A stretch of DNA of 64,000 bases from Methylophilus sp. 42 (GTDB taxonomy: Bacteria > Pseudomonadota > Gammaproteobacteria > Burkholderiales > Methylophilaceae). Positions 1 through 64,000 of this stretch are shown piece by piece (position 1 is the stretch's first letter; the number at the start of each line of letters is the position of its first letter). The notes beneath the pieces were generated by a model. That model did not search any database and was not told where the DNA came from. It saw only the letters and a program-made list of their open reading frames with translations. Both the position numbers and the translations under genes were made by a program. The stretch is taken from assembly GCF_000384155.1 (NCBI RefSeq), contig NZ_KB913031.1:248001-312000 (forward strand). The letters are read 5' to 3'.

Positions 1-201
1 AAATTGGGGTGTAACGAAGGCCAGGGTTACTTTATTGGCAAGCCGATGCCGGAAAAAGACTTTTCCATCTGGCTGGAGCGCTGGGAAGGCCAAAACGAGA
101 TCGACATTGATATCGGCGATGACTTATCCTACGACATTAATCCGCTGGAGATTGACCCGCAAGCACAAGACCCTTTCAAGCTGGATAATCTCGGCGAATA
201 A
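1..201 (+). CDS. EAL-domain protein, C-terminal end only (c-di-GMP phosphodiesterase family)
   Basis: The window opens inside this gene; frame 1 is open from base 1 to the TAA at 199-201, leaving 66 residues. The tail contains GCNEGQGYFIGKPMP, the segment that closes an EAL TIM barrel (G-C-x-x-x-Q-G-Y, then K/R-P). EAL proteins hydrolyse cyclic di-GMP in the cytoplasm or at the inner membrane and lower biofilm signalling. The catalytic ExL and metal-binding residues lie upstream of the window, so activity cannot be judged. After the barrel come about 35 residues rich in Asp and Glu, a family-variable extension. A hairpin terminator follows 18 bases after the stop, so this is the end of its transcript. 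Confidence 0.85.
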   Translation, partial: KLGCNEGQGYFIGKPMPEKDFSIWLERWEGQNEIDIDIGDDLSYDINPLEIDPQAQDPFKLDNLGE

Positions 202-219
202 ACTTGGTTTGCCGGCAAG

Positions 220-246
220 AGCCTCACTGCATAGTGGGGCTTTTTT
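220..246 (+). terminator. Rho-independent terminator after the EAL gene
   Basis: Arms AGCCTCACT (220-228) and AGTGGGGCT (233-241) pair across a 4-base loop with one G-T pair, followed directly by six T. Confidence 0.8.
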
Positions 247-416
247 ATGCCTGGCGATAAATTTTACTTATATGCTGGATAAAAACATTCAACTTTATTT
301 CAGCAAATATCGGGTTTATGATGGTTTCTCATGCTTACAGGAGATTGAAATGAGCCAGATCAGAATGCATAAAAAAGCAAACTTCATTGTTCACTATGTG
401 ATCAATTATTTTCATA

Positions 417-462
417 AATAGATTTTAAATCTATTGCTATTATATAGTGTGCTATTTATAAT
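417..462 (+). promoter_or_regulatory. Promoter and palindromic operator of the ohrR-type gene
   Basis: A perfect palindrome at 417-435 (AATAGATTT, one central T, AAATCTATT) overlaps the start of a promoter: TTGCTA at 434-439, a 17-base spacer and TATAAT at 457-462. OhrR/MarR dimers bind AT-rich dyads of this size, and a site on the -35 box fits autorepression. Transcription would begin near base 469, two bases before the ATG at 471, so the message is probably leaderless; no Shine-Dalgarno sequence is seen. The link to the adjacent regulator is inference. Confidence 0.6.
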
Positions 463-470
463 CGATGCAT

Positions 471-923
471 ATGAATGAGATTGTGAAAAGCAAAACCCCG
501 ATATTGCAAGACCAGCTATGTTTCTCGGTATATTCGCTGTCACTGGCGATCAACAAGGTCTATCGGCCGTTGTTAAAAAAGCTGGATCTCACTTATTCAC
601 AGTATTTGGTCATGCTGGTATTGTGGGAAAGTGATCAACGTACGGTCAGTGATATCGGTGAGCAGTTATTTTTAGACTCGGCGACGTTAACGCCGTTGTT
701 GAAACGGCTGGAATCTGCTGCGCTGGTGCAACGCATCCGTTCCAGCCAGGATGAGCGCCAGGTGATTATCTGCCTGACAGAGCAAGGACGGCAGTTGCGC
801 CAGCAGGCGGCCGGCATGATGGATGACATGCTGTGTGCCATGGGCTGTTCACTGGAGGAACTTGGTGCATTGCGTGAGCGGCTGAATAGCTTGCGTAATC
901 ATTTGATTCAGCATGTTGCCTAA
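471..923 (+). CDS. ohrR: OhrR-type MarR family organic-peroxide sensor/repressor
   Basis: A 150-residue winged-helix regulator that aligns with OhrR over its whole length. From the ATG at 471 the reactive cysteine is C17 (QLCFSVYS), and the two tyrosines that hydrogen-bond it in Bacillus OhrR are present at Y31 and Y42 with the same spacing (Cys +14, +25). The DNA-binding wing is around LFLDSATLTPLLKRLE, followed by the DER motif of MarR proteins. Extra cysteines at C122 and C126 could form the inter-subunit disulfide of 2-Cys OhrR. Known members release DNA when C17 is oxidised by organic hydroperoxide. No ohr gene adjoins it; the catalase-family gene downstream is the likely target. An in-frame ATG at 465 lies only 2 bases behind the -10 box, so 471 is preferred. 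Confidence 0.8.
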   Translation: MNEIVKSKTPILQDQLCFSVYSLSLAINKVYRPLLKKLDLTYSQYLVMLVLWESDQRTVSDIGEQLFLDSATLTPLLKRLESAALVQRIRSSQDERQVIICLTEQGRQLRQQAAGMMDDMLCAMGCSLEELGALRERLNSLRNHLIQHVA

Positions 924-959
924 GCCCCGGGCAACTTAAAAAAGCGGGTGTTCATTTTT

Positions 960-988
960 TTGACATTTAAGTAGTGCACGATTTAATT
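960..988 (+). promoter_or_regulatory. Likely sigma-70 promoter of the catalase-family gene
   Basis: TTGACA at 960-965, a 17-base spacer and TTAATT at 983-988. The palindrome in front of ohrR is not repeated here, so control by OhrR is not shown by the sequence. Confidence 0.5.
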
Positions 989-1030
989 TTGTGTGATCAT
1001 TTTTTTAAATTTTAGTGAAAGGGAATGAAG

Positions 1031-2020
1031 ATGAAAACAAGAGCAATCCTGAGCGCGTTGTTCGCTGCCGCTTTTGCCACCGCGAATCCAGCATGGGCCG
1101 ATGATAAACCCGTGACTGAGCAATTAGTCGATACCTTGACAACGCTCTCCGGCGGCCCGCATGCGGGCTATCGCGCCAACCACGCCAAGGGTGTGCTGGT
1201 TGAGGGCACGTTTACACCGACTGCGCAGGCGGCAGGCATTAGCCAGGCGGCGCATTTCCAGAAAGTCTCGCCGGTGCTGGTGCGTTTTTCAAACGCGACT
1301 GGGGTGCCTAATATTCCCGATGCCAATGGCAACGCTTTTCCTAAAGGCATCGCGATTCGCTTTCAATTGCCAGATGGTACGGCGACTGACATTGTGAGTA
1401 TTTCGGTCAATGGTTTTCCGGCAGCGACACCTGAGGATTTTCTGGGCTTGCTGAATGCAGTGCGTGATTCAGCAGGCAGCACGGCCAAACCTAGCCCAGT
1501 GGAACAATTTTTAGGTACGCATCCGGCAGCCCTTAAATTTGTGACCACCCCGAAACCAGCACCGGTGAGTTTTGCCACCCAGCCATTTTTTGGGGTGAAT
1601 GCATTTGCATTCACGAATGCTGCTGGTAAATCAGTCTACGGTCGTTATCAGATTGTGCCTGTCGCCGGTGCGCAATATTTAAGCAAGGAAGCCACGGATA
1701 AGGCAGCGCCAGATTACCTGATGACCGATATTGTGGAACGCGTACAGGCCAAAGGTGTGCAATACAAAATATTGCTGCAATTGGCAGAGCAGGGCGATGA
1801 AGTGAATAACGCGACCGTGGCATGGCCGGATAGCCGTAAAACGGTAGAGTTGGGCACGTTAACACTCAATAAAGCCGTGGCTGATAGTAAAGCGGCAGAG
1901 AAGCCGATCATGTTTAACCCCTTACAGCTGACGGACGGCATTGCGCCTAGCCAGGATCCTATCTTGCTGGCACGCCCTACAGCTTATGCGGTGAGTTTCG
2001 GCAGGAGACTTGCACACTAA
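1031..2020 (+). CDS. Periplasmic catalase-family peroxidase (SrpA-like)
   Basis: A short heme catalase-fold protein of 329 residues, much smaller than a true catalase (about 480 or more). The N-terminus is a signal peptide ending near AWA-DD, so it acts in the periplasm. The distal heme histidine is H51 in RANHAKGVLVEGTF. The proximal tyrosine is Y319 in ARPTAYAVSFGRR near the C-terminus, where catalases carry RxxxYxxxxxRR. SrpA-like members lack the large catalase extensions and probably act as peroxidases rather than fast catalases; the substrate is unknown. The start at 1031 has AAAGGG seven bases upstream; the ATG at 1025 touches that site. It lies just after the peroxide sensor ohrR, which suggests a peroxide-inducible role. 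Confidence 0.82.
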   Translation: MKTRAILSALFAAAFATANPAWADDKPVTEQLVDTLTTLSGGPHAGYRANHAKGVLVEGTFTPTAQAAGISQAAHFQKVSPVLVRFSNATGVPNIPDANGNAFPKGIAIRFQLPDGTATDIVSISVNGFPAATPEDFLGLLNAVRDSAGSTAKPSPVEQFLGTHPAALKFVTTPKPAPVSFATQPFFGVNAFAFTNAAGKSVYGRYQIVPVAGAQYLSKEATDKAAPDYLMTDIVERVQAKGVQYKILLQLAEQGDEVNNATVAWPDSRKTVELGTLTLNKAVADSKAAEKPIMFNPLQLTDGIAPSQDPILLARPTAYAVSFGRRLAH

Positions 2021-2044
2021 GTTTAGCGAGTAGCTGCAAGAGAC

Positions 2045-2077
2045 AAAGCGCTGGCCCTAATAGGTCAGCGCTTTTTT
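2045..2077. terminator. Bidirectional terminator between the convergent catalase gene and msrB
   Basis: AAGCGCTGGCC pairs with GGTCAGCGCTT around a short AT loop. T runs follow on the plus strand and A runs precede it, so it can serve both converging genes. It overlaps the last base or two of msrB. Confidence 0.75.
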
Positions 2078-2522
2078 AATGGGCGACAAAAGTAATGGCT
2101 TTACCATTAATGCAATAACGCAGGCCACTGTCTGTTTTGCCATCTGGAAACACATGCCCCAGATGCGCGTCACACACATTACATTTCACCTCAACGCGCT
2201 GCATGCCGTGACTCTCATCGGCAAAGTAGGCGATCGCATTGCTGGCCAACGGTTGGTCAAATGAGGGCCAGCCGGAAGCGGATTCAAATTTCTGCCCGGA
2301 ATCAAACAGCACTTGCTCGCAACAGGTACAGGCGTAACGCCCTGGCGTGAAAGCGACACACATTTCTGACGAAAATGGCCGCTCGGTCGCACTCAGGCGC
2401 GTGATTGCGAATACTTCGTCATCCAGAATCTCGCGCCAGGCACGGATGGATTTCTGTAATTTGTGATCGGGGGCCAGGTTTCCTTCCCTGGCAAGTTTCA
2501 GGATATCTTTCCATTTCAACAT
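2076..2522 (-). CDS. msrB: Peptide-methionine (R)-S-oxide reductase MsrB
   Basis: Reduces methionine-R-sulfoxide in oxidised proteins, using thioredoxin. The zinc site is two CxxC pairs, C65/C68 (YACTCC) and C114/C117 (CNVC). The catalytic cysteine is C137 in GLRYCINGKA, where the usual motif is RYCxN. C55 and C67 are candidates for a resolving cysteine. At 148 residues it carries about 30 residues more at the N-terminus (MLKWKDILKLAREGN...) than the usual MsrB domain, which normally begins close to the TERPFS segment; this leader has no signal peptide features. Its place next to OhrR and a periplasmic peroxidase makes an oxidative-stress neighbourhood, although it is transcribed towards them. 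Confidence 0.93.
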   Translation of the reverse strand: MLKWKDILKLAREGNLAPDHKLQKSIRAWREILDDEVFAITRLSATERPFSSEMCVAFTPGRYACTCCEQVLFDSGQKFESASGWPSFDQPLASNAIAYFADESHGMQRVEVKCNVCDAHLGHVFPDGKTDSGLRYCINGKAITFVAH

Positions 2523-2684
2523 GATGTTAATCCATTAGCGATGATGCACGGCACAGACGACAAAAAATGCTAAACCAGTGGTTTCCCATGTCTTTTTCAA
2601 ACATACAGGTGCTGCACTGGCAGATAGACTACAGACTATCGAGTATAACATTATCGCAATGGTTCGCCAGGCAGGAGACTTCCC

Positions 2685-3608
2685 TTGATCGTCAGACCCA
2701 GACCACATTTGTTAGAGCTGTTTTTTATCATCAAAGGCTCGATCGTGCTCAGAATCATGCCCTTGCTGGTGTTCGTGGCAACGCTGTCCGCCGCGGTGGT
2801 GTCTGTGTACACCTTGAAGCCCGACTGGTTACCCAAGTTTGATGGTGGACCGTTTGCCCTGCTGGGCATTACCTTGTCCATTTTCCTCGCTTTTAGAAAC
2901 AATGCCTGTTATGAGCGCTGGTGGGAGGCGAGAAAAATTTGGGGCGAATTTATGCTGACAGCCAGAAACCTGGCGCGTTTAAGCCAGATTCTAGATCACC
3001 TGGATGGCAGCCTAAGCCCGTCACGTAGACAGCTTCTGGAGCACAACATCGCTTACGCGCATGCGCTGCTCATGCAGCTCAGGCCAGGTGATCAATTGCC
3101 AAAAATAACACGGTTGTTGCCTGCGGCAACTGCTAGCGCATTTACCCAGAGTAAAAATCCACCGGAGGTCATTTTGCGCGCGATGGAGCGTATCTTGATC
3201 GAAGCGTTAAGGGATGGTCGAATTCAGCCTATCCAATTTAACCTGCTTGAGGAATTAATTCAGAAATTGGCACTGACTCAGGCCGCTTGTGAGCGTATTC
3301 AGAACACGCCGATTCCCTTTGGCTATACCTTGCTTTTGCATCGCACGGCTTATACATTTTGCTTTTTAATGCCATTTGGTTTTGCCAACACCTTGGGCTG
3401 GGCAACACCCTTTGTGACCGCACTAGCCGCCTACACCTTGTTTGGGCTGGATGCCTTGGGTAACGAACTGGAGGAGCCTTTCGCGCCAATTGCCAACGCA
3501 TTACCGATTAACGCACTGACCGATTTGATTGAGATAGAACTCAGGGAAGCGTTGGGCGATGAGACGCTACCCGCATCGCCAGTGCCGAAAGAATTTGTAC
3601 TCATGTAG
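2685..3608 (+). CDS. Bestrophin-like (UPF0187/YneE family) membrane channel
   Basis: A 307-residue integral membrane protein. The pattern LGITLSIFLAFRNNACYERWWEARKIWGE near residues 60-90 is the diagnostic start of the bestrophin fold (FRxNxAYxRWWEGRxxWG), and the C-terminal half has FGYTLLLHR and a DALGNELEEPF segment that also match the family. Bacterial bestrophins form pentameric ion channels in the inner membrane; ion selectivity cannot be read from sequence. The chosen TTG start at 2685 has AGGAGA 6 bases upstream, and no in-frame ATG comes before the first helix. It is a single gene, with a decayed gene on the other strand behind it. Confidence 0.85.
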   Translation: MIVRPRPHLLELFFIIKGSIVLRIMPLLVFVATLSAAVVSVYTLKPDWLPKFDGGPFALLGITLSIFLAFRNNACYERWWEARKIWGEFMLTARNLARLSQILDHLDGSLSPSRRQLLEHNIAYAHALLMQLRPGDQLPKITRLLPAATASAFTQSKNPPEVILRAMERILIEALRDGRIQPIQFNLLEELIQKLALTQAACERIQNTPIPFGYTLLLHRTAYTFCFLMPFGFANTLGWATPFVTALAAYTLFGLDALGNELEEPFAPIANALPINALTDLIEIELREALGDETLPASPVPKEFVLM

Positions 3609-3620
3609 CGCACGTCATTG

Positions 3621-3788
3621 CTAAAGCGACTCTAGAAGTTTCAGCAGGGTTGCCCGCTCTTCTTTACTCAGGTGGAGAAAGCGCATTCTGGCCGTATCGG
3701 CTTCACCGCCATGCCATAGTGGCGGCGTGCGCCACTCGCGTCCAAGTGCGTAATTCATTGGTATGGCATTTTGGATTTCCAGCCGAAT
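3621..3788 (-). pseudogene. Remnant of a di-heme thiol-oxidoreductase/peroxidase-like gene (DUF1111), internally deleted
   Basis: Reading the minus strand from an in-frame TAA at 3789-3791 to the TAG at 3621-3623 gives 55 residues including GREWRTPPLW, then HGGEADTARMRFL, and an ending LLKLLESL. In DUF1111 di-heme proteins the REWRTPPLW segment and the ILWHGGEA segment are both conserved but are separated by roughly 30 residues holding LHDGRAR. Here they are joined directly at the shared LW, so the fragment has lost its N-terminal heme domains and an internal piece. There is no start codon or ribosome site. This is gene debris at the left edge of the accessory block. Confidence 0.6.
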
Positions 3789-3819
3789 TTAGCTATTCCT
3801 CAATAGGATTAATGCGATG

Positions 3820-3847
3820 TTCGCTATATACTAATGGATATAACGAT
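3820..3847 (+). promoter_or_regulatory. Mo-box-like operator upstream of the binding protein/TonB receptor pair
   Basis: Half-sites TTCGCTATATA and GATATAACGAT are separated by exactly 6 bases. The published ModE/MopA/MopB Mo-box is ATCGCTATATA, N6, TATATAACGAT, so each half matches at 10 and 10 of 11 positions. A possible -10 box TATACT (3827-3832) lies inside the left arm and the ATG of the next gene follows 42 bases later, a placement that fits repression by molybdate-loaded ModE. Regulation by molybdenum or tungsten is inferred from the motif. Confidence 0.72.
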
Positions 3848-3888
3848 CAGCCATTCGGGCGGACACCACTTTTTAAAAAGGATAGACC

Positions 3889-4731
3889 ATGAAAGCTTGC
3901 CGCGGGTATCTTGCCATCCTGCTGGCGATTTGCTTGGCGACGAGTGAAGCAGCACAGGATACGACTGCCGAGGCGCGGGTCAAGGTGGCCGTGGTAGGCG
4001 GGCTGGTGCTTTCGGGCGTCTGGCCCGCTCTTGCCAAGCGCGCCGGCAAGGCAACCGGCCTTGTGATTGAGACTGTAGCTGCGGCTCCCAAAGAAGGCGT
4101 GGTACCCATCTTTCGCGATGGTGAGGCCGATTTATTGCTGATTCATGGCAGCGATGAGACCTACGGCCTGTTAGCTGCCGGAGTGGCTGCGCCGTTACGT
4201 GCCTGGGCCATGAATGAGCATGTGATCGTCGGGCCCAATGATGATCCAGCCAAGGTGGCCGAGGCACCGGATGCTGCCGAGGCCATGCGCCGTATCGTAG
4301 CCGCCGACGCGCCCCTGATCGGCTTCCGTGATCCCGGTAGCTTTGGCATCGTGCACGGCCTGTTCCGTTCCCTTGGCCTTCGACCGGGGCCACGCCAGCA
4401 GTTATACGACGATGCCGAGTCGCCCCAGCAGGTGCTGCGCTCCGCCGTCGACAAGCATGGTTACGCGGTGGTTGGCCACATTCCTGTGGCATTCGGCAAG
4501 ATGCCAAGCAAAGGCATGGCGGTGTTGCTCAAGGGTGATCCGGCCATGCGCCGGGTATATGTGGTGGTTGAGCCGGGGCCTCGTCACCCAGCAAATACAC
4601 GCCAACGTGAACTTGCCCGGCAACTTGCAGATTACCTCGTCAGCCACGCTGGCCAAGCCGATCTGGTGGCTGCCGACAAAGAAGCTGGAGGCCCTTGGGT
4701 GTTCCCGCTACCGGCGGCTGACACGCATTGA
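3889..4731 (+). CDS. Periplasmic substrate-binding protein, tungstate/molybdate (TupA-like) superfamily, ligand uncertain
   Basis: 280 residues with a signal peptide ending near residue 21 (ATSEA-AQ). The segment FRDGEADLLLIHG followed by MNEHVIVGPNDDPAK matches the TupA family pattern (GDADVLLVHA ... NDFVIVGPxxDPA), and GFRDPGSFGIVHGLF is the second-lobe ligand loop. The TTTS motif that contacts the oxyanion near the N-terminus of TupA is absent; the equivalent stretch reads VAVVGGLVLSG. The ligand may therefore not be free tungstate. No ABC permease or ATPase gene is nearby. A TonB receptor gene begins 51 bases downstream without a terminator, so the two are probably cotranscribed from the Mo-box promoter. 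The gene is richer in GC than the receptor gene that follows. Confidence 0.75.
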   Translation: MKACRGYLAILLAICLATSEAAQDTTAEARVKVAVVGGLVLSGVWPALAKRAGKATGLVIETVAAAPKEGVVPIFRDGEADLLLIHGSDETYGLLAAGVAAPLRAWAMNEHVIVGPNDDPAKVAEAPDAAEAMRRIVAADAPLIGFRDPGSFGIVHGLFRSLGLRPGPRQQLYDDAESPQQVLRSAVDKHGYAVVGHIPVAFGKMPSKGMAVLLKGDPAMRRVYVVVEPGPRHPANTRQRELARQLADYLVSHAGQADLVAADKEAGGPWVFPLPAADTH

Positions 4732-4782
4732 TTTCGTTAACCATACTCGTATAAGTATTCACTACGCGTAGGGAGCGATTTC

Positions 4783-6903
4783 GTGAAAGGTATCAAACTT
4801 TTTTTTCTTACAGCCCTGCTGGCTTTCGCCTTTGCCGTGCCCGCCGCAGAGGAAGGTAATACAGGTGCTGGCCATATAGAGCTGAGTGATGTCGTAGTCA
4901 CAGGTAAAAAGCTTAATCCACTCGCAATCCCCGTGAAATCAACGGTTGTGACGGCGGAAGAGATCAAGGCCAAAGGGGCGCAAACGGTAGATGAGGCCGT
5001 GAAGGATGTCGCAGGTCTGTACGTGACCGGCAGCAATGTGAAGGGGCGAAAGGTATCGCAGATACGCGGTAGCGATGCCAATAGCACCAAGGTCATTATC
5101 GATGGAGTGATGATCAACGGCGGCGGGGACGCAAGAATCGATTTGTCTATCATCCCCACTGACAACATTGAGAAAATCGAAATATTCAAGGGGCCTGTTC
5201 CCGTCATTTACGGCAGCAATGCGCCCGGTGGCGTGATATTCATCACAACGAAAAATGCCAGCGGAAAACTTTCCGGCTCGCTGGGGCTAGCTAAGGGAAG
5301 CTGGGGTTCAGAAATATATTCGGCCTCGCTGGCTGGAGGCACCGAAAATGTCAGCTATTACCTTGGCGCGAAGCTGAGCAGCACAGATGGCTATGACGAC
5401 AATCCGAATAACATCGGGGGCTTTAAAAGCCATACGGCCGAAGACTCGCAATACCTCAACGGAAAACTGAAGTGGGATATCAATCCAAAGGCTTCTCTTA
5501 CTGTGTTCGGATCACATTCGGAAACGACGAGGCAATTGCCGAACCGATATAACGCAACAGCTCGTGTGGGGTATCCCGGTGGGGGCAGTACACTGACGAT
5601 GCAAAACAATTATTTCGGTGGGGGCGCCACCGGTGGTGGTCCCACTTATGACTGGGGATATGACCCTATCAAGGAGTCATATTTGGGCACCGTATATAAC
5701 CAGAAGCTGAACGAAAATAACGATATCAGTTTGAAAGTTTTTCGGTCCGAATTAAGTAGTTTGCTCACAACATCCGGTTTCCAGCAAATAGACTGGAGTG
5801 GCAATACGAGTGGCTATGAATTGCAACACACGATCAGAATCGGCAAAGCCAATACAGCCACTTGGGGGTATACGGAAGAAAGACGGCGCTTTGAGGAGCA
5901 AACCCCTCTGCCACCAGGCACTCCACCGGTGACTTATGCCAGTGGCGACTACAATTACACAGCCAAGAGTTATTATCTGCAAGACGTGTGGAATATCACC
6001 CGCCAACTCAGTATGAGCTTAGGCTTTCGGCACAACGAAGTCGAAGATCATGTCGCCGTCAAGAACGTCACATGGACGAGACCAGCCAATAAAGAGCAGA
6101 AAGGTGTGTACTCATCCGACGATCCAGTGTTGGCTTTGAATTTCAGGCCAATCGAAAGTATTGCGCTACGTGCTTCCATCGGGAAGAGTTTCAGAGCCCC
6201 CACCGCGATGGAAAGATCTGCACCCGCACTGGTTCCGCTGAATAGTGGAGGAACGATTATTCCTTACTTCGGTGCGACTGTTTTGCCAGAAGTAGGTCTC
6301 AATCGTGAGGTTGGGGTAGAGACTTTAACAGACTTTGGACTCAGGTTCGGCCTGACGGGGTTCAACCGGCGCATTACGAACATGATCAAAGGTGCCGGTG
6401 GCGGTGGCGGACACACCCAGTACTTCAACATACCCGAAGTTGAAATGCTGGGCTACGAGACGGAAGTTAGCCAAATGGTTGGCGAAAGCATTAAGGTATT
6501 TGCAAATTACTCTTATACGAATGCTTATGACACGGCGATGAAATTGCAAGTGGCCGATATTCCATTGCGTAAATACTCGTATGGCGTCAATTACACCGGG
6601 AGCAGCTTCACCGCACATGTGAACGTAAATTATGTTGGGCCGGTGAGAAGCATGTATAGCCAGGGTAGCGGTAACGCCAGTAGTGATGGAAATTACACTA
6701 ATGTGGTGAATGGTGTCGCTACTTATTTCGGAACCCAGAATTTACCGGACTACCATGTGGTTGATTTGAAGGTGAATAAGACCGTGGGAAACAACGACTA
6801 CTACGTCAAGGTTCTAAACCTGTTCAATAAAGAATATTACACCGCGGCATATCTTGTTGCACCGGGTCGGTATGCAGAGGTTGGCGTCACGTTCAAATTT
6901 TAG
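4783..6903 (+). CDS. TonB-dependent outer-membrane receptor
   Basis: 706 residues: a signal peptide to about residue 22, a TonB box (ELSDVVVTGKK, residues about 33-43), a plug domain to about residue 155 (AGLYVTGSN..., IRG, IIDGVMING, EKIEIFKGPVPVIYGSNAPGGVI), then a 22-strand barrel ending in GVTFKF with the C-terminal Phe used by the Bam machine. Such receptors import scarce metal complexes or cofactors across the outer membrane using TonB-ExbBD energy. Start is GTG at 4783 with GGGAG about 8 bases upstream. Being coupled to a TupA-like binding protein and a Mo-box, it may take up a molybdenum or tungsten species, perhaps a chelate; that is inference. There is no iron-type (Fur) site visible. 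Confidence 0.9.
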   Translation: MKGIKLFFLTALLAFAFAVPAAEEGNTGAGHIELSDVVVTGKKLNPLAIPVKSTVVTAEEIKAKGAQTVDEAVKDVAGLYVTGSNVKGRKVSQIRGSDANSTKVIIDGVMINGGGDARIDLSIIPTDNIEKIEIFKGPVPVIYGSNAPGGVIFITTKNASGKLSGSLGLAKGSWGSEIYSASLAGGTENVSYYLGAKLSSTDGYDDNPNNIGGFKSHTAEDSQYLNGKLKWDINPKASLTVFGSHSETTRQLPNRYNATARVGYPGGGSTLTMQNNYFGGGATGGGPTYDWGYDPIKESYLGTVYNQKLNENNDISLKVFRSELSSLLTTSGFQQIDWSGNTSGYELQHTIRIGKANTATWGYTEERRRFEEQTPLPPGTPPVTYASGDYNYTAKSYYLQDVWNITRQLSMSLGFRHNEVEDHVAVKNVTWTRPANKEQKGVYSSDDPVLALNFRPIESIALRASIGKSFRAPTAMERSAPALVPLNSGGTIIPYFGATVLPEVGLNREVGVETLTDFGLRFGLTGFNRRITNMIKGAGGGGGHTQYFNIPEVEMLGYETEVSQMVGESIKVFANYSYTNAYDTAMKLQVADIPLRKYSYGVNYTGSSFTAHVNVNYVGPVRSMYSQGSGNASSDGNYTNVVNGVATYFGTQNLPDYHVVDLKVNKTVGNNDYYVKVLNLFNKEYYTAAYLVAPGRYAEVGVTFKF

Positions 6904-7077
6904 ATGAGCCTCTATTCATGACGATCAATATCGGAATGCATCTCGGCATCTTGAATTCCAGCGATCTGCGGGCCTGGTCGGTATACACCTAGATTCTGGG
7001 CGGTTTAGTCAACATCCGCTTCGTTACATTGCCACAATCATAGGGAACTAACCAATCCAAGCAAAAAACTCAGGTGG

Positions 7078-7115
7078 TATCGCTATATACGATCGTATAT
7101 AGCGATATGTATAAT
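7078..7115 (+). promoter_or_regulatory. Perfect Mo-box palindrome with adjoining -10 box, upstream of the PEP-CTERM gene
   Basis: Bases 7078-7107 form a perfect 30-base palindrome. Inside it ATCGCTATATA (7079-7089), six bases, and TATATAGCGAT (7096-7106) fit the Mo-box consensus, with fully symmetric arms. A consensus TATAAT lies at 7110-7115, 2 bases after the palindrome, so a bound dimer would cover the -35 region. This placement predicts repression when the regulator holds molybdate or tungstate. Confidence 0.8.
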
Positions 7116-7175
7116 GCATCTAGGGGAGCAATATAAGTCCCATTCATTTTCTCAACAACGAGTAGGAGTCTTAAA

Positions 7176-8033
7176 GTGAACAAACATCTACCAACCATCC
7201 TTCTAGGGTTGCTTGCCGCAACCTTTATCGGAAATGTCAGTGCAGCGACGCTGACACATGAAAGCATTTCGATTGTGGGTAGCGGGGGGGCTGGCGGCAC
7301 GGGCTCAACGGCCAGCGACATGATATTTTCAAGTTACAGTGCTGTCGATGGCTGGGGATGGGCAGGTGGTGCCGGTGGCGTCCAGGGCAGCCTCTCTAAG
7401 ACCAATACCGGAGGCAATGCATTGGCAGCCAACGAAGCCTTCAGTTTTAATATCGGCTCGATTGTCGACTCTCTAAACACCACCTATGGGGCTGGCAACT
7501 GGAATGTCGCCAACGCCAGTCTCTCCTTTACATCCTCATACTCTGTTCAGAACAATTCACGCTTTGGCATTGGCTCTGGAACTTTCGATATTTACTGGGT
7601 GGGCAATGACGACTGGGCACAGTCCAAAGGCACGCCGACAGATCGCCAACTCAACCCAGTCTACGCCAGCAACGCTGCAGCGCTACAAAGTTGGGCAGGC
7701 AGTACCTCACTGCTGGGGTCGGAAACTTTTACCGTACCAGCCGGTGGCACCGGATACGTCAGCTTGAGCTATAACCTTGCATCAGACGCGTCGTTCTTCT
7801 CGGACATCCTCTCTGCATCAGCAAGCGGCAGCAACAAAGAGACTTCATTTTATCTGATGAGTACCGCCGACACTTTGGGGATGATTATTTTCACGGGTGG
7901 ACAAGGGCAAGCATTACCAACTTTAAGTTTTGACGTGGTTTCGGTGATTCCCGTGCCAGAACCAGAGAGCATAGCCATGCTCTTGGCAGGCCTAGGTCTC
8001 ATCGGCGCAACAGTTCGTCGCCGTAGAGTCTGA
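7176..8033 (+). CDS. PEP-CTERM sorted exported protein under Mo-box control
   Basis: 285 residues, no cysteine, with a signal peptide ending near VSA-AT (residue 23), a Gly/Ser-rich beta-type body, and a C-terminal sorting signal: VPEPES near residue 260, a hydrophobic helix, then RRRR before the end. Exosortase EpsH-type enzymes recognise this signal, remove it and release the protein to the surface or extracellular matrix; no exosortase gene is in the window. Start is GTG at 7176 with AGGAG at 7164-7168. The body resembles no enzyme I recognise; a surface-binding or matrix role is possible. The preceding perfect Mo-box suggests that it is made when molybdenum is short. Confidence 0.85.
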   Translation: MNKHLPTILLGLLAATFIGNVSAATLTHESISIVGSGGAGGTGSTASDMIFSSYSAVDGWGWAGGAGGVQGSLSKTNTGGNALAANEAFSFNIGSIVDSLNTTYGAGNWNVANASLSFTSSYSVQNNSRFGIGSGTFDIYWVGNDDWAQSKGTPTDRQLNPVYASNAAALQSWAGSTSLLGSETFTVPAGGTGYVSLSYNLASDASFFSDILSASASGSNKETSFYLMSTADTLGMIIFTGGQGQALPTLSFDVVSVIPVPEPESIAMLLAGLGLIGATVRRRRV

Positions 8034-8125
8034 CTTAATTTTCCGCACCTGCATGAGTGTTGTAGGTGCGGATTACCCGATTCTCTGTGGGACATCGCGC
8101 GCCCGGGGTCGACGTTGCTTCACAG

Positions 8126-8154
8126 CAGGCATGCAATCATGCCTGTTATTTTTT
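8126..8154 (+). terminator. Rho-independent terminator after the PEP-CTERM gene
   Basis: CAGGCATG and CATGCCTG pair around a CAAT loop, followed by TTATTTTTT. An additional hairpin without a T run (CCGCACCT/AGGTGCGG, about 8046-8074) lies between the stop codon and this site. Confidence 0.8.
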
Positions 8155-8226
8155 GTTGTGAAGTTGCCACGATGATTGTCCTCTCTTTATCCGTATTGTT
8201 TTTATAAGAAATACCCATCGATTTTC

Positions 8227-8361
8227 CTACAAATAATCGGTAGAGCCGCGTTCCTGGAAATCGGTAAAGTTGGCATCGACGGGTTGAGCGTTAGATTGAC
8301 CTCACGCGGCTTGCAGGTTTTTTAATTGATCAGCCATGGCATCAATTTTAAAAATTGCAGT
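8227..8361 (-). pseudogene. Possible decayed C-terminal gene fragment, origin uncertain
   Basis: In the otherwise gene-free stretch 8034-8402, one minus-strand frame reads AIFKIDAMADQLKNLQAA, a TGA (8302-8304), and then GQSNAQPVDANFTDFQERG ending in a TAG at 8227-8229. The first part resembles the last residues of some methyl-accepting chemotaxis proteins (hydrophobic-FK followed by a variable tail), and the continued coding-like composition after the TGA suggests a broken gene end. Evidence is weak; it could be chance. Confidence 0.25.
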
Positions 8362-8402
8362 TCAAAGCTACATTTTGGCACAGGGCAACTACAAGGAAGG
8401 CG

Positions 8403-9677
8403 TTAAGCAGAATAGCGTTTGAGACTGAATTCTTGAGCGCCAATGGCGGGGTTGTCATGGCTTATCAGGTCAGCAAGCACCTGCCCTGAGCCACAAGCCA
8501 TGGTCCAGCCCAAAGTGCCATGGCCGGTATTCAGCCATACATTAGGATAGCGGGAATCTGCCTGGCCAATAACGGGGGTGCCATCCGGTGTCATCGGGCG
8601 CAATCCAGTCCAGAACAACGCTTGTGATATATCGCCTGCATGTGGAAATAATCCATTTAAGACCATCTCCAGTGTTTGGCGTCGGCGTGGGTTTAGGGTG
8701 AGGTCAAAGCCAGCCAGTTCCGCCATGCCCCCTATGCGGATACGCTGATCAAAGCGGGTAATGGCTACTTTGTAGGTTTCATCCATCACTGTCGAGATCG
8801 GGGCAGCGTCAGCACGCATAATCGGTACGGTCAGGGAGTAGCCTTTGACCGGATACACGGGCAAATTCAAGCCCAATCCTTGCATCAGCTGACGTGAGTA
8901 ACTGCCTAGGGCGACCACATAATGATCTGCCATCAAAGTGTCGGTACCATGCGCATTTTTAACTTCTACACCAAGTAACTGGCCTTGTTGTGTGATCAGG
9001 CGCTCGATAGTGATGTCTTGCCTGAATTGCACGCCCAGTGTTTGTACTGCTAGCGCCAGCCGGGAGGTAAATAGCTGGCAATCGCCAGTTTCATCACCAG
9101 GCAAGTACAAGCCACCCAACAGCTGGTCTTGCACATGCACCAGTGCTGGTTCAATGCGCACGCAACCCTCCGGGTCCACATGCTGAAAGGGCACGCCCAT
9201 GTGGCTAAGTACGGCAATATCCTTGGTTTCAGCAGCGAGTTGTTTGGGTGTGCGGAAAACCTGCAGCGTACCGCGGCTGCGCTCTTCGTAGTGGATGCCG
9301 GTGTTGGTGCGTAGTGTGCGCAGGCAATCACGGCTATATTCGGCCAGACGCACCATGCGGGATTTGTTGAGATCGTAGCGATCACTTGAGCAGTTGCGTA
9401 AGAACTGTGTGATCCATTGCAATTGCCATACGCTGAAGTCTGGCCTGATGGAAAGCGGCGCATGGCGCTGAAACAACCATTTGAGCGCTTTGAGCGGCAC
9501 ATCCGGCCCGGCCCAGGGCGCTGCGTAGCCGGGTGAAATCTGGCCTGCATTGGCAAAACTGGTTTCCAGGCCGACCGCTGGCTGGCGATCGATAACGGTG
9601 ACCTCAAAGCCTTTTAATGCCAGGTAATAAGCACTTGTGACGCCAATAACACCAGAACCCAGCACCAACACACGCAT
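8403..9677 (-). CDS. dadA: D-amino acid dehydrogenase small subunit (DadA)
   Basis: A 424-residue FAD enzyme that oxidises D-amino acids to keto acids and ammonia and passes electrons to the respiratory chain from the inner face of the membrane. The N-terminus is the dinucleotide-binding motif [16 protein letters not shown] with the acidic residue after strand 2 (VIDR). The typical DadA segments [21 protein letters not shown] and GYSLTVP are present, and the C-terminus holds [14 protein letters not shown] and [16 protein letters not shown]. Length matches the family. No alanine racemase gene (dadX) adjoins it. An upstream region of about 110 bases separates it from gshB, which points the same way. 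Confidence 0.93.
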
Positions 9678-9790
9678 GATGACACTCCTACGACTGCAAC
9701 GGACGATATCACTAATGACTTCAAATCACATGAGTCATATTAGCAAACTTGATAATTGAGTATGCAGATAGTTTGAGTTTTTTGAGCGAG

Positions 9791-10738
9791 CTAGGGCGTG
9801 AGCTTTTCCAGCGCCTGTATCATCACGATTGCCGGGTCGCATGGCAGCGCCCACGTTGCTGATTGTGCGGCAATCTCAACCATGCCGGTCGGGCTGGTGA
9901 CATTCACCTCGGTTAAATAATCGCCAATCACATCGAGGCCGACCAGAAACAGGCCATGTTGTTTGAGTATTTGACCAACTGTCACGGCGATTTCTCGGTC
10001 ACGGTCACTTAATGGTTGGGCGACGCCTTTGCCACCCGCGGCCAGGTTGCCGCGTGTTTCGCCGGTTTTGGGGATACGGGCCAAAGCATACGGTAACGGT
10101 TCGCCATTGATGACCAGAATGCGTTTGTCACCTTTGACAATTTCTGGAATGTAACGCTGCACCATGATGGTTTGCGTTTCAAATTGGGTCAGTGTTTCGA
10201 GGATGGCGTAGATATTCGGGTCATCTTTACGTAAACGGAAAATGCCACTGCCGCCCATGCCATCAAGAGGCTTGACGATGATGTCCTCATGTTCGGCCAA
10301 AAACGCCAGTATTTTCTCTTGTTTGCTGGTGACAATGAATGGTGGCGCAAATTGCGGAAAGCGCGCGACGGACAATTTCTCATTCCAGCCACGGATAGAT
10401 GCAGGGTCGTTAATGATGCGCGCGCCCTGTTGTTGCGCTAGCTCCAGCAAATAGGTGCTGTAGAGGTATTCGTTATCGAACGGCGGGTCTTTGCGCATCA
10501 GCACGGCATCAAAACTGCTTGGTGTCTGTGTGGTTTTCTCGCCCACGGTCCAGCTGCTGTCATTCAATGCAAATGGCTGGACATCGACCAGCGCCACTTC
10601 GCGCTGCAAGTGCCAGTCGTGTTGCTCGCACACCCATAACTGGTGTCCGCGCGCTTGCGCAGCACGCATGATGGCGAGGCTGGTGTCTTTATACGCTTTA
10701 AGGGTATGCAGCGGGTCGAGAATAAACAGCAATTTCAT
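9791..10738 (-). CDS. gshB: Glutathione synthetase
   Basis: An ATP-grasp enzyme that adds glycine to gamma-glutamylcysteine, the second step of glutathione synthesis. 315 residues from MKLLFILDPLHTLKAYKDTS, which matches the family N-terminus (MxxLxxxxDPxxxxxxxKDxS). ATP-grasp motifs include VKPLDGMGGSGIFR, IMVQRYIPEIVKGDKRILVING and FVGLDVIGDYLTEVNVTSP-like text near the end (LFLVGLDVIGD, TEVNVTSPTG). Two ATGs lie together at 10741 and 10738; AGAGG is 6 bases before the second, which also gives the family-like start. It directly follows gshA with no gap beyond the start region, so the two form a gshAB operon. Confidence 0.95.
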   Translation of the reverse strand: MKLLFILDPLHTLKAYKDTSLAIMRAAQARGHQLWVCEQHDWHLQREVALVDVQPFALNDSSWTVGEKTTQTPSSFDAVLMRKDPPFDNEYLYSTYLLELAQQQGARIINDPASIRGWNEKLSVARFPQFAPPFIVTSKQEKILAFLAEHEDIIVKPLDGMGGSGIFRLRKDDPNIYAILETLTQFETQTIMVQRYIPEIVKGDKRILVINGEPLPYALARIPKTGETRGNLAAGGKGVAQPLSDRDREIAVTVGQILKQHGLFLVGLDVIGDYLTEVNVTSPTGMVEIAAQSATWALPCDPAIVMIQALEKLTP

Positions 10739-10756
10739 CATGCGCCTCTGGCTCAA

Positions 10757-12067
10757 TTATGCATTCAGTGGATCATTGTCCTGTAACTCCATGCCGGCTG
10801 CCAGCAAGGCCAGGCGAGCCACCACGCCATAAGCGTAGAAGCGGTTAGGCGGCGCATCAGGGGCGCCCGCACAGTCGGGCAGGGTACAGGGCTTTTCAAA
10901 CGCCAGTGGCACGAAATGCATGCCAGGAGCATTGAGGTTTTCATCAATGCCGCGACCGGTATGCACGCGGTAAAAACCACCAACCACGAAGTGATCCATC
11001 ATGTACACGACCGGTTCAGCCACTGCATCGTTGATATTCTCAAAGGTATACACACCCTCCTGGATCATGACTTCAGACACTTGCATGCCTTCTTTGATCA
11101 CCGACATTTTGTTGCGTGCTTTACGGTTAAGGTCGCGTACTTCATCTGCTGACTTCACACTCATGATGCCCATGCCATAAGTGCCGGCATCGGCTTTGAC
11201 GATGGCAAACGGTTGTTGGGTGATGCCGTATTCATCGTACTTGGCTTGAATTTTTTTCAAGATGGCATCGACTTTGTCTGCCAGCAAGTCCTCACCGACG
11301 CGGGCATGGAAATCAATACCGCTGGCGGTGTCAAAATAGGGGTTCAGCAACCAGGGGTCGATTTGCAGTAATTGCGAAAACTCCTCGACCACTTTGTCAT
11401 AGGCGGCGAAGTGCTGTGATTTGCGGCGGATAAACCAGCCAGCATGCAAAGGTGGAATCAGGTTTTGCTCCAAGCCTTGTAACATGTCAGGCACACCGCC
11501 GGATAAATCATTATTGAGCAGGATGGCACAGCTATCAAAGGCTGGATAATCGACACCCTCAAACGAAGCCGCTTTTAATTGCAGGCGGTTTTTCACGCGC
11601 ACCAGCGGCTCCAGGATCAAGGGCAGGCCATCATGGGTTTCCAGTCGGGTGATTTCAGTGATGTCTGGTGACAGGCTACCAACGCGCACTTCCATGCCTG
11701 CGGCTTTGAGAATATTGCATAATTCCACCACATTGCGCAGGTAGTAAGTGTTGCGAGTATGGTTTTCCGGAATCAGCAATAAACGGCGCGCGTCAGGACA
11801 GATTTTTTCGACGGCGACTTGTGCCGCTTGCACAGACAGGCTTAGGAATTCAGGATTAAGGTTGTTGAAACCGCCTGGGAACAAATTGGTATCTACCGGC
11901 GCGATTTTAAAACCGGCATTACGCAGGTCCACACTGGCATAAAACGGCGCGGGGATTTCCTGCCATTTCGTGCGAAACCAGTGTTCGATGTCCGGCATCG
12001 CCTGCAACACGCGTTTTTCCAGCGTGTACAGTGGTCCGCTCAAAGCCGTTGTTAAGTGTGGAACCAT
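10757..12067 (-). CDS. gshA: Glutamate-cysteine ligase, proteobacterial 'ferrooxidans-type' family
   Basis: First enzyme of glutathione synthesis, joining glutamate and cysteine with ATP. At 436 residues it has no resemblance to E. coli GshA; segments such as VDLRNAGFKIAPVDTNLFPGGFNNL, KADAGTYGMGIMSVKSADEV and GGFYRVHTGRGIDENLNAPG match the separate family found in beta- and acidophilic gammaproteobacteria (TIGR02049 type). AGGAG precedes the ATG at 12067. It is the first gene of the gshAB operon. Glutathione supports formaldehyde and peroxide detoxification in many methylotrophs, but no formaldehyde gene lies in this window. Confidence 0.93.
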   Translation of the reverse strand: MVPHLTTALSGPLYTLEKRVLQAMPDIEHWFRTKWQEIPAPFYASVDLRNAGFKIAPVDTNLFPGGFNNLNPEFLSLSVQAAQVAVEKICPDARRLLLIPENHTRNTYYLRNVVELCNILKAAGMEVRVGSLSPDITEITRLETHDGLPLILEPLVRVKNRLQLKAASFEGVDYPAFDSCAILLNNDLSGGVPDMLQGLEQNLIPPLHAGWFIRRKSQHFAAYDKVVEEFSQLLQIDPWLLNPYFDTASGIDFHARVGEDLLADKVDAILKKIQAKYDEYGITQQPFAIVKADAGTYGMGIMSVKSADEVRDLNRKARNKMSVIKEGMQVSEVMIQEGVYTFENINDAVAEPVVYMMDHFVVGGFYRVHTGRGIDENLNAPGMHFVPLAFEKPCTLPDCAGAPDAPPNRFYAYGVVARLALLAAGMELQDNDPLNA

Positions 12068-12113
12068 GGTTGCTCCTGTGCTTGTTATTGTTGGCCGGGG
12101 ATACCGGCACTGC

Positions 12114-13109
12114 TTATGATGAGGGTTGTTCGATCACGGCATGCGCTTGCTGGTCTGCATGGTAACTGCTGCGCACCATAGGGCCGCTAGCGGCATTGTC
12201 AAAGCCCATGGCGTCTGCATGTTGCTTAAACCAGTCAAAGGTTTGTGGCGTGACATAGCGCAATACCGGCAAGTGGTGCACGCTGGGCTGTAAATATTGA
12301 CCTAATGTCAGCATGCTGACACCATGCGCGCGCAAGTCCCGCATCACCTCCAGAATTTCTTCATCAGTTTCACCCAGGCCCAGCATCAGGCCGGATTTGG
12401 TCGGCACATGCGGATACATCTGGCTAAATTGCTTGAGCAAGTCGAGGGAGTGCTGGTAATCAGAGCCCGGGCGTGCCTGCTTGTAGAGGCGTGGCACGGT
12501 TTCCAGGTTATGGTTCATGACGTCCGGCGGCGCCTCGCGCAGGATTTTGAGTGAAACATCCAGGCGGCCACGAAAATCCGGTACCAGGATTTCTATTTTA
12601 ATCTGCGGGGATTGGGCGCGAATGGCGCGGATGCAATCGACAAAATGCTGTGCGCCGCCGTCAGGCAAGTCATCACGGTCGACCGAGGTGACCACGACGT
12701 AACGCAGCTTCATTTGCGCGATGGTACGCGCCAGGTTTTCTGGTTCATTGGCATCAGGTGGCAACGGTTTGCCGTGGGCGACGTCGCAGAACGGGCAGCG
12801 GCGGGTACAAATATCGCCCAGAATCATAAAGGTGGCGGTGCCGCCGCTAAAGCATTCACCAATATTGGGGCAACTGGCTTCTTCGCACACCGTATGCAGG
12901 TTGTTATCGCGCAATACCTGTTTGATTTCCTGGAAGCGGGCCGAATCCGGCACTTTCATGCGTATCCATTCCGGTTTGCGCAGCATGGGTTGCGGCACGA
13001 TTTTAATCGGAATACGCGAAGTCTTGGCTGCGTCGATTTCTTTGACACCTGCCACCTTTTTGGCCGGGCGCGCGTCGATTGGATGTTCTTGGGTGGAATT
13101 ATCTGACAT
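12114..13109 (-). CDS. lipA: Lipoyl synthase
   Basis: A radical SAM enzyme that inserts two sulfurs into octanoyl groups on the E2 and H proteins. 331 residues with the auxiliary cluster cysteines C75, C80 and C86 ([12 protein letters not shown]) and the radical SAM triad C101, C105 and C108 (CTRRCPFC). The C-terminal RSSYHADQ segment supplies the conserved RSSY serine that ligates the auxiliary cluster. The N-terminal extension of about 40 residues is common in betaproteobacterial LipA. Its ATG lies inside the end of lipB (11-base overlap), so the pair is translationally coupled and acts in sequence. Confidence 0.97.
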
Positions 13110-13713
13110 GCGTCAGTTTCTCTTTCAATCGTTGGGTTAAATCCGCTGCAATGTCAGTCATCGTCAGCGCGATATTTAAATCCCGGGTTTGCGTCATCTG
13201 CATGCCAGCATAACCGCAAGGGTCAATGTCGGCAAACGGTTGTAGATCCATCTCAATATTCAAACTCAGGCCATGATAGCAGCACTGGTTTTTCAGCCGT
13301 AATCCGAGTGAGGCAATTTTTTTGCCATCCACATAGACGCCGGGTGCATCGGCACGCGCTTCGGCGGCAACGCCGTGTGCGGCCAGAAATTCTATCAGGC
13401 TGTTTTCCAAGATGGAGACGAGTTGCCGCACATTCAAGTGGCTGCGCGCCAGATCAACCAGGCAATAAATGATTAACTGCCCGGGGCCGTGATAAGTGAT
13501 TTTGCCGCCACGGTCTACATTAACCACCGGGATGTCGTTTTGCGGCAGGCGCACGCCACGGCGGTTAAGGCCCAGCGTATAGACCGGCGGATGTTCGGTG
13601 ACCCACAGCTGGTCTGGCGTGTCTTGGTTGCGCCCGGCGGTAAATGCCTGCATGTCAGCCAGCGTGGCTGCATAATCGGTCAAGCCCAGCTGGCGGATTT
13701 GCAGAGCAGGCAT
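13099..13713 (-). CDS. lipB: Octanoyl-[acyl carrier protein]-protein N-octanoyltransferase
   Basis: Moves octanoate from ACP to lipoyl domains, the step before LipA. 204 residues from [10 protein letters not shown]; the reading frame stays open further upstream but that part overlaps the preceding ybeD-like gene and is not LipB-like. The active-site residues are C166 (DPCGYAG) and K132 (KKIASLG), and H75 lies in [12 protein letters not shown], the family signature. The gene begins 15 bases after the upstream small protein gene ends, and overlaps lipA. The Shine-Dalgarno sequence is weak, in keeping with coupling. Confidence 0.95.
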
Positions 13714-13727
13714 GGAGGCAAAGCAGG

Positions 13728-14024
13728 TTACAACACAACCTTGACCATCGGGTGCGAGGTCAGGCTGCGATAGATATCGTCCAGTTGCGGTTTGGAGGTG
13801 ACATACACCAGGCAGGTCAGGCTCAGGTATTTGCCGTTGCTGCTGCCGCGCATCTCTATCAGGTGCGTGTCGAATTCTGGCCAATGGCCTTGAATCACGC
13901 GCGTGACTTCGAGTGTGAAGTCGTCATGTGTTTCGCCCATGACCTTGATCGGGAAGTTGGTGGGAAACTCAATCAGGGTTTCTTCCGCCGCAGGCGTTTG
14001 TTCTTGCTGGGTCATGGGGTTCAC
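13728..14024 (-). CDS. ybeD: YbeD/DUF493 family small protein
   Basis: A 98-residue cytosolic protein with the family pattern [15 protein letters not shown] near the N-terminus, a central [16 protein letters not shown] strand and an end MVKVVL that matches the YbeD terminus (VRMVL). YbeD has an ACT-like fold with no established biochemical role; it is regularly found between dacA and lipB, exactly as here. The N-terminal 15 residues (Gln, Glu and Ala rich) are an extension. Its function is not known; conserved linkage to lipoate genes may be regulatory. Confidence 0.88.
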
Positions 14025-14062
14025 CTACCTTTGTGCTTGTTCCGCTTTATGACGACAAGGGT

Positions 14063-15211
14063 TTACTGCAAATACAGGCGGACCTGGTCGATCATGCGTG
14101 AGAAGATATTGCTGGCCTCAACGGCATGTACGGTCACCAGCGGCACACTATGTACCACTTTGCCGCCCAGGCTAAAATCTACTGCACCCACGGTTTGATG
14201 CGCTTTTAATGGCGCTTCCAGTGGTTTTGCAATGCGCAGATTCGCCTTCATATTGGCATACTCACCTTGCGGTAATGTTAAATAGACTGGTTTGGCGACC
14301 GTTAAGTCGACTTCGCTTTCGGTGCCTTTCCATACTTTTTGACGCGTAATGGCTTTGTCTGCTGCGTAAATCAGCTTGGACTCATAAAACTGGAAACCAA
14401 AATTCAGCAGTTTCTGGCTTTCGGCCGCGCGTACATTATCTGAAGTGGTGCCGAGGACCACAGAAATCAAGCGGAAGTCACTACGTTTGGCTGAAGAAAT
14501 CAGGCAATAACCTGCAGATTCCGTGTGGCCGGTCTTCATGCCATCCACGCTGGGGTCGAGAAACAGCAAGCGGTTGCGGTTAGGCTGCGTGATGTTGTTA
14601 TAGGTATAAGACTTTTGTGAATACAGGCGCGCATAGTCTTGTGGATAGTCACGAATCAGGGCATTGGCCAAGATCGACAAGTCACGCGCAGTGGTGGTGT
14701 GCGTAGGGTCTGGCAAGCCTGTGGCATTCACAAAATGGCTGTTTTTCATGCCTAGGGCCGCCGCTTTTTTGTTCATTAATGATGCAAATAACTCTTCGCT
14801 ACCTGCAATGCCTTCTGCCAGGGTAATGGCAGCATCATTGCCAGACTGGATAATCAGGCCATGTAACAGCTCATCCACCGTGACCGTCATGGTGGTATCG
14901 ATAAACATTTTAGAGCCTTCGACTTTCCAGGCTTTTTGGCTGACCGGCAAGGTTTGTGTCAGTGCCAGGCGTTTTTGCTTTACCGCTTCAAACGTCAGGT
15001 AAGCCGTCATCACTTTGGTCAGTGACGCAGGCTCAACCGGCATATCCGGGTTGCTCGCTGCCAGCAGGCTGCCGGTATTGGCATCGCGCAGCACGAAGGC
15101 TTTGGCTGCCAATGTCGGTGTTGGCACATTGCCAGTGATGGCTTCGGCCGCCACGGTCATTAAAGGAATGGAAAGTAGAAAAGCAATACAGGAACGCCAC
15201 ATGGTCATCAT
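14063..15211 (-). CDS. dacA: D-alanyl-D-alanine carboxypeptidase (PBP5/6 family)
   Basis: A periplasmic, membrane-anchored penicillin-binding protein that removes the terminal D-Ala from peptidoglycan stem peptides. 382 residues: signal peptide to about residue 24, catalytic S63 and K66 in SLTK, the SGN motif (SGNDAAITLAE, about residue 120) and the KTG motif (MKTGHTESAGYCL). The C-terminal beta domain ends in an amphipathic helix, SRMIDQVRLYL, which holds the enzyme on the outer face of the inner membrane. It follows rlpA by about 50 bases and is the last wall enzyme of the cluster. Confidence 0.95.
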   Translation of the reverse strand: MMTMWRSCIAFLLSIPLMTVAAEAITGNVPTPTLAAKAFVLRDANTGSLLAASNPDMPVEPASLTKVMTAYLTFEAVKQKRLALTQTLPVSQKAWKVEGSKMFIDTTMTVTVDELLHGLIIQSGNDAAITLAEGIAGSEELFASLMNKKAAALGMKNSHFVNATGLPDPTHTTTARDLSILANALIRDYPQDYARLYSQKSYTYNNITQPNRNRLLFLDPSVDGMKTGHTESAGYCLISSAKRSDFRLISVVLGTTSDNVRAAESQKLLNFGFQFYESKLIYAADKAITRQKVWKGTESEVDLTVAKPVYLTLPQGEYANMKANLRIAKPLEAPLKAHQTVGAVDFSLGGKVVHSVPLVTVHAVEASNIFSRMIDQVRLYLQ

Positions 15212-15260
15212 TTATACGAGAATAAAAATTAATGAGAAGAAAACTGCTAACGGAAAAAGA

Positions 15261-16274
15261 CTACCGCGAAAATATCAGTGCAGGTAACTGCAATTTGTCA
15301 CGCATCTGGCTGGCGGCTTGCGCTGCTAATGCGTGATCCGGATAAGGCCCCAGCACAATCTGGAACGTTTTTCCATTATACACTTTGTTGAGTAGGGATT
15401 GTGTTTCTGGCAGGGTGGTGAAAATGCGCTGGTGCAGGCGGTCCGCATTTTCTTCCTGGCCAAATGCGCCCACTTGTACATAAATGCCACCGGCTTCCAG
15501 TGTCGTCAGTGCGTTGGCGGATGCCACGGCTGGTGTGGGGATTGCCTGGGGCGGTGTATTGCTGGCAGCAGGTGGTGCCGAGGGTTGTTGCGACGGCGCT
15601 TGCTGGGTCGGGTCTATCAGTGACACCTCAACTTGTGCCGAGCCATGGCGAATAATATCCAGTTGTTTGGCCGCGGCGTAAGAGAGGTCTATGATGCGGT
15701 CACGGCCAAACGGGCCGCGGTCATTAACGCGTGCCATGATGGTTTTGCCATTGCTGAGGTTGGTGATGCGTACATAGCTGGGGATAGGCAATGTTCTATG
15801 CGCAGCGGTTAATTTGAACATGTCATAGGGTTCACCACTGGCAGTGCGGCGGCCATGGAATTTTTTGCCATACCACGAAGCATGTCCGGTTTGTGTGAAC
15901 GGTGTATTGATTTCAGACATCGGCGTCATGGTTTCACCATTGACGATATAGGGTTTGGTGGTGCCTTTGACAATCGGTTCCAGCTTGGGCGTGACTGTGG
16001 TTTCGAGCGGGATGTTCGGGTCTATGCCGTCAGTCGGATTGCCGCTAGTCTCTGGTTTGGGGTCGATGTTAATGACTTTGGGGCCACCAATGACTGAGCC
16101 ATTCGTTGCGGTGTTGTTGGTAGCGGGGGTAGGTGTCGAGCTGGCAGCGCCGCTGGTGGCGGGCCTGGTCGGTGGTGCCGCCGGTGCCGTTTGCCGGGGA
16201 GGCATGCTGCTGCTACAAGCTGCCAGCCAGATGGCTAGCGTGACGATGCATAACCGTTGCAAGTAAAAAAACAT
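15261..16274 (-). CDS. rlpA: RlpA septal-ring lipoprotein with SPOR domain
   Basis: A 337-residue lipoprotein with lipobox LAAC (Cys near residue 20). A long Pro/Ala/Thr-rich linker leads to a double-psi beta-barrel domain at about 130-215 (GHASWYGKKFHGRRTASGE, RVNDRGPF, IIDLSYAAA) and a C-terminal SPOR domain at about 262-337 (YVQVGAFGQEENA). RlpA cleaves glycan strands lacking stem peptides, and SPOR binds such strands at the septum. The catalytic Glu and Asp of the DPBB fold appear as the E of SGEPYD and D of VNDRGPF. It lies between rodA and dacA in the elongation cluster. Confidence 0.94.
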   Translation of the reverse strand: MFFYLQRLCIVTLAIWLAACSSSMPPRQTAPAAPPTRPATSGAASSTPTPATNNTATNGSVIGGPKVINIDPKPETSGNPTDGIDPNIPLETTVTPKLEPIVKGTTKPYIVNGETMTPMSEINTPFTQTGHASWYGKKFHGRRTASGEPYDMFKLTAAHRTLPIPSYVRITNLSNGKTIMARVNDRGPFGRDRIIDLSYAAAKQLDIIRHGSAQVEVSLIDPTQQAPSQQPSAPPAASNTPPQAIPTPAVASANALTTLEAGGIYVQVGAFGQEENADRLHQRIFTTLPETQSLLNKVYNGKTFQIVLGPYPDHALAAQAASQMRDKLQLPALIFSR

Positions 16275-16301
16275 CCTGTTCCTTAATCGGTGTTTACGCG
16301 C

Positions 16302-17399
16302 TTAATCCGTCGCCACCAGGCGTTTGTGCGATTGAACGCTCATCAGCAAGCCCAGGCTAAGGCCCAGGGTTAACAGTGAGGTGCCGCCGTAGCTGACCAG
16401 TGGTAATGGAATGCCGACCACAGGCAGGATACCGCTCACCATGCCCATATTCACGAAGCAATAAGTAAAGAAAGTGGCGGCGATGCTACCCGCCAGCAAA
16501 CGCGAAAAGGTACTCTTGGCTTGTGACGCGATAATGAAGGCGCGGCCGATAATAATGGTGAACAACAGCAATAACAGGCTGCAGCCAACCAGGCCAAACT
16601 CTTCAGCAAACACCGCAAAAATAAAGTCGGTCGTTCTTTCTGGCACAAAGTCGAGTTGTGACTGCGTGCCATTGAGCCAACCTTTGCCAGTGGTGCCACC
16701 AGAGCCAATGGCGATGGTGGCCTGGATAATATGGTAACCGGCGCCTAAGGGATCCTGGCTGGGATCAATCAGGATCTCTACCCGGCGACGCTGATAATCA
16801 TGCAGCATGGACCACAGAATTGGCAATGCGGCACCGAAGGCAACAGCGCTGCCCAAAATAAACTTCCAACTCAGCCCGGCCAGAAAGATGACATAAAAGC
16901 CTGACGCAAAGACCAGCGTGGCTGTGCCGAGGTCGGGTTGCTTGGCAATCAGCAACACGGGCGTGAGCAAAATGATGCCAGCGACGATGTAGTCTGCTGT
17001 ACGCAGCATACTTTCACGTTTGGAAAAGTACCATGACAACATGATGGGCACCGCCAGTTTCATCAGTTCTGACGGTTGGATTTTTGTCACGCCAAGGTTG
17101 AGCCAGCGACGTGCGCCATGGCTGATATCGCCGACCAATGCTACCGCAATCAGTAAGGCCAGCCCAAGCAGGTAGGCCGGTAGCGCAATACGCTCAATGT
17201 GTTGTGGCTGGGTATTGGCGACCAGGAACATCACCCCCAGCATCACCACAATGTTGATTAACTGCGCATTCACCTTAAGCAGTGACTGGCCCGAGGCGCT
17301 GTAAAGTACCATGAGTGCCACCACCAGCACCATGAGCACCGTGGCCAGCAAAATCGAGTCGATATGCCGGATAAAATGGCCTATCCATTGTCTAATCAT
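16302..17399 (-). CDS. rodA: Peptidoglycan glycosyltransferase RodA (SEDS family)
   Basis: A polytopic SEDS protein of 365 residues that polymerises lipid II during cell elongation together with PBP2. Recognisable parts are the N-terminal LYSASGQS, the GARRWLNLGVTKIQPSELMKLAVP loop, PDLGTA, the catalytic-loop region ERTTDFIFAVFAEEFG with the conserved DFI/E segment, and the C-terminal LPLVSYGGTSLL. The start overlaps the end of mrdA by 8 bases, showing translational coupling of the two partners. Confidence 0.96.
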   Translation of the reverse strand: MIRQWIGHFIRHIDSILLATVLMVLVVALMVLYSASGQSLLKVNAQLINIVVMLGVMFLVANTQPQHIERIALPAYLLGLALLIAVALVGDISHGARRWLNLGVTKIQPSELMKLAVPIMLSWYFSKRESMLRTADYIVAGIILLTPVLLIAKQPDLGTATLVFASGFYVIFLAGLSWKFILGSAVAFGAALPILWSMLHDYQRRRVEILIDPSQDPLGAGYHIIQATIAIGSGGTTGKGWLNGTQSQLDFVPERTTDFIFAVFAEEFGLVGCSLLLLLFTIIIGRAFIIASQAKSTFSRLLAGSIAATFFTYCFVNMGMVSGILPVVGIPLPLVSYGGTSLLTLGLSLGLLMSVQSHKRLVATD

Positions 17400-19332
17400 G
17401 AGGCTCCTCCTCGACTTCTGGCGCGTTGACGACAGCTGCTTCTGCCGCCGCTGCAGCTTGTGCCGCTGCCGGGTCCACCGGGACTTTGCCCAGCAAGTAA
17501 TAATCCATCACCTTGCGGGCAATGGGGCCCGCGGTAGAGCCACCGTGGCTGCCGTTTTCAACAATCACCGCCACGGCAATTTTGGGGTCTTCGGCTGGCG
17601 CATAAGCAATAAACCAGGCATGGTCGCGGTGGCGTTCATTAATCAGTTTTTCGTTGTATTTCTCATTTTGCTTGATGCCGACCACTTGTGCAGTACCCGT
17701 TTTAGCCGCGATGTCATAGCCGGCATTGGCACCGATTGCCGCAGCGGTACCGCCTGGGCGGGTCACATCCATCATGCCCAGTTTCACAATATCCAGATTC
17801 TGCGCGCTCAAGTTGAGCTGGTCGGCAATGATGTGCGGCAACATTTTCACCTGGTTGGTTTTGGCGTTAACGATGGCATTGACCAGGTGCGGACGAATCG
17901 CCTTGCCGTTGTTGGCCAGCGTGGCCGTGGCATAGGCTAGCTGCATGGGCGTCACCAGCGTGTAGCCCTGGCCGATACCGACAATCACGGTTTCGCCCAT
18001 GTACCACGGTTGTTTATAGCGCCTTTGCTTCCAGGCAGGGGTTGGCAACAGACCGGACAACTCACCCTGGATATCAATATTGGTTTTTTCACCAAAGCCA
18101 AAATGGCGCACAAAATCTGTCAGGCGCTCAATGCCGAGCTCAACTGCCAGGCCGTAGAAAAAAGTGTCACAAGAGACGGTAATCGCCCTGCGCATATCCA
18201 CTGCACCATGGCCTGACGGTTTCCAGTCACGGTAGCGATGGCGGCTATTGGGCAGGGTGAAATAGCCGGGGTCACTAATGGTAAATGGGGGCTGGCGTTT
18301 GCCAGACTCCAGGCCTGCCAGTGCAACGAATGGTTTAAATGTCGAGCCAGGTGGGTAAATGCCCTTGAGGCTGCGGTTAATCAGAGGCTTGTCTGGTGAG
18401 TTATTGAGGTTGTTCCAGTTGTCAAAATCAATGCCATCGACAAACAGGTTGGCATCAAACGACGGCATGCTCACCATAGATAGCACTTCGCCGGTTTTTG
18501 GCTGGATCGCCACCAATGCACCACGCCTGCCAGCAAACTCATGCTCGGCGATCTCCTGCATTTTGGCATCCATAGACAGCACAATATTGTTGCCTGAGGT
18601 GGGCGATGCACTGGATAGCACACGCACCGCGCGGCCATCGGCGTCAATTTCTACCTGCTGGAAACCGGTGATGCCATGTAAGTCTTCTTCATAAGCCTGC
18701 TCAACCCCGGCTTTGCCGATGTGCTCAGTGCCTTTGTAATTCGACAGCTGGTTGCTTTCTTTGAGTTGCTTGAGGTCATTTTCATTGATACGGCTGATAT
18801 AGCCGATGCCATGCGTGCCTAATGTGCCATATGGATAATGGCGGAACAGGCGTGATTTGAGCTCAACGCCAGGGAAACGGAAGCGATTGACGGCAAACTT
18901 GGCCGCCTCATATTCGTTGAGGTGGGTGCGGATCGGGATGCTTTCAAAGGTGTGACTCTGCGCGCGCAACTTCTTAAAGCGTTTTAAATCGGAGGCCGAG
19001 ATTTCAACCAGTGCACCCAATTCGGCAATGGTGTCCTGTAAACCATCGGTTTTAGAAGGCGTGATTTCCAGTGTATACACAAAAAAGTTATGTGCCAGGA
19101 TAATGCCATTGCGATCCGAGATCAGGCCGCGGTTGGGTGTGATTGGGACAATCGAAATACGGTTATTTTCTGCCAGCGTCTGGTAATAATCATAGCGATA
19201 GACTTGCAGGAAATAGAAACGACCAAGCAGCGCGGAGAACGCGCTGAGGACCATTAATATCAGAAAAACCAGACGAACCCGGAACTTGTGCTGTTCGTTT
19301 TGATGGTTTTTGAGTTCAGTGCTATACCCCAT
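17392..19332 (-). CDS. mrdA: Penicillin-binding protein 2 (elongasome transpeptidase)
   Basis: A 646-residue class B PBP with a cytoplasmic tail, one TM helix at about residues 20-42, a pedestal domain (NRGLISDRNGIILA) and a transpeptidase domain. The active-site serine is in YPPGSTFKPF, the second motif is SCDTF, and the third is KTGTAQ. It cross-links peptidoglycan made by RodA along the cell side wall. The last 25 residues are an Ala/Glu-rich tail (AAAQAAAAAEAAVV) not needed by the fold. It starts 4 bases after mreD ends and overlaps rodA. Confidence 0.96.
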   Translation of the reverse strand: MGYSTELKNHQNEQHKFRVRLVFLILMVLSAFSALLGRFYFLQVYRYDYYQTLAENNRISIVPITPNRGLISDRNGIILAHNFFVYTLEITPSKTDGLQDTIAELGALVEISASDLKRFKKLRAQSHTFESIPIRTHLNEYEAAKFAVNRFRFPGVELKSRLFRHYPYGTLGTHGIGYISRINENDLKQLKESNQLSNYKGTEHIGKAGVEQAYEEDLHGITGFQQVEIDADGRAVRVLSSASPTSGNNIVLSMDAKMQEIAEHEFAGRRGALVAIQPKTGEVLSMVSMPSFDANLFVDGIDFDNWNNLNNSPDKPLINRSLKGIYPPGSTFKPFVALAGLESGKRQPPFTISDPGYFTLPNSRHRYRDWKPSGHGAVDMRRAITVSCDTFFYGLAVELGIERLTDFVRHFGFGEKTNIDIQGELSGLLPTPAWKQRRYKQPWYMGETVIVGIGQGYTLVTPMQLAYATATLANNGKAIRPHLVNAIVNAKTNQVKMLPHIIADQLNLSAQNLDIVKLGMMDVTRPGGTAAAIGANAGYDIAAKTGTAQVVGIKQNEKYNEKLINERHRDHAWFIAYAPAEDPKIAVAVIVENGSHGGSTAGPIARKVMDYYLLGKVPVDPAAAQAAAAAEAAVVNAPEVEEEPHD

Positions 19333-19336
19333 GTGC

Positions 19337-19813
19337 TTATAACTTCTTCGGGCGGGTCAGCTCGCCAAACCAGATAATCATGAATTGCCACAATATCAGG
19401 TCGGAAACCACGGGCAGGCTGTAGGTCCAGTCCGGCAGTTCGCCGCCAGCAAACAGTTTGAGCAGTAAAATCAGCCCGCGTTGTACCCCAAACAGGAATA
19501 TCACGTACAAATACAGTTGCCAGCGGTTAAATAGCACCAGGCGCCGTTGGTAAATCAGGCCCAGAAAAGCGGTGATGGCAAATGTCAGCGCGTGTTGGCC
19601 CAGCAGGCTGCCAGTGGATAAGTCGACCAGTAACCCGGCAAACCAGACCCAGCCGATATTGCAGTGATACGGGGCTTGTAGCACCCAGTAAATCATGATC
19701 ACCAGCAAAAAGTCAGGGCGGATAATGACACCGGTGTTAGACCAAGGGTAGAGCTGGAATATCAGCCCGACCAACATGGTGAACAGGAAAGTGCTGAATT
19801 TTACCGGTTTCAT
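19337..19813 (-). CDS. mreD: Rod shape-determining protein MreD
   Basis: A small hydrophobic inner-membrane protein of 158 residues with about five TM helices (MLVGLIFQLYPW, PDFLLVIMIYWVLQAP, TFAITAFLGLIYQRR). It bridges MreC and the PBP2-RodA pair in the elongasome. The ATG overlaps the mreC stop as ATGA. The RPDFLLVIMIYW segment is the best-conserved part of MreD proteins. Assignment rests on this and on its position between mreC and mrdA. Confidence 0.92.
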   Translation of the reverse strand: MKPVKFSTFLFTMLVGLIFQLYPWSNTGVIIRPDFLLVIMIYWVLQAPYHCNIGWVWFAGLLVDLSTGSLLGQHALTFAITAFLGLIYQRRLVLFNRWQLYLYVIFLFGVQRGLILLLKLFAGGELPDWTYSLPVVSDLILWQFMIIWFGELTRPKKL

Positions 19814-20910
19814 GGATGCTCCGGCGCGGCAGGGGCCGTGGTGTTTTCAGGCGCAGGGGCTGCACCCGGGGTGGCTGCAGCGGCGCCAGGCTCGGTGCTG
19901 GGGGAGTCCAGCACAGGTGTTTCGGTCGCCGGGTGCGGGTCAACCGCGGCATTATTTTTTTGCAGTACTTCAACTACCGATTGATCCAGATGCTGTGCGT
20001 TGTTGCGTGGCAACACCGGTTTGTTTTCGCTGGATGGGTTAATGGCGGGTGACTCAGGTACTTTGAGGATCAGCACATGCTTGTGGTTATTCACGCCAGC
20101 AATCGGGCGGCTGATGATTTTGGCAAAAGGCGAATCCTGGCTTTGCTTGATCTGGGTGACCACGGCGACGGCTAAGCCCGCAGGGTAGACGCCATCAATG
20201 CCGGATGTGACCAGCTTGTCGCCCACTTTAATATCCACACTAGTCGGCAGGTAGGGAATGTCCAGCGTGTTGCGCTTGCCTTCGCCAAAGGCAATCGCGC
20301 GCAACTGGTTGCGCTCAATCTGAATGGGAATCGACAGCTTCTTGTCGGTAATCAGCGTCACTTCGCTGGTAAAGGTATAGACGCGTGTAATTTGCCCGAC
20401 TACGCCTTGTTCATCGACTACGGCTTGGCCAGGCGTGATGTGATGGCGGCTGCCACGGTTGAGTGTGATGATGTTGCTGAACGGATCACGACCCATGTGC
20501 AATACTTCGCCCAGGGTGGCCTGCGGAATAATGGGTGCATCGCCCGCCAGCAGCGTGCGTAAATGTGCATTTTCAGCATCCACGGTCGCCAGGCGCTGCA
20601 AGGCGGCATTGTCTATCAGTGACTGCTGCTTGAGTTTGAAATTGTCTTGAATCAGCTGGTTGTGTGAGGTGAAGTAGGTGTTGATGTTGCGGCCCCACTC
20701 ATTAGGTGCGCTGGCCAGCACTTCCAGGGGGTGCAAGGCGGTGCTGAACCATTGCCTGACCTGGCTCAGGTAGTCAAAGCGCGCGTCCACCGCCATCATG
20801 ACCAGTGACAGCGTGCAAAAAAACATCAGGCGTGAGAAAGGCTTGGGTCCCTGGATAAAAAAAGCCGGGGACTCCTGCGGATCAAGCTGTTGGTGTATGC
20901 CTTTTAGCAT
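19810..20910 (-). CDS. mreC: Rod shape-determining protein MreC
   Basis: A bitopic periplasmic scaffold of 366 residues that organises the elongasome. There is a TM helix at about residues 26-42, then a coiled coil (LIQDNFKLKQQSLIDNAALQRL) and the beta domains with GRDPFSNIITLNRGSRHHITPGQAVV and GVYPAGLAVAVV, which are standard MreC motifs. The ending is unusual: about 80 residues rich in Pro, Ala and Thr, with no recognisable domain, probably a disordered tail. It follows mreB by about 30 bases. Confidence 0.95.
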   Translation of the reverse strand: MLKGIHQQLDPQESPAFFIQGPKPFSRLMFFCTLSLVMMAVDARFDYLSQVRQWFSTALHPLEVLASAPNEWGRNINTYFTSHNQLIQDNFKLKQQSLIDNAALQRLATVDAENAHLRTLLAGDAPIIPQATLGEVLHMGRDPFSNIITLNRGSRHHITPGQAVVDEQGVVGQITRVYTFTSEVTLITDKKLSIPIQIERNQLRAIAFGEGKRNTLDIPYLPTSVDIKVGDKLVTSGIDGVYPAGLAVAVVTQIKQSQDSPFAKIISRPIAGVNNHKHVLILKVPESPAINPSSENKPVLPRNNAQHLDQSVVEVLQKNNAAVDPHPATETPVLDSPSTEPGAAAATPGAAPAPENTTAPAAPEHP

Positions 20911-20939
20911 AATCGGGTGCGCGCCATCGTTGCCCCGAA

Positions 20940-21986
<1,047 letters not shown>

Positions 21987-22044
21987 TTATCCTGTGAAGT
22001 TTCCGACTTTAGAACTGCTCGCTAAGTGCGGCATAAAATCAAGG

Positions 22045-22050
22045 TATAAT
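22045..22050 (+). promoter_or_regulatory. -10 box of the probable gatCAB promoter
   Basis: A consensus TATAAT lies 62 bases before the gatC start in the mreB-gatC divergent region. No convincing -35 hexamer is seen at 16-18 bases upstream. Confidence 0.4.
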
Positions 22051-22112
22051 AGCGCAAAACGCACATGAAATTAAGATGTGCTTTCAAAATCTTACAGACA
22101 ATTAACCAGAAC

Positions 22113-22400
22113 ATGGCACTGAATCTAGATGATATCAAGCGTATCGCTCATCTGGCCCGTATTGAGGTCAGCGAGAGTGAAGCGCAGGAAACCCTGAACA
22201 AGCTATCCGGCATCCTCGGTTTGATCGAGCAAATGCAGGCGGTCGACACCACAGGCATTGTCCCTATGTCGCACTCGCAAGACGTGACGCAGCGCCTGCG
22301 TGAAGACGTGGTCACCAAAACGAACCAGCGCGAGCTGTTCCAGTCTATTGCCCCGGCAACACAGGATGGTCTGTACCTGGTGCCAAGAGTTATCGAATAA
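22113..22400 (+). CDS. gatC: Asp-tRNA(Asn)/Glu-tRNA(Gln) amidotransferase subunit C
   Basis: A 95-residue stabilising subunit of GatCAB, which converts misacylated Glu-tRNA(Gln) or Asp-tRNA(Asn) to the amide form. [21 protein letters not shown] is the family N-terminus, and REDVVTK and [10 protein letters not shown] match the conserved end. The frame extends 16 codons upstream of this ATG, but the family length and homologous start favour 22113. gatA begins 34 bases after the stop, and the three genes form one operon in C-A-B order. Confidence 0.96.
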
Positions 22401-22434
22401 CAGCGGTTTTCTACGCGATTTTACGGTTCTTATT

Positions 22435-23916
22435 ATGATTAACAGCAGTCTCAAGCAGCTGGGCCAGCAGTTGGCCAGCAAACAAGTATCCAGTGTCGAG
22501 CTGACGCAAGCCTATTTGCAGCGCATGACGCAGCTCAATCCGACCATTAATGCCTACGTCACCATAGACGAGGATAAAACGCTGGCGCAGGCCAAGGCAG
22601 CTGATGCCCGCATTGCAACTGGTGATTTCGGCCCGCTGACCGGAATCCCGCTGGCGCAAAAAGACATTTTCTGTGCCAAAGGCTGGCGCACCACCTGTAG
22701 CTCAAAAATGCTGGAGACCTTTATCTCTCCGTATGATGCACATGTCATCAGCCAGTTCGATGCTGCAGGCGCTGTGAACCTGGGTAAAACCAATATGGAC
22801 GAGTTCGCCATGGGCTCCTCTAACGAAACCAGCTATTTTGGTGGCGTGAAAAACCCGTGGGACTTTGACCGTGTGCCGGGCGGTAGCTCGGGCGGTTCTG
22901 CCGCCGCGGTGGCCGCACGTTTGTGTGCCGCTGCGACGGGCACCGATACCGGCGGCTCCATCCGCCAGCCGGCCTCTTTGTGCGGTTTTACTGGCCTCAA
23001 GCCCACCTATGGCTTGGTGTCGCGTTACGGCATGATTGCGTTCGCGTCTTCACTGGACCAAGCGGGCCCGATGGCCAAATCCGCCGAAGACTGTGCACTC
23101 ATGCTGAATGTCATGGCGGGGTTTGATGAGCGTGACTCCACCAGCGTCAATCGTGAAAAAGAAGACTACACCCGCGGCCTGGCTGCCCTGACCGGCGAGC
23201 AGCCACTCAAAGGTTTGCGCATAGGCCTGCCTAAAGAATACTTTGCCGAAGGCCTGAGTGCTGATGTGGCCAAGGTCATCGAAACCGCTATTGCCGAATA
23301 CAAAAAACTGGGCGCCGAAATCATAGAAGTCAGTTTGCCTAATAACAATCTGTCGATTCCGGTGTATTACGTGCTAGCTCCGGCAGAAGCCTCGAGTAAC
23401 CTGTCACGCTTTGACGGTGTACGTTATGGCCACCGTGCTGCCGAATACAACGACCTGATGGACATGTACATGAAGTCACGTGCCGAAGGCTTTGGTGCCG
23501 AGGTCAAACGCCGTATCCTGATTGGTACGTATGTATTAAGTGCCGGTTATTACGATGCTTACTATCTCAAAGCACAGCAAATTCGCCGTCTGATTGCGCA
23601 AGATTTTGTCGAAGCGTTTAAGCACTGTGATGTGATCATGGGGCCAGCTGCCCCTTCGACAGCCTTTAAGGCCGGAGAGAAGACCAGTGACCCGGTCGCC
23701 ATGTACCTCGAAGATCTGTATACCATCGCTGTTAACCTGGCCGGTTTGCCAGGCATGAGTATTCCAGCCGGTTTTGCGGCTAACTCAGAAGGTAAGTCCT
23801 TGCCAGTAGGCTTGCAGATTATCGGTAATTATTTTGATGAGGCGCGCATGCTGGAGATCGGCCACGCTTATCAACAAGTGACAGACTGGCACACACGTAT
23901 GCCGGAGGGAATTTAA
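22435..23916 (+). CDS. gatA: Asp-tRNA(Asn)/Glu-tRNA(Gln) amidotransferase subunit A
   Basis: The glutaminase subunit, an amidase-signature enzyme of 493 residues. The Ser-cisSer-Lys triad is visible: Lys in [12 protein letters not shown], Ser in [13 protein letters not shown] and the nucleophile Ser in [16 protein letters not shown]. It releases ammonia from glutamine, which is passed to GatB. The ATG at 22435 gives the family start ([12 protein letters not shown]); the longer open frame upstream overlaps gatC and is not related to GatA. The stop abuts the gatB start. Confidence 0.97.
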
Positions 23917-25362
23917 ATGCAGTGGGAAGTCGTCATCGGGTTGGAAACTCATACTCAGTTACAAACTAAATCTAAACAGTTTAGCGGCGCTTCGACCACC
24001 TATGGTGCTGCGCCAAATACGCAGGCTTGCGAAGTGAGCATTGCTTTACCCGGTGTATTGCCGGTACTGAATAAAGAAGCCGTCGAATGTGCCATTAAGT
24101 TTGGCCTGGCGATTGATGCCGAGATGGCACCACGCAGTGTGTTCTCCCGCAAGAATTACTTTTATCCGGATTTGCCTAAAGGCTACCAGATCAGCCAGTT
24201 TGAGTTGCCGGTGGTCGGTAAAGGCAAAATCACCATCCAGGTGCCTGCGACTAAAAGTACCGAAGCCTACGAAAAGGTCATTAATATCACGCGTGCGCAT
24301 CTGGAAGAAGATGCCGGTAAATCGGTGCATGATGCAGTTGAAGGCATGTCCGGCATAGACCTCAACCGTGCAGGGACGCCGTTGCTGGAAATTGTGACTG
24401 AGCCAGATATGCGCAGCGCAGCGGAAGCGGTGGCTTATGCCAAGAAATTGCATGAACTGGTGCAATGGATAGGTATCTGTGACGGCAACATGCAAGAAGG
24501 TAGTTTCCGTTGTGATGTCAACGTCTCGGTGCGTCCAAAAGGCACTGAGAAATTAGGTACCCGTCGCGAAATCAAGAACCTCAATTCGTTCAAGTTTATG
24601 CAGCAGGCAATCGAGTACGAGACACAATGGCAAATTGAGACGCTGGAAGATGGCGGCACCATTCAGCAGGCAACCGTGCTGTTTAATCCGGATACGGGTG
24701 AAACGCGTGCCATGCGTAGCAAGGAAGAAGCCAACGATTACCGCTACTTCCCAGACCCTGACTTATTGCCGCTGGAAGTCACCGAAGCAGATAAGGCACG
24801 TGTGAAGGCCGAGATGCCTGAACTACCGCAAGCCTTGCAAGCGCGCTTCAGCAGTGAATACCAACTCTCCAGTTATGATGCCAGCACGCTCACTGCTTCA
24901 CGCAGTCTGGCCGATTATTTCGTTGCTGTGGTCAATGCTGGTGCTGAGCCTAAACAGGCCGCTAACTGGGTGATGGGCGCATTGTCAGCCAAGCTGAATG
25001 CCGAAGAAAAAGCCATTGCTGATAGCCCGCTGTCTGCTGTGCAGCTGGCCGCTTTACTTAAGCGTATTGCTGATAACACTATCTCTAACAATGCCGCCAA
25101 ACAGGTGTTTGAAGGTTTGTGGGCTGGTGAGGGCGAAGTGGATGCCATTATTGAGGCCAAGGGTCTCAAACAGGTCTCTGATACTGGCGCCATTGAAGCG
25201 ATTATCAATGAAGTATTGGCCGCTAACCAGGCGATGGTGGATGAATACAAAGCCGGTAAAGAAAAAGCTTTTAATGCGCTTGTCGGCCAGTGTATGAAAG
25301 CCTCCAAAGGCAAGGCCAATCCCGCCCAGGTCAACGAACTGCTTAAGGCTAAACTGGGCTAA
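23917..25362 (+). CDS. gatB: Asp-tRNA(Asn)/Glu-tRNA(Gln) amidotransferase subunit B
   Basis: The kinase and tRNA-binding subunit, 481 residues. It begins [24 protein letters not shown], the catalytic cradle signature, and has [18 protein letters not shown] and [18 protein letters not shown], followed by the helical and YqeY-like tail that contacts the tRNA elbow. It phosphorylates the acyl side chain and amidates it with ammonia from GatA. It begins directly after the gatA stop, so translation is coupled. Confidence 0.98.
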
Positions 25363-25367
25363 AGCGG

Positions 25368-25396
25368 ATTATCCTGCTGTGGTATGGCAGGATAAT
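25368..25396. terminator. Hairpin between the convergent gatB and response-regulator genes
   Basis: A perfect 10-base stem, ATTATCCTGC and GCAGGATAAT, around a 9-base loop. There is no T run on either side, so factor-independent termination is uncertain, but the position between two converging genes fits. Confidence 0.5.
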
Positions 25397-25407
25397 ATGG
25401 ACGGACC

Positions 25408-26406
25408 TTATTCTTCTTCAAGCCAGTTGTTATTAATGGCAATCAAATCTGGCAGGCACTGCAACATGGCGTCGACGACAGCCGGGTCAAAGTGCTTGCC
25501 ACGATTGGCTTCAATTTCTGCAATGGCATCTTCCACAGGCCAGGCCTCTTTGTAGGGGCGCTTGTTGAGTAAGGCATCAAATACGTCAGCCACCGCCACA
25601 ATGCGAGCCTCCACCGGAATAGCCTCCCCTTTTAAGCCGAACGGATAACCGCTGCCATCCCACTTTTCATGGTGGTAAAGGGCGACGGAGTGTGCCAGCT
25701 TGATCAGGGGGGATGTGGAGTTATCGAGGATTTTTGCACCCATTTCCGGGTGCTTCCGCATTAAATCCAGCTCTTCATCGTTCAATTTTCCTGGTTTGAG
25801 CAATACATGGTCAGGAATGCCAATTTTGCCGATGTCATGCATGGGCGCGGCATGGATCAATTGTTCGGAGAAATGCGGATCCATACCCATTTGCAAGGCC
25901 AGCCTGCCAGACACATGACTCATGCGCATGACATGCATGCCGGTTTCATTATCCTTGAACTCGGCAGCGCGGCCTAAACGCTGGATCAGCTCCAAGTGGG
26001 TGCGTTTCAGTTCATCGATATGCACTAGTGATAAGTGCGTTTTGACGCGCGCTCGCACCAGGGCAGGTGAAATCGGTTTATTGATGTAATCCACACCGCC
26101 AGCAGCAAAGCCTTCAGATTCGTCCGCCTCTTCCGCCAATGCGGTGACAAAAATGACCGGGATGGTGTTGGTTTCCGGGTCGCTTTTGAGCTGTCTACAG
26201 ACTTCGAAGCCAGTCATGCCTGGCATCATCACATCCAGCAAAATCAGGCCGGGTCTTTCTTTTTTGACCAACTCCAATGCGTCCATACCATTTTTGGCAA
26301 AACTCAAACGGTAATTGTCCTGTAGCACCTGCTTCAACACTTTAAGGTTAAGTGGTTCATCGTCAACAATCAGAATTTTTGCTTGTTGCGCGGTGTTGTC
26401 CATCAT
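25408..26406 (-). CDS. Response regulator with HD-GYP c-di-GMP phosphodiesterase output (RpfG-like)
   Basis: 332 residues in two domains. A receiver domain (1-125) has the phosphoacceptor D58 (LILLDVMMPGMTGFE), the acidic pocket VDDE and the conserved Lys in INKPIS. An HD-GYP domain (about 150-320) has HDIGKIGIPDHVLLKPG and HHEKWDGSGYPFGLKG, that is, the HD metal pair and the GYP motif. Such proteins degrade cyclic di-GMP when phosphorylated. Its ATG overlaps the stop of the kinase gene as ATGA, so it is very probably the output partner of that kinase. Confidence 0.94.
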   Translation of the reverse strand: MMDNTAQQAKILIVDDEPLNLKVLKQVLQDNYRLSFAKNGMDALELVKKERPGLILLDVMMPGMTGFEVCRQLKSDPETNTIPVIFVTALAEEADESEGFAAGGVDYINKPISPALVRARVKTHLSLVHIDELKRTHLELIQRLGRAAEFKDNETGMHVMRMSHVSGRLALQMGMDPHFSEQLIHAAPMHDIGKIGIPDHVLLKPGKLNDEELDLMRKHPEMGAKILDNSTSPLIKLAHSVALYHHEKWDGSGYPFGLKGEAIPVEARIVAVADVFDALLNKRPYKEAWPVEDAIAEIEANRGKHFDPAVVDAMLQCLPDLIAINNNWLEEE

Positions 26407-29400
26407 GAGGAAGTCTCCTGGGTCTGGATTGCCAGTAGCTGGTCAATATGCACGGTCGCTTGCTCAAAGTCAAAGTCATTCAATAACTGCGCAATGGTAT
26501 TCAAGGCCTGGCGCCACGCCGCAGGGGCGTGCTGAACGAGTTTACTGACGAGCGCATCATCCAGCTCATTCATGACGATCAGTGTACGTAGTTCTTGCAG
26601 CCAGCCTAATAGTTGCGCGGCTGGTAGTTGAGTCTCATGCGTAGAGGCGGTCACTGCCTGCTGCAATAGCAAGGGCGTGATGGACGCATGCAGTGACTGT
26701 ACGTGTGTTTGCAACTGAGTCACCAGTGCAGGGCAGGTGTGCCACTGATCCTCGCTCACTTGTTCCAGTGCGTGATAGCTGTCCTGAATATTGCTTAGGG
26801 CGAGATTGGCGCTGACACCTTTATTGGCATGCGCGAGCTGCTTCACCGTGGCGTAATCCTGCGTTGCGATTGCTTGCTTAAGGGTAGTGATGTGTTTACG
26901 TGACTCTTGTACATAAACATTGATTTCATGCAGGTAGGTTTGCTGGTCACCCCACAACTGGATGCCTTTTTTCAGATCGAAATGCGCCGTTACGGGCGGC
27001 GATGGGGTGGTGTCGGTGGCCATTGCCACAGGTTCCAGTTGTAATACACGCTGAATTTCTGCTAGTAATAATGGCAGTTCAATCGGTTTGGAGGCAAAGC
27101 CATCCATGCCTGCTTCGGCGGCGGCTACCCGGTCCTGATCAAGCACGCTGGCTGTCAGCGCAATAATCGGCGTTCTGGCCCTGCCGGATTGTTGCTCTAA
27201 TGCGCGTATATGCATACTGGCGCTGAGGCCGTCCATGACAGGCATTTGGACATCCATCAAAATCACGTCGTACGGCTGGGTTTGCCAGGCGTCGACGACT
27301 TCCTGGCCATTGCTGGCCAGTGTGAGTTGATGGCCTTGTTTTTCCAGCACAATGTTTAATAGCCTGCGGTTTTGCTCAATATCATCTGCAGCCAGAATTT
27401 TCAGTGCGGGCAAGGTCAATGCTAACGCATTATTTTGTGCTGAGTTTTCTGGCGCGCGGCCTTCTGTGAGCGGCAAAATCACTGAAAAACAGCTGCCGTT
27501 GCCAATTTTGCTGCTGGCGGTAATGCGGCCGCCCATTAACTCTACCAATTGTTTGCTAATGGTGGTGCCCAGTCCGGTGCCACCGAAGCGGCGGCTCATT
27601 GAAGCATCCGCTTGGGTAAATGGCTCAAAAATCACGTCCAGCCGGTTTGCATCAATGCCGATGCCAGTATCAATGATGTCAAATTGCACTTCGTCTTGCG
27701 GTGTCAGGTGCACGTTGAGTTCAACATGACCTTTTTCGGTAAATTTAATAGCATTGCCCAGCAGATTGGTGAGTACCTGGCGAATGCGATGCTCGGCGCC
27801 GATATAGTAACCAGCGGTTTCCGGGGCCAAATTCAATTGCAAGTCCAGCTGTTTTTTGCGCGCCTGTAACCAGAGGGATGAGATCAGGCTATCTACCATT
27901 TCGCGCATGGAGAAATCCAGCATCTCCAGCTCCAGCATGCCTTTTTCCAGTTTGGCACTGTCTAAAATATCGTTGAGCAAATGCAGCAGAGACTTGGCTG
28001 ACTGGCTGATGGTGGATAAATAGTTGCGCTGTTCCGGTTGCATGGCGGTATCCAGCAGCAATTCGCTGAAGCCGATAATGGAATTCATCGGTGTGCGAAT
28101 CTCATGACTCATATTGGCCAGAAACGTACTTTTTGCATTAGCCGCTTGTTCAGCGGTTTCTTTTGCCTGGCGCATTTCCTGTTCCATTTGCTTGCGCTCA
28201 CTGATGTCCATCATAAACATCAGCACTTTAATCACTTTGCCATCGACATCGCGAATCGGGCTGTATGAGGCGTTGATCCAAACCGTTTTGCCCGCTTTGC
28301 CATAACGCAAAAACTCGCCATGCACGAACTCACCCTGGCGCAAGGATGACCATTTTTTCTTGTAGGTGTCGGTCAGGGCAAAATCGGGCGGGCAAAAAAT
28401 GGAGTGATGGCGGCCTTCGATGTCGTCGGCCTGGTAGCCAAGCAGGTCAAGGAAGTTCTGGTTGGCGGAAATCACAAAGCCATCGATAGTAAATTCGGCC
28501 ACACTGGTGGAGTAATTGATCGCGTTGACGATGCCTTCGAATTCGGCATTTTTCTGTTTGGACTCGGTGATGTCCAGCAATACGCCATCCATGGCATATG
28601 GCATGCCGTCTTTATTTAGCAGCGGGGAAGCGAATGCGGATACCCATTTTTCACTACCGTTGCGATCCGTGATCCTGAACTCCACTTCAAAGCTTTCAAG
28701 CTTGGCAATGGCTTTTGCCGCAATCGGGCGCACACGTGCAATATCGTCAGGATGCATCAAGGGCGAAAAGCGTAATTGTCCGCTGAGAAAGTCCTGCGCT
28801 GGCCAGCCTGTCATCTGTAGCACGGCGTCGCTGATCAGTTGTATGCTCCAGTCGCCCGCCAGGCTGACGCGAAAGGTCACACCTGGGATATTGTTCATCA
28901 TCGATTGAATCTGCTGATCTTTTTGTCGCACAGACTCTTCAATAGCTTTGCGCAGGCTGAGGTCGGTGATGAAGCCCACGTATAAGGTTTCATTGGCAAG
29001 CTTGACTTCACCAATCGCCAGCCGGATCGGAAAGGTTGAGCCATCTTTGCGCATGGCATCCAGATCGCGGCCTTCGCCCATGATTTTTGCCTGGCCCGTT
29101 GCCTGGTAATTTTTCAGGTAATAAAGGTGATTGGAGCTGTCCGGTTCTGGCATCAGCAGGGAAATATTTTTGCCTTTCATTTCTGCTTTGGTCCAGCCGA
29201 ACAGTTTTTCGACGGCGTCATTGCAGGCGATCATTTCGCCGGTGGTATTGATGGTGACGATACCGTCTACGGCTGTATCCAGAATGGTCGACAAGCGTGT
29301 TTCACTGGCCTGTATGGTCGCCAGCATTTGCCGGTAGCGTATCAGGGCGTTAATCGCCGTGGCGATGATGCTGATGAGGATAGTGACCAGCGTAATGCCT

Positions 29401-30107
29401 AGCGCCATGGTGATGGATTGGTTGTCATCCGGGTTAAAGCCGGGTTTCGCTTCGCCCAGAAAGCGCGCAGACGCCATACCGGTATAGTGCATGGCGGTGA
29501 TGGCGCTGCCCATGAGTACGCCGCCCAGGATGATGCTCACTTTGGGCGGGATTTTACCTTTCTGGTTTAAAAAGATGCCTGTCCACAGGGACAGCGTGGA
29601 TAAAGCAACCGCTACCACAACAGACACCAGTACCCATACCAGATCAAACTTGAGCACAGGCTCCATGCGCATGGCGAGCATGCCGATGTAATGCATGGCA
29701 CCAATGCCTGCACCGACGGCAAATCCGCCTTTGATCAGTTTGCGATAATCAATCTGGTTTTCAGACATCAGGCTCAGGGCATAGTGTGATGCCAGAATGC
29801 CTGGCATCATAGAGACCAGGGTCGCATCGGGATAATAGGAAACAGGCGTGCAGATTTGATAGGCCAGCATGCCGATAAAATGCATGGCCCAGATGCCGGC
29901 ACCTAATGATACTGAGCTGGCTATAATCGAAAACCGGCGTGAAACCACAGACGTCTGTTTTTGTGACAGGCGCGTTAATTGCAGGGCCAGAATAGAGGAG
30001 CCGATGGCGACCACGGCCGATAACACCACCAGCCAATCATCATAGCTGCCATAGAGCAGGGCGGTTGGAGAGCCTGCTCTGAAAAAGAAAATACCGTACC
30101 AATCCAT
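26403..30107 (-). CDS. MHYT-PAS hybrid sensor histidine kinase with receiver and Hpt domains
   Basis: A 1234-residue inner-membrane kinase. The N-terminus (to about 265) is an MHYT sensor with three signature motifs, AMHFIGM, AMHYIGM and AMHYTGM; MHYT domains are thought to bind copper and sense oxygen, CO or NO. Three PAS domains follow (about 280-640), then the HisKA phosphoacceptor near H669 (MSHEIRTPMNSIIG), an ATPase domain (NLLGNAIKFTEKG, DTGIGI, GTGLGTTISKQL), a receiver with Asp near 950 (ILMDVQMPVMDG) and an Hpt domain with His near 1092 (AHANKGVSANL). This is a complete internal phosphorelay that can pass phosphate to the coupled HD-GYP regulator and so tie a gas or redox signal to c-di-GMP breakdown. 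Confidence 0.93.
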   Translation of the reverse strand: MDWYGIFFFRAGSPTALLYGSYDDWLVVLSAVVAIGSSILALQLTRLSQKQTSVVSRRFSIIASSVSLGAGIWAMHFIGMLAYQICTPVSYYPDATLVSMMPGILASHYALSLMSENQIDYRKLIKGGFAVGAGIGAMHYIGMLAMRMEPVLKFDLVWVLVSVVVAVALSTLSLWTGIFLNQKGKIPPKVSIILGGVLMGSAITAMHYTGMASARFLGEAKPGFNPDDNQSITMALGITLVTILISIIATAINALIRYRQMLATIQASETRLSTILDTAVDGIVTINTTGEMIACNDAVEKLFGWTKAEMKGKNISLLMPEPDSSNHLYYLKNYQATGQAKIMGEGRDLDAMRKDGSTFPIRLAIGEVKLANETLYVGFITDLSLRKAIEESVRQKDQQIQSMMNNIPGVTFRVSLAGDWSIQLISDAVLQMTGWPAQDFLSGQLRFSPLMHPDDIARVRPIAAKAIAKLESFEVEFRITDRNGSEKWVSAFASPLLNKDGMPYAMDGVLLDITESKQKNAEFEGIVNAINYSTSVAEFTIDGFVISANQNFLDLLGYQADDIEGRHHSIFCPPDFALTDTYKKKWSSLRQGEFVHGEFLRYGKAGKTVWINASYSPIRDVDGKVIKVLMFMMDISERKQMEQEMRQAKETAEQAANAKSTFLANMSHEIRTPMNSIIGFSELLLDTAMQPEQRNYLSTISQSAKSLLHLLNDILDSAKLEKGMLELEMLDFSMREMVDSLISSLWLQARKKQLDLQLNLAPETAGYYIGAEHRIRQVLTNLLGNAIKFTEKGHVELNVHLTPQDEVQFDIIDTGIGIDANRLDVIFEPFTQADASMSRRFGGTGLGTTISKQLVELMGGRITASSKIGNGSCFSVILPLTEGRAPENSAQNNALALTLPALKILAADDIEQNRRLLNIVLEKQGHQLTLASNGQEVVDAWQTQPYDVILMDVQMPVMDGLSASMHIRALEQQSGRARTPIIALTASVLDQDRVAAAEAGMDGFASKPIELPLLLAEIQRVLQLEPVAMATDTTPSPPVTAHFDLKKGIQLWGDQQTYLHEINVYVQESRKHITTLKQAIATQDYATVKQLAHANKGVSANLALSNIQDSYHALEQVSEDQWHTCPALVTQLQTHVQSLHASITPLLLQQAVTASTHETQLPAAQLLGWLQELRTLIVMNELDDALVSKLVQHAPAAWRQALNTIAQLLNDFDFEQATVHIDQLLAIQTQETSS

Positions 30108-30259
30108 GCTTGATTTGCCTTGTGAGTCCCTGTTTGACTACTTCCCACGTATAGTCTAGCGGGTACAGCTCTGCAGTAAATGGCGGAATAATTGCAGGTT
30201 CGGTGCTTAGTTTTTTAAATTACTGCTCGTTTTGATTGATATTGCGATCAGCCTGATTG

Positions 30260-30286
30260 AAAAACCCTGCCGAAGCAGGGTTTTTT
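30260..30286 (-). terminator. Terminator of the four-helix membrane protein gene
   Basis: CCCTGC and GCAGGG pair, with T runs on both sides. Read on the minus strand the loop is TTCG, an unusually stable tetraloop, and the site is 19 bases past the stop of the minus-strand gene. Confidence 0.88.
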
Positions 30287-30304
30287 GGCGCAAAGCAATT
30301 CATG

Positions 30305-30715
30305 CTAGTGCGTGCAAAGCGCGTGGCAAATCAACTGGTAGCAAATGGTCATAAAACCGACGGTGGTGATGACGAAGCTGATGGCGGAAAATACTTTCCA
30401 CTTGGTTTTGCTCCAGAAGTCCGGGTCAAACGCCGCAATCACAAACACGGTCGGGTTGGTAAAGCCACCAATCGCCACGCAGACACAGGCAAAATAGTGC
30501 AACTCAACGCCCGCCGCTTTGGCCGCCCCAAAAAATCCCAGGTTAAACAAGGCCATCAAGGCATAGTCAACGTGGGCGCGTATCATGGTTTTGTAGTCGA
30601 CCAGAAAATCGCCATCTATGCCTTTGATGGGAAACCAGCGCGCGAATGTCATCAACCATGCTGACAAAATTAAAGCGGTAGTACAGGCCACGGCCCCTAT
30701 GAGTAAAGCTTCCAT
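30305..30715 (-). CDS. Four-helix inner-membrane protein of unknown function, operator-controlled
   Basis: 136 residues with four hydrophobic segments (about 5-22, 48-68, 75-95 and 108-130) and short loops. I do not recognise the family with confidence. Helix 2 is preceded by MIRAHVDYALMALFNLGFFGAA, with His and Asp at the membrane edge; a loop has GGFTNPTVFVIAAF. The arrangement recalls small membrane proteins annotated near hydroxylaminobenzene mutases, but this is a weak likeness. GGAGA precedes the ATG. The gene has its own strong promoter with a palindrome in the spacer and its own terminator, so it is a separately and tightly controlled single gene. Confidence 0.7.
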   Translation of the reverse strand: MEALLIGAVACTTALILSAWLMTFARWFPIKGIDGDFLVDYKTMIRAHVDYALMALFNLGFFGAAKAAGVELHYFACVCVAIGGFTNPTVFVIAAFDPDFWSKTKWKVFSAISFVITTVGFMTICYQLICHALCTH

Positions 30716-30778
30716 TATGATCTCTCCTGAGTTCCTGATTGAAATAAATCCCGTATGTTTTTGTAGTCGGGTGCTGTG

Positions 30779-30806
30779 ATTGTAGACAGGTCTGTCTGTT
30801 TGTCAA
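30779..30806 (-). promoter_or_regulatory. Consensus promoter with a dyad operator in the spacer
   Basis: On the minus strand TTGACA (30806-30801), a 16-base spacer and TACAAT (30784-30779). The spacer contains AGACAG, two bases, CTGTCT (30784-30797), an inverted repeat of the kind bound by TetR-type repressors. A dimer on this site would block polymerase. The regulator is not encoded next to it. Confidence 0.65.
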
Positions 30807-30875
30807 TGGCAGGCAGTTGCAAAACTTTGTTTTACTTGCGTTATCAAGCGTTTTCACGCACAATCCGTCCGTTGC

Positions 30876-32891
<2,016 letters not shown>

Positions 32892-32911
32892 CCTGTCTGA
32901 TTAACGCTTAA

Positions 32912-32938
32912 AAGCCAGCAGCGATGCTGGCTTTTTTT
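32912..32938 (+). terminator. Rho-independent terminator of thiC
   Basis: AAGCCAGCA and TGCTGGCTT pair around GCGA, followed by a run of T. Confidence 0.9.
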
Positions 32939-33058
32939 ATGGCTATTTGCGACACGTGCCAGACAATATGCGGCCTGTTTTCTGCAAAGTGCCTCGGGCA
33001 CAACATCAGTCACGGTAACGGTGTTAAGGTTTGTCTATCTATGCCAAAGGGGTGTGCC

Positions 33059-33907
33059 ATGTCGTCTATTCTGGATAATGTGCTGAAAGAATTACCTGCT
33101 TATTTGGGTAGTTTTACCCAGATGCTGACGCAGCCAAAGCAACTGGTGCGTGACCATTTGCAGACTGACGATGCCAAAACCAGGCTGGAGCAGTCGATTG
33201 CATTCTTGTTACTCTCATTCACTATTGCGGTTGTGCTGGCGGTGGTGTTTCCCGAAATGACCAATCCTGTGCAATTGGCCAGTGATGAAGCTGGCATGGC
33301 TGCACATGCGCTGGCGGCGGTACGGTTATTGTTCGAATTATTGGGTTTGTCGGCGCTGGCTTATCTGGCGGCTAAAGTCGCGGGGGTACAAAGTGGTTTT
33401 CAGCGCTTTTTCGGGGTGATGTGTGCGGCTTGTGGCGTCATGCTGGTGATACAGGTATTGGCCGCCTCGCTCACCAATATCAGCCTGGCTGACCCGGTCA
33501 CGGCAAAATCGTGGATCGCGCTGGAAAGAGGTATGGCAGAGCTCAAGCCCTTGCTGGAGCAGGGCGTGCTTTGCGCGACCAATGCCCAGACGGGTGACGT
33601 GAGTCCCAATGCGCAGCTGGGCACACAACTACAATCTCAGCTGGCGGCGTTGCAGGCCATTTATTTGCAGGCAACCGACCGGCCCTTGTTTAAGCTGGCG
33701 GCCGGACTGCAATTGCTGGCATTGCTTATTCTGCTGATCTGGTCAGGTCGGCTATGGGCGCTGTATCTGCAAGGCCATGCACTCAGTACCGGTAAGGTGG
33801 TATTGGCGACGGTATTGCTCGTTGTATTTACTGGTGCAGGCACGCTGGTGTATGAGTTGGTGAATGCCGGGCGCACCATGATGGACTTATACCGGCATTG
33901 CGGATGA
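33059..33907 (+). CDS. Polytopic membrane protein, Yip1-like, unknown function
   Basis: 282 residues from MSSILDNVLKELPAYLGSFTQML, with AAGGGG about 6 bases before the ATG; the frame is open upstream but that part crosses the thiC terminator. The N-terminal LTQPKQLVRD helix followed by about five TM segments resembles the Yip1/DUF1282 arrangement, in which a short cytosolic helix ends in a TM bundle. A Gln/Ala-rich loop of about 60 residues between TM segments carries two Cys (VLCATNAQ, and CAACG in a helix). No function can be assigned. It is a single gene between thiC and the CorA-like gene. Confidence 0.7.
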   Translation: MSSILDNVLKELPAYLGSFTQMLTQPKQLVRDHLQTDDAKTRLEQSIAFLLLSFTIAVVLAVVFPEMTNPVQLASDEAGMAAHALAAVRLLFELLGLSALAYLAAKVAGVQSGFQRFFGVMCAACGVMLVIQVLAASLTNISLADPVTAKSWIALERGMAELKPLLEQGVLCATNAQTGDVSPNAQLGTQLQSQLAALQAIYLQATDRPLFKLAAGLQLLALLILLIWSGRLWALYLQGHALSTGKVVLATVLLVVFTGAGTLVYELVNAGRTMMDLYRHCG

Positions 33908-34005
33908 ATTATTTGGCAGGTATTTGCGGCGTTTATTCCCTGATTCTGTCATAGCAACCCGCGTTATAGTCCACCATCTACTCAAGCGGCTAAAGGGCAT
34001 CCATC

Positions 34006-35661
34006 ATGGCGGACAACCTGCAAAGCAGTATCGTACGAGACTTCCGGCAGACATTGTTGTGGCCGATACAGTTGATGACCGACCAGCAGAGTGCTGGCGA
34101 GGTGCATTGCCCCTGGCAACTGCTAAAAGCCGCGCCTGACTCGCCCTGGGTTGAGATACAAGACGAGTTTCTGCAGGCTTCTCCGTATTTGAGCGAAGCA
34201 CGCTATCAGGAGTTTGTGACGTTTTTGCCGTTTGCCCAGCGCTTTTTGTATGGTGAAGGCAAACATGGTCGTGAGTCTGGTGGCTATGGTGAGTCGCCCA
34301 TCCATATTTTCACGCGTAGCGATATTCACCAGGTGCGTATTACCCTGCATGGCGAGCCTGAGCCCATCGTCCTGCGGGTGTCTCACGTCGAGTTGTATTT
34401 CTTTTTTGATATTGATGTCGCCATGCTGGCATTTGAGGTGACAGGTAAAGATCTGCCATTGAAATCTGCCATGGAGGTGATGTACCGCCTGGGCCGGACT
34501 TACCCTAACTATTGGGATGATACGGGCGAAGGCGGTCACTGTGCCCAGTTAATTGAATGGCTGGATCAGCAGGGCCAAGTGCTTGCGCGCTCCGATTATG
34601 AAGACAAAGCGCGTTATCTCTCTTATGTGAAAGAAAACCATGTGCCTTGCGTGTCATTGCACTGGCTGGCGTTGCTGCATCCTTTGGTGCCCCATTATTC
34701 CGACCAGGCCGGAGCCTTACGCTACCGTGAAATTGAGTACCAGCGCATGCCCTTGATGGCCTACCTGTCGTTTGACGATGTCAGCCAGCTGAGTCGGGGC
34801 GACCTGATTCGCCTTGGTCTGGTGTGTCAGCCCTGGCATTCGGAAACCCTGCCATTTACCGAACACTTTTTGCAGGAATTCGAAAAGCATAATTGCTATG
34901 ACCGCTATTGGGACGAAGCCCGGCAAGACCCGTGGAGTACTACCCGCATCATGTGTACCGGGCAAAACTTTGTCGTGGTCGGCAGTCATCAGCACCGCGT
35001 ATTTACCAATGAGCGGACCGGTATCAAGCGCCATTACCAGAACCAGTATTTCCTGCTGTTTTTAATCGCACATTTTCAAAAAGCCGCTTTGCTGATGTTG
35101 TCAGACCGCATGGTGCAAGCTATTAGCCGCCTCGATATCCAGAGCGAAGACTCGGTGAAAAATTTCCGCAACCGTATTCGTAACGCTACTGCGGTGTTTT
35201 TACGCTTTACGCATCGCTATTGGTTTGAAAACGTCTCAGACCAGGCTGTGGCTAAAGACCTGTTTTCACTCATGCTGAAACAACTGGATTCGGTAAGCCT
35301 GTTTGAAAAAACCCGCCGCCGCATTATGGACATGGCCGAATATCTGGAAGGCGAGGAAATCAAGCGCCAGGCCGACACCGTCGTCCGCCTGACCGTCGTG
35401 ACGATTCTGGGCCTGATTGGCACCATGACCACAGGTTTGCTGGGTATGAACCTGATTGACCTTACGCAAGCCAGCACGCTGGAGAAACTGGCTTATTTCT
35501 CGGTTGTGTTTATTCCGGTCAGCTTGCTCACGTTTTACACCGTCATTAAATCCAGGCGGCTGTCATTGTTTCTGGATGCGCTTTCCAACGAGGGCGCAGG
35601 CTTGCGCTATAAATTGGCCAAGCTGCGCAGTGTCTGGGTCGGTAAGCTGGATGATCGATAA
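34006..35661 (+). CDS. Large CorA-like membrane protein with GMN-type motif
   Basis: 551 residues. The last 110 residues are CorA-like: a long helix (FEKTRRRIMDMAEYLEGEEIKRQADTV), TM1 with GLLGMNLIDL, and TM2 ending in a basic tail (IKSRRLSLFLD). The GMN tripeptide is the selectivity signature of CorA/Mrs2 magnesium channels. The cytosolic part is about 430 residues, much longer than in CorA (about 250), and lacks the usual CorA beginning, so this is a distant branch; divalent metal or other cation transport is a reasonable guess only. AAGGG precedes the ATG. It may pair with the small membrane gene that follows 124 bases later. Confidence 0.75.
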   Translation: MADNLQSSIVRDFRQTLLWPIQLMTDQQSAGEVHCPWQLLKAAPDSPWVEIQDEFLQASPYLSEARYQEFVTFLPFAQRFLYGEGKHGRESGGYGESPIHIFTRSDIHQVRITLHGEPEPIVLRVSHVELYFFFDIDVAMLAFEVTGKDLPLKSAMEVMYRLGRTYPNYWDDTGEGGHCAQLIEWLDQQGQVLARSDYEDKARYLSYVKENHVPCVSLHWLALLHPLVPHYSDQAGALRYREIEYQRMPLMAYLSFDDVSQLSRGDLIRLGLVCQPWHSETLPFTEHFLQEFEKHNCYDRYWDEARQDPWSTTRIMCTGQNFVVVGSHQHRVFTNERTGIKRHYQNQYFLLFLIAHFQKAALLMLSDRMVQAISRLDIQSEDSVKNFRNRIRNATAVFLRFTHRYWFENVSDQAVAKDLFSLMLKQLDSVSLFEKTRRRIMDMAEYLEGEEIKRQADTVVRLTVVTILGLIGTMTTGLLGMNLIDLTQASTLEKLAYFSVVFIPVSLLTFYTVIKSRRLSLFLDALSNEGAGLRYKLAKLRSVWVGKLDDR

Positions 35662-35785
35662 AGCGATGCTCTAAGATGGATGACCATGCTGCCAAGTCCA
35701 ACAGTTGTTAAAAAGTGAATCTTTGCGCTTAAACACTATCAAACCAAAACCAGCGAAATACTGGCAATATTGATAGGAGAACGAC

Positions 35786-36301
35786 ATGAGACGCAGGCTC
35801 TATTTTGTTTTACCCAATATTAGAAGTGCGCAAGCCATGATGAATGAGTTGCTGTTGGAACGCATTGATGAAGATCATATTCACTTTCATGCAAAAAATG
35901 AGCAGACCCTGGGTAACTTGCCTAAAGCCAACGCTGTGGAAAAATCTGATGTGGTTTACAGTGCGCTGGCGGGGTTTGTGTTTGGTGCCGTGTTCGGGCT
36001 GTTTGGCGGCATGCTGGCATATTTGGTGCCCTGGTGGTTTGGTGAGGTCACGTTGATGGTGATCCCGTATTGCATGGTGTTGGGTGCCTTGTCATGTGCT
36101 GCCTGGGCAGCGACGGTGGCAACGGCCGCGCCCAGTTACCGGATCAAGTCATATTCTGCCCAAATTGAGCAGGGCAATATCTTGATGATTGTGTCTGTGC
36201 CCTTGCGCCGGCTGAGTGAGGTGCGTCAGCGGCTGATGCGGCATCACCCGGAGGCCATGTATAGTGGTGTCTGGCCAGCAGAGCATCGGCTCTTTCCGTA
36301 A
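35786..36301 (+). CDS. Small membrane protein with glycine-rich hairpin (DUF1269-like)
   Basis: 171 residues. A cytosolic start (MRRRLYFVLPNIRSAQAMMNELLLERID) is followed by two TM helices with glycine-zipper spacing (ALAGFVFGAVFGLFGGMLAYLV and a second around CMVLGALSCAAWAATVA), and a C-terminal soluble part (GNILMIVSVPLRRLSEV). This layout is typical of DUF1269-like proteins, which sense or transport nothing proven. AGGAGA precedes the ATG. It converges on yaeQ with a shared perfect terminator. Confidence 0.72.
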   Translation: MRRRLYFVLPNIRSAQAMMNELLLERIDEDHIHFHAKNEQTLGNLPKANAVEKSDVVYSALAGFVFGAVFGLFGGMLAYLVPWWFGEVTLMVIPYCMVLGALSCAAWAATVATAAPSYRIKSYSAQIEQGNILMIVSVPLRRLSEVRQRLMRHHPEAMYSGVWPAEHRLFP

Positions 36302-36315
36302 ATATCGACTGATGA

Positions 36316-36348
36316 AATACAAAAGCCAGCAATGCTGGCTTTTGTATT
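36316..36348. terminator. Bidirectional terminator between the DUF1269-like gene and yaeQ
   Basis: A perfect 15-base stem, AATACAAAAGCCAGC and its complement, around an AAT loop. The A and T tracts on each side let it act for both converging genes; it reaches to the yaeQ stop codon. Confidence 0.85.
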
Positions 36349-36887
36349 TAACGGGCTTCTTTTAACCAGATCGGGCTAAGCTCAAAACTACCGCCCTCAT
36401 GACTGACCAGGATTTGACGGTCCTGGATGGTAAAGCTGATCGTCAGTCCGCGCGCAGCAGCGGCCGCCAATTGCTCAGTCTCGGGCAGGTTAATCACGGT
36501 CACATTGTCGTGCTTGAGTACCGCTTTATGGTTCTGATCCCACCACATGTCCGCTGTTCTGCCGCCATAGAGCACTTGCACGACCTGCGCTGACCGACCG
36601 CAGGCTTTGCGGATGTCGCGCTCATCAGGCAAGCCCACGCAAATCCAGCGTTCAATCGCCCCAGTCAGGTCTTTTTGCCAGAGGTCGGGTTCATCGTCTT
36701 CGCTCAGGCCTTTGCCAAACAGCAGTGTTTCCCCTGCATATAGTGCAAAGGCCAGCAGGCGCACCATCAAGCGTTCATCGGTCTCGGACGGATGTTTGGC
36801 CAGCGTGAGATGATGTTGCTGGTAATAGTGCCGATCCATGTCAGCAATATTGACATCGATTTTATAAATAGTGGATTTCAGGGTCAT
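36348..36887 (-). CDS. yaeQ: YaeQ family protein
   Basis: A 179-residue cytosolic protein with the family pattern: start LKSTIYKIDVNIADMDRHYY, LAKHPSETDERLMVRLLAFALYA, DEPDLWQKDLTG, WICVGLPDERDIRKACG and the end GGSFELSPIWLK. YaeQ has a PD-(D/E)xK nuclease-like fold; an early claim of a role in hemolysin expression (RfaH replacement) was not upheld, and its function is unsettled. Length is as usual. It is divergent from the TetR-efflux operon. Confidence 0.93.
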   Translation of the reverse strand: MTLKSTIYKIDVNIADMDRHYYQQHHLTLAKHPSETDERLMVRLLAFALYAGETLLFGKGLSEDDEPDLWQKDLTGAIERWICVGLPDERDIRKACGRSAQVVQVLYGGRTADMWWDQNHKAVLKHDNVTVINLPETEQLAAAAARGLTISFTIQDRQILVSHEGGSFELSPIWLKEAR

Positions 36888-37023
36888 GCGTCAGTGGGCT
36901 TGAGCGATAAAAGTAAAAGTGCTGCGAGTATAGCAAACATGCGCGTGCACATGGGGCTGGTGACGTATGTATCTGCCAAGCTACAACAAATTGCTTGCTT
37001 CTTTAAGCTGCCCATGTAAAATG

Positions 37024-37043
37024 AAAATGAAACGTTTTATTTT
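37024..37043 (+). promoter_or_regulatory. Palindromic operator in front of the TetR-efflux operon
   Basis: A 20-base inverted repeat centred on AAACGTTT, with 18 of 20 positions symmetric, ends 6 bases before the first ATG of the TetR gene. Its position fits autoregulation and control of the efflux genes behind it. Confidence 0.6.
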
Positions 37044-37049
37044 TATTTT

Positions 37050-37739
37050 ATGCAAGCACTTTCATCCCCTAATCTCCCGGATGCGTCACCAATGAAAACC
37101 AAAGTCGGCCGTCCAAAATCAGGCACCGAGCAGGAGCGTCATATCTTGCTGCTGGAGCAGGCGTTAGCACTGTTCATGACAGAGGGCGTGACGCAAACCA
37201 GTGTGGCGCATATTGCCTCTGTGTGTGGGGTCTCGACGCGGACCATCTATGAGCGCTTCAGCAATAAATATGAATTACTGATTGCGGCCATGCGGCATAT
37301 GGTGGAGCAGGATGTGTCTGCCATGGTGAAGGTAGAGGATCTGCCTAACCAGTCATTGCAGCAGGTACTGACCGATATTGGCCGCTTTGCGCTCAACCGC
37401 GTGATGGAGCCGCGCATGCTGTCATTTTTCCGTATCGGGATTGCCGAGGCGGCGCATATTCCTGAATTGTCACGTGCGATGAAAACAGTCGGGCCGCAGC
37501 GCATCCATCAGATGCTGGCGGATGTGTTCCGTTTTTACGCGACACGCGGTGAGTTACCCGCCCAGGATTTTATGCGAGCGGCGGAGTCATATTGTGAGTT
37601 GTTAATTGCAGCGCCGCGAACCAAAGCGTTGTTTGGTGTGCTGGAACCAGACTGGGATGCAGAAGCGCATCTGGCATTTGTGGTGAATTTATTTTTACGT
37701 GGATTAGAGGGAATGGAGCCGGGTCATGCAGCGTCATAA
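37050..37739 (+). CDS. TetR/AcrR family repressor of the adjacent RND efflux operon
   Basis: 229 residues. The helix-turn-helix domain spans about 25-75 (ILLLEQALALFMTEGVTQTSVAHIASVCGVSTRTIYERFSNKYELL pattern, with the GVSTRTIYERF recognition helix and F-x-x-K-xx-L that follows). The ligand-binding C-terminal half ends in a domain seen in AcrR-type efflux regulators. The start at 37050 lacks a Shine-Dalgarno sequence and may be leaderless; the ATG at 37092 (MKTKVGRPKSG) is the alternative. Its stop lies inside the next gene (14-base overlap), so regulator and pump are made from the same message, giving feedback control. Confidence 0.9.
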   Translation: MQALSSPNLPDASPMKTKVGRPKSGTEQERHILLLEQALALFMTEGVTQTSVAHIASVCGVSTRTIYERFSNKYELLIAAMRHMVEQDVSAMVKVEDLPNQSLQQVLTDIGRFALNRVMEPRMLSFFRIGIAEAAHIPELSRAMKTVGPQRIHQMLADVFRFYATRGELPAQDFMRAAESYCELLIAAPRTKALFGVLEPDWDAEAHLAFVVNLFLRGLEGMEPGHAAS

Positions 37740-39162
37740 ACACTGGTATTGGCTGTTGCTGTGTTTGCCGCTGGCGAGTTGCTCGGTGATTGACGAATAT
37801 ATTCGCCCAAAACCAGTGACTGCCGAGCAGTGGCAAGCCCCTTTGCCGCACAGTGGCAGCGTGGCTGCATTAACAGACTGGTGGGCACAATTTAACGACC
37901 CGGTGCTCAACCAACTACTAGGTGAGGCGCAAAAAGAAAGTCCTTCGCTGGAGATCGCGCTGGCCAATATCCGTGTGGCGCGCGCCAACGTACTATCCGC
38001 ACGTGCGCAAGGTATTCCGGATTTAACCAGCACTGGCAGCGTCACCAAGAGCAAAGGCGGTGGCGGTAATGCGGCTTTCCCCTCCAGCACCATAGAAATT
38101 GACTCCGTGTCGCTGGATGCCAGTTGGGAGATCGACCTGTTTGGCAAGATGAAAGCGGCCAAGCAGGCGGCCAAAGCGCAACTCGAGTCGAAGAAGATTG
38201 CCTGGCATGATGCACGACTCACGTTGGCGGCGGAAGTTGCTAATAACTATGTCAATTATCGTGCTTGCCAAGCCTCCGTGCAGGCGTTGCAGCAGGCTTA
38301 CGATTCGCGTTATGAGACCGCGCGTTTGACAGGCATTTCAGCCAAGGCAGGATTTTCTGCCCCGTCTGATCTGGCACTGGCAGAGGCAGCCACACGCGCC
38401 AGCGAGTCGACGCTGGATGGTCAGCAAGCGGAATGTGATGGTCTAATCAAAGCATTGGTTGAGCTCACTAATCTGCCAGAACCTGCCTTGCGCGATTTAC
38501 TTGCTAAAGGCAAAGGGATGCCGGAGCCAGTGATGTTTGATGTGAGCGCGTTACCAGCAAATCTGCTGACCCGTCGCCCGGACTTGGTTATCGATGAGCG
38601 CAATTTGGCTGAAGCTAGCGCCAATATTGGCGTCTCTAAGGCACAAATGTATCCAAGCCTGAGCCTGACAGGCTCTATTGGTTACCGCCGGACGAATTTT
38701 AACGGCACGGTCACGCGGACGGATTCATGGTCTTATGGCCCGACGCTTAAATTGCCGATTTTTGACGGCGGTACGTTGCGGGCAGACCTGGCTGAAGCAC
38801 GTGCCAATTTCGACAGTTTGCTGGCAACCTACAAACAGGATGTGCGCAGTGCCGTGAAAGAGGTCGAGCAAGCGCTGGTCAATCTGGATAGTGCAACGCG
38901 ACGAGCGCAGTCTGAGCAAGCCAGTGCGCAGCAATATCAGCAATATTTTAAAGCGGCTGAAATCAACTGGAAGTCTGGCGGCCTGGATTTGCTGTCGCTG
39001 GAAGACGCGCGCCGCCAAAAAATTAACGCCGAGCTCAATGTGATTACACAGCAAAAGAATCGGGTATTACAGTGGATCGCCTTGTATAAAGCCTTTGGCG
39101 GCGATTGGCTGGAAACACAAAAAACAGTTAAACCTCCACTGAAACCCATGGAGAAAAGGTAA
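37726..39162 (+). CDS. Outer-membrane efflux lipoprotein (NodT/OprM family)
   Basis: 478 residues with lipobox LASC (Cys near residue 19), so it is lipid-anchored in the outer membrane. The two OEP repeats are visible (WWAQFNDPVLNQLLGEAQKESPSLEIALANIRVARANV and, in the second half, RRPDLVIDERNLAEASANIGVSKAQMYPSLSLTGSIG). TolC-like proteins form the outer duct for tripartite pumps. GGAG precedes the ATG. It is the first structural gene of the operon; most RND operons place this gene last. Confidence 0.93.
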   Translation: MQRHKHWYWLLLCLPLASCSVIDEYIRPKPVTAEQWQAPLPHSGSVAALTDWWAQFNDPVLNQLLGEAQKESPSLEIALANIRVARANVLSARAQGIPDLTSTGSVTKSKGGGGNAAFPSSTIEIDSVSLDASWEIDLFGKMKAAKQAAKAQLESKKIAWHDARLTLAAEVANNYVNYRACQASVQALQQAYDSRYETARLTGISAKAGFSAPSDLALAEAATRASESTLDGQQAECDGLIKALVELTNLPEPALRDLLAKGKGMPEPVMFDVSALPANLLTRRPDLVIDERNLAEASANIGVSKAQMYPSLSLTGSIGYRRTNFNGTVTRTDSWSYGPTLKLPIFDGGTLRADLAEARANFDSLLATYKQDVRSAVKEVEQALVNLDSATRRAQSEQASAQQYQQYFKAAEINWKSGGLDLLSLEDARRQKINAELNVITQQKNRVLQWIALYKAFGGDWLETQKTVKPPLKPMEKR

Positions 39163-39167
39163 GCATC

Positions 39168-40352
39168 ATGGCAAATAAACTGACAAAAAAAACCAAGTTT
39201 CTAATCATTTCAGCGTTGCTGGTCGGCATTAGCGTGTGGTTCTGGCAGCATCCCTTACATCAAGCGGAGCTGGCCGAAAAGCGCGGTAACCGACAGCCAG
39301 GCAGTACGGCTGACAATCAACAGGCTGAGCATGGCCAGGCCACCAAAGCTGCACTGAGTGTGGAGCTGACGCGTCCAGCGATTGTGCAATGGCCGATGAC
39401 ATTGGTACTCAATGGCAGTATTTATCCATGGCAGGAGGCGCTCGTCAGTGCAGAAATCGCTGGCTTGCGTATTCAGCAAGTGTTGTCTGACGTGGGTGCG
39501 CAGGTCAGCAAGGGGCAATCGCTAGTCTTGTTGGCTGATGATACCGTGAAAGCTGATTTGCAAAAGCAACTGGCCACGGTGGAAAAAGATAAAGCAGCGC
39601 TGGCCGAGGCTAAAAGCAATGCGGATCGTGCGCGTGAAATCAAAGACAGCGGGGCATTATCGGCACAAAAAATTAATGAATATATGATTGCCGAACAAAC
39701 GGCACGCGCGAATCTGGCCTTGTCCGAGGCTGAGTTGGAAAACCAGAAAATCCGCCTGCGTCAAACCAAAGTGGTGGCGCCGGACGATGGTGTGATTTCG
39801 TCCCGTTCTGCCAATCTGGGCAATGTGGTGTCTGCGGGCACCGAATTGTTCCGGTTGGTGCGTCAGGGCCGTATTGAGTGGCGGGGCGAAGTGAATGCAG
39901 ATCAGCAAACGGCCTTGCATGCAGGTCAGGCGGTACGTCTGAATTTGTCGGGCGGTAAAGCGGTGACGGGTAAGGTCCGCCTGATTTCGCCGACGGTCGA
40001 TAGCAATACGCGCAATGCGCTGGTGTATGTGGACATTCCTAAAGATAGCGCCAAACCTGGCATGTATGTGCAAGGTCAGGTCGATATTGGCCAGCAGCAA
40101 GGCATGGCTGTGCCATTGGGGGCAGTGACTTACCGTGATGGGTTTGCCTATGTATTTGAATTAACGGCCGCCGATGCGCAGGGTTTGCGCAAGGTGATTC
40201 AGCGCAAAGTGCAAACCGGCCGCACCCGTGGCGAGCAGATTGAGTTGCTGAGTGGCGTGACTGCCGAGGCGTCCTTGGTATTGAGTGGCGGTGCCTTTTT
40301 AAATGATGGTGATACGGTCAAAGTCATCACCACGACCAAGCGCGGGGCTTAA
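39168..40352 (+). CDS. RND efflux periplasmic adaptor (membrane fusion protein)
   Basis: 394 residues with one N-terminal TM anchor (LIISALLVGISVWFW). The lipoyl half-motifs are GSIYPWQEALVSAEIAGLRIQQVLSDVGAQVSKGQSLV and the returning KVVAPDDGVISSRSANLGNVVSAGTELF, separated by a coiled-coil hairpin (about 130-195, rich in Ala, Lys and Glu). Its beta-barrel part follows. It joins the RND pump to the outer duct. Five bases separate it from the upstream gene and 2 from the pump gene. Confidence 0.94.
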   Translation: MANKLTKKTKFLIISALLVGISVWFWQHPLHQAELAEKRGNRQPGSTADNQQAEHGQATKAALSVELTRPAIVQWPMTLVLNGSIYPWQEALVSAEIAGLRIQQVLSDVGAQVSKGQSLVLLADDTVKADLQKQLATVEKDKAALAEAKSNADRAREIKDSGALSAQKINEYMIAEQTARANLALSEAELENQKIRLRQTKVVAPDDGVISSRSANLGNVVSAGTELFRLVRQGRIEWRGEVNADQQTALHAGQAVRLNLSGGKAVTGKVRLISPTVDSNTRNALVYVDIPKDSAKPGMYVQGQVDIGQQQGMAVPLGAVTYRDGFAYVFELTAADAQGLRKVIQRKVQTGRTRGEQIELLSGVTAEASLVLSGGAFLNDGDTVKVITTTKRGA

Positions 40353-40354
40353 GT

Positions 40355-43300
40355 ATGAATTTTTCTGCCTGGTCTATCCGTAACCCGGTACCGGCCATTT
40401 TGCTATTTGTGGTACTGAGCTTTCTTGGCCTCAAATCACTTAACCAGTTAGGCAAACAAAACTTCCCTGATATTGAGTTGCCCGTGATCACCGTGGGTGC
40501 GACGCTGGAGGGCGCTGCGCCACCGCAACTTGAGACTGAAGTGGCACGCAAGATCGAAGACAAGATTGCGACCATCGGTGGTATTGAGCACATGACCACC
40601 ACCATCACCGATGGCAGTGTCAGCATCGCGGTGCAATTCACGATTGATACCAACAGTGAAGAAGCATTGAACCTGGTGCGCAATGCGGTCGATAGTGCCC
40701 GTTCTGAATTGCCTGCCGCTGTGACGACGCCTACGGTTTCCAAGCTCACCACCTCAGGTAGTGCTATTTTGACCTTTGTCGCTTCGGCTGAGAATATGGA
40801 CGAAGGCGAGCTGTCGTGGTTTGTTGACAATGAAGTCAGCAAAGCCATGCTGGCGGTGAACGGCGTGGGCAAGATTACGCGTACCGGTGGCGTAGACCGC
40901 GAGGTACAGGTGAATCTGGACCCTACCTTGATGGCCGGTTTGGATGTGGATGTCAGCGATGTGTCGGCGCAGCTCAAGCGCGTGCAGCAAGACGCTTCTG
41001 GCGGGCGTGGTGATATCGGTGACAATATCCAGTCGGTGCGTACATTGGGCGCGCTACACAGTGCAGACGAGGTGCGCCATCTGGATATTCCGCTTGGTGA
41101 TGGCCGCCATATCAAGTTGTCGCAAGTAGCCGAGGTGCTTGATACCTATGCCGAGCGCACCACCTATGCCAGTTATGATGGCAAACCGGTCATTCGCTTT
41201 GAAATTACGCGCAGCAAAGGCACCAGTGAAGTTACGGTGGCCAAAGATGTACGCGCGGCGCTGGAGAAGTTTGAGCAACTGCATCCGCAGGTGAAGATTA
41301 TCGAAGCGTTTAACATGGTGAAGCCGGTAGAAGACAACTACGAAGGCTCCATGCACCTGCTGTATGAAGGTGCGCTGCTGGCCATCCTGGTGGTCTGGTG
41401 GTTCTTGCGCGATTGGCGCGCCACGATTATTGCCGCCGTGGCCTTGCCGCTGTCTATGATTCCTACGTTTGCGTTTATGCAATATTTGGGCTTTTCGCTC
41501 AATGTGTTGACCTTGCTGGCGATGGCCCTGGTGGTCGGGATTTTGGTCGATGACGCCATTGTGGAGATTGAAAATATTGTGCGCCACTTGCGCATGGGTA
41601 AAACGCCGTATCAGGCCGCGATGGAAGCCGCCGATGAAATTGGCTTTGCCGTGATTGCAACCACATTTACGCTGGTGGCGATTTTCCTGCCAACGGCGTT
41701 TATGGGCGGTATTCCTGGCAAGTTTTTCAAGCAGTTTGGTATCACGGCGGCCATCGCAATTCTTGGCTCATTGGTGGTGGCGCGGTTGTTAACGCCCATG
41801 ATGTCTGCTTATCTGCTCAAGCCGCATGCAGCTAAAGAGGAAGAAGACTCTTCGTCCATGCGCGTGTATTTGCGTTGGGTGGGCTGGTGTTTGCAGCACC
41901 GCAAAACCGTCGTGGCAGGCTTTGTGCTGTTTATTGTCGGCTCGCTGAGCCTGATGCCTTTGCTGCCTAAAGGCTTCGTGCCTTCTTCTGATAGTAGCCA
42001 GACCAAGGTTAATATTGAGTTGCAACCGGGCACGCCCCTGGCGCAAACGCGGCAGGTGGTGCAGATGGCCGAACACATCGTCAAGCAGCATCCAGAAGTG
42101 AAGGCCGTGTTTAGTGCGGCAGGTTCTGCCAGCACCGGCGGTGGCGGGCCGAATGCTGCGCAAAATACGACTGATGTGCGTAAAGGCAGCCTGGTGATCA
42201 GCCTGACGGATCGTAGTGAACGCAAACAAAAGCAATCTGAAATTGAAGCGGACTTGCGTGAGCGGCTGAAAAACCTGCCAGGCGCACGGGTGACCGTAGG
42301 CATAGGCGAGTCAGGTGAGAAACTGCAAATTACGCTGGCCAGTGACGATGCCAATGCCCTGACCAGTGCCAGCCAGCAGTTGCAGCAGCAATTGCGCACC
42401 TTGAGTGGCGTCGGCAATATTACGTCCAGTGCCAGTTTGCAGCGGCCAGAGGTGCAGATTATTCCTGATGTCGACAAAGCCGCTGAGTTAGGCGTCACTG
42501 TGGAATCGATTGCGCAAGTGATACGTGTAGCCACATCGGGCGACTTTACCAATACCATGCCCAAGTTGAATTTACCGCAGCGCCAGGTGCCAATCCGCGT
42601 GCGCTTGGGCCCTAGCGTGCGTAGCAGTCTGCAAGAGATCGCGCAGCTACGCGTGCCATCGCGTAATGGCAGCGTCAGTCTGGAAACTGTGGCGACTGTG
42701 CGCATGGGCAGCGGCCCGCAGCAAATTGACCGTATGGACCGCATGCGTAATGTCACCTTTGATATTGAGCTGAATAAACGCCAGATTGGTGAAGTGTTGC
42801 GCGAAGTGCAGCAACTGCCTGCCATGCAGAACCTGCCGCCGAGCGTGAAACAACTCGAAGCGGGCGATGCCAAGCGCATGAATGAACTGTTCAGCAGTTT
42901 TGGCGGCGCTATGATTATCGGTGTGATGTGCATCTATGTGGTGCTGGTGCTGTTGTTTGGCGATTTCTTGCAGCCAGTGACCATTCTGGGCGCGTTGCCG
43001 TTGTCATTGGGGGGCGCCTTTTTTGCCCTGCTGGTGACACATAACAGCTTCTCTATGCCGAGCGTGATCGGCTTGTTGATGCTGATGGGCGTCGTCACCA
43101 AAAACTCTATCTTGCTGGTGGAATACACCATCATGGCGCGAAAAGAGCGCAAATTGAGTCGATTTGACGCCATTATCGACGGCTGCCATAAACGTGCACG
43201 GCCGATTATCATGACGACGATTGCCATGGCGGCCGGTATGATGCCGATTGCGCTGGGTTGGAGTGCAGACCCGAGTTTCCGTTCGCCGATGGCGATTACG

Positions 43301-43426
43301 GTGATTGGCGGGTTAATTACCTCAACCTTGCTTAGTCTGGTGGTAATTCCGGTGTTGTATACCTATGTGGATGATTTGTTGGGCTGGTTGCGCGGTTTGG
43401 GGAGATTGGCGCGGAAGCACGTTTAG
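40355..43426 (+). CDS. RND multidrug efflux pump, inner-membrane permease (HAE1 family)
   Basis: 1023 residues with twelve TM helices and two large periplasmic loops. The proton-relay Asp pair is in LVVGILVDDAIVEIEN (about residue 399), and the relay Lys is in MGVVTKNSILLVEY (about residue 915). Other RND signatures are FPDIELPVITV near the N-terminus, GFVPSSDSSQTKVNIELQPGTPL and the C-terminal RARPIIMTTIAMAAGMMPIALG. Substrates cannot be read from sequence; the HAE1 type usually exports hydrophobic drugs or dyes. Last gene of the TetR-OMF-MFP-RND operon, with a terminator behind it. Confidence 0.96.
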   Translation: MNFSAWSIRNPVPAILLFVVLSFLGLKSLNQLGKQNFPDIELPVITVGATLEGAAPPQLETEVARKIEDKIATIGGIEHMTTTITDGSVSIAVQFTIDTNSEEALNLVRNAVDSARSELPAAVTTPTVSKLTTSGSAILTFVASAENMDEGELSWFVDNEVSKAMLAVNGVGKITRTGGVDREVQVNLDPTLMAGLDVDVSDVSAQLKRVQQDASGGRGDIGDNIQSVRTLGALHSADEVRHLDIPLGDGRHIKLSQVAEVLDTYAERTTYASYDGKPVIRFEITRSKGTSEVTVAKDVRAALEKFEQLHPQVKIIEAFNMVKPVEDNYEGSMHLLYEGALLAILVVWWFLRDWRATIIAAVALPLSMIPTFAFMQYLGFSLNVLTLLAMALVVGILVDDAIVEIENIVRHLRMGKTPYQAAMEAADEIGFAVIATTFTLVAIFLPTAFMGGIPGKFFKQFGITAAIAILGSLVVARLLTPMMSAYLLKPHAAKEEEDSSSMRVYLRWVGWCLQHRKTVVAGFVLFIVGSLSLMPLLPKGFVPSSDSSQTKVNIELQPGTPLAQTRQVVQMAEHIVKQHPEVKAVFSAAGSASTGGGGPNAAQNTTDVRKGSLVISLTDRSERKQKQSEIEADLRERLKNLPGARVTVGIGESGEKLQITLASDDANALTSASQQLQQQLRTLSGVGNITSSASLQRPEVQIIPDVDKAAELGVTVESIAQVIRVATSGDFTNTMPKLNLPQRQVPIRVRLGPSVRSSLQEIAQLRVPSRNGSVSLETVATVRMGSGPQQIDRMDRMRNVTFDIELNKRQIGEVLREVQQLPAMQNLPPSVKQLEAGDAKRMNELFSSFGGAMIIGVMCIYVVLVLLFGDFLQPVTILGALPLSLGGAFFALLVTHNSFSMPSVIGLLMLMGVVTKNSILLVEYTIMARKERKLSRFDAIIDGCHKRARPIIMTTIAMAAGMMPIALGWSADPSFRSPMAITVIGGLITSTLLSLVVIPVLYTYVDDLLGWLRGLGRLARKHV

Positions 43427-43451
43427 TCCCTATTCACTTGCAAGTTAGCTT

Positions 43452-43487
43452 AAAACCAGACGTGCTGAGAGGTGCGCCTGGTTTTTT
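43452..43487 (+). terminator. Terminator of the RND multidrug operon
   Basis: AAAACCAG and CTGGTTTT form the stem, with an 18-base loop that can pair further (ACG with GCG region), followed by a T run. Confidence 0.7.
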
Positions 43488-43545
43488 ATTTATGGGTGGG
43501 ATCTCGGAGGGAAGGTAATTCTTTGGCGGGTGGATTGATAAGCTG

Positions 43546-43605
43546 CTTTTCGCCTTTTCGGCGAGTTACTTTTCTTTGCTTGCCCAAAGAACAAGTAACC
43601 AAAAG
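43546..43605 (+). repeat. Structured repeat, left copy (inverted with respect to 44043-44101)
   Basis: The unit reads CTTTTCGCC, a short hairpin turn, GGCGAG, then TTACTT..CTTTG, TTGCCC loop, CAAAG..AAGTAA and ends in CCAAAAG, so it holds two nested hairpins. The same unit on the opposite strand lies about 440 bases away. Sequences with this pattern are common in many proteobacterial genomes and are often misannotated as short proteins. Confidence 0.65.
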
Positions 43606-44042
43606 AAAGTGCACCCCAGCTTCCGCTTGTTTCCTGTGCTACTCGGCTTGTCGGGCGTCCATCGAAACTCGCCCTGACAAGCCACACAAGACGTGGCTTG
43701 TTGCGGAGCTCAAACAGCCGATGGCCGAGAACTCCCGTCAATCCTGCGTTGCTCGGCGCGGCAGATGGGGACCCCGAACACCTAATGAGCCCCACCATTA
43801 TTGCCCTTAACAAACCAATCTGTTTTTTTTGAACCGTTCAGATTTCTACAATGTGAGTTTGGCGAGATAAATCCCATCCCATCACGCTGAGTAGCGGAGA
43901 CAAAATAAGAGGAGAGGGAGCGGCTGTCCGAATCCCGCGGTGGGCTGCGTCGTTTGCAGCCCGCTAGGATGAGTTTCGTGACCGGCTTATTTTGTTGAGC
44001 AACGCAAGGAAGCCGTCAGGCCGTGATGGCTGGGTGCCCTCC
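43606..44042. other. Gene-free spacer between the two inverted repeat copies
   Basis: Together with its flanks this gives 710 bases (43427-44136) without a credible gene. Frames of about 110 codons can be opened across it, but they lack ribosome sites and follow the repeat. The spacer has further dyads (for example GGGCTGC and GCAGCCC near 43942-43964, and a GACAAGCC-type repeat around 43645-43700), in keeping with a structured non-coding element. Confidence 0.45.
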
Positions 44043-44101
44043 TCTTTGGTTACTTTCTGAGGGGCAAGCATCAGAAAGTGACTCGCCTAAAGGCGAAAAG
44101 G
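44043..44101 (-). repeat. Structured repeat, right copy (inverted)
   Basis: Read on the minus strand it gives CTTTTCGCC, TTTAGGCGAG, TCACTTTCTGA, TGCTTGCCCC and TCAGAAAGTAACCAAAG, aligned with the left copy over about 58 bases. The inner hairpin is formed by GTTACTTTCTGA and TCAGAAAGTGAC. Confidence 0.65.
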
Positions 44102-44136
44102 GACGCTTCTTACGAAGAGAGGCGTGTTACAAATAA

Positions 44137-44565
44137 TTAGCTTTTAAGCGCACATTCCACACGCTCAACCACTATTTTTTGTAACTGATCTCTAATCGCG
44201 GTACTAAGTGGCTGCACCTCGGAATCCCGCATAGATTCTCCCCAGTGGCTATTCGGAAAATGCCTGTCACTCTCGAATCTAGGCAATACATGCCAATGCA
44301 TATGCGGCGTTTTGTTGCCCAAACTGGCCAGGTTGATTTTGTCCGGCTGTATCACTTCACGCACGGCAGTTTCCACCGCAAACACCACTTTCATGGTGCG
44401 GGCGCGGTCGGCTGGCAGCAGGTCAGTCATTTCTTTGACGTGTGCAAGTAACTCGACGCGGCAATAGGCAGGATAGTCTGCGTCATGCAGTAACACCACG
44501 CGGCAGAAATCATCTTGCCACAGTAAGTCCTGCGATGTTGGCAGGCAGAGTGGGCACTGACTCAT
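44137..44565 (-). CDS. HIT family nucleotide-binding protein
   Basis: 142 residues with the histidine triad H88-x-H90-x-H92 in HMHWHVLPRFESD and an N-terminal CPLC pair (C4, C7), as in HIT proteins that keep a zinc site. HIT enzymes hydrolyse or transfer nucleotidyl groups (AMP conjugates, dinucleoside polyphosphates). The helix AHVKEMTDLLPADRA is the usual family continuation. The ATG overlaps the last base of nadA (TGATG), so it is translationally coupled to NAD synthesis, which hints at nucleotide clean-up, but the substrate is unknown. Confidence 0.92.
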   Translation of the reverse strand: MSQCPLCLPTSQDLLWQDDFCRVVLLHDADYPAYCRVELLAHVKEMTDLLPADRARTMKVVFAVETAVREVIQPDKINLASLGNKTPHMHWHVLPRFESDRHFPNSHWGESMRDSEVQPLSTAIRDQLQKIVVERVECALKS

Positions 44566-45662
44566 CAGGAAACTGCCAGCATTCTGTCCAGGGTGAGTTT
44601 AGCCAGTTTGGCTTCATGCTCAGGCACTTTGATCTGATTAACCACATTGCCTTCGGCCAGATTTTCCAGGCACCAGGCCAGGTGTTGTGGGTCGATACGT
44701 GCCATGGTCGAGCATTCGCAGACGACGTGGCTCATAAATTGCACCAGCTTGTTTTGCGGTTTCATTTCTTCAGCCAGGCGGGTGACCAGATTGAGCTCGG
44801 TGCCGACCAGCCATTTGGTGCCTGGTTCGGCTTCGCTCACGGTGCGCAGGATATACTCGGTAGAACCGACATAGTCTGAGTTGATGCAGACTTCAAACGC
44901 GGTTTCCGGGTGCGAAATCACTTTGCCATCCGGGTGCTGGGCACGGAACTGGTCGATATTCTGTTTGCGGAACATCTGGTGTACCGAGCAATGACCTTTC
45001 CATAACAGGATTTTGGCATCTTTGATTTGTTGCTCGGTCAGGCCACCCATGGGCAGGTCTGGATCCCACACCGGCATTTGCTCCAGTGGAATGCCCATTT
45101 TGTAGCCGCTCCAGCGACCCAGGTGCTGGTCGGGGAAAAACAGGATTTTTTCGCGTTGGCTAAAGCCCCATTCGAGGATTTTCGGCGCGTTGGTGCTGGT
45201 GCAGACGATGCCACCGTGCTCACCACAAAATGCTTTTAAGTCCGCGGCGGAGTTGATATAGGTGACCGGCGTGATGGTTTCATCAAAGTTGAGCACTTTA
45301 CTCAGCTCGCGGTAGCTGCGCTCGACCTTGGCCAGGTTGGCCATGTCTGCCATGGAACAACCAGCAGCGAGGTCGGGTAGTACGACAATCTGCTCGGGGC
45401 GGCTCAGAATATCAGCGACCTCGGCCATAAAATGCACGCCAAGGAAGACGATGAACTCTGCATCCAGGCTGTCGCAATATTTGGACAGTTTTAAGGAGTC
45501 ACCAGAGTAATCGGCATGTCGATAGACGCTTTCATGCTGGTAGTGGTGGCCCAGAATTACCAGGCGTTTGCCTAGCTTTTCGCGGGCCGCGAGGATGCGC
45601 GCCTGACAATCATCGTCTTTGGCCGCTTGGAATTTATCAAATTGGATGGTGGCTGTTTGCAT
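44565..45662 (-). CDS. nadA: Quinolinate synthase
   Basis: A [4Fe-4S] enzyme of 365 residues that condenses iminoaspartate with dihydroxyacetone phosphate to quinolinate in NAD synthesis. It has the repeats expected for NadA: VILGHHYQHESVYRHADYSGDSLKLS, FLGVHFMAEVADIL, and VTYINSAADLKAF. Cluster cysteines lie in GGIVCTSTNAPK, in the GHCSVH segment and in VVCECSTMARI. Length matches the family. No nadB or nadC adjoins; a HIT gene follows in the same transcript. Confidence 0.96.
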   Translation of the reverse strand: MQTATIQFDKFQAAKDDDCQARILAAREKLGKRLVILGHHYQHESVYRHADYSGDSLKLSKYCDSLDAEFIVFLGVHFMAEVADILSRPEQIVVLPDLAAGCSMADMANLAKVERSYRELSKVLNFDETITPVTYINSAADLKAFCGEHGGIVCTSTNAPKILEWGFSQREKILFFPDQHLGRWSGYKMGIPLEQMPVWDPDLPMGGLTEQQIKDAKILLWKGHCSVHQMFRKQNIDQFRAQHPDGKVISHPETAFEVCINSDYVGSTEYILRTVSEAEPGTKWLVGTELNLVTRLAEEMKPQNKLVQFMSHVVCECSTMARIDPQHLAWCLENLAEGNVVNQIKVPEHEAKLAKLTLDRMLAVS

Positions 45663-45704
45663 GCTTTAAGTGTATGGGCCAGGCCCGGTACGAAAAACGT
45701 TATT

Positions 45705-46199
45705 TTACAGCTGATTAGACTGAATCCCAATCATATTAGTGCCTGATAAAACCAGATTATGCTTCTCGCCCAGGCGCCGTAAGGCATCGACATTGGTCCA
45801 GCTGAATACTTTTTTGGCTGCTTCGCGCCAATCCAGCCATTCATAGCGTGTATGCTCGTTTGGCGCCAGTGTGACTGCCATGGCGGATGGCAGGCATAAT
45901 CCAAACAGGTGTTCGGTGTTTTCGGTGACGCCAGGCGCGTAGCGGTGGCGCCAGTGCGGATAGATTTCATAGCTATTGCTAGCCTGCCAATCCTCAAAAT
46001 CATAAGCCAGTGCATCCAGTCCGGTTTCTTCTTTCACTTCGCGGATGGCCGCCTGGTAGGGTGTTTCGCCTGCTTCTATACTGCCAGTAACCGATTGCCA
46101 GAAGCCTGCTTTGTCAGCGCGCTCCAGCAATAACACCTGCAAATCGGGCGTATGGATCAGAATCAGGGCAGAAACCGGGGTCTTGTAATGTTGTGTCAT
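45705..46199 (-). CDS. nudB: Dihydroneopterin triphosphate pyrophosphohydrolase (Nudix)
   Basis: A 164-residue Nudix hydrolase. The Nudix box is complete: G39, E45, R53-E54, E57-E58 and G60 (GSIEAGETPYQAAIREVKEETGL). KTPVSALILIHT and FWQSVTGS at the start, and PHWRHRYAPGVTENTEHLFGL in the middle, match NudB, which removes pyrophosphate from dihydroneopterin triphosphate in folate synthesis. The open frame begins 12 codons earlier, but the ATG at 46199 gives the family start. Confidence 0.9.
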   Translation of the reverse strand: MTQHYKTPVSALILIHTPDLQVLLLERADKAGFWQSVTGSIEAGETPYQAAIREVKEETGLDALAYDFEDWQASNSYEIYPHWRHRYAPGVTENTEHLFGLCLPSAMAVTLAPNEHTRYEWLDWREAAKKVFSWTNVDALRRLGEKHNLVLSGTNMIGIQSNQL

Positions 46200-46343
46200 G
46201 CAAGTATTGTCTATAAACGCCGTTATATTGTCCATGACGGCATCTAATACTGAAAGTGCTTATTTCGTGTAGTGAAAGATTGTCGTAAGCCGTTCTGAGT
46301 ATTATGATCAAAAAATAAAGTATCTAAAAATAGGGAATGATCA

Positions 46344-47675
46344 ATGTTGAGGCGTCAGCTAGGCTGGGCATGTATCATGCTGATAGTGAGTGCGCGGTGT
46401 TTACTGGCTGCTGATGCCGCATCTACTGGTATCGCAGATCCTATCGTACTAAATCAATTGTCTTTGCGGCAGGCGGAGCAACTGTTTGCGGGGGGCAACC
46501 GCGAGTTGCTGGCAGCCAAGCGCGCAGTTGAGGGCGCCGAGGCGGATACCCTGATCGCAGGGCAACGGCCTAACCCGGTCCTGTCGCTAGGACTCTCCAG
46601 TGTTAACGTCAATCGTGGCCAGGGTAATATGAACCAGAACGGTTCCAACGGCCTGTGGGACAAAACTTATAACTCCGCGTTGCAAGTTAGTCAGTTGTAC
46701 GAGCGTGGTAACAAGCGCGAGCTGCGTACTGCCGTGGCCGAAAGTGCGGTGAAGGCTTCCGGCTTCGATTTCAAAGAAACTTATCGCCAGCAAGCCTTGG
46801 CGATGGCCACTGCTTATTTTGATCTCAAACTGGCGCAAGACACGTTGCTGATCCAACAGGCGAATGTCGCTTCTTATGATAAAACCTTGCAGGCGGCGCA
46901 ACTGCGGCTGAAGGCGGGCGATGTGGCTTCGGCTGATGTCGCGCGCATTCGGGTGGATGCCCTGCGCGCCAGCAATGATTTACGGCAGGCAGAGGCCACC
47001 TTGCAGAAAGCGCAGGCCTTGTTAGCCTATTTGCTGGGTAAAGATCAGGATGCTGCCAGACTCTATGTATCTGACCCTTGGCCCAGCCTGGTTTCAGACC
47101 AGCTGGCAGGGACGGAAAGCAACTGGCTACCGCAACGTTCAGATGTACAAGCCGCTGAGGCGCGCATGGAGCAGGCGCAGCAGGCCAGAAAACTGGCCGA
47201 ATCCCTCAAAACCAGGGACCTGACCTGGTCGCTGGCTTATCAACACTTCCCGGGACAAGAACCCGGCTCTGCGCCGGATACAGTGGGCGCTTCTGTCAGT
47301 ATTCCGCTATTTACCAATTATCAATATGAAGGCGAAGCGGCGCGGGCCGAAGTGGATTACACCACTGCCATGGAAGCCAAAGAACAGGTCAGGGCAGCGG
47401 CCGTGGCTGAAATGCGTCGTGCCAAAGCAGATTTGCAGGCAGCGGTGGATAAAAATCGTCGCTTTGACCAGAGTATTCTGAGCGAAGCGCAAACAGCGGC
47501 CGATGCTGCCGAATTTGCTTATCGGCATGGTGCCATGAGTGTGATGGACCTGCTGGATGCCAGACGTATTTTACGTGCCCTGCAACTGGAAGCCGCCAGT
47601 GTAAAAGCGGATTATGCCAAATCACTGTCTGCCTGGCTGGCCGCCACCCGCCAGGCTTTTACTTATCAAGACTAA
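46344..47675 (+). CDS. Outer-membrane efflux protein, CzcC/CusC-like TolC family
   Basis: 443 residues with a signal peptide ending near residue 22 (LLAAD), no lipobox. The helical hairpin repeats have SLRQAEQLFAGGNRELLAAKRAVEGAEADTLIAGQRPNPVLSLG and, near the C-terminus, AYRHGAMSVMDLLDARRIL, which is a frequent ending of CzcC-type ducts. It forms the outer channel of the metal RND system encoded behind it. AGGGA precedes the ATG. The three genes 46344-51932 are 3-6 bases apart and make one operon; no metal-responsive regulator is next to it. Confidence 0.9.
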   Translation: MLRRQLGWACIMLIVSARCLLAADAASTGIADPIVLNQLSLRQAEQLFAGGNRELLAAKRAVEGAEADTLIAGQRPNPVLSLGLSSVNVNRGQGNMNQNGSNGLWDKTYNSALQVSQLYERGNKRELRTAVAESAVKASGFDFKETYRQQALAMATAYFDLKLAQDTLLIQQANVASYDKTLQAAQLRLKAGDVASADVARIRVDALRASNDLRQAEATLQKAQALLAYLLGKDQDAARLYVSDPWPSLVSDQLAGTESNWLPQRSDVQAAEARMEQAQQARKLAESLKTRDLTWSLAYQHFPGQEPGSAPDTVGASVSIPLFTNYQYEGEAARAEVDYTTAMEAKEQVRAAAVAEMRRAKADLQAAVDKNRRFDQSILSEAQTAADAAEFAYRHGAMSVMDLLDARRILRALQLEAASVKADYAKSLSAWLAATRQAFTYQD

Positions 47676-47681
47676 CACACT

Positions 47682-48836
47682 ATGACCACGCCTAACTCTA
47701 AGCAAATATTCATGCGGGCCATGCCAAGCAGCGGCTATTTTTTAATGGTCATGCTGGCTGGAGTAATGTTTTCCAGCCAGGCCAGTGCGGCAGACAAAAG
47801 TACTGGCAACACACGCGATGCCAATGAAATCGTACTGACTGCAGGGTCGCCACAACTGACCAGCTTAAAGGTCGAGCCGGTGACAGAAATTCCGGTGCCA
47901 GTCACCGAGCCTTTGAATGGCAAGATTGTATTGGATGAAAACAGGACGGCGCGTATCTTTTCGCCGGTGGCTGGACGGGCACTGACCATCAAGGCGCAGG
48001 TGGGCGACAGCGTGAAAGCCGGGCAGACCTTGCTGGTGATGGACTCACCAGACGTGGGTGGTGCCGTGGCCGATGTGCGCAAAGCGCAGGCAGACATGCA
48101 GCTGAAGCAGCAGGCATTGGAGCGTAGCCGTATGCTGGTTGAAGGTGGCGTGTTGGCGAAGAAAGAGGTGGAAGTGGCGCAAGCCGATTGGGCAACTTCC
48201 CGCGCAGAGTCGGCGCGTGCAACGGCCCGACTGAAAAATCTCGGGGTTTCAACGGCTGCCAATGATAATTACGCATTACGTTCACCGATTGCAGGCGTGG
48301 TGGTTGATCGCAAAATCAATCCTGGCAGTGAAGTGCGGCCAGATGCTGCAGAGCCTTTGTTTATTGTCACCGACCCTGGTCATTTATGGGCCAGCATTGA
48401 TTTGCCAGAGCGCGACTTAAGCAGAATCTCGCAAGGGCAGAAACTGAGCGTAGAAGTCGATGCCTATCCTGATGAAGTGTTTAGTGGCGAGGTCAAAACC
48501 ATAGGCGTCATGGTCGACCCGACCACGCGCCGTATCCCCGTGCGTTGTGTGGTGGAGAGCAATGGCAAACTGAAGCCGGAAATGTATGCACGCATCACGC
48601 CATTGGATAACAGCCAGCACCGGGTGATTCGCTTGCCCAATAGCGCGCTGATTACAGAAGGCCTGTATAGCTATGTGTTTGTTGAAGAGCGCCCTTTGCA
48701 TTTTAAAAAACGCAAAGTCACACTCGACCTGCAACGTCGGGAATATGCCACGGTAAAAGACGGTTTGAAGCCGGGTGAACGCGTGGTGGTCGGTGGTGCG
48801 ATTTTATTGAATTCTGATTTATCAGTGAGTAAATAA
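47682..48836 (+). CDS. Metal RND efflux periplasmic adaptor, CzcB-like
   Basis: 384 residues with one N-terminal hydrophobic segment (GYFLMVMLAGVMFSSQASA) that may be a cleaved signal. The lipoyl halves are VAGRALTIKAQVGDSVKAGQTLLVMDSPDVGG and the returning YALRSPIAGVVVDRKINPGSEV; a short coiled coil lies between. DLPERDLSRISQGQKLSVEVDAYPDEVFSGEV is the beta-barrel segment typical of CzcB. No His-rich metal-binding N-terminus is seen. It couples the pump to the duct. Confidence 0.92.
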   Translation: MTTPNSKQIFMRAMPSSGYFLMVMLAGVMFSSQASAADKSTGNTRDANEIVLTAGSPQLTSLKVEPVTEIPVPVTEPLNGKIVLDENRTARIFSPVAGRALTIKAQVGDSVKAGQTLLVMDSPDVGGAVADVRKAQADMQLKQQALERSRMLVEGGVLAKKEVEVAQADWATSRAESARATARLKNLGVSTAANDNYALRSPIAGVVVDRKINPGSEVRPDAAEPLFIVTDPGHLWASIDLPERDLSRISQGQKLSVEVDAYPDEVFSGEVKTIGVMVDPTTRRIPVRCVVESNGKLKPEMYARITPLDNSQHRVIRLPNSALITEGLYSYVFVEERPLHFKKRKVTLDLQRREYATVKDGLKPGERVVVGGAILLNSDLSVSK

Positions 48837-48839
48837 AGC

Positions 48840-51800
48840 ATGTTAAAAGGCTTGATCACTTTCTCGCTGCAACAACGCGTCTTCCTGCTGATCGGCGCGG
48901 TGGTGCTGACTATTTTTGGCTGGGTTGCTGTTCAGAATCTGCCGATTGAAGCGTTCCCGGATGTAGAGGATGTGCATGTCATTATTGTCACGCAATCCCC
49001 CGGCATGGCGCCCGAAGAGGTGGAGCGGGTGGTTTCCTTACCCATAGAGCATGGTATGAGCGGGGTGCCGGGCCTGGCACAAATCCGCTCGGTGTCTATC
49101 ACGGGTCTGTCGGTTGTCACCTTGACGTTTGCCGAACGCACCGAAGATTATTTTGCCCGGCAACAAGTGCTGGAGCGTTTGCAGGGCGTGAGTCTGCCGA
49201 CAGGCTTACAGCCCACCCTGGCGCCGTTGACGACGGCGGTGGGTGAAGTCTACCGCTACCTGGTGGAAGCACCCAAAGACATGCCGCAACGTGAAGTGCG
49301 CGCGATCCAGGACTGGAAAATTATTCCGCAACTGCGCATGGTGCCTGGCGTGGCAGATATCACCAGCTTTGGCGGTACGGTCAAAGAGTATCAAATCAAG
49401 CTGGACCCTTATCGTCTGAAAAAGTTTGCCGTCAGCATTGACCAGGTTAATCAGGCCGTAGGCAACAACAGCAGCAACGTTGGTGGTGGCTTGATGCATC
49501 GTGGTGATGAATCGCTGGTGGTGCGTGGCATCGGCCTGTTTCACAGCCTGGATGATATTGCGCAATCGGTGGTAGACACACGTGACGGTAAACCCATCCT
49601 GGTGAGTGATCTCGGCCAGGTGGTGATTGGTGACCGGCCGCGTTCTGGCATCGTGTCGTTTAACCAGCAGGATGACATCATTGAAGGCATCGTGCTGATG
49701 ACCAAGGGCCAAAATGCGGCCAAAGTGATTGAGGCTTTGCGTGCCAAGGTGGAGGTGGTCAATGAGTCACTGCCGGCCGGGGTGAAAGTGGTGCCATTCT
49801 ATGACCGCACCGGCCTGGTACAACATACGGTACATACGGTGTCAGAAAACCTGATTGTTGGCGCCCTGTTGGTGGTGACGATTCTGGTGGTGTTTCTGCG
49901 TAACTGGCGTGCGGCACTGATTGTGGCCTCGGTGATTCCGTTGTCATTGCTGTTTGCCTTTATTGTGATGGATTTGCGTGGTGTGTCTGCTAACCTGATT
50001 TCACTGGGGGCGGTGGATTTCGGCATTATTATCGACAGTGCGGTCGTGCTGGTCGAAGCATTGATGGTGCGTCTGGCAGTGGCAGAGGTTGATAAAAATC
50101 CGACGCATACCGGCCTGGCCTGGCGTATGCAAACCTTGAAAAGTACGGCCATTGATATGGGGCATCCTATCCTGTTCTCCAAGGCCATCATCATTACCGC
50201 GTTTCTGCCTATTTTTACTTTCCAGCGGGTAGAGGGCAAAATCTTTTCGCCCATGGCGTTTACGCTTAGCTTTGCCTTACTGGGCGCCATTATCCTGACC
50301 TTAACCCTGGTGCCAGCCTTACTGTCATACACCATGAGTCGCGAAGACATGGCGGAAAAACACAGCGGCTGGATGCACAGGTTGCAGGAGACTTATCGCA
50401 ATATCCTGCTCAAAAGTAGCCAATCCCGGGCGCTGGTCGTGATTGCTTCAGTCGCGATATTGGTGGTATCTGTGGTATCTGCGCCTATGCTGGGCTCGGA
50501 GTTCTTACCCAAGCTGGATGAAGGCAATATCTGGCTCACGGTTGACCTGCCCCCTTCAGCCAGCCTGGAAAAAACCAAGGACGTCGAGCGCGAAATCAGG
50601 CGCATTCTCAATAGTTACCAGGAAGTACGGTTAGTGGTTGCGCATGTCGGTCGCCCAGATGATGGCACAGACCCTAAGGGGCCATACCATATGGAAATCC
50701 TCGCCGACCTTAAACCACATAGCGAATGGAAGTTTGCCGATAAAGAAGCGCTGATTAAAGACATGTCGCGCCGCATTCACGAGATTCCTGGCGTGCCTAC
50801 CAATTTTTCCCAAGTGATTCAGGACAGTGTGGAAGAAGCATTGTCCGGGGTAAAAGGTGAGATCGCCGTGAAGATTTTTGGGCCGGATTTGGCGATTCTT
50901 GAGCAAAAGGCCGGAGAAGTGGTTGATGCCATGAATACGGTACGCGGCGCAACCGATGTTGCGGCGGTGCGTATTTCCGGCAACTCTGAGCTCGACATTA
51001 CCTTGAATCGTAATCAGTTGTCGCGCTATGGCTTGATGGTTGGCGATGTGAACAATACGGTACAAACGGCATTGGCAGGCAATCCAGCCAATACTTTTTA
51101 TGATGGTGACCGCCATTTTGACGTCACATTGCGCTTAGACCGGCCATTCCGGGATTCTGTCGATGACATTGATGAGTTGCCGATTGCCTTGCCTAATGGC
51201 GGCGGCAGTATTCCATTGAGCGAGGTGGCCGAGGTGACGATCAAGCAAGGGGCGTCGCGGGTGAGTCGTGAAGCGGGTGCGCGCATTGTGTCGATCAAGG
51301 CCAATATTACAGATAGGGACCAGGGCAGCTTCGTGAAAGAGGCGATGCAGACAGTTAAGGCGCAAGTGAAGTTACCGCCAGGTTACACCATGACCTGGGG
51401 CGGCCAGTTTGAGAACCAGCAGCGCGCGATGAAGCGGCTGATGGTGATTGTGCCGTTGTCGGTATTACTGATTTTTGTATTGCTGTTCTGGGCGTTTAAG
51501 TCGGTGAAAAATGCCTTGCTGGTATTGCTGATGATTCCGTTTACGCTGGTAGGTGGCTTGGCAGGTTTGGCGGTCTCAGGTTTGCACCTGTCTGTGTCTG
51601 CGGCGGTTGGCTTTATTGCATTGGCAGGCATCTCGGTGCAAAACGGTGTGATTATGGTCGAGCAGATCAAAAACCTGATGCGTGAAGGACGCAGTGTGAC
51701 TGAGTCGGTGATCGACGGTGCGGTGGCAAGATTACGCCCCATTTTAATGACGGCGCTGATGGCTGGGCTGGGCCTGATGCCTGCGGCACTTTCGCATGGC

Positions 51801-51932
51801 ATTGGTTCAGAAACGCAGCGGCCTTTTGCGGTGGTGATTGTGGGTGGGTTGATTACCGCCACTTTGTTCACCTTGTTATTGCTGCCCTTGTTGTTCCCGT
51901 TGTTCTCAGATGTACGCCGTCGTAAATCGTAA
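48840..51932 (+). CDS. Heavy-metal RND efflux pump, CzcA/CusA family (HME)
   Basis: 1030 residues with twelve TM helices. The HME signature DFGxxxDxAVxxVE appears as VDFGIIIDSAVVLVEA (about residue 392); CzcA itself has DG at this position, where this protein has DS. FPDVEDVHVIIVTQSPGMAPEEVERVVSLPIE and ITSFGGTVKEYQIKLDP are the other family markers, and AVQNGV-like text occurs as GISVQNGVIMVEQI. The metal (zinc, cobalt, nickel, copper or silver) cannot be settled by eye. The operon ends here; about 140 bases later comes the sigma-54 promoter of a small RNA. Confidence 0.94.
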   Translation: MLKGLITFSLQQRVFLLIGAVVLTIFGWVAVQNLPIEAFPDVEDVHVIIVTQSPGMAPEEVERVVSLPIEHGMSGVPGLAQIRSVSITGLSVVTLTFAERTEDYFARQQVLERLQGVSLPTGLQPTLAPLTTAVGEVYRYLVEAPKDMPQREVRAIQDWKIIPQLRMVPGVADITSFGGTVKEYQIKLDPYRLKKFAVSIDQVNQAVGNNSSNVGGGLMHRGDESLVVRGIGLFHSLDDIAQSVVDTRDGKPILVSDLGQVVIGDRPRSGIVSFNQQDDIIEGIVLMTKGQNAAKVIEALRAKVEVVNESLPAGVKVVPFYDRTGLVQHTVHTVSENLIVGALLVVTILVVFLRNWRAALIVASVIPLSLLFAFIVMDLRGVSANLISLGAVDFGIIIDSAVVLVEALMVRLAVAEVDKNPTHTGLAWRMQTLKSTAIDMGHPILFSKAIIITAFLPIFTFQRVEGKIFSPMAFTLSFALLGAIILTLTLVPALLSYTMSREDMAEKHSGWMHRLQETYRNILLKSSQSRALVVIASVAILVVSVVSAPMLGSEFLPKLDEGNIWLTVDLPPSASLEKTKDVEREIRRILNSYQEVRLVVAHVGRPDDGTDPKGPYHMEILADLKPHSEWKFADKEALIKDMSRRIHEIPGVPTNFSQVIQDSVEEALSGVKGEIAVKIFGPDLAILEQKAGEVVDAMNTVRGATDVAAVRISGNSELDITLNRNQLSRYGLMVGDVNNTVQTALAGNPANTFYDGDRHFDVTLRLDRPFRDSVDDIDELPIALPNGGGSIPLSEVAEVTIKQGASRVSREAGARIVSIKANITDRDQGSFVKEAMQTVKAQVKLPPGYTMTWGGQFENQQRAMKRLMVIVPLSVLLIFVLLFWAFKSVKNALLVLLMIPFTLVGGLAGLAVSGLHLSVSAAVGFIALAGISVQNGVIMVEQIKNLMREGRSVTESVIDGAVARLRPILMTALMAGLGLMPAALSHGIGSETQRPFAVVIVGGLITATLFTLLLLPLLFPLFSDVRRRKS

Positions 51933-52012
51933 TGGGTGATCTGGTTTTAGAAAACCAATATGGTGGTTTATTTCAGCCGACTGCGATTGCAGTTCAATCT
52001 ATGAAAAAATTA

Positions 52013-52029
52013 ATTGATTAATAATCAAT
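52013..52029 (+). promoter_or_regulatory. 17-base perfect palindrome upstream of the sigma-54 promoter
   Basis: ATTGATTA, a central A, and TAATCAAT. It ends 21 bases before the -24 element. It could be an activator or integration host factor related site; no regulator is implied by sequence alone. Confidence 0.45.
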
Positions 52030-52049
52030 GGCTTGTGGTTTTCGGGGAG

Positions 52050-52066
52050 TTGGCACGTTATATGCA
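52050..52066 (+). promoter_or_regulatory. Sigma-54 (-24/-12) promoter
   Basis: TTGGCACG, four bases, ATGCA: GG at 52052-52053 and GC at 52064-52065 are exactly 10 bases apart. It matches the consensus YTGGCACG-N4-TTGCW at all but one fixed position. The only transcribed unit behind it is the small RNA below. Confidence 0.8.
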
Positions 52067-52076
52067 GTTAGAGAGA

Positions 52077-52230
52077 TAGTCACTCAGCTTGCAGGTTGGG
52101 CGACCTTGTAATCTCCAAAATGTAAGTATTGAAGCAAACTGCATATAACCACAACAATGAGCAATCGTTCCCCGATTATCCTTTCCCGAGGATATTGCTT
52201 GCCCCAAGCTTTCGAGCTTGGGTTTTTTTT
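52077..52230 (+). ncRNA. Probable sigma-54-dependent small RNA, about 155 nt
   Basis: From the predicted start (+12 from the GC of the -12 element) to a strong terminator no credible reading frame exists. Hairpins include TATCCT and AGGATA around TTCCCG near 52174-52191. The RNA ends in CCCAAGCT, a TTCG tetraloop and AGCTTGGG (52203-52222) with eight T behind. Between is an unpaired stretch rich in A and C (AACCACAACAATGAG). The layout is that of regulatory RNAs such as those induced by NtrC- or CbrB-type activators in pseudomonads. The rest of the gene-free stretch 51933-52262 holds only the promoter and palindrome. Confidence 0.72.
52203..52230 (+). terminator. Terminator of the small RNA
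   Basis: A perfect 8-base stem with a TTCG loop and eight T. On the minus strand there is no T run, so it does not serve ispH. Confidence 0.93.
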
Positions 52231-52262
52231 GCCCAGAATGGTGTTTGATGAAATCCGCTTGA

Positions 52263-53225
52263 TTAAGCCTGATTGCGCTTTTCGGCGTTGACCAGGTTTT
52301 TTGGTAACTGGAAAACGACGTTTTCAACCACGCCTTGTAGTTCTTCAACGTGGGCCGCGCCCATGTTTTGCAACGCAGCAATCACTTCCTTCACTAGCAC
52401 TTCTGGCGCAGAGGCGCCCGCCGAGATACCGATCTTACGTTTGCCTTGTAACCATGCGGCTTGCAAATGGCTGGCGTTGTCGACCATATAGGCTTCTACG
52501 CCCTGGTTTTTCGCGACTTCGCGTAGACGGTTGGAATTTGAGCTATTGGGTGAACCGACAATAATCACCAGGTCACAGTCTTTGGCCATGACTTTGACTG
52601 CGTCTTGCCGGTTTTGCGTGGCATAGCAAATGTCATCGCTCTTGGGTGCTTTAATCGTTGGGAAGCGCACTTTCAAGGCATTGATCACCTGCGTAGCATC
52701 ATCGACGGACAATGTGGTTTGCGTCACATAGGCCAGTTTGTCCGGGTCTGTCACTTGCAGTGCGGCCACATCCTCAGGTGTTTCCACCAGGTGCATGCCT
52801 GCTTCAGACTGACCCATGGTGCCTTCTACTTCTGGATGGCCCTTGTGGCCGATCATGATGATTTCCATGCCATCTTTGCGCATCTTTGCCACTTCAATAT
52901 GTACCTTGGTCACCAGCGGGCAGGTGGCGTCAAATGCCGTCAGGCCACGTGACTCTGCCTCTGCGCGCACGGCTTTAGACACGCCATGGGCGCTGAAAAT
53001 GACGATACTGCCTGCCGGAATTTTTTCCAGCTCATCGACAAAAATTGCGCCTTTGTCACGCAACTGGCCAACGACAAATTTGTTGTGCACCACTTCATTG
53101 CGTACATAGATCGGTGCACCGAACTTTTCCAGCGCTTGCTCGACAATGATGATGGCACGGTCTACCCCGGCGCAAAAGCCGCGCGGATTAGCCAGTACAA
53201 TATTGGGTGTCACTTCTGTTTGCAT
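52263..53225 (-). CDS. ispH: 4-hydroxy-3-methylbut-2-enyl diphosphate reductase
   Basis: The last enzyme of the MEP isoprenoid pathway, making IPP and DMAPP with a [4Fe-4S] cluster. 320 residues from [25 protein letters not shown]. Cluster cysteines are C18 in RGFCAGV, one in [11 protein letters not shown] and one in [29 protein letters not shown] and [16 protein letters not shown] are standard. An open frame continues 19 codons upstream, but the chosen ATG has a GGAA site 6-7 bases before it and gives the family start. Confidence 0.96.
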
Positions 53226-53340
53226 AATGAATTCCGTCATAGGATGCTGCATTCTGCGCCTGCCAATACCAAGGTCAACCACAAGGTCTGGCAGGCATCA
53301 GGTATAATCTGCATTTTTGTTGCTCGTTGAAGCCCATGTT

Positions 53341-54195
53341 ATGAAAAACACTGCTACCTTGCTGATTACCTGCCCGGATACCAAAGGGATTGTGGCGGCG
53401 ATTGCGCAATTTTTGTATGAGCACAATGCCAATATTTTACACGCAGACCAGCATCAGGATGCGGAAAATAATCTGTTTTTGATGCGCGTGGAGTGGGACC
53501 TGACCAATTTCAATGTCGCCGTGGCTGACTTTGAGCAGGCGTTTGGCCCGATTGCCCTGCGTTTTGACATGACCTGGCAGCTCAAACTGTCCGAGCAAAA
53601 AACACGTACGGCGATCATGGTGTCGCAATATGACCACTGCCTGGTTGATTTGCTGCACCGCCACCATAGTGGCGAGCTGGCTTGCGATATTCCCTTGATT
53701 ATCAGCAACCATAGAGACACCGAGAAGCTGGCACAGTTTTACGGCATTGATTTCCACTATCTGCCGATGAGTAAGGAAACCAAAGCCGAGGTTGAGGCTC
53801 AGCAATTTGCGCTGTTTGATCAATATGGCATCGATTTGATCGTGCTGGCACGCTATATGCAGATTTTGTCACCGGATTTTGTCGCACGTTATCCGCAAAA
53901 AATCATCAATATTCACCACTCATTCCTGCCAGCTTTTATCGGCGCGCGCCCTTACCACCGTGCCTTTGAGCGTGGTGTGAAGTTGATTGGTGCCACCAGC
54001 CACTATGTCACTGAGGTGCTGGATGAAGGCCCGATTATCGAGCAGGATCTGGCGCGGATTTCTCACCGTGACCAGGTTGAAGATTTAATCCAGAAAGGCC
54101 GCGACCTGGAACGGGTGGTGCTGTCCAAGGCCGTGCGCTGGCATATCGAGCATCGTATTCTGCTCTACGCGAACAAGACAGTGATTTTTGATTAA
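53341..54195 (+). CDS. purU: Formyltetrahydrofolate deformylase
   Basis: Hydrolyses 10-formyl-THF to formate and THF, balancing one-carbon pools; 284 residues. The N-terminal ACT domain (TLLITCPDTKGIVAAIAQFLYEHNANILHADQHQD) precedes a formyltransferase domain with NIHHSFLPAFIGARPYHRAFERGVKLIGATSHYVTEVLDEGPIIEQD, where His and Asp are catalytic. The ATG at 53341 begins the ACT domain; eight codons of open frame upstream are not family-like. In a methylotroph formyl-THF turnover would link to formate oxidation. It converges on lysA. Confidence 0.96.
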   Translation: MKNTATLLITCPDTKGIVAAIAQFLYEHNANILHADQHQDAENNLFLMRVEWDLTNFNVAVADFEQAFGPIALRFDMTWQLKLSEQKTRTAIMVSQYDHCLVDLLHRHHSGELACDIPLIISNHRDTEKLAQFYGIDFHYLPMSKETKAEVEAQQFALFDQYGIDLIVLARYMQILSPDFVARYPQKIINIHHSFLPAFIGARPYHRAFERGVKLIGATSHYVTEVLDEGPIIEQDLARISHRDQVEDLIQKGRDLERVVLSKAVRWHIEHRILLYANKTVIFD

Positions 54196-54205
54196 ACTGT
54201 TTCAC

Positions 54206-54249
54206 CCAATAAAAAAACCGAAGCTTTGAGGCTTCGGTTTTTTTATTGG
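54206..54249. terminator. Bidirectional terminator between purU and lysA
   Basis: CCGAAGC and GCTTCGG form the core, extended by A7 and T7 and by CCAAT/ATTGG at the outside, so both converging genes can use it. Confidence 0.9.
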
Positions 54250-54261
54250 CCATAGGGAGGC

Positions 54262-55521
54262 TTACGGCAGCGTACGTTCCAGTTTAAACAGGTCTGCAAT
54301 TTGCTCGCGTTCGCGGATCACATGCACCTGGTCACCATCCACCAAGACTTCTGCCGCACGGGCACGCGTGTTGTAGTTGCTGGCCATGCTCATGCCATAG
54401 GCGCCAGCAGAATGAATCGCTAGGTAATCGCCTTCCTCAATTGACAATGTGCGGTCATGACCTAAAAAGTCACCGCTTTCACACACCGGGCCGACAATTT
54501 CATACACTTGCGCGGTAGCCGTTGATGGCGCAATGGTGGTGATGTTGTGGAATGCGTCATACAGGGCAGGGCGCATCAGGTCATTCATGGCCGCATCGAC
54601 AATGGCGAAGTTTTTCGATTCGCCCGGTTTGAGGTACTCGACCTTGGTCAGCAATACACCGGCATTGCCGACCAGTGCGCGGCCTGGTTCAAACAGCACT
54701 TTCACGTTTCTGCCCGCCAGTTTTTGCAAAATAGCAGCCGTGTAAGCAGCAAAGTCTGGCGGAGTTTCATCACTGTAGGTAATGCCGACGCCGCCGCCCA
54801 CATCAATATGCTGGATATGAATACCTTTGGCAGCTAATGCGTCTACCAGGCCAAGTACTTTATCCAGTGCATCCAGAAAAGGCGACAGCTCGGTAATTTG
54901 CGAACCAATATGGCAATCCACGCCGTGCACTTCGATGTTAGGCAGTTGCGCCGCCTTTTCATACAGGTTCAGTGCATCTTCAAACGCCACGCCAAACTTG
55001 TTGTTTTTGAGACCGGTAGAAATATAAGGGTGCGTTTTGGCATCTACGTTGGGATTCACGCGTAGAGAAACCGGGGCTTGTTTACCCAGGCTGGCAGCTA
55101 CTTGCTGGATGCGGTCCAGTTCATTGACTGACTCTACGTTAAAGCACAGTATGCCCGCTTCGAGCGCGGCTTTAATTTCAGCATGTGATTTTCCCACCCC
55201 TGAGAACACGACTTTTTTCGGGTCGCCACCTGCAGCAAGCACGCGCGCCAATTCGCCGCCAGACACAATATCAAACCCAGCGCCTAATCTGGCGAACAGA
55301 TTCAGAATGGCCAGGCTGGGGTTGGCTTTCACTGCGAAGCAAATCAAATGGTCATGGCCGACCAGGCCAGCCTGAAAGCGTTCAAAGGCTTGCGTTAATG
55401 CTGCACGCGAATAGACGTAAGTAGGCGTTTTATGTGCCAGGGCGATCTCACGCAGAGCCACATGTTCAGCATGTAGCCAGCCCTGTTGAGTAGAAAAAGG
55501 TTGGGTTGAAAGCGCGGTCAC
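54262..55521 (-). CDS. lysA: Diaminopimelate decarboxylase
   Basis: A PLP fold-type III enzyme of 419 residues, last step of lysine synthesis. The PLP lysine is K65 (ICFAVKANPSLAIL). Substrate and phosphate loops include VDCHIGSQITELSPF, HIDVGGGVGITY and EPGRALVGNAGVLLT; the second active-site cysteine is in GPVCESGDFLG. Start is GTG at 55521, which overlaps the lptM stop as GTGA, so the two are translationally coupled. dapF, which often follows, is not in this window. Confidence 0.96.
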   Translation of the reverse strand: MTALSTQPFSTQQGWLHAEHVALREIALAHKTPTYVYSRAALTQAFERFQAGLVGHDHLICFAVKANPSLAILNLFARLGAGFDIVSGGELARVLAAGGDPKKVVFSGVGKSHAEIKAALEAGILCFNVESVNELDRIQQVAASLGKQAPVSLRVNPNVDAKTHPYISTGLKNNKFGVAFEDALNLYEKAAQLPNIEVHGVDCHIGSQITELSPFLDALDKVLGLVDALAAKGIHIQHIDVGGGVGITYSDETPPDFAAYTAAILQKLAGRNVKVLFEPGRALVGNAGVLLTKVEYLKPGESKNFAIVDAAMNDLMRPALYDAFHNITTIAPSTATAQVYEIVGPVCESGDFLGHDRTLSIEEGDYLAIHSAGAYGMSMASNYNTRARAAEVLVDGDQVHVIREREQIADLFKLERTLP

Positions 55522-55655
55522 GATGAAGACTTATCTTGTTGAGGGGTTTGAGGATATTGGCGTTCAGGAATATACAAATCCCCTTTGAGACCACAGGCGC
55601 TCAGTTGAGCCAACAATAAGGCAACAGCCAGTAATCTTGTCCAGAAGGAAAGCAT
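55518..55655 (-). CDS. lptM: LptM (YifL-type) small lipoprotein
   Basis: A 45-residue lipoprotein: start MLSFWTRLLAVALLL, lipobox LSAC with Cys21, and the invariant LptM motif CGLKGDLYIP directly after it, then a Gln/Pro-rich tail. LptM helps mature the LPS translocon LptD-LptE by supporting its disulfide exchange; this is known from E. coli. The motif is diagnostic. GGTGGA lies just before the ATG. The gene is usually upstream of lysA in betaproteobacteria, as here, with a GTGA overlap. Confidence 0.9.
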   Translation of the reverse strand: MLSFWTRLLAVALLLAQLSACGLKGDLYIPERQYPQTPQQDKSSS

Positions 55656-55827
55656 GATCCACCGTCCAATATAAATAGTGCGCCATTTTACCATTAAACC
55701 GTCAGTGGCTCATGTGGCTGCACCGCCACTTGACCGTTTGTCGGGCAATCTCAACCACTGGTCGGCTGCTGCTGGACATGACAGCCTGCTGTTTGCATGA
55801 TAAGGCTATCTTAAAAGGGGTTTGATC

Positions 55828-56238
55828 ATGAAGCGCCCAAATCAATATGGTTTTAGCCTGATAGAAATGATGATTGTGGTAGCGATTATTGGCTTACTGG
55901 CCAGTATTGCCGTGCCAGGGTATCAGGACTATGTGAAAAGTGGCAACGCCGCAGAGGCCCCCGCCAATCTGGCTAATTGCCGGGTGCAGGCTGAGCAGTT
56001 TTTCCAGGATAACTTCACTTATGCGGGGTTCGTTTGTGTGCCTAGCGATGCCAAGTCTTTCGATTACAGCATTGATAACCAGTCGGCGACTACCTACACT
56101 TTGCGAGCCATTGGCCGAGCTTCCAATAACATGGGTGCCTTCGAGTTCACGGTCAATCAGGATAATGCCAAAACCTCCAAGTTTGATGGCACAGTGGGCA
56201 GTTCTTGCTGGCTGACTTCATCTTCAGGGTCTTGCTAA
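55828..56238 (+). CDS. pilE: Type IV pilin PilE-like
   Basis: 136 residues. The class III signal is short (MKRPNQYG) and is cut before FSLIEMMIVVAIIGLLASIAVPGY, with Glu5 and the long N-terminal helix of type IV pilins. Two cysteines in the C-terminal loop (SSCWL and the last residue, SGSC) can form the D-loop disulfide, and NCRVQAEQFF and FVCVPS supply another pair. AAGGGG stands 7 bases before the ATG. PilD (prepilin peptidase) is not in the window. It leads the minor pilin operon, where a PilE-like minor pilin usually lies at the other end. Confidence 0.9.
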   Translation: MKRPNQYGFSLIEMMIVVAIIGLLASIAVPGYQDYVKSGNAAEAPANLANCRVQAEQFFQDNFTYAGFVCVPSDAKSFDYSIDNQSATTYTLRAIGRASNNMGAFEFTVNQDNAKTSKFDGTVGSSCWLTSSSGSC

Positions 56239-56241
56239 CAG

Positions 56242-56754
56242 ATGCGTCAGCAAGGATTTACATTGGTGGAGCTGGTGGTGGCCATGGCGGTGTTGATCTC
56301 GTTGGCTACCATTGCGATTCCGGCCTTCCAGACGTCGATTGGCAACGCCCAGATTCGTACGGTGGCGGAGTCTATCCATAGTGGTTTACAGCAAGCGAGG
56401 ATGGAGGCGATCAAGCGTAATGCCAGGGTCAAATTTATCCTGCAAACCAATAGTGCCTGGCAGATTGGTTGTGTCACTGTGGTCACGGGCTGTCCGGCGC
56501 TGATTACGCAAAGAAGTGCCACGGAAGGGTCTTCTACAAATACAGCGGTGTCGGCAGATAATGATACTGCGGTATTTAGCAGTTTTGGTACGCGTGACCC
56601 GGCGACGGCCGTGGGGCTGACGGTGGTCAATGTCACCAATACGCAAGTCAAGAATGAAGAGCGCAGGGCTTTGCGCGTGCTACTGGCAGCCGGGGGCAAT
56701 GCCAGGGTATGTGATCCGGCCGTGTCGGGTGCAGGGGATCCTAGAGCATGTTAA
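56242..56754 (+). CDS. fimT: Minor pseudopilin, FimT/GspH family
   Basis: 170 residues; leader MRQQG is cleaved before FTLVELVVAMAVLISLATIAIPAFQ with Glu5. The GspH/FimT domain has QTSIGNAQIRTVAESIHSGLQQARMEAIKRNARV. Two Cys pairs lie in CVTVVTGC and at VCDPAV...RAC. It is part of the pilus initiation complex with PilV, PilW, PilX and PilY1. It starts 3 bases after pilE ends and overlaps pilV by 7 bases. Confidence 0.88.
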   Translation: MRQQGFTLVELVVAMAVLISLATIAIPAFQTSIGNAQIRTVAESIHSGLQQARMEAIKRNARVKFILQTNSAWQIGCVTVVTGCPALITQRSATEGSSTNTAVSADNDTAVFSSFGTRDPATAVGLTVVNVTNTQVKNEERRALRVLLAAGGNARVCDPAVSGAGDPRAC

Positions 56755-57152
56755 TTCTTTCACGACAAAAGCGTTCTTTTGCCATACGTTTGCAGCAGGG
56801 CTCGGTGCTGATTGAGTCTATGGTAGCGCTGGTGATTTTTAGTATGGGCGTGCTGGCACTGGTGGGTTTGCAAAGCGCCATGATTAAGAACAGCAGTGAT
56901 AATCGCTACCGCGCGGAGGCACAACTGATCGCACAAACACACATCGCCAACATGATGGCTTTTGGTGGAGATGCGGCAAACTATATTACCCAGGTGGATA
57001 AGACCAAAATCAAATCCCAGTTGCCGAATGGTACGCTGACTTTCTCGGCACTGACCAACACCATGGTGACGGTGACAGTTGGCTGGCAAGTGCCTGGCGG
57101 TAACCGTCATCAGGTCAATGCGTCCAGTTATTTGTTTGATGTGATGCCGTGA
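56748..57152 (+). CDS. pilV: Minor pilin PilV
   Basis: 134 residues. Leader QQG precedes SVLIESMVALVIFSMGVLALVGLQ, with Ser rather than Phe/Met at +1 and Glu5, as usual for PilV; this helix and the following YRAEAQLIAQTHIANMMAFGGD match PilV proteins. It primes pilus assembly in the inner membrane. It overlaps fimT by 7 bases; its TGA overlaps the pilW start by one base. Confidence 0.9.
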   Translation: MLILSRQKRSFAIRLQQGSVLIESMVALVIFSMGVLALVGLQSAMIKNSSDNRYRAEAQLIAQTHIANMMAFGGDAANYITQVDKTKIKSQLPNGTLTFSALTNTMVTVTVGWQVPGGNRHQVNASSYLFDVMP

Positions 57153-58306
57153 TGAATACATCTATGCGCATGTTTTCACGTTTACGCAGCCAGCGTTTCC
57201 AGACGGGCTTGAGCCTGGTGGAGTTGCTGGTGGGTATTTTGATTGGTCTGGTGGCGACTCTTGCCATCAGTAACCTGTTTAGTGGCTTCGAAGCTCGCAA
57301 ACGCATGATTGCAGGGGGGGCTGATGCGCAATCAAGCGGCGTGCTGGCCATGTATTACATGCAGCGCGACGCGCAGAATGCGGGTTATGGCCTGCCTTTG
57401 TATAACAGTAGTGACCCATCTCCTTTGTTGTGCCCGATCAACACCTCGATTAACCAGGGCGGAGTGATTATTAACTTGTCGCCAGTGGTGATTGTAGACG
57501 GCGGCACAGGCAGCGACATTGTGCGCATCCGCTATGGCAACCCGGCCAGTGGTGGTGCATCCTTGCGCGCCACGGGGACCATGACAGCGCCTACTTTGGA
57601 TGGACGCCTGATTGGTTGCCAGGAGAATGATGTGGTGCTGTTTCATCAAACACCGACCAATCCGAATTGCAGTCTTGGACGGTTGGAATCATTACGTGCT
57701 GACCGCACGATCAATACTTTGTCTGAGATTAATACTCCGCCCACGGCCAGCCCGGTGAGCATTTTAAATGGTGCAGACTGGGTACGCTTTTCCTGTCTGG
57801 GCGCATGGAATCAGTATGAGTATACGGTGAATGCAGCGCTAGAGCTCACGCGTACGGGTGGGACGCCTGGCACTAACCCGTTTCCGAATAGCGCGGCGGT
57901 ACCCGTCGCCAGTGATATTGTGGCCTTGCAGGCACAATACGGGATCACGGAGACCATAGACCCCACGGCGACCACCACCACCGCTGCCGCTTATTTGAAC
58001 CGGGTTGATCGATGGGTTGATGCCACGGGTACTTTTGGGCCGACGATGGCGCTCATGGACCGTAACCGTATCCGTGCGATCCGCATTGCAGTGATCGCCA
58101 GGGACGGCAATTTGCAAAGAAGCAATGTGAGCCAGACATGTAACGGTGCCGCAGCAGGCGTGAGCAGAGTGTGCATCTGGCAGGCGGATGCCAATCCTGC
58201 CGGTGTTGACTTAAGTGGCGTACCCAACTGGCAGCGCTACCGCTACCGTAGCTTTGAAGCCACTATCCCGCTCAGAAACATTATTTGGAACCGCGATGCG
58301 CTATAG
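57152..58306 (+). CDS. pilW: Minor pilin PilW
   Basis: 384 residues with leader cleaved before LSLVELLVGILIGLVATLAISN, Glu5 present. The long C-terminal domain, with DIVRIRYGNPASGGA and VALQAQYGITET segments, is typical of PilW, the largest minor pilin. The ATG at 57152 overlaps the pilV stop (TGATG); a GTG at 57149 is the alternative. It extends 11 bases into the pilX gene. Confidence 0.9.
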   Translation: MNTSMRMFSRLRSQRFQTGLSLVELLVGILIGLVATLAISNLFSGFEARKRMIAGGADAQSSGVLAMYYMQRDAQNAGYGLPLYNSSDPSPLLCPINTSINQGGVIINLSPVVIVDGGTGSDIVRIRYGNPASGGASLRATGTMTAPTLDGRLIGCQENDVVLFHQTPTNPNCSLGRLESLRADRTINTLSEINTPPTASPVSILNGADWVRFSCLGAWNQYEYTVNAALELTRTGGTPGTNPFPNSAAVPVASDIVALQAQYGITETIDPTATTTTAAAYLNRVDRWVDATGTFGPTMALMDRNRIRAIRIAVIARDGNLQRSNVSQTCNGAAAGVSRVCIWQADANPAGVDLSGVPNWQRYRYRSFEATIPLRNIIWNRDAL

Positions 58307-58991
58307 CCTTTTATTGTCCCGAGTGGCACGCAGGCCTTTGGTTCGCCAAACCGGTATCGTGCTGTTTTTTGCCTTGCTGGCACTTGCTGTAATGTCGATT
58401 GCGGCGGTGGCCCTGATACGCAGTGTGGATACCAATGCCTTGCTTTCAGGCAATATGGTGTTCCGCCAATCGGCCAGTACGGCCTCAAATGTGGCGTTGG
58501 AAGGCATTGCACAGAGTATCGCTAAAAACGTATCGCTGTCGGTCAGTACGGCGCACCATCCTGGGTTGGGGTATTACGCCAATTGTAGCCAGTTTGATAC
58601 CCGGCCTGATGCGCTAGTGTGTGATGGCAACCAGTTGACGACGATGGCGTGGAATAACGGCAATAGCAGCCTTGCCCCCAGCCAGACCGATGGTAATGAT
58701 GAAATCCGCGACGGTGTAGACCGCCAGGGGAATGAAATCCGTTATGTTGTAGAGCGCATGTGTAATTACAGTGATGCTGAAATTGCTGATGGTGCTGCGT
58801 TAAGTGATGCCTCCCGTTGCATGATGGCCAGCTCCCCCAGCAATGGCGAAAACTGCTCTCATAATATTACAAATCTTGAGCTGTTCAAGCGCTGTATCGC
58901 CAGTTCGGATTCACCGTTATACCGGGTCACCTTGCGTATCGCAGGACCCAAAAACACCGTCACTTTTTTGCAAACGTTTATCTCCAACTAA
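58296..58991 (+). CDS. pilX: Minor pilin PilX
   Basis: 231 residues from MRYSLLLSRVARR. The processing site is QTG before IVLFFALLALAVMSIAAVALIRS; as in other PilX/GspK-like proteins Glu5 is missing. A PilX N-terminal domain continues with RQSASTASNVALEGIAQ. The longer open frame upstream overlaps pilW in another phase and is not pilin-like. It sits between pilW and pilY1 in the conserved order. Confidence 0.88.
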   Translation: MRYSLLLSRVARRPLVRQTGIVLFFALLALAVMSIAAVALIRSVDTNALLSGNMVFRQSASTASNVALEGIAQSIAKNVSLSVSTAHHPGLGYYANCSQFDTRPDALVCDGNQLTTMAWNNGNSSLAPSQTDGNDEIRDGVDRQGNEIRYVVERMCNYSDAEIADGAALSDASRCMMASSPSNGENCSHNITNLELFKRCIASSDSPLYRVTLRIAGPKNTVTFLQTFISN

Positions 58992-59003
58992 ATGGGTGGA
59001 ACG

Positions 59004-62000
59004 ATGAAAAGCCAACATTGGATCAAAAAAATTTTCTGGCTGGGCGCATTGCTACCAGGGCTTGTGCAAGCTGAATTTCTGGATCTGGCGACCATGCCGT
59101 TGCAAACCTCCGGCAGTTCGGATGTCAAACCAAACCTCATGTTTGTGCTGGATAACTCGGGCAGTATGGGCTGGGATTATGCGCCTGACTGGTCCAACTC
59201 TTCTTCACCATGGTTGTTTGATAATGCGGATTACAACACGCAGTACTACAATCCAGAGGTGCAATATAGCCCGCCGTTGACATACCTGGCCGCCAGTATG
59301 GCCAATCAGACTAATTTTGCGGCGGTGCCGAATGAGGTGAATGATCTGGGCGGTGGCAAAAACGGGACCACTGATATCCGCTCGATGGCGACTTACTATG
59401 CGTTTATCCCAGGAGAGTTCTGCTCCACGCCTAGCCTGACCAGTTGCGTGATCTCGAAAGAGGCAACGGGAAGCTATATTTATCCGTCCAATATCCGCTG
59501 GTGTAACACCAGCACGGCTGCAACCAGACGCAGTTTGACCGGCTCCATGTATTGCCAGAAGATCCGCAATGCCAGCAGTACCGTGAATGACGGCAATACC
59601 TATACCAATTTGCGCAGGCCTATCTCCACCTATACCCTGACGCTGAACAAGACCAGTAATAATGCGTCCATACAAAGCATAAAAATCAATAATATTGAGC
59701 TTTTATCCACTACCGTCTCAGTCAACAACTCATATAACAGCAGCCAGTTTGCCAGTGAGGTGCGCAATAATATGTGCCGTACCAGTCTGTCGGGCAATTG
59801 CAACCTGAGCGGTAATACGGTCAATATCAGCAGCAATGTGCTGACGATTATTACGCCTGCTGGTGAGCCAGTGAACACCGCCGCCCCGATTCAAGTCACC
59901 ATGACAGGTGGCAATTACACGGCTCAACTGACGACTAATACCACCACTGACATTCCCGGCAGCATGGTCTACGTCAAGATTTCAAGTGATGTCCCTTATA
60001 CAGCCCCAGGAAAAACGACCAAAGGGCTGGATAGGTTGGATTGTACCGGCACTACTTGTACGCTTACCGAGGAGATGACCAACTTTGCTAACTGGTGGGC
60101 GTATTACCGTACACGTATGCAGTCGATGAAAACGGCAGCCAGCCAGGCATTCAAGGCGCTGGATTCCCGTTATCGCGTTGGTTTGGTCACCATTAATAGT
60201 CCGAGTTCCAACTATCTGGCACTGGCACCGTTTAATGCTAGCCAGAAGCAATCCTGGTACCAGAAACTGTTTGCGGTGTCTGCCAGTGGCGGCACCCCGT
60301 TGCGTACGGCGCTATCCAGCGTAGGGCGGCATTTTGCTGGTAAAAAAACATTGGGCAATGATGACCCTATGCAATATGCCTGTCAGTCTAATTTCACCTT
60401 GCTGACCACGGATGGTTACTGGAACGACAGTAGCAATCCAACCCGTATCAATAGTACAGCCATCGGTGACCAGGACGGTAGCAGTCCACGGCCGCAGTTC
60501 GACAGTAGCGCTAAGTCCAACACGCTGGCGGATACGGCCAAGTATTTTTATGATACGGATATCCGGGATAATACGTTCTCGAATTGTACCGGTGGCTTAG
60601 GCTCTTCTGTGTGTGGTACAACCAATGATTATCCAAAACAGAATATGGTGACCATGACCTTGGGCCTGGGCATTGACGGCACATTGGTTTACACCGAGGA
60701 CTACAAAACGCGGACCTCCGGCGATTACAAGGATATTTCTTCCAATGCAAAAAACTGGCCGGACCCAACCCTCAATGAGGATGGCACCCGTATTGATGAC
60801 TTATGGCATGCGGCAGTGAACGCAGGCGGCACCTATTACAGTGCCAGCAACCCCAAGTTGTTACGTGAGTCATTAGCGAAGGGCTTGTCCGAGATCAAGT
60901 CTATCCAGGGCGCCAGTGCCGCCGCTGCCGCCAGTAGCCTGGCGCCGACCAATGGGGATAACTTCCAGTATGTGGCCAGTTACCAGTCCGTGAAGTGGAC
61001 AGGCAATCTGGAGGCACGCACGGTCAACACGACCTCTTTGCAAACGTCAGAAAGCGCCGTATGGTGCGTTGAGAATGTGGCCGCAGAAACATGTACCTCA
61101 CCTGCAACGGCGGCTAGCCAGGACGGTAAGCTGTATTGTAAAACGACTAACTCTGATCAGACTGCGTGCGGGAATGCAGGGGGCGCATTAGGTTCTGCCA
61201 TTGGCATGAGTGAGCCTGCCTCGTGTTATGTGGCGATTGCAAGCAGTTGTACTGGCAAGTTACAGAATCAGCTGGGTGCAAACCGTCAAATATTCTTTAA
61301 TGCCAATAATGCAATGGTATTGTTTACGGCAGATAACTTACCTGTGCAGCATCGCACTACGCTGGAAAATGGGTATAAAGCGTTGAGCCAGATGCAGGGC
61401 TTGCCTGCCAGTGACCTGCGGATGACTGAACCTAATAAAGCCGGCAAGTTGGTGGATTATCTCCGAGGGAATAAGACTTACGAAGATACCTCATCTAATC
61501 CGGTTGCAGATAATCGCTGGTTCCGTGAGCGGTTAGCAACGCTGGGGGATATCTCACAGTCACGCCCCGCTTATTTCAAAGCCTCTAATGTGGATTATCT
61601 GGATGCCGGTTATAAAGCCTATAAGGCATCAAGAAAAGCCTTGCAAAGTGGAACGGTCTATGTGGGCGCCAATGATGGTATGTTACATGCCTTCAACGCC
61701 GATAACGGTAATGAGCTGTGGGCATTTATCCCCACCCCGGTGATTGCCAACCTGGCCAATCTGGCCGATAAAGAGTATGGCTCCAATTACCATACCAATT
61801 ACGTGAATGGCAGCCCGGTGGTCACCGATGTTTGTATCTCCGGCTGCAGTGGCGATAGCGCTATTTGGCGCACTATCCTGGTTTCTGGGTTAAATGGCGG
61901 CGGGCGTGGCTATTTTGCCATTGATGTGACGAACCCCGGTAGCCCCGTGTTGCTGTGGGAGTTTTATGCACAGACCACCGGCGCGAATAATAATCTGGGG

Positions 62001-63029
62001 TATACCTTTGGTAACCCGCTGGTGACTAAAATGCAGGATGGCCGCTGGGTAGTGCTGGTGACTTCGGGCTATAACAATGGCACCAATGCGCGTAAATTGA
62101 ATGATGGTACATTGGTCGCTAACACGCCAACCGGGAATGGCGGCGGTTACCTGTATGTGCTCGATGCCAATACCGGCAGCGTGTTGAAAACTCTCTCTAC
62201 CGGTGAAGGCAGTGCTGGCGAGCCTAGTGGCCTATCAAGAATCTCGGCCTATGCTGACCAGATGTTCGAAAATAACATGGCCTTGAATGTGTATGGTGGT
62301 GATTTAAATGGCAACATCTGGCGCTTTAACATCAACACCAATGCAGTGACTAAAATTGCGACCTTACGTGATGGCGGCGGTAATGTGCAAAAAATCACTA
62401 CCCAACCAGAGTTGGGTAAGGTCGACAATAACAAGGTGGTCATGGTGGGGACAGGGAAGTTTCTCGAACCGGCTGATTTGACAAACACCCCACAAAACTC
62501 TGCATACACGTTTAAAGATAACGGGCAAACCACGGCGATCGGGCGTGCGCAACTGACGACGCAATCGCTGAGTGGTGATCGTGTCGTGACCTCGAGTGGG
62601 ACGGTCAATTTTGATACCGGCTATGGCTGGGTGCTGGATTTCCCGGCGGGTGAGCGCGTTAACCTCGATCCACTGTTGTTAAATGGTGCACTCATGATGC
62701 CAACCATGGTGCCCAGCAGCGAGGCCTGTAATGGCGCAGGGTATGGCTGGTTTAACTTCTTTAACTACAAAAAAGGCGGCTCTTTGCTAACCAGTGGCAT
62801 CGTTTCCGAGCGCATGACTACCCCGGCGGTGGGCTTCAATATCGTTTATGACGGTAATGGCGTGCCACATGTGGTGGTGACGGGCAGTAATGACCCAACA
62901 CCGCAGCAACTGAGTCTGGACGACCAAGTGTTTGGCCTCTCGGCGACGAGCAGGTCGACTGAGATTTTCAAGCAGAAGAACAATGGCAGCTATGGCACCA
63001 AGCAAAGCTGGCATGAGTTGATTCAGTAA
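59004..63029 (+). CDS. pilY1: PilY1 pilus tip adhesin
   Basis: 1341 residues. A signal peptide (MKSQHWIKKIFWLGALLPGLVQA) leads to a von Willebrand A-like domain with a MIDAS motif D-N-S-G-S (MFVLDNSGSMGWD). A large middle region is followed by the C-terminal seven-blade propeller with GTVYVGANDGMLHAFNADNGNELWAFIP, LVSGLNGGGRGYFAIDV and GGDLNGNIWRFN, the most conserved part of PilY1, where calcium-binding D/N-rich loops lie. It caps the pilus tip with minor pilins and promotes adhesion and surface sensing. The start at 59004 fits a signal peptide; 58992 is 4 codons earlier. A terminator follows. Confidence 0.93.
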   Translation: MKSQHWIKKIFWLGALLPGLVQAEFLDLATMPLQTSGSSDVKPNLMFVLDNSGSMGWDYAPDWSNSSSPWLFDNADYNTQYYNPEVQYSPPLTYLAASMANQTNFAAVPNEVNDLGGGKNGTTDIRSMATYYAFIPGEFCSTPSLTSCVISKEATGSYIYPSNIRWCNTSTAATRRSLTGSMYCQKIRNASSTVNDGNTYTNLRRPISTYTLTLNKTSNNASIQSIKINNIELLSTTVSVNNSYNSSQFASEVRNNMCRTSLSGNCNLSGNTVNISSNVLTIITPAGEPVNTAAPIQVTMTGGNYTAQLTTNTTTDIPGSMVYVKISSDVPYTAPGKTTKGLDRLDCTGTTCTLTEEMTNFANWWAYYRTRMQSMKTAASQAFKALDSRYRVGLVTINSPSSNYLALAPFNASQKQSWYQKLFAVSASGGTPLRTALSSVGRHFAGKKTLGNDDPMQYACQSNFTLLTTDGYWNDSSNPTRINSTAIGDQDGSSPRPQFDSSAKSNTLADTAKYFYDTDIRDNTFSNCTGGLGSSVCGTTNDYPKQNMVTMTLGLGIDGTLVYTEDYKTRTSGDYKDISSNAKNWPDPTLNEDGTRIDDLWHAAVNAGGTYYSASNPKLLRESLAKGLSEIKSIQGASAAAAASSLAPTNGDNFQYVASYQSVKWTGNLEARTVNTTSLQTSESAVWCVENVAAETCTSPATAASQDGKLYCKTTNSDQTACGNAGGALGSAIGMSEPASCYVAIASSCTGKLQNQLGANRQIFFNANNAMVLFTADNLPVQHRTTLENGYKALSQMQGLPASDLRMTEPNKAGKLVDYLRGNKTYEDTSSNPVADNRWFRERLATLGDISQSRPAYFKASNVDYLDAGYKAYKASRKALQSGTVYVGANDGMLHAFNADNGNELWAFIPTPVIANLANLADKEYGSNYHTNYVNGSPVVTDVCISGCSGDSAIWRTILVSGLNGGGRGYFAIDVTNPGSPVLLWEFYAQTTGANNNLGYTFGNPLVTKMQDGRWVVLVTSGYNNGTNARKLNDGTLVANTPTGNGGGYLYVLDANTGSVLKTLSTGEGSAGEPSGLSRISAYADQMFENNMALNVYGGDLNGNIWRFNINTNAVTKIATLRDGGGNVQKITTQPELGKVDNNKVVMVGTGKFLEPADLTNTPQNSAYTFKDNGQTTAIGRAQLTTQSLSGDRVVTSSGTVNFDTGYGWVLDFPAGERVNLDPLLLNGALMMPTMVPSSEACNGAGYGWFNFFNYKKGGSLLTSGIVSERMTTPAVGFNIVYDGNGVPHVVVTGSNDPTPQQLSLDDQVFGLSATSRSTEIFKQKNNGSYGTKQSWHELIQ

Positions 63030-63043
63030 GAGTGACACCATTA

Positions 63044-63068
63044 AAAAAGCCCCTAACGGGGCTTTTTT
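63044..63068. terminator. Bidirectional terminator between pilY1 and the small membrane peptide gene
   Basis: AAAAAAGCCCC and GGGGCTTTTTT around a short TAAC loop. Confidence 0.92.
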
Positions 63069-63080
63069 GTTACCTGCGGC

Positions 63081-63173
63081 TTATTTCACCCGTTGTGCAA
63101 ACACATACAAAATCAGGCAAATCGCTACAACAACGCCAATCAGGGTATAGATGCCTACCGCGCCTAAAAACAT
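63081..63173 (-). CDS. 30-residue single-helix membrane peptide
   Basis: Starts MFLGAVGIYTLIGVVVA, continues with a hydrophobic helix and ends in AQRVK. GGAGG stands exactly 5 bases before the ATG (63179-63183), one of the strongest ribosome sites in the window, and the gene ends 13 bases before a terminator that works in its direction. There is one TM helix with a basic C-terminal tail. The function is not known; small peptides of this kind often accompany membrane enzymes or act as stress proteins. It could be chance, but the ribosome site, full helix and terminator argue for a real gene. Confidence 0.6.
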   Translation of the reverse strand: MFLGAVGIYTLIGVVVAICLILYVFAQRVK

Positions 63174-63337
63174 GGTTGCCTCCAGTGATGGTGATGGTCG
63201 AAGGTTTATTTTAGGCAAACACCGGGGGTGTGTCTAGGCATGCCTGAAACGCGTGCCCAGAGGGGGATGTTGCAGAGGTCGTGCGTGAATTTGGTACAGA
63301 TTAGCCACGGCTGTGTGCCGGGCAACAATGCTTGGTG

Positions 63338-63493
63338 CTATACCACTTCCAGGGAGAGTTCTGCAGGTTTGTAGATTGCTTGAATATTATTGTCAGCCAC
63401 AATATCTTCAGCCAGGTACATAATATCCTGTGCAGTCATCAGCTCAGGCATGCTGGCGGTGTAGGTCAGTGGCTCATCTTGCCATTCGCTCAT
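63338..63493 (-). CDS. 51-residue hypothetical protein
   Basis: Acidic protein from MSEWQDEPLTYTASMPELM to a Val-Val end, with AAGGAAG 6-9 bases before the ATG. Two short helices are likely (MTAQDIMYLAEDIVAD). I do not recognise it. A longer open frame begins 34 codons upstream but lacks a ribosome site. The position and ribosome site support expression; the role is unknown. Confidence 0.55.
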   Translation of the reverse strand: MSEWQDEPLTYTASMPELMTAQDIMYLAEDIVADNNIQAIYKPAELSLEVV

Positions 63494-63726
63494 GATTCTT
63501 CCTTTATTTGCTGGTATGTATAACTGTATTAACGTCATGCTTGGTCCATTCTTAAGTCGGGCATTCTGGTTTATGGCGGTTTTCCATATCACCATCGATT
63601 AAAACTATGTTAACCAGGCTGTGTGAAGATTTCGTGAAGTGAATGCATTGTTTAGATGACAGTGACCTTGCTATTCATCGGTCATGAAATGGCGCACAAT
63701 AAAAGGATTGAAAGCGAGGGTTGCGA

Positions 63727-64000
63727 ATGAAGACTTCAAGTGTGTTCGCTGTATTGGGGATTTTGTTGCTGGGATATACAGCGTTCTGGTACTGGCAATC
63801 GCTGACGGAGGTTGAGCCCAGTGGCCAGCAGAGTGAGGTTGCGCAAGCGATTAATCAGTGTGACCTGATTGCCAGCAAGGCTGCGGCTGAGTTGCCTGAG
63901 GTGTTGCCGTTTCAAAAGCTGGAGAAAGCGGCCAGGCAATCACGGGTGCTAGATCGCTGCATGCAGGATCGTGGCTATGCGCAGAATCCGGCCTGGGTGA
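63727..64000 (+). CDS. Membrane-anchored periplasmic protein, 5' part only
   Basis: The window ends inside this gene; 91 codons are visible. One N-terminal TM helix (VFAVLGILLLGYTAFWYW) anchors a soluble part that contains Cys45 (NQCDLIAS) and a CMQDRGY segment. Two cysteines about 35 residues apart with a C-M-x-x-x-G-Y pattern occur in several small proteobacterial envelope proteins of unknown role. GCGAGGG precedes the ATG. No function is proposed. Confidence 0.6.
   Translation, partial: MKTSSVFAVLGILLLGYTAFWYWQSLTEVEPSGQQSEVAQAINQCDLIASKAAAELPEVLPFQKLEKAARQSRVLDRCMQDRGYAQNPAWV

Follow-up and report, generated by a model that had tools for sequence, protein, structure and literature searches.

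What does a molybdenum-type operator control when the genes behind it are neither modABC nor a tup operon? The 64 kb window, the whole stretch of DNA that was analysed, contains two palindromes of the ModE/Mop type (Mo-boxes). One precedes the genes of a periplasmic solute-binding protein and a TonB-dependent outer-membrane receptor, and the other precedes the gene of a PEP-CTERM protein. Judged by comparison across genomes, the block probably serves in the uptake of molybdenum (or tungsten), as a TonB-dependent module under the control of ModE.

Organization of the block and its Mo-boxes

The block occupies positions 3794-8098, with its genes on the forward strand. The preliminary description had placed it at 3820-8033; the wider extent is that of the unit shared with a congener (G081), which aligns at 92-94% nucleotide identity, with flanks that cannot be aligned. 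Mo-box 1 (3821-3847, core 3822-3845) ends 43 bases 5' of the binding-protein gene (3889-4731), and the receptor gene (4783-6903, 706 residues) starts 51 bases past the end of the latter. Mo-box 2, a perfect 30-base palindrome (7078-7107, core 7081-7104), ends 71 bases 5' of the gene for the 285-residue PEP-CTERM protein (7176-8033). A terminator-like stem-loop lies 3' of the block on the same strand (8124-8147), a kind of match that is near the shuffle level (5 found, 4.0 expected). Among the sites listed by a promoter scan, no promoter-like site lies at either Mo-box.

The core of Mo-box 1 reads CGCTATATACTAATGGATATAACG and has two mismatches to CGCTATATA-N6-TATATAGCG, and that of Mo-box 2, CGCTATATACGATCGTATATAGCG, has none. 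When up to three mismatches were allowed, these two were the only boxes in the window, and 100 shuffles gave none. Both boxes are real and beyond chance, which bears out the original claim of two ModE/Mop-type sites at genes other than modABC or tup. A variant with a 7-base spacer does not occur in the window. The genome, one contig of 2,968,340 bases, was scanned for the looser consensus CGNTATATA-N6-TATATANCG. With at most one mismatch it occurs at only three places, compared with none for the reversed pattern; with up to three mismatches the 12 places are at noise level (16 for the reversed control). Behind the third box lies a xanthine-dehydrogenase-type operon, in which Pfam assigned a 2Fe-2S subunit and a molybdopterin-binding subunit. 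Reading by eye, we also saw a gene for an XdhC-like protein behind this box.

A candidate regulator is encoded in the same genome. Directly before modA, modB and modC, at about 2.41 Mb, lies the gene of a 117-residue protein that has the ModE DNA-binding domain only (TIGR00637, 87.9 bits against an NCBIfam cut-off of 98.5; HTH_1, 29.9 bits), and modA itself scores above its cut-off. The TOBE domain (PF03459) was not found in the genome, and 12 of 14 control genomes were positive for it. A predicted regulator without TOBE, with a ModE-domain score under the NCBIfam cut-off, counts against the preferred explanation; ModE proteins of this helix-turn-helix-only type are known from Desulfovibrio, with their sensing left unexplained in the accessible text of the source (PMC545781). 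A degenerate palindrome with six mismatches precedes modA, and it proves nothing, being one of eight such sites in 13.5 kb. Two features expected of a ModE regulon are thus present, a ModE-type palindrome in the promoter region and a ModE-like gene in the same genome.

Apart from the window's genome, the congener alone among 150 genomes of the family has close copies, at 97% for the binding protein and 95% for the receptor (best 8 candidates a genome). Eight further family genomes have distant matches to the binding protein (21-33%), and no second relative of it was detected in the window's genome at E<=1e-10. The receptor searches kept the best 8 or best 3 candidates a genome at strict E-values, and absences are therefore weak. 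Within the stretches compared, the alignment with the congener ends at the limits of the block, which sits there at a different locus with different neighbouring genes. Both boxes are retained; the half-sites of box 2 are identical and its spacer is changed, and box 1 of the congener is matched by 6 of 500 shuffles. The binding-protein gene has a G+C content of 62.4%, compared with 52.2% for the window, a sign that it may have come from a donor richer in G+C. A search for repeats at the block ends as a trace of mobility gave nothing convincing, and tblastn against PLSDB gave no plasmid relatives at the limits used.

The proteins and their inner-membrane partner

The preliminary description had named a TonB receptor, a TupA-like periplasmic protein and a sorted surface protein, and domains for all three were found, with SBP_bac_11 in the binding protein just below its cut-off (24.0 bits, cut-off 25). 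The binding protein is homologous to TupA over its full length, with 20-26% identity to TupA sequences linked to tup genes and to the distant relative L048. Its structure model (mean pLDDT 87.1) has a TupA-type fold, with 3muq and the TupA structures 3lr1 and 5my5 as the top solved matches; the alignment behind the model holds four tup-linked TupA sequences and one distant sequence, which leans the model towards TupA. The tungstate site of TupA involves a TTTS motif, R118, T124 and D170 (PMC5517513). In all 15 clade members aligned, the TTTS position reads VVGG or AVGG, and the probable position of D170 reads VGHIP or AGHIP in the clade, by a single-residue mapping of our own. We rejected membership in TupA on the absence of the TTTS motif, and no NCBIfam TupA match was obtained at E<=0.001. 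The label TupA-like is appropriate for the homology and not for this motif, and the ligand may be other than a bare oxyanion.

The Plug and barrel domains of the receptor score over their Pfam cut-offs (88.1 and 110.1 bits), and the plug is nearest to those of siderophore and B12 receptors. Assignment to a heme, B12 or siderophore subfamily was tried and rejected: the best 25 of 26 families are under their cut-offs, with TonB-hemin scoring highest (146.5 against 316.85). The PEP-CTERM protein has the C-terminal sorting motif (32.0 bits), and an exosortase is encoded in the genome (218.7 bits), as expected for PEP-CTERM/exosortase sorting. Its predicted fold was dropped, with a pLDDT of 47.

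The block has no ABC permease, as first described, yet a MolB-like permease is present in the same row at all ten Comamonas-type loci discussed below. A single FecCD permease was found in the window's genome. The ATPase adjoining it matches heme importers best (205.2 bits, cut-off 261), and the permease was rejected as a partner since it lies among heme-importer-like genes. The earlier suggestion of a transporter that is encoded elsewhere and supplied by the periplasmic step agrees with this genome, in which modABC is such a candidate.

Distribution of the boxes and relatives of the block

Scanning the 150 family genomes at no more than one mismatch located boxes at 35 places in 23 genomes, compared with 8 places for the reversed pattern. 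The genes at all 35 places were inspected and named partly by eye, with some confirmed by Pfam or NCBIfam. Molybdenum loci account for 27 places, four of them the block itself in its two genomes; the others are xanthine-dehydrogenase-type operons, modE, and outer-membrane proteins adjoining modE, modA or tupA. ModE with TOBE was confirmed at seven loci (L136, L138, L141, L143, L146, L147 and L162) and molybdoenzyme domains at three (L013, L133 and L161). Four outer-membrane candidates were run through Pfam, giving two Porin_O_P, one Alginate_exp and one without a match. The remaining eight boxes are away from molybdenum genes (three before mraZ-like genes, one within a bestrophin gene and four others); they equal the reversed-pattern count, which counts against the preferred explanation. 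As predicted from these gene neighbourhoods, an outer-membrane step linked to ModE recurs in the family, with a TonB receptor taking this place in the window's genome.

At the class level, the binding protein has matches at E<=1e-10 in 59 of 369 genomes. Only one (G373) is close (53%); the rest of the matches listed are at 22-32%, and some of the distant ones that were inspected are TupA of tup operons. Genomes of named species, scanned with two peptide patterns, gave 90 stretches, 14 relatives and 13 loci as a lower bound. The trio recurs in Methyloversatilis universalis EHg5, where the PEP-CTERM gene is divergent. In a Rhodocyclales MAG, a PEP-CTERM gene (TIGR02595, 26.3 bits) stands immediately before the binding-protein gene near a contig end, and its product showed no relation to that of the window by tblastn. 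In a Dechloromonas MAG, MolB-like and MolC-like genes precede the binding-protein gene. The other ten loci, from Comamonas, Acidovorax, Delftia, Oryzisolibacter and one MAG titled Burkholderiaceae, all have the row TonB-dependent receptor, binding protein, DUF2478, MolA-like protein, MolB-like permease and ATPase, with domains assigned by Pfam on the C. testosteroni copy. The receptor of these rows is only 20-27% identical to that of the window, which also counts against the preferred explanation. The proposed trio beside Mo-boxes has been found in Methyloversatilis with weaker boxes (matched by 8 and 13 of 500 shuffles) and in the congener with both boxes; the Comamonas-type loci are a different gene row.

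The FecCD permease of C. testosteroni, the one of ten operons compared with the PDB, has HI1471 (MolB, 2nq2) as its best solved relative (215.8 bits, next 186.4). Among solved structures, the MolA-like protein (Peripla_BP_2) matches two unnamed binding proteins best, and MolA (3psa) comes third. CP044131, which is one of the loci from the scan of named species, and G373 have identical operon proteins. In the available text of a microgravity study of C. testosteroni transcripts, metal-import genes change, and none is attributable to the TonB receptor operon (PMC10781756).

DUF2478 is present in 5 of 274 class genomes, with a molybdenum or tungsten setting in three: in TonB receptor operons of G373 and G314, and before tup genes in G260, whose TupA model score is 212.7 bits (under the cut-off of 400). 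The copies in G351 and G414 have no visible molybdenum setting, and that of G414 lies near a contig end with its neighbours partly visible. In G314, which was found through DUF2478, a gene for full-length ModE with TOBE domains is divergent from genes for a TonB receptor (54% identical to that of C. testosteroni), DUF2478, and MolA-, MolB- and MolC-like proteins. The palindrome CGTTATATCAACTTGGATATAACG lies between modE and this operon and was matched by none of 500 shuffles. G314 lacks a relative of the binding protein.

Upstream of the Comamonas-type loci, a palindrome CGNTAT-N11/12-ATANCG, a motif written after the sequences had been seen, is present without mismatch at nine of ten and with one mismatch at the tenth (none matched by more than 3 of 500 shuffles). 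The TATTC form with N11 is seen at six of these loci. At no more than one mismatch, this form occurs at seven places in four genomes (C. testosteroni, Acidovorax, Delftia and Oryzisolibacter) and at none in Methyloversatilis, the fifth genome searched. The seven places are four modA promoters, two TonB receptor operons and one molybdoenzyme gene (Oxidored_molyb) behind a cytochrome-like gene. At all four promoters modA scores over its cut-off, and two of them are shared with a divergent modE-like gene, so that modA and the receptor operons have an operator in common in these genomes. With up to two mismatches the form is noise (16 places in C. testosteroni and 3 in Acidovorax, compared with 9 and 8 for the reversed pattern).

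Most relatives carry ModE-type boxes and adjoin MolABC-like genes or modE. For these, the situation is the opposite of what the preliminary description had named as speaking against it, namely relatives that lack the sites and sit in iron or cobalamin operons. The operator palindrome gave no box in L095 or in the distant L048; L096, whose start is too close to the end of its contig, was left out of this test.

A putative uptake route and its alternatives

The boxes, the genes, their conservation, the operator common to modA and receptor operons in relatives, and the linkage to modE and MolABC-like genes are read directly from the sequences. By this comparison, there is good support for a TonB route that is connected with molybdenum or tungsten and controlled by ModE. 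This part of the ModE-controlled TonB uptake first proposed has held; a response to the metals, transport, a chelate as the substrate and a role for the PEP-CTERM protein are predictions. We infer the direction of regulation, the transport and its ligand, the hand-over between the proteins and the surface role as follows. When the metal is scarce, ModE would come off both boxes. The receptor would carry a molybdenum or tungsten species, either the bare oxyanion or a chelate, across the outer membrane with energy from TonB, and the TupA-related binding protein would take it up in the periplasm. An importer would then move the metal across the inner membrane. In this genome it is probably ModABC, which is encoded outside the block, and in Comamonas-type relatives it would be the MolABC-like importer of the same gene row. 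The PEP-CTERM protein, apparently co-regulated by its own box, may act at the cell surface.

A more specific version, to which we give an appreciable chance that is below even, is a system dedicated to a molybdenum or tungsten chelate, which could be a molybdophore or a complex from the environment. The oxyanion pocket of the binding protein would have been exchanged for a chelate pocket, the metal would be freed to ModABC or the MolABC-like importer, DUF2478 would be a cytoplasmic helper, and the PEP-CTERM protein would collect the chelate at the surface.

Enzyme operons can also be targets of ModE in E. coli, and the third box of the genome and many boxes of the family precede xanthine-dehydrogenase-type enzymes. 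The receptor and the binding protein could serve a molybdoenzyme by importing its organic substrate or a partner, with ModE activating or timing both together with the enzyme and with no molybdenum as cargo. We regard this as unlikely: a binding protein or receptor of the same type is linked, in relatives, to MolABC-like genes and modE and not to one enzyme, and the C. testosteroni molybdoenzyme differs from that of the window's genome. It is improbable, too, that under molybdenum shortage a ModE-derepressed block imports another metal or chelate (iron, vanadium) for molybdenum-independent replacements. The MolB-like permease of the relatives, the occurrence of DUF2478 with tup genes and the homology to TupA argue against such a cargo, and the likeness of the receptor plug to siderophore and B12 receptors argues for it, as do the TonB-dependent siderophore receptors with ABC genes that depend on VnfA1 without molybdenum in Azotobacter vinelandii (PMC9542535).

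The binding protein might also have lost ligand binding and serve as a sensor or periplasmic accessory, leaving the receptor alone to carry the metal. The replacement of TTTS in each of the 15 aligned clade members, the additional MolA-like binding protein in the Comamonas-type rows and the G314 operon without the binding protein are all compatible with this. The retention of a TupA-type fold and the conservation of the protein in three lineages, which is partly by construction as it was the scan query, make it a very improbable explanation.

Under the preferred reading of ModE-controlled uptake of molybdenum or tungsten, the receptor operons with the modA operator are defined, deletable candidates for active uptake of these metals across the outer membrane, a step that is usually left to porins for molybdenum. 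Such candidates are at hand in Comamonas testosteroni, Delftia acidovorans and Methyloversatilis universalis, DUF2478 is placed in a molybdenum or tungsten setting (in three of the five class genomes having it), and the existence of a receptor for complexed molybdenum is made testable. The chelate reading, if true, would give a genetically defined outer-membrane molybdenum receptor under direct ModE control.

The ModE/MopA-MopB regulon (modABC and morAB, of the Rhodobacter capsulatus and E. coli type) has the same operator form and molybdenum-acquisition genes; in R. capsulatus, mopA-modABC and morAB are repressed by molybdenum (PMC6925177). Its targets are ABC importers, whereas here they would be the genes of a TonB receptor, its neighbouring binding protein and a PEP-CTERM protein, with a regulator that lacks TOBE. 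The binding protein resembles that of TupABC in homology and modelled structure and differs in the replaced TTTS motif and in having no TupBC adjoining. MolABC (HI1470-HI1472) of Haemophilus influenzae, in which MolBC-A carries molybdate (PMC4031551), has counterparts in the MolB-like permease and Peripla_BP_2 protein of the Comamonas-type operons; the block of the window has no such importer, and the accessible text of that study is without any mention of TonB. In the literature searched, which was mostly without subscription papers, no description of a ModE-controlled TonB receptor was found, and its absence is not proven. The nearest described systems appear to be the A. vinelandii receptors (PMC9542535) and the ModA-IcmP route of Pseudomonas aeruginosa (PMC11734730). 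The former are likewise TonB receptors with ABC genes expressed without molybdenum, but they are under VnfA1 control, with direct ModE control not established and the cargo not given in the available part of the source. The latter, for which the accessible text describes no ModE-controlled receptor operon, also provides an outer-membrane step in molybdate supply, but it uses ModA secreted by a type VI system.

Genes upstream of the block and Mo-box matches elsewhere

A bestrophin gene (Bestrophin_2; window 2685-3608) lies immediately 5' of the block. The region at window 465-2522 contains a MarR-family gene, a gene for a catalase-family protein and, on the opposite strand to these two, an MsrB-like gene identified by eye; together they perhaps constitute a small oxidative-stress group. 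A bestrophin gene in another family genome (locus L131, 1103-2005) carries an internal Mo-box match, and the occurrence of bestrophin genes at both places is probably a coincidence. In three small family genomes, mraZ-like genes are preceded by good Mo-box matches (1501-1524 in each of loci L126, L127 and L128), which have no obvious link to molybdenum.

ModE and tup genes at other loci

At locus L123 (5468-8030), modABC adjoins an HTH-only ModE gene, and a search of that genome for the TOBE domain (PF03459) did not find one. Locus L157 contains a DUF2478 gene with tupB-, tupC- and tupA-like genes immediately 3' of it (6212-9051).

A second receptor type

Two loci, L048 (6714-11090) and L087 (1389-10491), hold a second type of receptor, each in a group that also includes a small membrane protein and one resembling TiaS/methanogenesis marker 11. 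The former group adjoins a distant relative of the block's binding protein, and the latter adjoins tupABC-like genes and a VPLPP-tailed protein. No Mo-box was found at L048 with up to four mismatches allowed, and a separate scan for the palindrome CGNTAT-N11/12-ATANCG also gave no match. This second receptor type is perhaps another TonB route for molybdenum or tungsten.
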